Assembly (NCBI GenBank): GCA_018657385.1
Contig: JABHXF010000011.1
Location: forward strand, 1 to 32,885
From: Candidatus Woesearchaeota archaeon
GTDB lineage: Archaea; Nanobdellota; Nanobdellia; Woesearchaeales; DSVV01
Direction of reading: 5' to 3'
DNA: 32,885 nucleotides
In this document: piece after piece, positions 1-32,885 of the stretch
How positions within the stretch are numbered: the first letter of the stretch is position 1
Layout of the letters: the number at the start of each line of letters is the position of its first letter
Made by a program: the position numbers and the translations under genes
The notes under the pieces: generated by a model
Told to the model about the DNA's origin: nothing
The model's database searches: none
What the model saw: only the letters and a program-made list of their open reading frames with translations

Positions 1-571
<571 letters not shown>

Positions 572-660
572 ATTTCACCTTTTTATACTACTAATAAGGA
601 CACTATTATTTAAAGATTACCAAAAACTTAATAAATGTGCTTTTAAATAAACTTAATAAC

Positions 661-879
661 ATGAAATATGTATTTTACTTTATGACAGCATTTGTTGCCT
701 TAATATTCTTATTTGGAGGGGTTTTAAGTAATGATATTAATCTTAACCAAGAATTACATGGCATGGTTGTGAAATCTCTTGATTACGAAGAACCATTAGT
801 AGTCGAAGAATCAATTGATCCAATACAAGAAGCAGAATTATACTCTGATTTAATTGTTGTGTATCCATATGAAGGATAA
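661..879 (+). CDS. Small secreted or membrane-anchored protein, 72 aa
   Basis: Unknown function. It begins MKYVFYFMTAFVALIF and so carries a typical signal peptide or single N-terminal membrane segment, followed by about 45 acidic residues rich in Glu, Asp and Val. An in-frame GTG at 637 would add eight residues (LLNKLNN…); the ATG at 661 is preferred because the basic residue then sits directly before the hydrophobic core, but neither start has a Shine-Dalgarno sequence. A TATA-like element (ATTTAAAG, about 607-614) lies upstream. The CDP-alcohol phosphatidyltransferase begins 52 bases downstream on the same strand and could be co-transcribed. Short but with clear protein-like composition; it may be lineage-specific. 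Confidence 0.6.
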   Translation: MKYVFYFMTAFVALIFLFGGVLSNDINLNQELHGMVVKSLDYEEPLVVEESIDPIQEAELYSDLIVVYPYEG

Positions 880-931
880 TTGTTTTTAATTTTCACATAT
901 TAGGTTTTTTATATATTTAAGCAAATGAAGA

Positions 932-1522
932 ATGATATCAAATAAATTCAAGCAATTTCTACAAGAATTAAAGAAAATACCTAATTTAATGACTTTACTA
1001 AGATTAATATTAATTCCTTTCTTATTTTACTTTGCTTATACACAACAAAAGTATATTTTCACAGCATTATTTTTGTTAGCAGGAATCACAGATGTATTAG
1101 ATGGTTATTTAGCTAGAAGATTAAAACAAGAATCTCAGTTTGGAGCAAGATTTGATTCAATTGCTGATTATGCTATTGTGTTATCATTTATTTTCTGGAT
1201 GTATTGGTTTATGCCTGAATTTGTAATTACTAATCTTTATATTTTTGTTATTATTTATGTGTTATTTGCATTAAGTTTTATCTTTGAATATTTTATTTCA
1301 AAACAAAAATGCGGATTACATACAATTGCTGAGAAAATATCTGTTTTATTGGCATATTCACTTTTCTTATTGTTTGTATTGTATAAACCAATTGGTTGGC
1401 TTTTGAAATTAATTTCTATCTTTTTCATATTATCCTTTATTCAAACAATCTATAAATCTTATAGGGATGAAAAACCCAATAGTATGTCTTTAATACAAAC
1501 AATTAAATCAAAGTTTAAGTAA
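932..1522 (+). CDS. CDP-alcohol phosphatidyltransferase family protein
   Basis: Integral membrane enzyme that transfers a phosphatidyl/archaetidyl group from a CDP-lipid to an alcohol head group, as in archaetidylglycerol or archaetidylinositol phosphate synthesis. The family signature DGx2ARx8Gx3Dx3D is complete: D57, G58, A61, R62, G71, D75 and D79 (LDGYLARR… then GARFDSIAD). These aspartates bind the metal and CDP. About six hydrophobic segments span the 196 residues, the usual size of PgsA-like members. The N-terminus IPNLMTLLRLILIPF is the common opening of the PgsA branch. The acceptor alcohol cannot be read from sequence. It lies 52 bases after a small membrane protein and convergent with the DUF192 gene, 21 bases beyond. 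Confidence 0.93.
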   Translation: MISNKFKQFLQELKKIPNLMTLLRLILIPFLFYFAYTQQKYIFTALFLLAGITDVLDGYLARRLKQESQFGARFDSIADYAIVLSFIFWMYWFMPEFVITNLYIFVIIYVLFALSFIFEYFISKQKCGLHTIAEKISVLLAYSLFLLFVLYKPIGWLLKLISIFFILSFIQTIYKSYRDEKPNSMSLIQTIKSKFK

Positions 1523-1543
1523 AATAAATCTAATTTTAATTAT

Positions 1544-1891
1544 TCAGAATTCAATTTTGTCTTCTAGTTCTATACTATTTTTTTTAATAGCGTCCTGATA
1601 AAGCTCTAAAACATACTTGGCTTTATTTTTAGAATTAAATAATCTAAATGGCCTAAGGTTTCCCTTAATCTCAACAACTCTCTTATCCTTGTCTAACAGA
1701 ACAACATCTATTGGAAAAAATACAAACCACATATGCAGTCCAATCTTTTTCTCTTTATCAAATACAAATATTAGATTTCTAAAATTTTTCTTCCTTGAAA
1801 ACATCAATCCCTTAGCTTTTGAGAAAAAAGTATTACATAATTTATAATCTTGGGCAAATGTTCTGTTTTTTGTGATATTTTTAATTATCAT
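1544..1891 (-). CDS. DUF192 family protein
   Basis: Matches the small DUF192 beta-fold family found in bacteria and archaea: the pattern is KGLMFSRK near residues 27-34, then LHMWFVFFPIDVVLLDKDKRVVE at about 52-74, corresponding to the family core (hMWMxxxPIDVvFld). Length of 115 residues is normal. Biochemical role is unknown; related proteins are often exported, but no signal peptide is seen here. Its stop lies 21 bases from the convergent phosphatidyltransferase stop. The next minus-strand gene upstream (a Cys-rich mini-protein) ends 44 bases before this start, so the two may share a transcript. Confidence 0.85.
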   Translation of the reverse strand: MIIKNITKNRTFAQDYKLCNTFFSKAKGLMFSRKKNFRNLIFVFDKEKKIGLHMWFVFFPIDVVLLDKDKRVVEIKGNLRPFRLFNSKNKAKYVLELYQDAIKKNSIELEDKIEF

Positions 1892-1935
1892 TATTCACAC
1901 TCTTTATTTATAATCATAAAAAATTACTGTATAAT

Positions 1936-2145
1936 TCATTCTTTTAGAAGTAATTTCTCATAATCCCATTCATCTTGGTTTCTAACTATTTGTGAACATT
2001 CTTTTTTACCATGCCAATGCGCCCAGCAGGTTTCTCCAAACTGGTCCCATTTAATACATTCTTTACAACATTCATTATTTGCATTTGGGATGTTGGTCTT
2101 AATTTCTTGTTTTCCTTTTTTTACCATTTTATGATTTCTAAGCAT
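1936..2145 (-). CDS. Cysteine-rich small protein, probable metal-binding
   Basis: A 69-residue protein with five Cys (C26, C27, C30, C40, C50) and two His (H43, H45) clustered in residues 26-50 (ECCKEC … ETCWAHWHGKKEC), which suggests a single zinc or Fe-S site. The flanks are charged and no membrane segment is present. A second possible start is the Met at residue 7 (about 2127). I do not recognise the family. It lies between DUF192 and the FKBP gene, all three on the minus strand. Confidence 0.65.
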   Translation of the reverse strand: MLRNHKMVKKGKQEIKTNIPNANNECCKECIKWDQFGETCWAHWHGKKECSQIVRNQDEWDYEKLLLKE

Positions 2146-2228
2146 ATCTAGAATTTAAAGTTTTCTATTATAAATTATATCTGGTGGAAATACAAATTAA
2201 AAAACAAAGAAATAAAATAAAGTAAAAA

Positions 2229-2663
2229 TTATTCAATCTTAACGATTTTTACCTTAAATGTAAGACTTTTACCTGCTAATGGATGGTTTAGGTCAATTTT
2301 AACTGTTGCATCTCCAACTTCAGCAATTCTTGCACCATATGTTTTTCCATCAGGTGCTTTTAAGCTTAAAACCATACCAACCTTTGGTTCAACATCTTTA
2401 GGTAATTTGTCTTTAGGAACTTCTTGGATAAGCTGTGGATTAACATCTCCATAAGAATCTTTAGGTTCAAGTTTAAATTCCTTTTCTTCTCCTTCTTTCA
2501 TTCCTTTAACAGCATCATTAAATCCTTTTACAACTTGTTTAGCATCAACTGTGAATGTTAATGGTTCTCTGCCTTCAGATGTATCAAAAACTTCACCATT
2601 ATCAAGCTTTCCTGTGTATTCTAAAGTTACTTTGCTTTCTTCTTTAGCAATATTTTCACTCAT
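2229..2663 (-). CDS. SlyD-like FKBP-type peptidyl-prolyl cis-trans isomerase
   Basis: Catalyses proline isomerisation and acts as a folding chaperone, most likely cytoplasmic since no signal peptide is present. The order is typical of short archaeal FKBPs: FKBP half-domain (VTLEYTGKLDNGEVFDTS at about 12-29, GMKEGEEKEF at about 54-63), an inserted-in-flap domain at about 70-125 (PKDKLPKDVEPKVGM…), and the closing strand with the conserved DLNHPLAGKSL near 124-134. Length is 144, within the usual 140-250. It lacks the His-rich metal tail of bacterial SlyD. It has its own promoter (TATA near 2703-2713 on the minus strand, giving a leader of about 20 bases) divergent from the methylthiotransferase. 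Confidence 0.93.
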   Translation of the reverse strand: MSENIAKEESKVTLEYTGKLDNGEVFDTSEGREPLTFTVDAKQVVKGFNDAVKGMKEGEEKEFKLEPKDSYGDVNPQLIQEVPKDKLPKDVEPKVGMVLSLKAPDGKTYGARIAEVGDATVKIDLNHPLAGKSLTFKVKIVKIE

Positions 2664-2702
2664 TATTTACCAACTCCATGTATTTCTGACCATATTATGT
2701 TC

Positions 2703-2713
2703 CATTTATAAGC
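2703..2713 (-). promoter_or_regulatory. TATA box for FKBP gene
   Basis: Minus strand reads GCTTATAAATG. A start about 25 bases on would fall near 2681, leaving a leader of about 18 bases with a GGAG-type ribosome site before the ATG at 2663. Position and sequence only. Confidence 0.5.
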
Positions 2714-2770
2714 ATAATTCACTTATAAATTAATGGCTTATTTTATGAAAGAATGCCCTTATTATATATA

Positions 2771-2783
2771 AAGTTTTATATAT
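2771..2783 (+). promoter_or_regulatory. TATA box for methylthiotransferase gene
   Basis: AGTTTTATATATA lies 25-37 bases before the ATG at 2808, which predicts a leaderless or nearly leaderless mRNA; no Shine-Dalgarno sequence precedes that ATG. Confidence 0.55.
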
Positions 2784-2807
2784 AGTTATTGTAAACCTTA
2801 ATAACAT

Positions 2808-4154
2808 ATGAAAGCAAGTAAAACAAAAATTCACATAATTACATTTGGCTGTTCTTTAAACTTTTCAGATAGTGAAGTGATGGCTGGCTTATTAAAAAAA
2901 CATGGTTTTAAAATAGTGAAAACTTCTAAGCAAGATGAAGGAATTAAAAAAGCAGAACTTATAATCATAAATTCTTGTACTGTTAAAGATACCACAGAAA
3001 AAAACTTCAAGAAATTGTTAAAAAAATTAACTCAATTAAAAAAGAAAATTATAATTGCTGGATGTATTTCACAAACAGATCCTGAACAATTAGAAGGATA
3101 CAGTTTAATTGGAACAACACAGTTAAATAATATTGCAGAAGTTGTTGAGGAAACCTTAGCTGGCAATATAATTAAATTATTAGAAAGAAGCAAAACTAAT
3201 CCTAGACTTAATTTACCTAAGATTAGGAAAAATCCTTTTGTGGAAATAATTCCTATTTCTCAAGGTTGTTTGGGCAATTGTAGTTATTGTAAAACAAAAG
3301 CTGCAAGATTTAATTTATTAAGTTATGATAAAAAAGCAATTTTATGCCAGGCAAAAGAAGCAGTTGAGCAAGGTGTAAAAGAAATCTGGTTAACTTCTCA
3401 AGATAATGCTGTCTATGGTAATGATATCAAAAATAAAAAATTAACAAAAATAACACTTGTTGACTTATTAAAAGATTTAATAAACTTACCTGGTAAATTT
3501 AAAGTTAGAATAGGTATGGGTAATCCTAATCATTTCATTAAAATTATTGATGAGTTATTACTTTTATTTAAATCTAAAAATGGGGATAAACTTTATCAAT
3601 TTTTACACATCCCTTTACAATCTGGAAACAATACCATTCTCAAGGCAATGAACAGAAAGTACAAAGTTGATGATTACAAAAAACTGATTAGAAAAATAAA
3701 AAAACAAATTCCTAAAATGACTCTTTCCACTGATTTAATTGTTGGTTTCCCAGGTGAAACAGAAAAACAATTTATGGATTCAATTAAGTTAATCAAAGAA
3801 ATTAAACCAGCTGTTTTAAATATTTCACGTTATTCTGCAAGACCCAAAACTCTTGCTGCTAACATGCCTCAAATTCACGGTAGGGACATAAAAAACAGAT
3901 CTAGATTATTAACAAAAGAATTTTATAAAATTGCTATCCAACAACACAAAATATGGTTAGGTTGGAGAGGTTATATTGTTATTGACGAGGAGGGTAAGGT
4001 TGGAACAGATACAATGATTGGAAGAAACTTATCATATAAACCAGTTATTATTAATAACATCCATAAAAGAAAAAAAATTAACATAGGGGATGTAGTTAAA
4101 GTTAAAATAGTAAATACAACAAGAAATGATTTACGTGGGGAAATAATCAAATAA
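2808..4154 (+). CDS. tRNA t6A37 methylthiotransferase (MtaB/CDKAL1-like)
   Basis: Radical-SAM enzyme that adds a methylthio group to t6A at position 37 of tRNAs. Three parts are seen in the 448 residues: an N-terminal UPF0004 domain with the three cluster-binding cysteines C15 (TFGCSLN), C57 (NSCTVK) and C86 (AGCIS); a radical-SAM core with C154, C158 and C161 (SQGCLGNCSYCKTKAAR); and a C-terminal TRAM-like RNA-binding region (about 385-448). The motif QGCLGxCxYCxTKxAR is typical of the archaeal/eukaryal MtaB-CDKAL1 branch rather than MiaB. TDLIVGFPGET near residue 306 is also conserved. Transcribed alone, leaderless, convergent with the GAPDH end of the sugar operon. Confidence 0.93.
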   Translation: MKASKTKIHIITFGCSLNFSDSEVMAGLLKKHGFKIVKTSKQDEGIKKAELIIINSCTVKDTTEKNFKKLLKKLTQLKKKIIIAGCISQTDPEQLEGYSLIGTTQLNNIAEVVEETLAGNIIKLLERSKTNPRLNLPKIRKNPFVEIIPISQGCLGNCSYCKTKAARFNLLSYDKKAILCQAKEAVEQGVKEIWLTSQDNAVYGNDIKNKKLTKITLVDLLKDLINLPGKFKVRIGMGNPNHFIKIIDELLLLFKSKNGDKLYQFLHIPLQSGNNTILKAMNRKYKVDDYKKLIRKIKKQIPKMTLSTDLIVGFPGETEKQFMDSIKLIKEIKPAVLNISRYSARPKTLAANMPQIHGRDIKNRSRLLTKEFYKIAIQQHKIWLGWRGYIVIDEEGKVGTDTMIGRNLSYKPVIINNIHKRKKINIGDVVKVKIVNTTRNDLRGEIIK

Positions 4155-4177
4155 AAATTATAATTCAAATATAATAA

Positions 4178-4203
4178 AAAAATTAAAGAATCAAACAAAA
4201 AAA
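4178..4203 (-). terminator. Poly-T terminator of gluconeogenic operon
   Basis: Directly after the GAPDH stop the minus strand reads two runs of seven T (ATTTTTTTG and AATTTTTTTA) separated by about ten bases, the typical archaeal T-rich termination signal. No hairpin is needed or seen. Confidence 0.5.
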
Positions 4204-5235
4204 TTAATCTCTGATTGGGTTATCACCATTTGGCTTCATCAATGCTTTGTCTGTCATATTCATACTTTCTTCTCCATCTAGAAAACCCATTGCAGCTCTG
4301 ATTGCATCAATATTTTCTGGAACTACATCACTTTCTTGATGGACAGCCTGCATAAAAAAGATTTCTTTACCATGAACACCTACACCTTTTTCCCAAATGC
4401 AAATATCTGTCATGTCTCCTCTAAAATTACCTAAATCTTTTGCATACTCCATAATTTCTGCAGTTGAGTTAACTCCTAATTCTTTTCTTACAATCTTTAC
4501 TCTTCTTGTATTTCTTAATACTTCCATAACTTCTTCTCTTGTTACTTTGTGTTCTTTAAGATCTACACTTAAATTATGCATGTGCATTAATGTTGTAGGA
4601 ACAACAACTGCTGTTGTAAAAACTTCTACATCTGGGAGAACTGTTCTTACATCTGGACCATGATGTGATGGTAATTCTAGACAAGGAACAATTGCATTAA
4701 CTGGTCCTCTTTTGGTTTGACCTGGATCAGTTGCTCTTCTTATCAATGTTGCCCTTACACGAAGTATTGGCCACTTTTGATGGATTGCATGTAATGTTCT
4801 TGTTAACCCAGTTGTGTTACAGCTTACAACTCTGATGTTTTTCTTTCCAATTGCTTCTTTGTAATTACATTGTGCAACAAAGCTTTGTCCCATATCAGCT
4901 TTTTCTCCGCCTTGATAAATTGCTTTTAAATTTGGGTAAGTATCATAATGTTCTTCTTTATTTTTTCTTGCAATTTCTTTAGGGGTGCAATCAACAACAA
5001 CATCAATCTGGCTTAATAAATTTCTTAAACTACCTTTTATTTTTATTCCATGTTCACATAACTCTGTTATGTCATCCATTGCATAGATGTCTATACCTTT
5101 TTTTTTAGCAATCTCTACCCTATAATTATGTTTTCTAGCAGTTATTCCTATTAGCTGCATATCTTTTTGTCTCATTACAGCATCTGCTACCCTTTTTCCA
5201 ATTGTACCATATCCAACTATTCCTACTTTATACAT
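4204..5235 (-). CDS. gap: Type II glyceraldehyde-3-phosphate dehydrogenase (archaeal)
   Basis: Phosphorylating GAPDH of the archaeal type, interconverting glyceraldehyde 3-phosphate and 1,3-bisphosphoglycerate, here likely in the gluconeogenic direction. A Rossmann motif opens the protein (GYGTIGKRVADAV) and the catalytic Cys is in VVSCNTTGLTR (C139 from the ATG). The substrate region RRATDPGQTKRGPVNA and the ELPSHHGPDV motif are characteristic. Length is 343 residues, normal. A GTG at 5244 would add three residues, but AAGGTGA at 5241-5248 sits five bases before the ATG at 5235 and fixes that start. It is the last gene of the minus-strand operon, 63 bases after the transaldolase-like gene. 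Confidence 0.96.
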   Translation of the reverse strand: MYKVGIVGYGTIGKRVADAVMRQKDMQLIGITARKHNYRVEIAKKKGIDIYAMDDITELCEHGIKIKGSLRNLLSQIDVVVDCTPKEIARKNKEEHYDTYPNLKAIYQGGEKADMGQSFVAQCNYKEAIGKKNIRVVSCNTTGLTRTLHAIHQKWPILRVRATLIRRATDPGQTKRGPVNAIVPCLELPSHHGPDVRTVLPDVEVFTTAVVVPTTLMHMHNLSVDLKEHKVTREEVMEVLRNTRRVKIVRKELGVNSTAEIMEYAKDLGNFRGDMTDICIWEKGVGVHGKEIFFMQAVHQESDVVPENIDAIRAAMGFLDGEESMNMTDKALMKPNGDNPIRD

Positions 5236-5298
5236 CACTATCACCTTGATTATTATTTTTCTATTATCTTATTTTGAGTTGTTTATTCATTAACTTGT

Positions 5299-5946
5299 TC
5301 ATTTGTCTTTAACCTTCTCCCAGTCTTCTAAGAACTTTTTAATTCCTTTATCAGTTAATTCATGTTTAAACATTTCATTAATTAGTTTAGGTGGTATTGT
5401 TGCAATATGTGCTCCTAACATTCCAGATTCTTTTACATGTTCAAGATTTCTTACACTAGCAACAATTATTTCAGTTTTGAAATTATAATTTTTATAAATT
5501 TCAACAATTTCTTTGATAACATCCATTCCTTTTTCTCCAATGTCATCTAATCTTCCAACGAATGGACTTACGAAACTTGCACCAGCTTTTGCTGCTAAAA
5601 TAGCTTGATTAGCAGAAAATGTTAAGGTGACATTACATTTTATTCCTTCTGCTTCTAAAACCTTTACTGCTTTTATTCCTTCACTTGTCATTGGAACTTT
5701 AATAATTATATTTTTATGTATTTTACTTAATTCCTTGCCTTCTTTAATCATACCTTCTGCATCTAGGCTAACAGCTTCAGCACTTATTGGTCCATCTACT
5801 ATTTCTGTTATTTCTTTTACAACTTGTTCAAAATTTCTTCCTTCTTTAGCAATTAAGCTTGGATTAGTTGTAACGCCATCAATTATTCCAATATCATTTA
5901 ATCTTTTAATTTCCTCTACATCAGCTGTATCAATAAATATTTTCAT
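5299..5946 (-). CDS. Transaldolase/fructose-6-phosphate aldolase (FSA-type)
   Basis: Short transaldolase-family TIM barrel, 215 residues, the size of the fructose-6-phosphate aldolase/short transaldolase group. It moves dihydroxyacetone units among sugar phosphates, linking fructose 6-phosphate with erythrose 4-phosphate. [14 protein letters not shown] at the start, [13 protein letters not shown] at 24-36, the Schiff-base lysine K83 in IIIKVPMT, and [11 protein letters not shown] at about 104-114 identify the family. Whether it acts as transaldolase or FSA cannot be decided by reading. GGAGATGAT precedes the ATG. It starts 12 bases after the aldolase stop, so co-transcription is near certain. 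Confidence 0.94.
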
Positions 5947-5958
5947 TTTATCATCTCC

Positions 5959-7125
5959 TTAATCTTCATCATTAATTTTTTTAATATAATCTCTTACAAT
6001 TTGTGCGCTACCATTTGCCTTGAATGCATCAAAAAACTTAAGTGCTTCTTCGTATGTTTTATCTTCAATCTTTTTTACAGTTTCTGAATCAAGGGCATAA
6101 ATCTCATCAAAAAATTGTTTTGTTGCAAACTTTCCAAATTTACCCCATATCTCGTCATCTGATTTTGCACCCTTTTCTTTTGCTTTTTCACTATATGTAT
6201 CTATTACCCATTTGTGAACTTTATTAAAAAATTCAGGATTTTTTTCTTTAACAACATTCCAAAATAAATTTTGCCAAAATGTTCCGACATTTCCTTTGAT
6301 TATATCTCCATGTGGAAACTCTTTTTTGATTATGTTCAAAGGTGTTCCTGTAATTCCATGTTGTGCAATTCTAACCTCACTATTCATATTTCTTAATGCT
6401 TGTGCAACAGATTTTGTTTGTTCAATATCTATATTAATTTGTTCAATTAATTTTCCATTATCATCATAAATATTTCCATGTGTTGAACCATTTGCAATTG
6501 CTAAAACTTGTGGATAAACTTCTGCATTATTTAATGCTTTTATGTATCCATCAGCTTCTTCAGGACTTGTAAGAATCATTCCTTCATTTCCCTTTCTTCC
6601 GATTTCTCCAACTTCTACTTCAAAACCAAATTCTGAATTCCCATGTTTTTCATTATATTTTTGTTTAATATGTTCTCCACAAACAATTGTACTTCTTATA
6701 TTGTCTGCTAACTCTTCTTCTACACCATTTCCTTCAAAATTAAATAAGTGAGAAGCGTCAATTGCAAAAGAGGAGTAACCTGTATCAATACAACTAGTTA
6801 ATAATTTTTTGACTTCTTCTAATTCTTCTTCACTACCTTTTTTTACTGCAGTATGGTCAGCATGTAATCCCCATACTTCAAACTCAACTTCAGAAGCAGT
6901 TTTACATGCATGTTCTGATAATGTTTTAGGGGTTAAACCAGTATAACCTCCATCTGCATTACATTCTGATTTTGCTAATTCAATTATGAATGCAGCATCA
7001 GCTTCTTTTGCAGCTCTAAATAAACCTTTCATTATTCCAACACAAATTCTTGTGTTACATGCCATTATTATACATCCTTTATCTTTTAGTGCTTTGAATA
7101 AGTATGCTCCATGCATTGGTTTCAT
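5959..7125 (-). CDS. Class II (zinc) fructose-bisphosphate aldolase family protein
   Basis: A zinc-dependent class II aldolase of 388 residues, expected to condense glyceraldehyde 3-phosphate and DHAP to fructose 1,6-bisphosphate. Visible metal/catalytic residues are the HADH motif (H88, D90, H91), E171/E174 in FEVEVGEIG, H216 in NGSTHGN and H256 in AQHGITGTP. Most archaea use a class I aldolase or the bifunctional FBP aldolase/phosphatase, so a class II enzyme beside a separate phosphatase is notable. The family also includes tagatose-bisphosphate aldolases, but the operon (FBPase, FSA, GAPDH) favours the fructose enzyme. AAGGTGATAAT precedes the ATG. Confidence 0.88.
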   Translation of the reverse strand: MKPMHGAYLFKALKDKGCIIMACNTRICVGIMKGLFRAAKEADAAFIIELAKSECNADGGYTGLTPKTLSEHACKTASEVEFEVWGLHADHTAVKKGSEEELEEVKKLLTSCIDTGYSSFAIDASHLFNFEGNGVEEELADNIRSTIVCGEHIKQKYNEKHGNSEFGFEVEVGEIGRKGNEGMILTSPEEADGYIKALNNAEVYPQVLAIANGSTHGNIYDDNGKLIEQINIDIEQTKSVAQALRNMNSEVRIAQHGITGTPLNIIKKEFPHGDIIKGNVGTFWQNLFWNVVKEKNPEFFNKVHKWVIDTYSEKAKEKGAKSDDEIWGKFGKFATKQFFDEIYALDSETVKKIEDKTYEEALKFFDAFKANGSAQIVRDYIKKINDED

Positions 7126-7170
7126 ATTATCACCTTTTTTTTAATTATTATTAATTATATCTTTTATTTT

Positions 7171-8100
7171 TTATTCTATTTTCCAGCATTTTCTAGCAAG
7201 TTCTATTTCATATTTGCTACCAAAATATACTGGGCTTCTTTGGTGTATATTTTTTGGGATAATATCCAAAATATCATCCTGGCCATCTATTGCATATCCA
7301 CCTGCTTGTTCCATTATGAATGCTAATGGTTGTAGTTCAAACAATATTCTTAGTTTGCCTTCTGGTTTATTTATGATGGGGGGATTAGTAAATACCCCTC
7401 CTCCTTTAAGCAAAATCTGATTGAAATCAGCAACACCTGCCCCTGAATATCTTAATTTATGTCCTTCTTTTTCTAATAATTCTATGAACTTACGATGGCA
7501 TTCTAACCAATCTCTTCTAAGTGCTCCTGGTGAGTAAAGTTTTCCTTTTTCTTTAATCTTTATATTTTTCTGAGATAATAAAAATTCACCTTCTGGATTA
7601 AGGACAAATTCATGTGTGCCTTTCCCAGTTGTCAATACTAATGTTGTCAAAGGTCCATATAATACATACATACTTGCAACAATGCTTTTTCTTCCTTTAA
7701 AACCACCTTTGTATATTCCAACAATAGTTCCTACGGCAAAATTCACATCTACTAACGAACTTCCATCTAATGGATCAATTGTGACAGAATAAATTGCTTC
7801 TTCACCTTGTTCAGGCATTTTTACACTTATTACTTCATCTTGTTCTTCACTTGCTAATTCTTTTACATATTTGCTATGCTTCATCCGCTCTATAATTATT
7901 TTATCAGCTGCTTTATCAAGTTCTAGTTGCTCATCTCCAGAAATGTTTTTTGTGCCTGCGTACTTTCTGTTTACTTCATGTATTTTTGAGGATATGTATT
8001 TTGATGTTACTGCAATATAGAATATGAGTCTCCTTAATTTTACATCAACTTTTTCTTCAACAAGAAATGTTCTTAGATCGATGTTGTTTATTCCTTTCAT
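7171..8100 (-). CDS. fbp: Class I fructose-1,6-bisphosphatase
   Basis: Hydrolyses fructose 1,6-bisphosphate to fructose 6-phosphate, the committed gluconeogenic step. Counting from the ATG at 8100 (309 residues), the metal sites are seen in GDEQLELDKAAD (about 55-66), the ELASEEQDE loop (81-89) and the signature DPLDGSS (109-115); YSGAGVADFNQIL and a C-terminal EQAGGYA segment also match. An upstream in-frame start at 8139 exists, but AAGGTGATAAG directly before 8100 decides the start. Class I FBPase is mainly bacterial/eukaryal and occurs in some archaea. The aldolase gene starts 45 bases downstream. Preceded by a 41-codon membrane-protein gene and the operon promoter. Confidence 0.95.
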   Translation of the reverse strand: MKGINNIDLRTFLVEEKVDVKLRRLIFYIAVTSKYISSKIHEVNRKYAGTKNISGDEQLELDKAADKIIIERMKHSKYVKELASEEQDEVISVKMPEQGEEAIYSVTIDPLDGSSLVDVNFAVGTIVGIYKGGFKGRKSIVASMYVLYGPLTTLVLTTGKGTHEFVLNPEGEFLLSQKNIKIKEKGKLYSPGALRRDWLECHRKFIELLEKEGHKLRYSGAGVADFNQILLKGGGVFTNPPIINKPEGKLRILFELQPLAFIMEQAGGYAIDGQDDILDIIPKNIHQRSPVYFGSKYEIELARKCWKIE

Positions 8101-8144
8101 CTTATCACCTTTTTTACATTGATTATTCTTTCTTGACATCTAAA

Positions 8145-8270
8145 TTATGCTTTTAATAACCACCATAATAATAATAATATAACAACTCCCCATATTATAT
8201 AATTTAATGCTTTGTATATTGGTTTTGGCTTATCAATTTTTGGTAGGCCACATCTATTATATTTCATCAT
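8145..8270 (-). CDS. 41-aa single-pass membrane protein leading the gluconeogenic operon
   Basis: Small reading frame starting with two ATG codons and ending 44 bases before the FBPase start. The protein opens MMKYNRCGLPKIDKPKPIYK and then has one strongly hydrophobic segment at about residues 21-39 (ALNYIIWGVVILLLLWWLL). A minus-strand TATA box (8293-8305) is spaced so that transcription should start within a few bases of this ATG, so it would be the first, leaderless cistron of the operon. The short basic/Pro-rich N-terminus with one Cys plus a Trp-rich membrane helix looks like a real small membrane protein, but no homologue is recognised. Confidence 0.55.
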   Translation of the reverse strand: MMKYNRCGLPKIDKPKPIYKALNYIIWGVVILLLLWWLLKA

Positions 8271-8292
8271 TTTTATGTTCTACAATCATTGT

Positions 8293-8305
8293 ATATTATA
8301 TAAAG
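8293..8305 (-). promoter_or_regulatory. TATA box for gluconeogenic operon
   Basis: Minus strand reads CTTTATATAATAT-like sequence centred near 8300, about 26-30 bases before the ATG at 8270. It is the only good TATA element upstream of the five minus-strand genes. Confidence 0.6.
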
Positions 8306-8314
8306 TTTGTGTAT

Positions 8315-8334
8315 TATCATACTTCATCATACTT
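8315..8334. repeat. Tandem 10-bp direct repeat between divergent promoters (candidate operator)
   Basis: TATCATACTT is followed immediately by CATCATACTT (9 of 10 identical), so the two copies lie on the same helix face. The pair is centred between the minus-strand TATA at 8293-8305 and the plus-strand TATA at 8344-8353, about ten bases from each, next to both BRE positions. A protein bound here could act on both promoters. The adjacent gene encodes a ribbon-helix-helix domain, a fold that binds short tandem or inverted repeats. The pairing of protein and site is inference. Confidence 0.5.
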
Positions 8335-8343
8335 TTCAAAAGA

Positions 8344-8353
8344 TTTATATATT
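8344..8353 (+). promoter_or_regulatory. TATA box for RHH-nucleotidyltransferase operon
   Basis: TTTATATATT, predicting a start near 8372-8376 and a leader of about 35 bases before the ATG at 8409. Confidence 0.6.
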
Positions 8354-8408
8354 AGCTGAGGTTAAGCAAGAAAATAAAAGTTAAAGATAATTAAACAGGG
8401 GTTATAAT

Positions 8409-9266
8409 ATGAAAGAACGTGTTACACTAACTTTAGATACAAATTTGTTAGCAAAGATTGACAAAAAAGTAGATGGATTTAAAATCAAAAATAGGAGTCA
8501 TTCTATTGAATTAATGTGTATGAAAGCATTAGGTGAATCTGCTCCTAAACTAGGTTTAATATTAGCTGGTGGCAAAGGCACAAGATTAAAACCAATAACC
8601 GATGAGATTCCAAAACCATTATTACCTATTTTGGGAAAACCAGTAATTGAATATACTTTAGATTTATTTAAGCAATTTGGAATTACAAAAGTTCTTCTTT
8701 CTATTGGTTATATGGGTGATATGGTTAAAGAACATTTTGGAGATGGGAGAAAATTTGGGCTAGAGATAATTTATGTTGAAGAAGATAAACCTCAAGGAAC
8801 AGGTGGTCCATTAAGAATTGCAAAAGAACATTTAACTGAAACCTTTGTTATGTGTAATGCTGATGAATTAAAAGATGTTAATCTAGATGATATGTATTTA
8901 TTTCATAAAGAAAACAAAGCAATTGGAACAATTGCACTAACAACAGTTCAAGATCCTAGTGCCTATGGTGTTGCTAAGTTACAGGGCAATAAAATTTTAG
9001 AGTTTATTGAAAAACCTAAAAAAGAAGATGCACCATCTAACTTAATTAATTCAGGTTTATATATTCTAGAACCAGAAGTTTTAAATTATGTTCCAGAAGG
9101 TGAAGAACCAGTTTCCATTGAAAGAGATGTTTTTCCTAAACTAGCAGAAGCAGGTAAGTTATTTGGTTATCATTTTGCTGGGCAATGGTTTGATACAGGA
9201 TCATTAGAAAGATTTGATACTGCAAGAAAAAACTGGAAAGGTTTTAGCTGGGAGAAAAAAGAATAA
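8409..9266 (+). CDS. Ribbon-helix-helix domain fused to sugar-1-phosphate nucleotidyltransferase
   Basis: Two domains in 285 residues. Residues 1-44 (KERVTLTLDTNLLAKIDKKV … KNRSHSIELMCMKALG) have the pattern of a CopG/Arc-type ribbon-helix-helix DNA-binding domain: a short beta strand, then two helices with an NRSHSIE turn. Residues 47-285 are an NTP transferase: LAGGKGTRLKP at 52-62, KPLLPILGKP at 69-78, PQGTGG at 128-133, metal-site D152 in CNADEL, and FIEKPK at 199-204. It most resembles short mannose-1-phosphate guanylyltransferases (ManC/GMPP-like), though glucose-1-phosphate nucleotidyltransferase is possible. The phosphomannomutase gene 50 bases downstream supports GDP-mannose synthesis. 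The fusion suggests it may also bind DNA, perhaps its own control region. Confidence 0.9.
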   Translation: MKERVTLTLDTNLLAKIDKKVDGFKIKNRSHSIELMCMKALGESAPKLGLILAGGKGTRLKPITDEIPKPLLPILGKPVIEYTLDLFKQFGITKVLLSIGYMGDMVKEHFGDGRKFGLEIIYVEEDKPQGTGGPLRIAKEHLTETFVMCNADELKDVNLDDMYLFHKENKAIGTIALTTVQDPSAYGVAKLQGNKILEFIEKPKKEDAPSNLINSGLYILEPEVLNYVPEGEEPVSIERDVFPKLAEAGKLFGYHFAGQWFDTGSLERFDTARKNWKGFSWEKKE

Positions 9267-9316
9267 TTAAAATAAATAATTATTCAAATACTTATATAAT
9301 CAAATGAGGTGTTTTT

Positions 9317-10645
9317 ATGTCTATATTCAAAGCATATGATATAAGGGGTATTTATCCTACAGAGTTGAATGAAAATACTGCTTATAATGTTGGTAGGGCT
9401 TTTATTATTTTTACAGGTGCAAAAGAAGTTTGTGTTGGTCAAGATGCAAGAAAAACTTCTCCTAAACTTTTTGATGCATTAACTAAAGGAATAACTGATC
9501 AAGGTGCTAATGTTATTGATATTGGATTATGTTCAACACCTTTATTTTATTTTGCAACAAAAAATTATGCTTCAGGAATTATGGTAACTGCTTCTCATAA
9601 TCCTGCAGAATATAATGGATTCAAGCTTTGTAATGGTGGTACGCATCCAATTAGTGGAGAAACAGGTATAAAAGATATTGAGAAGATGGTTATCACAAAT
9701 AATTTTAAAGATGTTGTTTCTAAAGGTAGTATTTCTAAACATGATTATCTGAATGAATTTATTGATTTCTGTTTGAAACATAAGGGAGAAATAAAGTCTA
9801 TGAAAATTGTTATTGATACAGCAAATGGTATGGGCGGGTATGTTTTCCCCAGAATCTTTGAAAAGCTTCCACAACTAGAGATTATACCACTTTTTTCAGA
9901 AATTGATATGAGCTTTCCAAATCATGAGGCTAATCCTTTAAAGCCAGAAAACATGGTTGATTTACAAAAAGCTGTTATTGAAAATAAAGCTGACTTAGGC
10001 ATTGCTATTGATGGTGATTCTGATAGGGCAATGTTTGTTGATGAAAATGGGGATGCAATAAGTTCTGATTTTGTTACAGCATTATTGGGATTAGAATTAT
10101 TAAAAGAAAAACCAAATGCTGCTATGGGTTATGATGTACGGAGTTCTAAAATTGTGAAAGAGATTTGGGCTGAAAATGGTGCAAAACCTTTTGTAACAAG
10201 GGTAGGTCATGCTTTAATTAAAGAGATGATGAGGACAGAAAATTCTTTTTTTGCAGGAGAACTTTCAGGCCATTATTATTTTCAAGAGATGGGGTACACA
10301 GAGAATACAATTTTGGCAACATTAATTATGTTAAATCTGATTTCAAAGGAAAATAAAACCTTATCTGAAATTGTTAAACCATTAAAGAAATATTTTCAAT
10401 CAGGCGAGATTAATTTTGAAGTTGAAGATAAAATGGCAAAGATGAAAGAACTTGAAGAGCTTTATAAAAATAAAGGTGCACTTAATACACATTGGCTTGA
10501 TGGCATAACTGTTGAGTTTGAAGATTGGTGGTTTAATGTAAGACCATCTAACACAGAACCTTTGTTAAGACTTAATTTAGAATCCAATACAAAAGAATTA
10601 CAGGATGAAATGTTTGAAGAATTGAAAAAAATTATTGAAAGTTAG
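9317..10645 (+). CDS. manB: Phosphomannomutase/phosphoglucomutase
   Basis: Alpha-D-phosphohexomutase of 442 residues that interconverts hexose 6- and 1-phosphates, here most likely mannose, feeding the nucleotidyltransferase upstream. The phospho-serine loop TASHNP places the catalytic Ser at 93, the metal loop is DGDSDR at 232-237, the sugar loop is GELSGHYYF (about 313-321) and the phosphate-binding loop is RPSNTEP near the C-terminus (about 416-422). The opening FKAYDIRGIYPTEL is typical. GAGGTG precedes the ATG. Substrate choice (mannose, glucose or both) cannot be read. Its stop is convergent with the transglutaminase-like gene, 57 bases away. Confidence 0.94.
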   Translation: MSIFKAYDIRGIYPTELNENTAYNVGRAFIIFTGAKEVCVGQDARKTSPKLFDALTKGITDQGANVIDIGLCSTPLFYFATKNYASGIMVTASHNPAEYNGFKLCNGGTHPISGETGIKDIEKMVITNNFKDVVSKGSISKHDYLNEFIDFCLKHKGEIKSMKIVIDTANGMGGYVFPRIFEKLPQLEIIPLFSEIDMSFPNHEANPLKPENMVDLQKAVIENKADLGIAIDGDSDRAMFVDENGDAISSDFVTALLGLELLKEKPNAAMGYDVRSSKIVKEIWAENGAKPFVTRVGHALIKEMMRTENSFFAGELSGHYYFQEMGYTENTILATLIMLNLISKENKTLSEIVKPLKKYFQSGEINFEVEDKMAKMKELEELYKNKGALNTHWLDGITVEFEDWWFNVRPSNTEPLLRLNLESNTKELQDEMFEELKKIIES

Positions 10646-10702
10646 AAATAAATATTTTTAAATTTTCTTTTTCATTTGTTAAGTAACATAATTATATTTA
10701 AT

Positions 10703-11875
10703 TTATTCTCCATCAATTCCTTCAATTAATGCATTTTTTGTTTCTGCTAATTCTTCATTGAAAATGGAATACCCTAACCACTCCTTATATTCATCAGAAA
10801 ACAAATACAAATCATTATCAGTTATTACAATATTAATATATGAATATAATTCTTTATGGTTTTTTTCATTGATTAAAAAAATATTTGATGATTCATCATT
10901 AACTTTTCCTAAGTATATTCCATTTTGTGGTTCAATTAATGGTGCATTATTTAATAACTCTAAATCATTAATGTTTTCAATTTTTTCTTTTGTAAACCCA
11001 ATAATACAATGTCCTGAAATACTACCTCTAACAAAATCATATAAATAACCACAAACAATATTTGGATAAATATAACCTTTTTCTAAATCAATGTCTGTTC
11101 CTCCTTGTATATACCACATATTACTATATTCTACTCCATAAGTTTCTTCAGGATCTTCACTTCCTTGCCAAGCTTCAATTGTAAAACGATCAACTCCATT
11201 TTTTAAGCATTGATCTAATATATAATTAAATTCTGCTTTATAAAATAATGAATAATCTTCACAATCCCCTCCTTTATTTCCTAAAAACTCTTGAATTGAT
11301 TGTAATTGATCAACTTCGTTGCTTGTTACATAGTCATACATATAATTTAATCCTAATCTTTCTTTATTGATAAAGAAGAAACATCCAGTTTTAATTCTGC
11401 ATGTATGTTCTGTTATTTTATAACAATTTCCAGGTCTTAAATAATATTCTATTTTTTCATTTTTAATCTCTGAATTGTCTTTTACCCACTCCATTGAATC
11501 TTCAATCTCGTCTTGGTAAACATTAATTTTCCCAATTGTTTTTTTAACTTCTTCAATTAATAAATCATGTCTTTCAGTAAGTTTTTTATGTTTCTGTTCA
11601 ATATTTCCTAAACTAGATTGAACTTCTTGTTTTTCTTTTTCTATTGCTGTTAGATTTTCACTAAGTGAAACAAGAGATGTTTCAGTTGTTTCTTTATAAT
11701 CAGAATATTCTTGATCCAATGAATTATAATTTTCTTTAAGTTGTTTATGCTGGGCTTGAATATAAAATAATCCAACTCCTAAACTAATTAAACAAATCAT
11801 TAAAACAATTAATATGATATAATTAGATCTCTGATAACTATATCTTACTTTTTCCTCTTTTATTTTCATAATCAT
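10703..11875 (-). CDS. Membrane-anchored coiled-coil protein with transglutaminase-like motif
   Basis: 390 residues in three parts. Residues 18-40 form one membrane segment after a basic N-terminus. Residues about 42-130 are rich in Lys, Glu and Gln with heptad-like spacing and look like a coiled coil projecting outside. Residues about 150-390 hold the motif GGDCEDYSLFYKAEF (C205 within it), the Cys region of transglutaminase-like peptidases, and a His at 289 (SGHCIIGF) followed by D353/D355 that could complete a triad. There are seven other Cys in the C-terminal part, some possibly in disulfides (C151, C159, C165). It may be a cell-surface protease or cross-linking enzyme, but activity is not established. 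A TATA-like AAATTTATTA lies about 25 bases before the ATG. Confidence 0.75.
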   Translation of the reverse strand: MIMKIKEEKVRYSYQRSNYIILIVLMICLISLGVGLFYIQAQHKQLKENYNSLDQEYSDYKETTETSLVSLSENLTAIEKEKQEVQSSLGNIEQKHKKLTERHDLLIEEVKKTIGKINVYQDEIEDSMEWVKDNSEIKNEKIEYYLRPGNCYKITEHTCRIKTGCFFFINKERLGLNYMYDYVTSNEVDQLQSIQEFLGNKGGDCEDYSLFYKAEFNYILDQCLKNGVDRFTIEAWQGSEDPEETYGVEYSNMWYIQGGTDIDLEKGYIYPNIVCGYLYDFVRGSISGHCIIGFTKEKIENINDLELLNNAPLIEPQNGIYLGKVNDESSNIFLINEKNHKELYSYINIVITDNDLYLFSDEYKEWLGYSIFNEELAETKNALIEGIDGE

Positions 11876-11941
11876 ATTCAGAACAAAAGTAGTTAATAAA
11901 TTTTACTATCTTTTAGTTTATTATTTTTTAATTATCCATAA

Positions 11942-11952
11942 ATTATATAAAC
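11942..11952 (+). promoter_or_regulatory. TATA box for four-segment membrane protein
   Basis: ATTATATAAAC lies 23-33 bases before the ATG at 11975, which selects that codon over the ATG at 11963 as the start of a leaderless mRNA. Confidence 0.5.
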
Positions 11953-11974
11953 AACATATTTCATGACATATTTC

Positions 11975-12550
11975 ATGGGATTAAGAAAGACTTTTTTGGC
12001 AATTGGGATTGCAATAATTTTTGCATTATTCATAGGTTATGGATTGTATGTTTTTTATGAAATGCCAAAGGGTTCTTATGGGCAAGATTGTTATGAAGAG
12101 TTTAAGTGTTATGATCTTTCTAATTGTACAAAAGAAGTTGTTGTAGAAGATAGGATGGAAAATGAAGAACAAACTATGCCTGTTCCTGTTGAAGCTGATC
12201 CCTTTTGTCATGAAAAATTATATGATTCTAAAGAATATCAAGAATGTGAAGAAAAAAGAGATGAATGTAGAGAAAATGCATTACTTGTTTCACCACAATA
12301 TGCTCATGCAAGATTCAACTTTTTTGCATTATTAATTTTTGCTGCAATTGCATTAATTGTTGGTGTTTATCTTAAAAATTTAGAAGGTATTGGTTCTGGT
12401 TTTATCGGTGGTGGTATCTTACTTATATTATGGTCCCTACCATATACTAATCTTTATTGGTTTAATTGGAACAAATATATTAAATTAGCTGCATTAGGTC
12501 TAATTTTAGTACTTTTGATTTATTTAGGTTATAAGAAATTGGAGAAATAG
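11975..12550 (+). CDS. Membrane protein with Cys-rich external loop
   Basis: Unknown function. From the ATG at 11975 (191 residues) there is an N-terminal membrane segment at about 5-26, a soluble stretch of about 85 residues with six Cys (CYEEFKCYDLSNC, then FCHEKLY, ECEEKRDEC), and three more hydrophobic segments (about 111-130, 139-155, 166-183), ending in a basic YKKLEK tail. The Cys pairs in an extracytoplasmic loop suggest disulfides. The ATG at 11963 would add four residues; the TATA spacing favours 11975. No family is recognised; a role in the cell envelope is plausible only from topology. Confidence 0.75.
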   Translation: MGLRKTFLAIGIAIIFALFIGYGLYVFYEMPKGSYGQDCYEEFKCYDLSNCTKEVVVEDRMENEEQTMPVPVEADPFCHEKLYDSKEYQECEEKRDECRENALLVSPQYAHARFNFFALLIFAAIALIVGVYLKNLEGIGSGFIGGGILLILWSLPYTNLYWFNWNKYIKLAALGLILVLLIYLGYKKLEK

Positions 12551-12633
12551 TTATATATTAATATTGTATTCTTTCTAATTTATGTATTTAATAATAATTC
12601 ATATATTAATATAATTTTAATATAAAACAACAA

Positions 12634-12643
12634 TATTTATAAA
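12634..12643 (+). promoter_or_regulatory. TATA box of RNase P-proteasome-exosome operon
   Basis: TATTTATAAA, predicting transcription from about 12662-12668 and a leader of about 60 bases before the pop5 start at 12725. Confidence 0.6.
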
Positions 12644-12666
12644 CAATAATAATATCCTCTCCTTTG

Positions 12667-12708
12667 ATGAGAAAGAAGGAGAAGAATGAAATTGTTTTTC
12701 TCCACTAA
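12667..12708 (+). other. Putative 13-codon leaderless upstream reading frame in pop5 leader
   Basis: ATG at 12667 falls at the transcription start predicted from the TATA box. It encodes a basic 13-residue peptide (MRKKEKNEIVFLH) and stops with TAA at 12706-12708, inside the hairpin at 12701-12719. It could be chance; the positional coincidence with both the start point and the hairpin is the only evidence. Confidence 0.3.
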
Positions 12709-12719
12709 AATACAGTGGA
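12701..12719 (+). promoter_or_regulatory. Leader hairpin just before pop5
   Basis: TCCACT (12701-12706) pairs perfectly with AGTGGA (12714-12719) around a 7-base loop, ending four bases before the AGGTGAT ribosome site of pop5. It could hinder or regulate initiation of the whole operon. A second possible stem (12658-12664 with 12676-12682, seven pairs) overlaps the predicted transcription start. Confidence 0.45.
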
Positions 12720-12724
12720 TTTAG

Positions 12725-13066
12725 GTGATCAAAATTAAATTAAAACCTGTTTTACCAACATTAAGGGAAAAAAAGCGTTATTTGTCTTTTAAAGTTCATT
12801 CTAAGGATAAAATGGCTTCAAATTTGGTAAAGGGTGCTATTAAAAGCTCTATGTTAAAATATGTTGGTGAGTTAGGAACATCTGAAGCTGGATTAATGTT
12901 TATGGATAAATTATATGATCAAAAAACACAGATTGGTGTAATAAAAGTTGCTAATAAACATGTAGATTCATTAAAAATCAGTTTAGCTTTAATAGATAAA
13001 ATTAATAAATCTAATGTTATTGTTAGAAGCATAAAAACATCAGGTATGATTAATAGAATGAAATAA
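12725..13066 (+). CDS. rnp2: RNase P protein component 2 (Pop5/Rnp2)
   Basis: Protein subunit of archaeal RNase P, which trims tRNA 5' leaders; Pop5 pairs with Rpp30. The N-terminal LKPVLPTLREKKRYLSFKV is the hallmark of the family (PTLReKkRYi.F), and the 113-residue length is normal. First gene of the operon that continues with the proteasome alpha subunit and exosome genes, an order known in many archaea. The start is uncertain: GTG at 12725 lies inside the AGGTGAT element itself; by analogy with AGGTGATAAAATG elsewhere in the window, the codon at the expected distance is ATT (12735). The GTG start is kept because it gives the usual N-terminus. Confidence 0.93.
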   Translation: MIKIKLKPVLPTLREKKRYLSFKVHSKDKMASNLVKGAIKSSMLKYVGELGTSEAGLMFMDKLYDQKTQIGVIKVANKHVDSLKISLALIDKINKSNVIVRSIKTSGMINRMK

Positions 13067-13112
13067 AATAATAAAGTTGATAATCAAAATAAAATTAATC
13101 AAAATAAAATAA

Positions 13113-13148
13113 ACAAAAATATAAAATAGGTGATAAAATGCAACCAAT
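13113..13148 (+). repeat. 36-bp direct repeat, copy 1 (psmA leader)
   Basis: Identical to 13208-13243. It includes the ribosome site AGGTGATAAA, an ATG and the next ten bases, so it duplicates the psmA translation start 95 bases upstream of the real one. A 15-bp A/T-rich tandem repeat (about 13082-13111) precedes it. Confidence 0.95.
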
Positions 13149-13224
13149 ACAACCAAAATCTTCGATTTTAGAGCATTGTTTGCATTTTCACAATAATAAA
13201 AGTAAACACAAAAATATAAAATAG
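13138..13224 (+). CDS. Upstream reading frame of 28 aa in psmA leader
   Basis: Begins at the duplicated start with the same ribosome site as psmA and the same first residues (MQPI versus MQPM). It encodes 28 residues with a His/Asn/Lys-rich end and stops with TAG eight bases before the psmA ATG, within psmA's own ribosome site. Ribosomes leaving it could re-initiate on psmA. It is probably translated given the strong signal, but the peptide may have no function of its own. The palindrome AAAATCTTCGATTTT is inside it at 13155-13169. Confidence 0.4.
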   Translation: MQPIQPKSSILEHCLHFHNNKSKHKNIK

Positions 13225-13243
13225 GTGATAAAATGCAACCAAT
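13208..13243 (+). repeat. 36-bp direct repeat, copy 2 (psmA start)
   Basis: Second copy of the repeat at 13113-13148; it contains the true psmA ribosome site and ATG (13233). The 59 bases between the copies match neither flank, so this is an insertion between duplicated ends rather than a plain tandem duplication. Confidence 0.95.
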
Positions 13244-13970
13244 GAGTCATCAAATGATGGGATATGATAGGGCTATTACAATGTTTAGTCCAGATGGAAG
13301 ATTATTACAAGTAGAATATGCAAAAAAGACAGTAAAACAAGGTTCAACAGCTCTTGGCATGGTATGCAAAGATGGTGTTGTTTTAATTACAGATAAAAGA
13401 ATTGTTGATAGTTTAGTTGTTCCAGAATCTGTTGAAAAAATATTCATGATTGATAATCATATTGCAGCAACTGCTTCAGGAATAATTAGTGATGCTCGTG
13501 TTTTAATTGAAAGGGCACAAATAAAAGCTCAACAACACAGAGTTACATTTGATAGTCCAATTGATACTTTAGTAATTGTTAAAGATATGTGCAATTTAAA
13601 ACAAATTTGTACTCAAAGTGGAGGTTTAAGACCATTTGGTGTCTCTATTTTAGCTGCAGGTATTGATAATGAAGAACCAAAGTTATTTGAAACTGATCCA
13701 ACTGGAATTTTTTTCCAATATAATGCAAGTGTTATAGGTGAAGGAGAAACAGAAATTGAAGAACTATTGCATAAAGAGTATAAAAAAGAAATGACAATTG
13801 AAGATGGTTTAAAATTAGGTGTAAAAGCATTAACAATGGTTGTCGACAAAAATTTCAATGTTGATAGACTTGATTGTGTTTATATCAAAACCACTGACAA
13901 AATATTTACACGAGTTCCAAAAGATAAATTATCACTCATTTTAAATGAGGTTAAGAAAAAAAAGAAATAA
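13233..13970 (+). CDS. psmA: 20S proteasome alpha subunit
   Basis: Forms the outer rings of the archaeal 20S proteasome and its gate. The opening YDRAITMFSPDGRLLQVEYA (residues 9-28) is the alpha-subunit signature; the family is not catalytic and lacks the N-terminal Thr of beta subunits. Further matches are GIISDARVLIERAQ and GGLRPFGVSILAAG. Length 245 is usual. The C-terminus is a run of lysines. AATAGGTGATAAA precedes the ATG. It follows pop5 by 166 bases, of which about 95 come from a duplicated start region. No beta subunit is in the window. Confidence 0.97.
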   Translation: MQPMSHQMMGYDRAITMFSPDGRLLQVEYAKKTVKQGSTALGMVCKDGVVLITDKRIVDSLVVPESVEKIFMIDNHIAATASGIISDARVLIERAQIKAQQHRVTFDSPIDTLVIVKDMCNLKQICTQSGGLRPFGVSILAAGIDNEEPKLFETDPTGIFFQYNASVIGEGETEIEELLHKEYKKEMTIEDGLKLGVKALTMVVDKNFNVDRLDCVYIKTTDKIFTRVPKDKLSLILNEVKKKKK

Positions 13971-14029
13971 TCTTAAGAAAAGATAATCAAATAATTAAAT
14001 CATTGAAATGAATAAACAAAAAGGTAAAA

Positions 14030-14743
14030 ATGGTAAATGTTGACAAAGCTGTTATAGCAAGGCTAAAGAAAGATGGGAAAGATTTTGAAATCTTAGTAGA
14101 TTGTGATAATGCTATTTCTTTTAAACAAGGAAACTCAATTAGTTTAAAAGATGTTTTAGCAGACGACAAAATTTTTACAGACTCAAAAAAAGGATTAGTT
14201 GCTTCTGAATCTTCATTAACAACTATTTTTGGAACAAGCAATATAGATGATGTTGCAAAAATTATTATTAATGACGGAGATATACAATTAACTTCAGAGT
14301 TTAGAGCAAAGTTAAGAGAACAAAAAAGAAAGAGAATCTTAACACATATTCATAGGAATGGTATTGATCCTAAAACAGGATTACCTCATCCAATTCAAAG
14401 GTTAGAATTAGCATTTGATGAAGCAAGAATAAAAATTGATGAAAACTTGCAAGAGGACAAACAAATACAAGATATACTTAAAAAACTACAACCAGTGTTA
14501 CCAATTTCATTTGCATTAAAAGAAATTGCAATCAAGGTGCCAGCACAACCAGCAGCAAAATCATATGGTCCAATAATGAATGTTTTTAATTCAATGGGCA
14601 AAGTTTTGAAAAATGAATGGTTAAATGATGGTTCTTGGGCAGCAGTTGTTGAAATTCCAGCAGGAATGCAGAATGATCTTTTTGACAAATTAAATGGATT
14701 AACACAAGGAACAGTTGAAACAAAAATCTTGAATACAAAATAA
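14030..14743 (+). CDS. Ribosome maturation protein SBDS/Sdo1
   Basis: Archaeal SBDS homologue; with EF-2-like GTPases it releases the anti-association factor aIF6 from new large subunits. Three domains fit the family: FYSH domain at about 1-85 (VIARLKKDGKDFEILVDCDNA …), a helical middle around 90-160 (EFRAKLREQKRKRILTHI, then NGIDPKTGLPHPIQRLELA) and a C-terminal ferredoxin-like domain at about 165-237. Length is 237. AAGGTAAAA precedes the ATG at 14030. It is followed 12 bases later by rrp4, the standard archaeal neighbour. Confidence 0.96.
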   Translation: MVNVDKAVIARLKKDGKDFEILVDCDNAISFKQGNSISLKDVLADDKIFTDSKKGLVASESSLTTIFGTSNIDDVAKIIINDGDIQLTSEFRAKLREQKRKRILTHIHRNGIDPKTGLPHPIQRLELAFDEARIKIDENLQEDKQIQDILKKLQPVLPISFALKEIAIKVPAQPAAKSYGPIMNVFNSMGKVLKNEWLNDGSWAAVVEIPAGMQNDLFDKLNGLTQGTVETKILNTK

Positions 14744-14755
14744 AGGTGCAGAAAA

Positions 14756-15448
14756 ATGGGAAAATTAATAGTTGAAAATAAAACAATTGTCGTTCCTGGA
14801 GAAACACTAGCAGAAGGTATGGATTACCTGCCAGGTAACGGAACATATAGAATTGGTGAAAAAATTCTAGCAGAGAAATTAGGTTTAGTTAATGTAGATG
14901 GAAGAGCATTGAAATTAATTCCACTTGCAGGAAGATATTCTCCTAAAATCAATGATACAATCATTGCAAAAGTTATAGATGTTACTCTCAATGGTTGGCG
15001 TCTAGAAACAAACTCAGCTTATACAGCAATGTTGCCAGTAAAAGATGCAACTGCTCAATATATTGCTAGGGGAGCAAACTTAACTGCTTTTTTTGATATT
15101 GGTGATCATGTTGTTGCAAAAATTACAAATGTTACAAGTCAAAAATTAGTTGATGTTAGCACAAAAGGACCTGGCTTAAGAAAATTAGCAGGTGGAAGAA
15201 TCATTGGAGTTAATCCGTACAAAGTACCAAGAATTATTGGTAAACAAGGTAGTATGGTTAGCATGATTAAAGATGCAACAAACTGTAAAATTACTGTTGG
15301 TCAAAATGGATTCATTTGGATTGATGGTGAGCCAAAAGAAATTTTAAGAGCAGTTAATGCAGTTAGAATGATTGATGAAAATTCACACATGAAGGGGCTT
15401 ACAGATAAAGTAAAAGAGTTTCTCCAAGTAGGAGGTGAAGCAAAATGA
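14756..15448 (+). CDS. rrp4: Exosome RNA-binding subunit Rrp4
   Basis: Cap subunit of the archaeal exosome that binds RNA and feeds it to the Rrp41-Rrp42 ring. The order is N-terminal domain (about 1-55, VPGETLAEGMDYLPGNGTYR), S1 RNA-binding domain (about 62-135) and KH domain (about 150-205, with VPRIIGKQGSMVSMI and ITVGQNGFIWIDG). Length 230 is normal. AAAGGTGCAG precedes the ATG. The last four bases overlap the rrp41 start (ATGA), showing translational coupling. Confidence 0.96.
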   Translation: MGKLIVENKTIVVPGETLAEGMDYLPGNGTYRIGEKILAEKLGLVNVDGRALKLIPLAGRYSPKINDTIIAKVIDVTLNGWRLETNSAYTAMLPVKDATAQYIARGANLTAFFDIGDHVVAKITNVTSQKLVDVSTKGPGLRKLAGGRIIGVNPYKVPRIIGKQGSMVSMIKDATNCKITVGQNGFIWIDGEPKEILRAVNAVRMIDENSHMKGLTDKVKEFLQVGGEAK

Positions 15449-16182
15449 GTTATACTAAAAGAAAAGATAACAGGGGCTTTGACGACTTCAGAAAAGTTGA
15501 AGCAAAAGCAGGTGTTATAAAAAACGCAGATGGTTCAGCATATTTTAAAATTGGAAATACTATTGCATATGCAGCTGTTTATGGACCAAGAGAATTATAT
15601 CCAAGGTTTCTTCAAAATCCAACAAAAGGGATTTTAAGATGTAATTATAATATGATGCCATTTTCAGGAATGGGTGAAAGAGTTAGACCTGGACCAAGTA
15701 GAAGATCAAAAGAAATTTCAATGGTTACACAAAAAGCATTAATTCCTGTTTTGGATTTATCAGAATATCCTAATGCAGTTGTTGATGTTTTTATTGAACT
15801 TACAGAAACAGATGCTGGTTCAAGATGTGCAGGTATTTGTGCTGCTTCAATGGCTTTAGCAGATGCAGGATTAAAAATGAGAGATCTTGTAACAGCAGTT
15901 TCAGTTGGTAAAGTTGATGATAAAGTTGTTGTAGATCTTGACTATGCTGAAGAAGCTTATGAAGATGGCCATGTTGCAGATATTCCTATTGCATATATTC
16001 CATCAACTGGAGAATTTTCACTTCTTCAAATGGATGGTATAATCTCAACTGATGAATTTATTGAGGCATTAACATTAGCAAAAAAAGCAATGCCACGTCT
16101 TTACGAGATACAGAAAAAGGCATTGAAAGAAAAATATTTATTATTTCATGGAAATGAAGAGAAAGGTGAAAAAAATGAGTAA
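15445..16182 (+). CDS. rrp41: Exosome catalytic subunit Rrp41
   Basis: RNase PH-fold subunit with the phosphorolytic site of the exosome, degrading or tailing RNA 3' ends. Core motifs include GSAYFKIGNTIAYAAVYGPRE near residues 31-51, RPGPSRRSKEISM near 87-99, ELTETDAGSRCAGICAASMALADAG near 123-147, and VVDLDYAEEAYEDGHVADIP, which supplies the acidic catalytic residues. It has the longer N-terminus FDDFRKVEAKAG typical of Rrp41. Length 245. The start overlaps the rrp4 stop and its stop overlaps the rrp42 start. Confidence 0.96.
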   Translation: MSYTKRKDNRGFDDFRKVEAKAGVIKNADGSAYFKIGNTIAYAAVYGPRELYPRFLQNPTKGILRCNYNMMPFSGMGERVRPGPSRRSKEISMVTQKALIPVLDLSEYPNAVVDVFIELTETDAGSRCAGICAASMALADAGLKMRDLVTAVSVGKVDDKVVVDLDYAEEAYEDGHVADIPIAYIPSTGEFSLLQMDGIISTDEFIEALTLAKKAMPRLYEIQKKALKEKYLLFHGNEEKGEKNE

Positions 16183-16954
16183 TGACCAAAAACAACACAT
16201 GATTAAATCCTTTAAACAAGGAGTAAGATTTGATGAGAGAGGTTTAGAAGATTTTCGTAAACTAACAATCTCATGTAAACCCTCAAAAACAGCAGAAGGT
16301 TCAGCAGTTGTCAAATTAGGTGACACTGAAGTTATTGCAGGAATAAAAATGATGGTTGGTACACCATTCCCTGATAGACCAGAAGATGGTGTTATCATGG
16401 TTAATGCAGAATTTTTACCTTTAGCAAGTCCAGATTTTGAATCAGGACCACCAGGTATAGATTCAATTGAATTGTCAAGAGTTGTTGACAGAGGAATTAG
16501 AGAAAGTCATGCAATGGATTTAAAGAAATTATGCATTAAGAAAGGAGAAAAAGTATGGATTGTTTCAATTGATATTTGTACATTAAATGACGATGGTAAT
16601 TTATTGGATGCAGCTGCATTAGCAGCATTAGCAGCATTAAAGTCAACAAGATTTCCTGGATATGATGGTGAAGAAGTTAATTATAAAGAATTAACAGATG
16701 ATAAACTTCCTTTAGCACAAGAGCCAATTCCTGTAACTGTTTACAAAGCTGGAGATGTCTTTTTTGTAGATCCAACTAAAGAAGAGCAAAAAAATGTTGA
16801 TGCTCGTCTAACAATTACAAGTTTAGGGGATGGTAATTTATGCGCTATGCAGAAAGGTGGAGAACAACCATTTACTTTAGATGAAATTTCAAAGATTGTA
16901 GATTTAGCAACTAAAAGATCTAAAGATCTAAGAAAGGAAATTGATAAACTTTAA
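16175..16954 (+). CDS. rrp42: Exosome subunit Rrp42
   Basis: Non-catalytic RNase PH-fold partner of Rrp41 in the hexameric ring. From the ATG at 16175 (259 residues), matches include GVRFDERGLEDFRKLTI near 15-31, GSAVVKLGDTEVIAGIK near 42-58, and LNDDGNLLDAAALAALAALK near 141-160, all typical of Rrp42. It lacks the Rrp41-type arginine and aspartate cluster. An earlier in-frame ATG (16148) exists, but AAAGGTGAAA directly before 16175 selects the later one, which also gives the usual overlap with the rrp41 end. RpoK follows after 57 bases. Confidence 0.96.
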   Translation: MSNDQKQHMIKSFKQGVRFDERGLEDFRKLTISCKPSKTAEGSAVVKLGDTEVIAGIKMMVGTPFPDRPEDGVIMVNAEFLPLASPDFESGPPGIDSIELSRVVDRGIRESHAMDLKKLCIKKGEKVWIVSIDICTLNDDGNLLDAAALAALAALKSTRFPGYDGEEVNYKELTDDKLPLAQEPIPVTVYKAGDVFFVDPTKEEQKNVDARLTITSLGDGNLCAMQKGGEQPFTLDEISKIVDLATKRSKDLRKEIDKL

Positions 16955-17011
16955 ATTAAACATGACTATAATTAGTAAATAATTGTAGTTAAATAATACA
17001 GGTGAATAATT

Positions 17012-17233
17012 ATGGCGTCAAAAAAACAAGAACCAAAATTTAAACTTACAAAATATGAAAAAGCAAGAATTCTTGGTGCAAGAGCCTTGCAAATTTCAAT
17101 GGGTGCTCCTTTTTTGTTAAAGATTAGCAAAAAAGAGTTAGAAGATTTAAAATATAATCCTATTGCAATTGCAAAAAAAGAATTTGAGGCAGATGTACTT
17201 CCAATTGAAGTAAGAAGGCCAAACCAAGAATAA
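17012..17233 (+). CDS. rpoK: DNA-directed RNA polymerase subunit K (Rpb6/omega)
   Basis: Small assembly subunit of archaeal RNA polymerase, 73 residues. The conserved block [23 protein letters not shown] (about 12-34), then [22 protein letters not shown] at the C-terminus, is diagnostic. CAGGTGAATAATT precedes the ATG. It ends the exosome string and is followed by a T-rich terminator. The 57-base gap after rrp42 has no obvious TATA element, so it is probably co-transcribed. Confidence 0.97.
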
Positions 17234-17268
17234 TTTTTATTTTTTTACTCTTTTTTCTATATTTTTAA
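17234..17268 (+). terminator. T-rich terminator after rpoK
   Basis: Several runs of five to seven T directly after the stop codon, between this operon and a convergent gene; typical archaeal termination sequence. Confidence 0.55.
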
Positions 17269-17298
17269 TTTAAAATCAATAAAAAAATAAAGAAAAGT

Positions 17299-17652
17299 TT
17301 AGAAATGTTTTGCTCCATAAGCAAGACCAGCTATTCCTATCAGTATTATTACTCCTGAATATATTGGACCACTGGTTGGAATATTCACTGGAATAAAATT
17401 TATAATCAAAGGAACAATTCCTCCTAACACTGTTAGTAATCCAAGACAAATCATCATAAATTTACTAACTCCTATTAAAGCCATACTCATGAAACCATAA
17501 AGTAATCCTATTATTCCTATAACCATAATTAGAATACTATAACCAATTCCTTCAATTACACTGCTTGGGATGCCTATAAAGTTTCCAACAAATGGTAAAA
17601 TTCCAGCAAGAATTGTAATCATGCCTATTAATGTGATTATAACTTGAACCAT
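17299..17652 (-). CDS. Four-segment membrane protein with internal duplication
   Basis: 117 residues, almost entirely hydrophobic, with four predicted membrane segments. It is an internal repeat: residues about 5-53 and 66-114 align over their length (LIGMITILAGILPF with CLGLLTVLGGIVPL; IMVIGIIGLLYG with IILIGIAGLAYG), each half carrying two segments and a shared GILP/GIVP turn and xIGLxYG end. Function unknown; the two-fold repeat suggests a pseudo-symmetric bundle. It lies alone between rpoK (convergent) and a coiled-coil gene, with a TTAATTAA-rich upstream. The ATG start gives an immediate membrane helix. Confidence 0.75.
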   Translation of the reverse strand: MVQVIITLIGMITILAGILPFVGNFIGIPSSVIEGIGYSILIMVIGIIGLLYGFMSMALIGVSKFMMICLGLLTVLGGIVPLIINFIPVNIPTSGPIYSGVIILIGIAGLAYGAKHF

Positions 17653-17750
17653 AATATCTACCTCTTTTTTTTGTTAATTAATCTTAATATTGTTATTAAT
17701 TAATACGCTGTTATTTAAATCTTATTATTCCTTTTATGTGACAATGGTTT

Positions 17751-18281
17751 TTATCCAATATTATGTATGATTCTTTGTGAATCTTCAATTGATTTTTTAC
17801 AATCTTTTCTCAACTCATTTTTAATCTTTGTAGTTTCTTCAAGAAGCTTTTTCAAGTGATTTATTTGTTCAGTAGATTGCATTATTCTTTGTTTATGATG
17901 TCTGTTTAAATATTCAACATGTCTTGTATCTTCATTTTTTTTAATATTTGAAATATGTCTCTTATATTCTTTTGTGTGTGTATCTATATCACTTTTTAAT
18001 TTCTTGATTTGTGTTTTAATTATATTTTCTCTTGCTTTATTTAATTCTCCTATTCTTAATGATTTTACTTTCATTATATAGTCCATCATTCCAAGAATTT
18101 GATTTTGTTTTTCTAATTCAGTTAGTATTATGTGGTTATTGTTATCTCTTATTGCTTTTCTTGTTCTTATTTCACTATTATTAATGTCTTTTAGTTTTTG
18201 AAAAATCTGATTAATTAGTTCATAATCTGTATAAACACTCCTTAATTTTGTAACACCTTTTGATCCAAATAAGCCAAACAT
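17751..18281 (-). CDS. Coiled-coil protein, unknown function
   Basis: 176 residues, helical throughout and very basic, with no membrane segment. It opens MFGLFGSKG and then has a long stretch of heptad-like Leu/Ile spacing from about 20 to 170, rich in Lys, Asn and His. The short hydrophobic start plus basic helical body recalls ESCRT-III/Snf7 proteins in general shape, but no family motif is seen and I do not assign it. It diverges from lsm across 247 bases. Confidence 0.65.
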   Translation of the reverse strand: MFGLFGSKGVTKLRSVYTDYELINQIFQKLKDINNSEIRTRKAIRDNNNHIILTELEKQNQILGMMDYIMKVKSLRIGELNKARENIIKTQIKKLKSDIDTHTKEYKRHISNIKKNEDTRHVEYLNRHHKQRIMQSTEQINHLKKLLEETTKIKNELRKDCKKSIEDSQRIIHNIG

Positions 18282-18465
18282 GTTTAATTCCTAAGTGGTT
18301 GTGATTAATAAATGTTGTGTTGATTGTGTAATATTAGGTATAATTAGGCATATTTATTATAATTTGTTGGGATGTGTTAGAATATGTTAGGATCTCTTAT
18401 AACTTGAAAGAATTCAACAAAAATCTTTGAATCAAATTTAAACTTTTGCTATAGAAATATAGTAA

Positions 18466-18477
18466 AGTTTATAAATA
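18466..18477 (+). promoter_or_regulatory. TATA box for lsm-L37e
   Basis: AGTTTATAAATA, giving a start near 18498 and a leader of about 30 bases. AGGAGG at 18515-18520 is the best ribosome site in the window and lies eight bases before the ATG. Confidence 0.6.
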
Positions 18478-18528
18478 ACTCTTATATACATTGGATATAA
18501 TTTAACTTTTATATAGGAGGAATTTAAA

Positions 18529-18756
18529 ATGGAGCAATCAAGACCTTTAGACGCTTTAAATAAGGCAAGAAATAAAAGAGTACTTTTAGAATTAAAAACT
18601 GGAAGACAATTAATTGGTACATTAAATGCATTTGATATTCACATTAACATTGTTTTAACTGATGCTGAAGAAAGAGAAGGCGGAGAAGTTAAGAGAAAAT
18701 TGGGTGTTGTATTTATCAGAGGAGATACAATTATTTTAATTTCACCATCTGAATAA
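18529..18756 (+). CDS. Lsm/Sm-like RNA-binding protein
   Basis: Archaeal Sm-like protein that forms a heptameric ring binding U-rich RNA. 75 residues: Sm1 motif RVLLELKTGRQLIGTLNAFDIHINIVLTDAEE (about 19-50) with the GxLxxFDxHxNhhL pattern, and Sm2 motif GVVFIRGDTIILISP (about 59-73) with the conserved IRG. A strong Shine-Dalgarno and TATA box precede it. L37e follows 88 bases later, the usual archaeal pair. Confidence 0.95.
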   Translation: MEQSRPLDALNKARNKRVLLELKTGRQLIGTLNAFDIHINIVLTDAEEREGGEVKRKLGVVFIRGDTIILISPSE

Positions 18757-18844
18757 ATTTTTATTTATCATAATAAGTACAACAATTACAATATAATTAA
18801 AATAATACATTAACTAATAATTTTAGTTTAATTAGGTGAATTTT

Positions 18845-19015
18845 ATGGGAAAAGGTACAGCAGCTCAAGGTAAGAAAGGAAGAGGAAAAACACATATTAT
18901 CTGTAGACGATGTGGTGAAAGAACTTATCATAAATCTAGAAAGGTATGTAGTAAATGTGGTTATGGTAACTCTGCAAAAATGCGTTCTTATAGCTGGCAA
19001 AAGACTAAAAAATAA
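18845..19015 (+). CDS. rpl37e: Large ribosomal subunit protein L37e
   Basis: 56 residues. The protein reads MGKGTAAQGKKGRGKTHIIC…, with a zinc ribbon of C20, C23, C35 and C38 (CRRCGERTYHK, CSKCGYG) and the RSYSWQKTKK tail that marks L37e. It binds 23S rRNA near the exit region of the large subunit. TTAGGTGAATTTT precedes the ATG. It follows lsm, with which it is paired in many archaea. Confidence 0.95.
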   Translation: MGKGTAAQGKKGRGKTHIICRRCGERTYHKSRKVCSKCGYGNSAKMRSYSWQKTKK

Positions 19016-19093
19016 ATTTCTTTTTGGGAATATGGTTGTTTTTTTAAGATTATTCTCATTTTAGATTATTTTTGGATGATTTTTCTTTAATAA

Positions 19094-19102
19094 CATTTAA
19101 AA
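19094..19102 (+). promoter_or_regulatory. TATA box for GT2-TPR gene
   Basis: CATTTAAAA/G-type element about 27-30 bases before the ATG at 19127, predicting a leaderless mRNA; no ribosome site is present. Confidence 0.5.
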
Positions 19103-19126
19103 GTATAACTTGGTTAGTTATGTAAA

Positions 19127-20149
19127 ATGGCATTAACCCTTTCAGTTTGTCTAATTTTAAAGAATGAAGAGGATTTTATTGAATCTTGTATACATAATGT
19201 TCTTGATATTGTTGATGAAATAATAATTGTTGATACTGGTTCAACAGATAAAACTATTGAAATTCTTTCAAAGATTGTATCTAATAATTCAAAAATAAAG
19301 CTATTTAATTTTAAATGGGTTGATGATTTTTCAGCTGCTCGAAATTTTTCTTTATCTAAGGCAACAGGTGATTGGATTTTAATACTTGATCCTGACGAGT
19401 TAATTGATAAAGAAGATCTTAAAAAACTAAGAAAAACAATTGAATATACGGTCTTGGCTGGGTTCCAATTAATTCAAAGAACATATACTAATGATTCTAA
19501 TCAATCTTCATGGAGGCCAGTTAATCTTAATGATACTTATTCAAGGGGTTTTTCAGGGTATTTTGATGTTCCTATTACAAGAATTTTTAAGAATAATCCT
19601 CTTTTTAAATTTACTGGGCAGGTTCATGAGGACATTACACCTTCAATTAGGGAACAAAAAAAACCTTTGTTAAAATCTGATATTATTATTCATCATTATG
19701 AGTATTCTCGTGGGGAAAACTTTGTTAAAGATAAACAATTGTATTATCTTGAGTTAACACTTAAGAAGATAAAAGATCAACCACAAAATCCAAAAGCATA
19801 TGCTGATGCAGGAATAATTTATTATAGCTATAAAAAAGATTTAGACAGGGCTTTATATTATTTTAATGAAACAATTAAAGTAGATCCAGGATATAGTATG
19901 GCATATAATTACATTGCAAAAATTCTTTCAGAAAAAGGAAAAGATCAAGAAGCGAGAATAGTTCTTAAGAATTGTGTTGACAATGGTTTTGGTAATGATA
20001 CTTCTTGTCTTAATTTGGCAAGGATTTATGTTAAGATTGGGCAGCCTGAAAAAGCAATCAAGTACTATAATATATTGATTGATAATAATCATCCACAGAA
20101 AGAGATATTTTTAAGAAAAACACAGCAATTAAAAAACAATATTGTATGA
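19127..20149 (+). CDS. GT2 glycosyltransferase with C-terminal TPR repeats
   Basis: Family 2 glycosyltransferase of the SunS/tetratricopeptide-linked type, cytoplasmic, 340 residues. The GT-A fold is seen in LSVCLILKNEEDFIESCI (5-22), VDTGSTDKT (35-43), AARNFSL (70-76) and the metal/donor motif DPDE at 88-91. VPITRIFKN and GQVHEDI near 145-170 follow the usual acceptor-side pattern. Residues about 215-335 contain three TPR-like repeats (…AYADAGIIYYSYKKDLDRALYYFNETIKVDPGY…). The sugar and acceptor are unknown; surface glycan or S-layer glycosylation is plausible because GDP-mannose and S-layer genes are nearby. Confidence 0.9.
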   Translation: MALTLSVCLILKNEEDFIESCIHNVLDIVDEIIIVDTGSTDKTIEILSKIVSNNSKIKLFNFKWVDDFSAARNFSLSKATGDWILILDPDELIDKEDLKKLRKTIEYTVLAGFQLIQRTYTNDSNQSSWRPVNLNDTYSRGFSGYFDVPITRIFKNNPLFKFTGQVHEDITPSIREQKKPLLKSDIIIHHYEYSRGENFVKDKQLYYLELTLKKIKDQPQNPKAYADAGIIYYSYKKDLDRALYYFNETIKVDPGYSMAYNYIAKILSEKGKDQEARIVLKNCVDNGFGNDTSCLNLARIYVKIGQPEKAIKYYNILIDNNHPQKEIFLRKTQQLKNNIV

Positions 20150-20178
20150 GGTTGTATAAATCACTTAATATAGAACAA

Positions 20179-20190
20179 AATTTATAAATA
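20179..20190 (+). promoter_or_regulatory. TATA box for tRNA
   Basis: AATTTATAAATA ends 26 bases before the tRNA 5' end at 20217, the expected spacing for a tRNA start a few bases upstream. Confidence 0.6.
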
Positions 20191-20216
20191 AACCATGTTT
20201 TCATTTGATAATAAAT

Positions 20217-20385
20217 GAGGGGATGCCGGAGCGGTCAAACGGGATGGATTGTATTTACTGTGTATGTACATGAGGAATACATGTCCAAGCTTAGGCCACC
20301 TGGCGGGGTATAATGTGCTCTTTGCCATGATTGGAAGATACCCATTGGCTTAGTGCCTACTAGGGTTCAAATCCCTATCCCCTCA
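20217..20385 (+). tRNA. Type II tRNA (Leu or Ser), intron-containing
   Basis: Acceptor GAGGGGA (20217-20223) pairs fully with TCCCCTC (20378-20384); the T arm TAGGG/CCCTA with loop TTCAAAT is at 20361-20377; the D arm CCG…CGG with AGCGGTCAAA follows TG. A long variable arm (about GGCTTAGTGCC) makes it Leu or Ser. About 85 bases are extra, so intron(s) lie in or near the anticodon arm. The anticodon cannot be fixed: TTGGAAG closed by GGTAT/ATACC would give Ser GGA but needs two introns, one near position 26/27; the discriminator base A favours Leu. A simple single intron at 37/38 gives Thr or Ile anticodons, which do not fit a long variable arm. CCA is not encoded. Confidence 0.85.
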
Positions 20386-20400
20386 TTTTCTATTTATCTT
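20371..20400 (+). repeat. 30-bp direct repeat, copy 1 (tRNA 3' end; att-like)
   Basis: Identical to 20529-20558. It covers the last 15 bases of the tRNA (end of T loop to discriminator) and 15 bases beyond, exactly where integrases of archaeal elements insert. Confidence 0.95.
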
Positions 20401-20528
20401 TGTTATAAGTGGGACTGAGCAACATAGTTGCGAATGTCGCACGACCTTTGATGAAACACAAGAAAATCTTTGATTTTCTGTGCCCAGAAAATTTACATTT
20501 TCTTGGGCTTTGTTAAAGATTCGTGAAG
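20401..20528. mobile_element. 128-bp hairpin-rich insert between tRNA-end repeats (element remnant or miniature element)
   Basis: No coding frame. It holds three hairpins: TGCGA/TCGCA at 20429-20441; CACA+GAAAATC paired with GATTTTC+TGTG at 20457-20482 (11 pairs, one bulged A, loop TTT); and CCCA+GAAAAT paired with ATTTTC+TTGGG at 20483-20507 (10 pairs, one bulged T). The last two abut. With flanking 30-bp copies of the tRNA 3' end, the best reading is a scar of a lost integrated element or a miniature element. A structured RNA is also possible. Confidence 0.5.
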
Positions 20529-20558
20529 ATCCCTATCCCCTCATTTTCTATTTATCTT
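20529..20558 (+). repeat. 30-bp direct repeat, copy 2 (att-like)
   Basis: Second copy of the tRNA 3' end plus 15 downstream bases, 158 bases from the first. Both edges diverge at once, so the match is sharply bounded. Confidence 0.95.
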
Positions 20559-20837
20559 CATTTACTATTTATATTATAAGTAAATATTTCTCATAATCTA
20601 TTTGTATTATCTTTTAATTTTTCAGCCTGTTTTTTGTCTTTTTTTAATCTTTTTCAAGTTTAAGTTCTCGTCGACAACATTTTTATTAAATTTCTCACCA
20701 CCTCTACCATTTATATACTCTTTTAACAAATTGAAAAGTGTTCATCATTCAGTGATACTCTCACCAAACTCTTATTTTCAACCATCTCAGGGGGTTGTAT
20801 GTATTTCCACGCCCATAGTATTACCTCGTCTTACGAA
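20559..20837 (+). other. Non-coding stretch upstream of S-layer promoter
   Basis: About 280 bases, pyrimidine-rich on the plus strand. An open frame of 81 codons is present but lacks a start signal and protein-like composition. A TATA-like TTTATATAC at about 20710-20718 could be a distal promoter for the S-layer gene. No repeats or RNA genes are recognised. Confidence 0.5.
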
Positions 20838-20849
20838 AACTTTATAAAC
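20838..20849 (+). promoter_or_regulatory. TATA box for S-layer gene
   Basis: AACTTTATAAAC, a near-consensus element predicting a start near 20868-20874 and thus a long leader of about 130 bases before the ATG at 20999. Confidence 0.6.
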
Positions 20850-20869
20850 CTTTCACAACCTATCAACCA

Positions 20870-20998
20870 TTTGTCCACTTAAAAAACTCTAATCTGTATT
20901 GTACACGGGTCAGGGGTTTTCGAACCAAGAGACAAATTGGCATAATTGCCTAACAAAAAACAAAAAAAAACACGAAACACTTAGGAGGTGTTAAGAAC
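20870..20998 (+). promoter_or_regulatory. Long S-layer mRNA leader with hairpins
   Basis: Contains GGTT-TTCG-AACC (about 20917-20928) and GGCA-TAAT-TGCC (about 20939-20950), two short stems, then an A/C-rich unpaired stretch and TTAGGAGGTG before the ATG. Such leaders stabilise S-layer mRNAs in other archaea; that role here is inference. Confidence 0.45.
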
Positions 20999-23605
20999 AT
21001 GAATCTAAAAAAGACTGTAAGAAAAGTCGCAGCTTTAGGTATTGGTGTGTCAATGGTTGGCGCAACATTATTGGGAGCAATGGCAACTGCAGATCTAGGA
21101 AATTTTCCTACAATGTTTATTAACGAAGAAGGAAAGTTTGATGGAATTTTTGTAGTTGGTAAAAACGCAAAGGCTGAAGATATTATTGGCCAGAATATGC
21201 TTGTTTCAGCATTACAAGTAGTAGCTGTTAAGAAAACACCAATCGAGGGAGCATCAACATCCACTACAGTTTCAGATGGATATGAGCTGGGTAATAGTGA
21301 TTGGTATCTAAACATGTCAGCACAGAATATTGATTCACAGTTGACAGAAGCTGAACTACCTGTATTATTAGTAGATGGTACATTCAAAGACAATGAAGGA
21401 AACAACAAACAAAGTGAAGATTACACACAAAAAATCTTCTTTCCAAATACTGGAACAGTTGATGTAAGATTTGATCAGGACAATGATTTAGCACCTGATG
21501 CAGATACATATCTATACTTTAAGGATAGTTCATCTACCTACAGCTATAGTTATAACTTTACATTTGATACTTCAATTGATGTAGATAACTCTTCATCAGC
21601 TAGTATGAGTGGAGATTTAGAAGGCACAACTTTAGTATTAATGGGTAAGTCTTTTAATATTGTTGACCTAAAATTTTCTTCAGGTGATTTAACTGAGCTT
21701 GAATTATTAGGTGGGGAACAAGTATCATGGCTTTCACAAGGAGAAGTTGTTACAACAACAATTGATGGTGTAGATCACACAGTTGAAATGGTTGATGTTA
21801 CTGAAACAGCATCCACTGGTGAGATTACAGCATGTGGTTTCTTAGTTGATGGTCAATCTGCTTGGGTTGACAAAGGTACAACTGAAACTGTTAATAGTGT
21901 TGTAATTGGTGTAACAGATGGTAAAGCTATTCACTCATCAACACAAGATACAGATGTTTGTAAAGTAAGTATTGGAGCAAACTCAATTTTGTTTAAAGAC
22001 TCAGGTAGTGAGATGAAGTTGAATGATATAGATATTTCAGAAGCAACTGATTTCTATGCAAATTCATATGTTAACTACCTTCAATCAACACAAAAATGGT
22101 CAGGATTTAACTACAGAGTAAATCCAGACGATGACAATGTTTATTTAAGTGTTGGTGATGAGCTTGTTGATCCAGTCTTAGGAACATTTAAAATTGTGTT
22201 TGGTGATTTAGTTGAAGATGAAAAAGAAGTACTTACTTTTGATGCATCTGGAAAAACAGGATCACTTTCTTTCCCAAACAGGGATGGAAAAATGATTGAT
22301 TTAGATATTAAATCAGATACAACTAGGGCTTTTTGGGGCGACTCAGCAACTTCAACAGACATTGATGAGATGATTTACTTTGAAAATACTTCATGTCTCT
22401 TCGTAACTGAAGTCACAGAGTGTAAGGGTGCAAAATTCCTTGTATCATCTGGTTCAACTAAGTTGGAAGGTCACCTAATGGAAATCAGTAATATTGATAC
22501 AAACAACAACAAAATCAGTATTAAGGATTTAACATATGGAACTGAGACAGAAGATTTAACTTTTGTAAATGGATCAGATAATTCCTTAACATTAAGTGGT
22601 CTTGATGACACAATTACTTTGTCATATGATCCAATAGACCTAAATCTAAACTTTACTAGTTTAGGAAGTGGTTATGCTGCAAGTACTGGATCTGCTGTAA
22701 CTTCTGTGATGATTCAAACAGACAAGGAAGGATATGTTGGTATTAATTTGACAACCAATGCAACTGCAACTGCTCAAACACAACCAATTGTCCAGAATAT
22801 TACTTTCTATGAGTATTTTGACTCAGGAACACATGTTGATGGTAATATCTTTGATGACGCAGCTGAAGGTTTTGTAGTTCAAGTTATCTATGATACAACA
22901 GATAGTGCAATTGAGTTCCAGTTTGATGGTGAAAACCACGTACTTGGAGACACTAATAAAACATTTGGTGCTAAAGATTTGAGTGCAGATGATGACGACA
23001 ATAAAAAAACTATTTCCATGAAAGGTACATTATTTACCTATGATGACGATAGTTCAAAACAAAATATTGTCATTGAGCATCCAAAACTAGCTTCATATGC
23101 AAGAATCTTTGTTGCTCCAGTAGAAGCATCAACAACAACCTCAACAGCAGGTACATTTACTACAGAAGTTCAACAAATTGGTGTAAATCAATATAAATTG
23201 GACACAGAAGTAGCTGATGTAACCGCAGTTAACATTGTAGCTGTAGGTGGTCCATGTGCAAACAGCGTAGTAGCAGCACTAATGGGTGACCCAGCAGAAT
23301 GTTATTCAGCAATGGGTATTGAAGCTGGTCAAGGTTTAATCAAATTATTCGAAGATGAAACCACCGGTAAAGTTGCTCTTGTTGTAGCAGGTCAAACAGC
23401 TGAAGATACAAGATATACTTCACAAATTATGGCAACATATGCAGATTTCGACCTTATGGGTATGGAATTAGTAGCATCCACAGTTAGTGAAGCAGATCTT
23501 AAAGTAATGACTAAAACTGAAGCTTTAGCAATGTCAGCTACTGAAGAAGTTATGGAAGCTGAAGAAGTCATGGAAGCTGAAGAAGTTGTAGAAGCAGAAG
23601 AATAA
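20999..23605 (+). CDS. S-layer protein (Methanococcus-type family)
   Basis: Main candidate for the surface lattice protein, 868 residues. A signal peptide covers about 1-31 (LKKTVRKVAALGIGVSMVGA … AMA-T). The mature N-terminus (ADLGNFPTMFI … FDGIFVVGKNAKAEDIIGQNMLVSALQ) and a C-terminal block at about 745-815 (VNIVAVGGPCANSVVAALMG … GQTAEDTRYTSQIMATY) are the two halves of the archaeal S-layer N/C fold. The centre is acidic, Thr/Ser/Asp-rich beta-type sequence with many N-x-S/T sites. The protein ends in a repeated acidic tail (EEVMEAEEVMEAEEVVEAEE). TTAGGAGGTG plus a long leader predict high expression. Sites could be glycosylated by the nearby transferases. Confidence 0.92.
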   Translation: MNLKKTVRKVAALGIGVSMVGATLLGAMATADLGNFPTMFINEEGKFDGIFVVGKNAKAEDIIGQNMLVSALQVVAVKKTPIEGASTSTTVSDGYELGNSDWYLNMSAQNIDSQLTEAELPVLLVDGTFKDNEGNNKQSEDYTQKIFFPNTGTVDVRFDQDNDLAPDADTYLYFKDSSSTYSYSYNFTFDTSIDVDNSSSASMSGDLEGTTLVLMGKSFNIVDLKFSSGDLTELELLGGEQVSWLSQGEVVTTTIDGVDHTVEMVDVTETASTGEITACGFLVDGQSAWVDKGTTETVNSVVIGVTDGKAIHSSTQDTDVCKVSIGANSILFKDSGSEMKLNDIDISEATDFYANSYVNYLQSTQKWSGFNYRVNPDDDNVYLSVGDELVDPVLGTFKIVFGDLVEDEKEVLTFDASGKTGSLSFPNRDGKMIDLDIKSDTTRAFWGDSATSTDIDEMIYFENTSCLFVTEVTECKGAKFLVSSGSTKLEGHLMEISNIDTNNNKISIKDLTYGTETEDLTFVNGSDNSLTLSGLDDTITLSYDPIDLNLNFTSLGSGYAASTGSAVTSVMIQTDKEGYVGINLTTNATATAQTQPIVQNITFYEYFDSGTHVDGNIFDDAAEGFVVQVIYDTTDSAIEFQFDGENHVLGDTNKTFGAKDLSADDDDNKKTISMKGTLFTYDDDSSKQNIVIEHPKLASYARIFVAPVEASTTTSTAGTFTTEVQQIGVNQYKLDTEVADVTAVNIVAVGGPCANSVVAALMGDPAECYSAMGIEAGQGLIKLFEDETTGKVALVVAGQTAEDTRYTSQIMATYADFDLMGMELVASTVSEADLKVMTKTEALAMSATEEVMEAEEVMEAEEVVEAEE

Positions 23606-23610
23606 AATCT

Positions 23611-23640
23611 TCTCTTTTTTTCTTTTTTTCTTTATTTTTT
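23611..23640 (+). terminator. Poly-T terminator after S-layer gene
   Basis: Three runs of six to seven T separated by single C or A bases begin within ten bases of the stop codon; typical for a strongly expressed archaeal gene. Confidence 0.65.
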
Positions 23641-23745
23641 AAATGAAAGAATTCTATTGATTGTTATTATATTTCTACTATAACAAATTAACCTATATCT
23701 TTTCTTACATATATCTTTTTAATTTCAAACTATTTTCTTGGTTAT

Positions 23746-24402
23746 ATGGGGAATGAAGATATTAATCTAACATATGAAACATTGTTTGAATTACTTAGGA
23801 GAGAAAAGAATAGAGTGGAATTACAGCAATTAGAGCCATCTTTTTATAATGATTTTATAGAATATCTAAAAACAAAGAAAGAGCTTTTACAGGAAAAACA
23901 AAACTCTTCTAAATTAGATCAGGGTGATCTTACTAAATTAATGATTCAAATTGATAATATTAATAGGATTATGAAAGAACTTTATGATAGAAGAGAGAAG
24001 AAAATAGTCACTTCTGCTTTGTTTAATATTAAATCTAATCAATCTTTATCAAAAGATGCATTATTAGAGAATGAAATCGTATTTTATAATGAGCTAAGTC
24101 TTTTATTAAAGAAATTTAGATCAGGGGTGTTACTTAATATACTTGATCAAAAACAACCTGAAATTAAAGAAACATCCACTTCAAATATTTCAATAAATAA
24201 TACTGAAAAGCCTGTAAATAATACAGAAGATCAAAAAAAAGACACTATTTTACTTCGAATACAAGCTTTTGTACCAAAATTTGTAGGTGAACAGCTTGAA
24301 GCATATGGTCCTTTTGAAGCAGATGAAATAACTACTCTACCTCTTAAAATGGCAAATATTCTTATAACTAACGGTAAAGCAGAAGAAATTAATGGTGATT
24401 AG
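23746..24402 (+). CDS. Replication factor GINS subunit (Gins15/Gins51-like)
   Basis: Part of the GINS complex that joins MCM and GAN/Cdc45 in the replicative helicase. 218 residues: an N-terminal helical A domain (LTYETLFELLRREKNRVELQQLEPSFYNDFIEYLK, about 8-42, the family's RRE..R.ELQ.L...FY pattern), a polar Asn/Thr/Lys linker at about 145-165, and a small beta B domain at the C-terminus (ILLRIQAFVPKFVGEQLEAYGPF … IANILITNGKAEEI-like, about 168-216). The A-then-B order is that of Gins15/51. Starts at ATG 23746 with no ribosome site. Followed 33 bases later by the mannosyltransferase-like gene. Confidence 0.88.
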   Translation: MGNEDINLTYETLFELLRREKNRVELQQLEPSFYNDFIEYLKTKKELLQEKQNSSKLDQGDLTKLMIQIDNINRIMKELYDRREKKIVTSALFNIKSNQSLSKDALLENEIVFYNELSLLLKKFRSGVLLNILDQKQPEIKETSTSNISINNTEKPVNNTEDQKKDTILLRIQAFVPKFVGEQLEAYGPFEADEITTLPLKMANILITNGKAEEINGD

Positions 24403-24435
24403 TTATTTTTTAATAATTAAATAACAAGTTATTTA

Positions 24436-25611
24436 ATGTTCTATATTTATAGATACTATGTGTTAATAAATAAAACTTATTTAAAACTTATATTATTCTT
24501 GATTATTATAAAACTTATACTTTTTTCAGGTGCTTTTTTAGGTTATAAAATCATTCCATTTGATGATGAAATGTATGATTCCAATTTCAATTTTTTTGAA
24601 AAAGGAGATGGTTTTTTTGAGATTTGGCAAACATGGGATAGTCAATGGTATTTAAAGATAGCTAGAGATGGATATTTTACTGGTAGTTTTACAGAAATGA
24701 GTGATATTGCTGTTTATGCCTTTTTCCCACTTTTTCCATTATTAATATATTTATTGAATTTTTTATTTTCTAATCTAGTTATTTCAGGTTTATTTGTATC
24801 TTTTATTTGTTCTGTTGTGACTGTTATTTATCTCTATAAATTGATTAATTTAGATTATCCACATTTAATTGCACGAAATTCAATTATTTATTATTTATTA
24901 TTTCCTACAGCTTTCTTTTTCTCAGCAATTTATACTGAATCTTTATTTTTGATGCTTGTAGTTCTTACTTTTTATTATGCAAGAGAACAAAAATGGTGGT
25001 TATGTTCTTTTTTTGGAGTTCTCTGTTCTTTAACTAGGACTATTGGTGTATTATTGCTCTTTCCTATATTAATAGAATATTTTAAGTCTTTAGGTAGCAA
25101 TAACTTCAAAATAAGATTTAATAAAAATATTGTTTGGTTATTGATTATGCCTTTAGGATTGGGGATTTATCAATTATTTATATGGTTGACAACAAATAAT
25201 TTTTCAACTTATTTTATTTCTCAGAAATTTTGGGGAAGGCAAATGTTTAATTTTGGTGCCTATATTACACATTTAACAAACCTGACTTTTCATTCTTTTA
25301 AATATTCTTTTCTAGATTTAGTTACAGTTATTATTTTTATTTTCATGTTATATCACATATATAAAAGATTAAGGTTTAGTTATTTTTTATATTCTGTATT
25401 GATTATGATATTGCCTTTATTATCAGCAAATCTTATGTCTATGACTCGTTTGGTATTAATTAGTTTTCCACATTATATTTTATTAGCATTATGGACCTCT
25501 GATTATAAATCAGGGAAGGTAGGCATATGGTTTTACATTTTATCTATCTTATTTGGGGTATTACAGGTGTTTTTAGCAGCATTATTTGTTAATAATTACT
25601 GGATTGCCTGA
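24436..25611 (+). CDS. PIG-V-like (GT-C) mannosyltransferase family membrane protein
   Basis: Polytopic membrane protein of 391 residues with about nine hydrophobic segments. It fits GT-C enzymes related to GPI mannosyltransferase 2 (PIG-V): an acidic external loop after the first segment, TWDSQWYLKIARDGY at 66-80, YAFFPLFPLLIYLL at 94-107, and YYLLFPTAFFFSAIYTESLFL at about 152-172, followed by SLTRTIGVLLLFP. Such enzymes use dolichyl-phosphate mannose and act on the outer membrane face. Archaea have no GPI anchors of the eukaryal kind, so the acceptor is unknown; lipid- or S-layer-linked glycan is plausible. Confidence 0.85.
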   Translation: MFYIYRYYVLINKTYLKLILFLIIIKLILFSGAFLGYKIIPFDDEMYDSNFNFFEKGDGFFEIWQTWDSQWYLKIARDGYFTGSFTEMSDIAVYAFFPLFPLLIYLLNFLFSNLVISGLFVSFICSVVTVIYLYKLINLDYPHLIARNSIIYYLLFPTAFFFSAIYTESLFLMLVVLTFYYAREQKWWLCSFFGVLCSLTRTIGVLLLFPILIEYFKSLGSNNFKIRFNKNIVWLLIMPLGLGIYQLFIWLTTNNFSTYFISQKFWGRQMFNFGAYITHLTNLTFHSFKYSFLDLVTVIIFIFMLYHIYKRLRFSYFLYSVLIMILPLLSANLMSMTRLVLISFPHYILLALWTSDYKSGKVGIWFYILSILFGVLQVFLAALFVNNYWIA

Positions 25612-25718
25612 TATTATTAATCCACAGCTAAGGTCATTATTTTGGCTTGTACCCAAACAACTGAAAAGAGTATATTTACTTAATTGTACTCCATTTAACT
25701 ATGTTGGAAGATAGTAAA

Positions 25719-25728
25719 CTTTATAAAT
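25719..25728 (+). promoter_or_regulatory. TATA box for L44e
   Basis: ACTTTATAAA(TAG) element, predicting transcription from about 25750, some 22 bases before the ATG at 25773. Confidence 0.6.
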
Positions 25729-25772
25729 AGCCTCATATAACTCCCTTATGAATAACTAAATTAGTGATAATC

Positions 25773-26081
25773 ATGAAAAAGCCAAAATCAATGAAAAGAT
25801 TATGTCCTTATTGTAAGAAACATACAGAACATAAGGTTACTCAAACAAAGAGAAAAACAGCTAGTTCTCTAAGTAGGGGTTCAAAACATAGAGCAAAATT
25901 AAGAGGAAAAGCTCGTGGCCATGGTAATTTAGGAAGATATTCAAAACCAGCAGTCAGTAAATTTAAAAGAACTGGTGCAAAAATTTCTAAAAAAACAGAC
26001 TTTAGATATGAATGTACTGTTTGTAAGAAAAAACATATGCAAAAGAAAGGCATAAGAGCAAAAAGAGTAGAATTAGTTTAA
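25773..26081 (+). CDS. rpl44e: Large ribosomal subunit protein L44e
   Basis: 102-residue zinc ribosomal protein of the large subunit, near the E site. Zinc ligands are C11, C14 (LCPYCKKHTEHKV), C81 and C84 (YECTVCKKKH); the central RGKARGHGNLGRYSKPAV block is typical. A GTG at 25764 would add three residues, but AGTGATAATC before the ATG at 25773 and the family N-terminus support the later start. In many archaea L44e is followed by S27e; here the next gene is ProRS on the other strand. Confidence 0.96.
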   Translation: MKKPKSMKRLCPYCKKHTEHKVTQTKRKTASSLSRGSKHRAKLRGKARGHGNLGRYSKPAVSKFKRTGAKISKKTDFRYECTVCKKKHMQKKGIRAKRVELV

Positions 26082-26106
26082 TTTTTTCTTAATTTTCATT
26101 TTTTAA
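26082..26106 (+). terminator. T-rich terminator after L44e
   Basis: TTTTTTC, TTTTC and TTTTTT runs directly after the stop, between convergent genes. Confidence 0.5.
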
Positions 26107-26196
26107 CTAGGGCGAAGCCAATGCAGCTCAAGAATTTTTTTATTAAATTAACTATTATGAAAATAGCCTAACAGCTTGTTGTAAAAAAATAAAGAA

Positions 26197-27756
26197 TTAA
26201 TAACTTTTAGCTACATATACAATATGTTTTGCAGGTTTTCCACAAATAGCACATTTTTGACCTTTCTTAGGTTTTTCTGGAGACTCAAATTTTGTTCCTG
26301 AGACAACTCCTCCTTGGGTATCAGCTTTAAGAATATCAGCACATTCTTCTCCTTCCTTTTCAGTTGAACACCATGGAACTTTAATAAAACCACGATGCTC
26401 TTCAATAATCTTTTTTATTTTTTCTAAACTATCGGCATCTTTTGTGTTTCCTTTGAAATATTCATCTGCTCTATTTTTTAATTGTTTTTCAAATTCATAA
26501 ATATGTTTGTTTAGATCTTTTTCAATATCTTTTAGGTTTAATTTATCTTTTTCTTTAGTTATTCTATTAACAATTGTTACTTCATCACTATCTGCTTCTC
26601 TTGGTCCAATTTCAATTCTTAATGGAACACCCATTAGCTCCCATTTATTATATTTATATCCTGGTGTTTCATCGTCGTCATCTAATCTAACTTTTATTCC
26701 AAAGCAACTTTTTTCAATAAGTTCTTTTACTTGTTTACATTTTTTAATTACTTTACTTGTTAGCTCTGGTTTTTTACTGAATGTAATTGGGATTATAACA
26801 ACTTGTATTGGTGTGACAGATGTTGGTAATATTAAACCATTGTCATCTCCATGTATTGCAATAAGTGCTGCCATCAATCTATAAATCCCAGGACCAAAAC
26901 ATGTTTGATAGCCATACTTTAGTTTTCCATCTTTGTCTTTGAATGTTACATCATAAACTTTGGCAAAATTTTGGCCAAGATCATGTGTACTTGAACATTG
27001 ATTTCTTTTACCATCAGGCATGATTGTATCTGAAGCATAAGTGTCATCTGCTCCTAAAAACTTATCCCACTTTGGTCTTTTGAAGAAAATGAATGGGATT
27101 TTTAATGTTTCATATGCAACTTTATTCATAATCTTCATATCTGTATTAATTTGTTCAACTGCTTCTTTATGTGTTGCAAAAACATCATGTGTTTCATAAA
27201 ACATGAATTCTCTTCCTCTTAAGAATGGTCTTGTTGTTGCTTCATTTCTAAATACAGTCATTCTTGACTGATATCTTTTAAATGGTAGATCATTATGGCT
27301 TCTAATCCAAAGCCCATACATTGGATAAAATGCAGTTTCTCCTGTAGGTCTTAGTGCTAATTTTCTTTCTAACTTTGTATTTCCACCATGTGTTATCCAA
27401 AATACATCAGGTGCAAATCCTGCATGTTCTTCTTCTTTTAACAAATTTTCTTCAGGAATAACTGTTGGAAATAATAATGGTTCATGGCCGTCTTCTTCTA
27501 TTTCTTTATCTAATAGGTCATAAATACTTCTTAGAATTTTGAAGGCCCAAGGTTTATGAACAACAAATCCTGCAACACCATATCTTGTATCTACTAAATC
27601 TGCACCTTGTTCAGCACATAGTTGTGTATACCATTCACTAAAATTATCTGCTTTTTTTACTGTAATGCCTATTTTTGGCTTATCATTATTTTGATTATGA
27701 TCTTTTTGATTTGATATTTTCTTTTTTTGATTGTTTTTATTTGTTTCTTTTGCCAT
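26197..27756 (-). CDS. proS: Prolyl-tRNA synthetase (archaeal/eukaryal type)
   Basis: Charges tRNA-Pro. 519 residues: a polar N-terminal extension (about 1-28, Asn/Gln/Lys-rich), class II catalytic core from about 35 (motif 1 region PLLFPTVIPEE, then RPTGETAFYPMY, motif 2 at FRNEATTRPFLRGREF, motif 3 around GPGIYRLMAALIAIHGD), an anticodon-binding domain at about 315-420 (QVVIIPITFSKKP …), and the C-terminal zinc domain with C463, C472, C502 and C505 that marks the archaeal/eukaryal form. The protein ends with the conserved AKSY-type tail (Tyr-last). The N-terminal extension may be longer than in relatives; a start at a downstream codon is not supported by any ribosome site. Confidence 0.96.
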   Translation of the reverse strand: MAKETNKNNQKKKISNQKDHNQNNDKPKIGITVKKADNFSEWYTQLCAEQGADLVDTRYGVAGFVVHKPWAFKILRSIYDLLDKEIEEDGHEPLLFPTVIPEENLLKEEEHAGFAPDVFWITHGGNTKLERKLALRPTGETAFYPMYGLWIRSHNDLPFKRYQSRMTVFRNEATTRPFLRGREFMFYETHDVFATHKEAVEQINTDMKIMNKVAYETLKIPFIFFKRPKWDKFLGADDTYASDTIMPDGKRNQCSSTHDLGQNFAKVYDVTFKDKDGKLKYGYQTCFGPGIYRLMAALIAIHGDDNGLILPTSVTPIQVVIIPITFSKKPELTSKVIKKCKQVKELIEKSCFGIKVRLDDDDETPGYKYNKWELMGVPLRIEIGPREADSDEVTIVNRITKEKDKLNLKDIEKDLNKHIYEFEKQLKNRADEYFKGNTKDADSLEKIKKIIEEHRGFIKVPWCSTEKEGEECADILKADTQGGVVSGTKFESPEKPKKGQKCAICGKPAKHIVYVAKSY

Positions 27757-27876
27757 TGTTAGTATAAGATTGAGTATAGATTTATATAATTTGTTGTAGA
27801 TTAGCTTATTTTTAGTCTTTGTTCATTATTTGCTTGACATTTATTTTGTTGTTGGTATTTTATTATTATTCTACTG

Positions 27877-28314
27877 TTATTTATGGTACTTTGTTCCCTT
27901 AATAATATTAAAACCTCTATATATTTGCTCTAAGAGAAATAAACGAGCCATTTCATGTGTATAAGTCATTTGAGATAAAGCTAGTCTTAGATTAGCTTTT
28001 TCCTTGACTTCATCACTAAGCCCAGTTGCTGAGCCAATGATAAACACTAATTTTCCAGATTCTTCTAAGCATTTCTTTTTAATAAATTCAGAAAATACTT
28101 TTGAATTACATTCATTACCTCTTTCATCCATTACTACTACAAATTCATCTTTAATTTTTTTAAGAATATCTTTCCCTTCTTGTTTAATGCTTTTCTTGTC
28201 TTTTAATTCTACATATTCTACTTTATGAAAAGGTTTAAGTCTAGTCAAGAAGTCGTCAATTCCTTGCTTAAGGTATTTTTCTTTTGTTTTTCCAATTGTT
28301 ATTATTCGAATCAT
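27877..28314 (-). CDS. rlmH: RlmH-type SPOUT methyltransferase (23S rRNA pseudouridine-1915 N3)
   Basis: SPOUT-fold methyltransferase that modifies m3-pseudouridine 1915 in helix 69 of 23S rRNA in bacteria. 145 residues: N-terminal IRIITIGKTKEKYLKQGIDDF, ligand loop VFIIGSATGLSDEV (about 88-101, normally IGGAxG) and the knot with YTHEMARLFLLEQIYRGFNIIKGTKYHK at the C-terminus, nearly identical in pattern to bacterial RlmH, including the final YHK. The family is mostly bacterial but is present in some archaea. It stands alone between ProRS and tRNA-Arg. Confidence 0.94.
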   Translation of the reverse strand: MIRIITIGKTKEKYLKQGIDDFLTRLKPFHKVEYVELKDKKSIKQEGKDILKKIKDEFVVVMDERGNECNSKVFSEFIKKKCLEESGKLVFIIGSATGLSDEVKEKANLRLALSQMTYTHEMARLFLLEQIYRGFNIIKGTKYHK

Positions 28315-28333
28315 CTTGTCTTAGTAACGCGTA

Positions 28334-28358
28334 ATAATCCCGACTTCATCGGGATTAT
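28334..28358. terminator. 9-bp perfect hairpin between rlmH and tRNA-Arg
   Basis: ATAATCCCG pairs with CGGGATTAT around the loop ACTTCAT. It is 20 bases upstream of the rlmH start and 56 bases past the tRNA 3' end; GC-rich for this genome. Possible terminator of the tRNA transcript or a palindromic repeat unit. Confidence 0.5.
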
Positions 28359-28373
28359 AGTGCATTAAAAAAT

Positions 28374-28403
28374 CTAAAATTCCAACTAAAGTTGAAATTT
28401 TAG
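28374..28403. terminator. 13-bp hairpin after tRNA-Arg
   Basis: CTAAAATT-C-CAACT pairs with AGTTG-A-AATTTTAG with a single C/A mismatch, about ten bases past the tRNA 3' end. On the minus strand it is followed by an AT-rich tract. Likely terminator or processing structure. Confidence 0.5.
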
Positions 28404-28413
28404 TTTTCTTTAA

Positions 28414-28498
28414 TGGGCCAACCAGGATTCGAACCCGGATTAGTTGGTTTCTACTTTATATCCGAAGCCAACTGTGCTATCCATTACACTATAGGCCC
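28414..28498 (-). tRNA. tRNA-Arg (TCG) with 13-nt intron
   Basis: Acceptor GGGCCTA pairs with TTGGCCC (one T/T mismatch at pair 6); D stem GTG/CAC with AATGGATAG loop; anticodon stem GTTGG/CCAAC; T stem CCGGG/CCTGG with TTCGAAT. The loop CTTCGG gives anticodon TCG (Arg), followed by 13 extra bases (minus strand 28461-28449, ATATAAAGTAGAA) between positions 37 and 38, the canonical archaeal intron site. Three of four pairs of the expected bulge-helix-bulge core (CTTC with GTAG) can form. Discriminator A, no encoded CCA. Confidence 0.93.
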
Positions 28499-28522
28499 AT
28501 TTAAGTTCTAAATACTTTCATC

Positions 28523-28533
28523 TATATTTAAAT
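28523..28533 (-). promoter_or_regulatory. TATA box for tRNA-Arg
   Basis: Minus strand ATTTAAATATA, ending 25 bases before the tRNA 5' end at 28498. Confidence 0.5.
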
Positions 28534-28566
28534 CTTATCTAAATTTAGAATAAAAAAGTAAAATAA

Positions 28567-28848
28567 TTATTTTTTAGCTAAAATAATTTCAATTGTTGAA
28601 ACTCGAACTTGTTTGCCTTCTTTGTTTTCAAATTCTTCACTGTCGATTTTAATATCTTTTAGGTCTACTTGTCCATTTAGAAATCTTTTTGCTGCAACTT
28701 CTGATACATCAACTGCTCTGGAGATGAATTTTCCTCTTGCTTTCACAATCACTTCTGGTGCATCTTTTGTTGTGAATTGCATGACTACGCTAGTTACATA
28801 GTTCATAAATGGCTTATTACCAATAAAGATAGAGTTGTCTGCTGTCAT
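28567..28848 (-). CDS. albA: Alba-family DNA/RNA-binding chromatin protein
   Basis: Small dimeric nucleic-acid-binding protein of archaeal chromatin, 93 residues. NSIFIGNKPFMNYVTSVVMQF (residues 5-25) is the Alba start (the family's vfIGkKPvMnYV), including the Lys that can be acetylated in relatives. ARGKFISRAVDVSEVAAKRFLNG (about 38-60) and the C-terminal beta hairpin with GKQVRVSTIEIILAK complete the fold. AGGAGA-type ribosome site precedes the ATG. It lies 21 bases after the S17e stop, so the two form an operon. Confidence 0.96.
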   Translation of the reverse strand: MTADNSIFIGNKPFMNYVTSVVMQFTTKDAPEVIVKARGKFISRAVDVSEVAAKRFLNGQVDLKDIKIDSEEFENKEGKQVRVSTIEIILAKK

Positions 28849-28869
28849 TTTGTCTCCTCCTTTTGCTAC

Positions 28870-29064
28870 TTAAAGTTCTTTTTTGTTCTTGTTTAATCTA
28901 GTTACATAACCAGCAATTACATTTCTAAGTTTTTTTGATTGAATTTCTGCTAATTCGTCTACTGCTAGCTTATTCTCAGCAAAATCATTTGAAAACTTAT
29001 CTTCGTTCTCTTTAAATAGCTTTGATCCGGTTCTTTTGACTAATGTTGTTTTTATTCTTCCCAT
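28870..29064 (-). CDS. rps17e: Small ribosomal subunit protein S17e
   Basis: 64 residues from the ATG at 29064; an earlier in-frame start at 29073 would add three residues, but MGRIKTTLVKRTGSKLFKEN is the family N-terminus and AGTGAT lies just before it. KLRNVIAGYVTRLNK at the C-terminal part matches S17e. Upstream is a minus-strand TATA box; downstream is alba in the same transcript. Confidence 0.95.
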   Translation of the reverse strand: MGRIKTTLVKRTGSKLFKENEDKFSNDFAENKLAVDELAEIQSKKLRNVIAGYVTRLNKNKKEL

Positions 29065-29115
29065 ATATATCACTTAAGTTATTTGTATTTAATGTAATGT
29101 AGTGGATATTCAAGG

Positions 29116-29126
29116 TATTTATAAAG
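29116..29126 (-). promoter_or_regulatory. TATA box for S17e-alba
   Basis: Minus strand CTTTATAAATA, predicting a start near 29095 and a leader of about 30 bases. The rest of 29065-29349 holds only this and the divergent grpE promoter. Confidence 0.6.
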
Positions 29127-29240
29127 GTTTTGGTGAGTAAGGTGTAGGATGTAGGGGATAAGAAGTAAAAAAGAACTTTTGACTTCACACATCTTATTTT
29201 TTATCTATTTGCCCCATATTCTTGTACTCAATTTCCACAA

Positions 29241-29250
29241 CCTTTAAATA
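29241..29250 (+). promoter_or_regulatory. TATA box for grpE-dnaK operon
   Basis: CCTTTAAATA, giving a start near 29272 and a leader of about 78 bases. That leader contains a GTTGA…TCAAC stem (about 29273-29296) that could be an unusual heat-response or leader structure; this is inference. Confidence 0.5.
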
Positions 29251-29349
29251 CTAGTTCTGTTTACTTAAGTTCGTTGATGTTGAGCTAAAGTCAACAAACA
29301 ACACAAAATCAGTAAAAAAAGCTAAAAAAGTGTAAAAACGTGTTTTAAA

Positions 29350-29904
29350 ATGAAAAAACAAGAAATACCTCCTAAGAATGTTTCAGATGAAACAAATTCA
29401 GCTAAAAATAATGCTGAAGTTAAAAGTAAGTCTGAAACTAAAGGATTAGACAAAACAACAGAACAAACAAAAGACAAAACAACAGACAAAGTTCAGGAAT
29501 TAACAAATTTATTGCAGAGATTACAGGCAGAATTTGAAAATTACAAAAAAAGAGTGGATAAAGATAAACAAAATTTTTGTAAACATGCAAATGTTGAATT
29601 TGTTCTTAAATTTTTGCCTATCCTGGATAGTTTTGAGCTTGCATTAAAGACAAATTCAGAAAATGATGATTTTGTGAAAGGAATTGAATTAATTTATTCA
29701 CAATTTTTTGATATTCTTGAAAAACAAGGATTAAAACAAATAGATGCATTAAATAAGAAGTTTGATCCACATTTTCATGAAGTCTTATTACAAGAAGAAT
29801 CAGCTCAAGAGCCAAATATGGTAATTGAAATATTACAAAAAGGTTATTTGTTTAATGATCGCTTAATAAGGACTGCAAAAGTTAAGTTAAGTAAGAAAAA
29901 ATAA
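29350..29904 (+). CDS. grpE: GrpE nucleotide-exchange factor
   Basis: Releases ADP from DnaK. 184 residues: a disordered polar N-terminus (about 1-48, Lys/Thr/Glu/Asn), a long helix (ELTNLLQRLQAEFENYKKRVDKD, about 50-72) with the family's QAEFENYKKR motif, then the C-terminal beta domain with FDPHFHEVLLQEES and VIEILQKGYLFNDRLIRTAKVKLSK, which closes the GrpE pattern (GYxxxdRlIRpAkV). First gene of a heat-shock operon that leads to dnaK; the three genes between them are co-oriented and closely spaced. Confidence 0.96.
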   Translation: MKKQEIPPKNVSDETNSAKNNAEVKSKSETKGLDKTTEQTKDKTTDKVQELTNLLQRLQAEFENYKKRVDKDKQNFCKHANVEFVLKFLPILDSFELALKTNSENDDFVKGIELIYSQFFDILEKQGLKQIDALNKKFDPHFHEVLLQEESAQEPNMVIEILQKGYLFNDRLIRTAKVKLSKKK

Positions 29905-29955
29905 TTGTTAAATAACCAAGGTATAATTGAAATAAAAAAGGAAATAAGATTAAAA

Positions 29956-30492
29956 ATGCAAATCACAAAAGAAACACCACTAAATGTTATTAGTGAACTT
30001 GGAAAAGAGTGTGATCAATGCAATAATTGTTGTAAATATGATACAGGGATTGTTTTAAAGGAAGATATTCCACAAATTGCAGCAAGTTTCAAATTAACTA
30101 TTGAAGATTTCAAAAATAAATATTTGGTTAAACATGATAGATTTAACAAACAATGTTTCAAGTTTAAACAAATAAAAGATTCAAAACATACTAAACCTTT
30201 TGGGACAAAACCTTATGGTAAATGTATAATGCTCGACGAGGAAAAAGGATGTACAATACATTCAATTAAACCATTGCACTGTAGGGTTTGCAGTACAAAA
30301 AGTAAGTTTGGTGAAAAATTAACACAATGGTTTGCATTAAACTATTTGGTTAATACTAATGATCCTGAATCCATTCGGCAATGGGCAGTTTATTTGCAAT
30401 ACAATATGCCTATTCAAGGTGGTAAGCTGGAAGAATTAATTCCAGATAGGGTAAAGCTAAAGAAAATATTAGGGTATGAAATCCTAAAATAA
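29956..30492 (+). CDS. YkgJ-family CxxCxxCC cysteine-cluster protein
   Basis: Matches the CxxCxxCC family (DUF/YkgJ), thought to bind a zinc or Fe-S cluster. From the ATG at 29956 (178 residues), CDQCNNCC occupies residues about 20-27, and further cysteines in PYGKCIMLDEEKGCTIHSIKPLHCRVC complete the usual second cluster with the conserved CxIHxxKPxxCRxxP/C block. A TTG at 29905, directly after the grpE stop, would add 17 residues; the ATG is preferred, with AAGGAA upstream. Role in the chaperone operon is unknown; a redox or metal link to DnaK is only a guess. Confidence 0.85.
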   Translation: MQITKETPLNVISELGKECDQCNNCCKYDTGIVLKEDIPQIAASFKLTIEDFKNKYLVKHDRFNKQCFKFKQIKDSKHTKPFGTKPYGKCIMLDEEKGCTIHSIKPLHCRVCSTKSKFGEKLTQWFALNYLVNTNDPESIRQWAVYLQYNMPIQGGKLEELIPDRVKLKKILGYEILK

Positions 30493-30544
30493 TCAAAATT
30501 AAATTGAAAAACACAAAATTAAGAATTAATACAATGGTGATATA

Positions 30545-31009
30545 ATGGAAACAAATAAATTAAAACAACAAAGGAGATATTTGAAAGCTGAAGCTATTAT
30601 TAAATATTTTAATGGCGACAATACATTAGAAACAGAAATTATGTGTAAGCCTAAAAATAATTTAGTAACTTCTGATCAAAGTTTATATGAGGCATTGGGT
30701 TCATTTGAGGATAAATCATTGGTTGATATTAATAAACTCGTTAAATTTTTAGAAGTTGTCGAGGTTATTTCATTTGTTAGCACATTTAAGCAGCCAAGAA
30801 AAATATTAACTCCTCAAAGGGTTGATGAACTAAATAAATTAGTTAATGGTAAACTAGTTGGTCCAAGTATAAATCAAATTAATCAAAAAGATAATCAGAA
30901 AGAAAGTACAAATCAGAACGAAAGTATTAATCAGAAAGATAATCAGAAAGAAAATAAAACTGATAATAAAAAAATTAAAGATATCAATAATTCAAAGGAG
31001 GAAAAATAA
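30545..31009 (+). CDS. Unknown protein in dnaK operon with polar repeat tail
   Basis: 154 residues. Residues 1-105 are a compact alpha/beta-type domain (QQRRYLKAEAIIKYFNGDN, VTSDQSLYEALGSFED, KFLEVVEVISF) with no recognised family; the phrase VTSDQSLYEAL resembles the late acidic segment of PIN-type nucleases, too little to assign. Residues about 115-154 are low-complexity Asn/Gln/Lys/Glu/Asp with an imperfect 10-residue repeat (INQKDNQKES … INQKDNQKEN), mirrored in the DNA by two 28-bp copies near 30878 and 30926. AATGGTGATATA precedes the ATG. The stop overlaps the ribosome region of the next gene by one base spacing. Confidence 0.75.
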   Translation: METNKLKQQRRYLKAEAIIKYFNGDNTLETEIMCKPKNNLVTSDQSLYEALGSFEDKSLVDINKLVKFLEVVEVISFVSTFKQPRKILTPQRVDELNKLVNGKLVGPSINQINQKDNQKESTNQNESINQKDNQKENKTDNKKIKDINNSKEEK

Positions 31010-31010
31010 A

Positions 31011-31355
31011 ATGGATGAAAGACATATTAATTGGCAATATGAAGATGGACAATCTTTTTTTGCTCACGAAGTTTCAGCAAACTTTACACCAATGCACTTA
31101 GTACTTGATTTTAAAAATATTACACCAAGGGTAGATTCAAGATCTAGGACTGGACCAGTCTTTAAAGTACAACATGATGTTGTCATGATGGACCTTTTTC
31201 AAGCAAAAAGATTTCATGCTTTGCTTGATCAAGTTTTACAAAGATATGAGAAGGAATTTGGCAAGATAAAAAAACCAAAAGCAATTGAGAAATTTGAAGA
31301 AAAACAAAAAGGAAAAAATGAAGATAAAAAACAAGGGCCATCATATTTTGGCTAA
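31011..31355 (+). CDS. DUF3467 family protein
   Basis: 114 residues. The pattern FFAHEVSANFTPMHLVLDFKNITPR, then VVMMDLFQAKRFHALLDQVLQRYEKEFGKI (about 54-84), fits DUF3467: a beta segment with LDF followed by a helical stretch starting at the conserved xxxAKRxxxxLxxxLxxYE motif. The C-terminus is a Lys-rich tail. Biochemical role is unknown. It starts one base after the previous stop and has AAAGGAGGAAAA upstream, showing tight coupling in the grpE-dnaK operon. Confidence 0.8.
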   Translation: MDERHINWQYEDGQSFFAHEVSANFTPMHLVLDFKNITPRVDSRSRTGPVFKVQHDVVMMDLFQAKRFHALLDQVLQRYEKEFGKIKKPKAIEKFEEKQKGKNEDKKQGPSYFG

Positions 31356-31388
31356 TCATTAATCATTAATTAATGGGGGAAAAATAAA

Positions 31389-32885
31389 ATGTCAAAAATA
31401 ATCGGAATTGATTTAGGAACAAGTAATTCAGCAGCTTCTGTTTTACAAGGTGGTAAACCATCTATTATTCCAAGTGCAGAAGGTGCTTCAGTATATGGGA
31501 AAGCTTTCCCTAGTGTTGTAGCTTTTACAGAAGACAATCAAATGTTAGTTGGTGAACCAGCAAAAAGGCAAGCTTCAACTAATCCAAAAGGAACAATTAC
31601 AGCAATAAAAAGAAAAATGGGGACTGATTTTAAAGTAAATGTTCATGGAAAAGAATTCACACCTCAGCAAATTTCTGCTAATATTCTTCAGAAAATTAAA
31701 AGAGATGCAGAAGAATTTTTAGGTGAACCAGTTGCTAAGGCAGTTATTACAGTCCCTGCTTATTTTGATGATAATCAAAGACAGGCAACAAAAGATGCAG
31801 GTGAAATTGCAGGGTTAGAAGTTGTTAGGATTATTAATGAACCTACTGCTGCTTCATTAGCTTTTGGATTAGACAAAGTAGACAAAGATTTAAAAATTTT
31901 AGTGTTTGATTTAGGTGGGGGAACATTAGATGTTACATTAATGGAATTTGGTGATGGTGTCTTTGAAGTTAAATCTACTTCCGGAGATACACAATTAGGT
32001 GGGACAGATATGGATGAAGTTTTAATTAAACATATTGTTACAGAATTCAAAAATAAAGAAGGTATTGATTTAAATGATGATGATATGGCAATGCAACGTT
32101 TAAGAGAAGCATCTGAAAAGGCAAAGATTGAATTAAGCACAGTTGTTGAAACTGATATTAATCTTCCATTTATCACAGCAAATGATAAAGGTCCAAAACA
32201 TTTACAAATGAAGATTAATCGTGCAAAACTTGAAGAATTAATCAAACCAATAATTGAAAAATGTAGACATCCATTAGAACAAGCAATTAAAGATGCAAAA
32301 CTAAATTATAATGACCTTAATAAAATTGTTCTTGTTGGTGGTCCTACTAGGATGCCAATTGTGAGAAAATTTATTGAAGATATAGTTGGTAAGAAAGTAG
32401 AGCATGGTGTTGATCCAATGGAATGTGTTGCACAAGGAGCAGCAATCCAAGCTGGTGTTTTAGCAGGAGATGTTAAAGATATTTTATTATTAGATGTAAC
32501 TCCATTAACATTAGGGATTGAAACATTGGGTGGTGTAATGACTTCATTGATAACAAGAAACACAACAATTCCATCAAAAAAATCTCAGATATTTTCAACT
32601 GCTGCTGAAAATCAAACTGCTGTTACAATTCATATTTTACAAGGTGAAAGACCAATGGCAACTGACAATAAAAGTTTGGGGAGATTTGATTTAGTTGGTA
32701 TTCCACCAGCTCCTCGTGGTATTCCTCAAATTGAAGTTACTTTTGATATTGATGCAAATGGTCTTGTTCATGTAACTGCAAAAGACAAAGCAACAAACAA
32801 GGAACAAAGCATTAGGATTACTGCTTCACAAAAATTAAGTGAAGATGAAATTGAAAGAATGAAAAAAGAAGCAGAAAGTCATGCA
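31389..32885 (+). CDS. dnaK: Chaperone DnaK (Hsp70), 3'-truncated by window edge
   Basis: ATP-dependent chaperone; 499 residues are visible, with no stop before the edge. The ATPase domain has [12 protein letters not shown] at 4-15, the phosphate-2 loop [25 protein letters not shown] and [10 protein letters not shown]; the substrate-binding domain begins near 373 with [16 protein letters not shown] and continues through QGERPMA and [16 protein letters not shown]. It lacks the roughly 24-residue insertion of Gram-negative DnaK, like archaeal and Gram-positive forms. Archaeal dnaK is generally seen as acquired from bacteria. GGGGGAAAA precedes the ATG. It follows grpE by three small genes; dnaJ may lie just beyond the window. 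Confidence 0.97.

Follow-up and report, generated by a model that had tools for sequence, protein, structure and literature searches.

Our analysis indicated that the gene at positions 8409 to 9266 (+) of the window, i.e. the whole 32,885-nucleotide stretch of woesearchaeal DNA analysed here, likely encodes a trigger enzyme or one-component regulator of sugar metabolism, for which DNA binding, the ligand and the sign of control are presumptive. The 285-aa product (ATG start; identified from the ORF list, Pfam and orthologues), hereafter RHH-NTase, carries a ribbon-helix-helix (RHH) domain in residues 1-44 (8409 to 8540, +), with R4, T6 and T8 as predicted DNA-contact residues, followed by a sugar-1-phosphate nucleotidyltransferase (NTase) domain in residues 49-273 (8553 to 9227, +; PF00483 at 2e-46, and Foldseek). 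In the mechanism we propose, the C-terminal NTase domain would make an NDP-sugar, most likely GDP-mannose, with a phosphomannomutase (PMM) encoded next door, and the N-terminal RHH would dimerise and bind an ATCATAC-type direct repeat between the promoters of NTase-PMM and of a divergent row for fructose-1,6-bisphosphatase (FBPase), aldolase, transaldolase and glyceraldehyde-3-phosphate dehydrogenase (GAPDH). When the NTase pocket is filled by sugar-1-phosphate, NTP or NDP-sugar, DNA binding would be altered, and the supply of activated sugar would set the transcription of sugar-nucleotide synthesis and gluconeogenesis.

The initial annotation had described an RHH domain fused to a sugar nucleotidyltransferase, and the ORF coordinates, the domains and the conserved layout all bore this out. 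Since the start site and the fusion were kept in dozens of genomes, neither a wrongly called start nor an artefactual join in the assembly explains the fusion. The search for the same two-domain layout in other genomes was positive: full-length close relatives, with alignments starting at residue 1-5, were present in 136 of the 353 genomes of the order. Further RHH-NTases occurred in other orders of the class and a more diverged one in a record labelled Altiarchaeota (L037), while the named records among the relatives were mostly Woesearchaeota. One record titled Candidatus Aminicenantes bacterium (JAFCCF010000006.1) carried the archaeal gene and promoter, and appears to have been mislabelled or mis-binned.

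Residues 1-48 alone matched NikR models (1.6e-4) in an NCBIfam-type model search, and as a single sequence reached 0.018 against Pfam RHH_1, under the Pfam cut-off. When a profile built from 30 relatives over the RHH stretch was compared with solved RHH proteins, E. coli NikR was the best match (9.4e-7), in support of the proposed RHH assignment, followed by the antitoxin Rv0298 (2.4e-4), Pyrococcus NikR (0.003) and CopG (0.009). The AlphaFold2 monomer (pLDDT 93) placed residues 1-10 in an extended stretch and residues 11-20 and 29-40 in helices, followed by the NTase fold; this predicted strand-helix-helix order is in line with an RHH, whose ribbon forms only in a dimer, RHH domains being obligate dimers. 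K2, T8, R29, S30 and E34 were invariant in 32 orthologues, and the polar, outward-facing strand residues R4, T6 and T8, which we take to correspond to the DNA-contacting residues of CopG and NikR, were conserved among orthologues. Judged from the profiles and the model, residues 1-44 belong to the RHH (MetJ/Arc/CopG) fold, and it is strongly suggested that this head acts as an operator-binding dimer. Membership of the TrmB family was not indicated, the winged-helix domain PF01978 being absent among the Pfam matches of the protein.

The NTase domain showed the fold and the signature (GxGTRxxP...PK, D, EK, D) expected of PF00483. Its Foldseek matches were 8x7s, VTC1, GMPPB and MurU, and the structurally nearest proteins were tlr0611, GDP-mannose pyrophosphorylases and MurU. 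By sequence comparison, the codons of GGKGTR (residues 54-59; 8568 to 8585, +) were intact, as were the following PK, K69, D152, E201-K202, N214 and D262. The search of the source genome (about 90% complete) turned up only two NTP_transferase genes, RHH-NTase included. With the signature intact and one other such gene, RHH-NTase is probably a working enzyme, and its catalysis is probably needed here. Loss of the signature is seen in the relatives grouped below as classes B, C and D, and for them the description of a pure transcription factor that uses an inactive NTase as sensor does hold, class C still keeping the fold; for the window's protein the same description is very improbable given its intact residues and the two NTP_transferase genes. 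As for the product, the best NCBIfam model was mannose-1-phosphate guanylyltransferase (NF052502), and the second gene of the operon encodes a phosphomannomutase/phosphoglucomutase (9317 to 10645, +; Pfam; NCBIfam PRK09542, 461 bits). Because of these two, GDP-mannose is the likely product and our best guess. They agree with the earlier proposal of this product, although the NCBIfam match scored 183.5 bits against a curated cut-off of 440 bits.

Divergent to NTase-PMM lies a tight row of genes on the minus strand for FBPase (7171 to 8139; PF00316/PF18913), class II fructose-bisphosphate aldolase (5959 to 7125; PF01116), transaldolase/F6P aldolase (5299 to 5946; PF00923) and archaeal-type GAPDH (4204 to 5244; PF02800), the homologue of the last in L118 being a type II GAPDH. 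Comparison of upstream regions revealed a candidate operator between the two operons, the direct repeat ATCATACTTCATCATAC with a period of 10 (8316 to 8332, +). Two divergent TATA boxes flank it, each at a distance of exactly 11 bp: TTTATATA of NTase-PMM (8344 to 8351, +) and that of the FBPase operon (8297 to 8304, -). Upstream of orthologues the repeat was near-invariant (consensus ATCATACTTTATCATAC) and stood just 5' of BRE/TATA; in the 1.54 Mb source genome TCAYAC-N4-TCAYAC had a single exact match, at the RHH-NTase promoter. The position of the operator suggests that RHH-NTase controls both operons. Control of its own genes, as first proposed, finds good comparative support in an operator conserved at the gene's promoter, in RHH contact residues that are kept and in an RHH that outlasts catalysis. 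However, the scope given to this control was too narrow, because the site looks onto the FBPase operon as well, and in relatives it is found at glycolysis/gluconeogenesis genes.

Of 46 relatives, selected on nothing but the similarity of their proteins, 30 carried the repeat within 150 bp upstream with at most 3 mismatches, in most cases 40-55 bp before the ATG, compared with 3 of 920 dinucleotide shuffles; the other 16 were without a good site, and some of these genes sit inside operons. In the 353 genomes of the order, the strict consensus with at most 1 mismatch gave 73 sites versus 16 for the reversed pattern, 2 of the latter lying at class D relatives of the RHH-NTase family. By our own tally, the RHH-NTase gene accounted for 43 of the 73 and class C paralogues for 2, frequently opposite a GlpX-type FBPase that is divergent; about 8 sites inside ORFs were regarded as chance. 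The gene was present and absent in 59 and 8 motif genomes versus 77 and 209 others (Fisher 1e-20, kinship ignored). Only the strict consensus was informative for such counts: the loose TCAYAC-N4-TCAYAC was rejected as a genome-wide marker, as it gave few more matches than its reversed control in 100 genomes. A search for a second strong site in the source genome found none (2-mismatch sites, 8 vs 10 in the control), and a weak site near GAPDH-I there was discarded because it was not conserved in relatives. The beta-strand residues were weakly linked with site presence (28 of 39 vs 2 of 7, p=0.04). The match of regulator to site rests on co-occurrence, and another regulator could bind the candidate operator. 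In two sister genomes (L106:1501 and L107:743), a ATCTTACTTTATCATAC site stood beside an apparent tRNA gene with another element, TATCATACTTTGTATGATA, nearby, and no protein target was evident.

RHH and catalysis were conserved separately. The catalytic GxGTR/K signature was lost in 14 relatives, and an RHH with R4, T6 and T8 was kept in all 14; conversely, 8 relatives without a recognisable RHH kept the signature, one of which (L100) may be a mis-called start, its locus being alignable from residue 5. On a tree that is weakly resolved, parsimony required the catalytic state to change 9 times; when scored as a group, the well-supported branches force only 2 changes. In two of the 14, L094 and L148, the decayed RHH-NTase came before a separate NTase that was intact and had no RHH. 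Class B had lost the nucleotide loop and kept D152, E201, K202 and N214, which, from our knowledge of RmlA-type enzymes, are presumably sugar-side residues. Classes C and D are more distant pseudo-enzyme paralogues with an RHH, and the structure model of class C was predicted to retain the NTase fold. In class C (L064-L082 and L135; e.g. L071:2460-3257, +), most genes had a near-invariant upstream triple repeat (TCTTAC/TCCTAC/TGCGAT, ATCTTACCTTTATCCTACTTTATGCGATA) between two TATA boxes, and several adjoined GalU-like NTases or UDP-glucose dehydrogenase. Class D (L057-L061) showed a KVAISLDK strand, a pseudo-NTase and TTCATACTNNTTCATACT near the start codon, adjoining heptose-pathway-like genes (GmhA-like and HldE-like by eye). 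In other orders of the class (L181-L197), several loci had inverted repeats, GTATGAT..ATCATAC (as in L196 and L197) or GTATTAC..GTAATAC, between TATA and start codon in place of the direct repeat. Judged from the class C repeats and these palindromes, an element at the gene's own promoter seems to be present in several lineages. Since RHH domains are obligate dimers and many NTases are oligomers, the RHH might only dimerise the enzyme, with the upstream repeat belonging to an unrelated regulator. We regard this as quite unlikely: R4, T6 and T8 are conserved even in the members with a decayed catalytic loop, the site tracks the RHH-NTase gene across genomes, and the pseudo-enzyme paralogues keep the RHH, with class C and D repeats at their own promoters.

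A wider regulon was visible in related genomes, while the source genome has one strong site only. Of the non-self sites, 10 of 28 were at central-carbon promoters versus 0 of 14 control sites (p=0.017). These targets, recognised from Pfam/NCBIfam matches or from their similarity to the GAPDH of the window, comprised enolase, GAPDH-II, PFK, FBP aldolase/phosphatase, transketolase, a glucose-6-phosphate-isomerase-like protein and H+-PPase; one of the four GAPDH-II sites (L049) is ambiguous, since L157 keeps the site without GAPDH. For a 675-aa target protein (L145) no identity was found. Plain autorepression, holding the levels of enzyme and PMM constant with no sensing involved, would fit the own-gene operator as the strongest signal and the lone strong site of the source genome; however, a metabolic signal is suggested by the pocket retained in class B and by the sites that relatives have at PFK, enolase, GAPDH and FBPase, which makes plain autorepression unlikely. 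We infer metabolite sensing by the NTase pocket because class B keeps the sugar-side residues and loses the nucleotide loop. Sites were upstream of TATA at RHH-NTase, GlpX, most GAPDH-II, transketolase and FBP aldolase/phosphatase, and downstream of it, near the start, at PFK, enolase and PPase. TrmBL1 sites are split likewise, being activating upstream of BRE/TATA and repressing downstream, over the start site (PMC4706686, PMC4158304). A TrmBL1-like split is thus a suggestion from few sites. By analogy with TrmBL1/Tgr, the upstream operator position suggests that RHH-NTase would activate, and a bulky dimer blocking TFB/BRE is equally possible.

Elsewhere in the window, consecutive genes at 13233 to 16954 (+) resembled, by eye, a proteasome subunit, SBDS, Rrp4, Rrp41 and Rrp42, a proteasome-exosome cluster typical of archaea. 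The 868-aa protein encoded at 20999 to 23605 is secreted, bears a tail of acidic repeats (EEVMEAEEVVEAEE) and is probably an S-layer-like surface protein.

To our knowledge, the control of central metabolism in DPANN archaea is almost unknown. One protein, one operator and a short target list make the question testable in vitro without culturing the organism. The relatives offer a natural series from active trigger enzyme through split enzyme and sensor to pure pseudo-enzyme regulator, along which the classes differ both in the strand residues that would contact DNA and in their promoter elements. For the broadest reading we see the chances as evenly balanced: RHH-NTases would form a large and as yet undescribed family of one-component regulators in archaea, with the sugar-nucleotide-making fold as metabolite sensor. 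The active member would serve Woesearchaeota as the central switch for glycolysis/gluconeogenesis, and pseudo-enzyme paralogues, which have operators of their own, would monitor other sugar-nucleotide pathways. The open-access literature was searched for fusions of an RHH with a sugar NTase and for RHH regulators of Woesearchaeota, and nothing on RHH-NTase was found. An archaeal NTase as enzyme/sensor with a central-carbon regulon did not appear in that literature either, and this is what we consider new.

Autoregulating fusions of an enzyme with an RHH are already known from PutA, in which an N-terminal RHH on a metabolic enzyme likewise exerts autogenous control of the pathway operon (PMC5293562). 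However, PutA is a bacterial flavin dehydrogenase that switches by membrane binding, whereas RHH-NTase is an archaeal NTase whose catalytic part has apparently decayed repeatedly into sensors. NikR, the nearest solved relative, has the same RHH subtype and a C-terminal ligand domain, but this is an ACT-like nickel sensor and not an enzyme. The NTase fold is shared with GMPPB/GMPPA and VTC1 (about 34% identity to RHH-NTase for GMPPB and VTC1), though these human and plant proteins have extra C-terminal sequence and no RHH. GMPPA, a paralogue without catalysis that is reported to bind GDP-mannose and to have a regulatory role (PMC11228364), is a precedent for a regulatory NTase, but one acting on the enzyme and not on DNA. 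The role proposed here is closest to that of TrmBL1/Tgr of Thermococcales in the global control of archaeal glycolysis and gluconeogenesis (PMC4706686, PMC4158304), yet those regulators combine a winged helix with a sugar-binding domain and use the inverted repeat TATCAC-N5-GTGATA, whereas RHH-NTase would combine an RHH with an NTase and the direct repeat ATCATAC-N3-ATCATAC.
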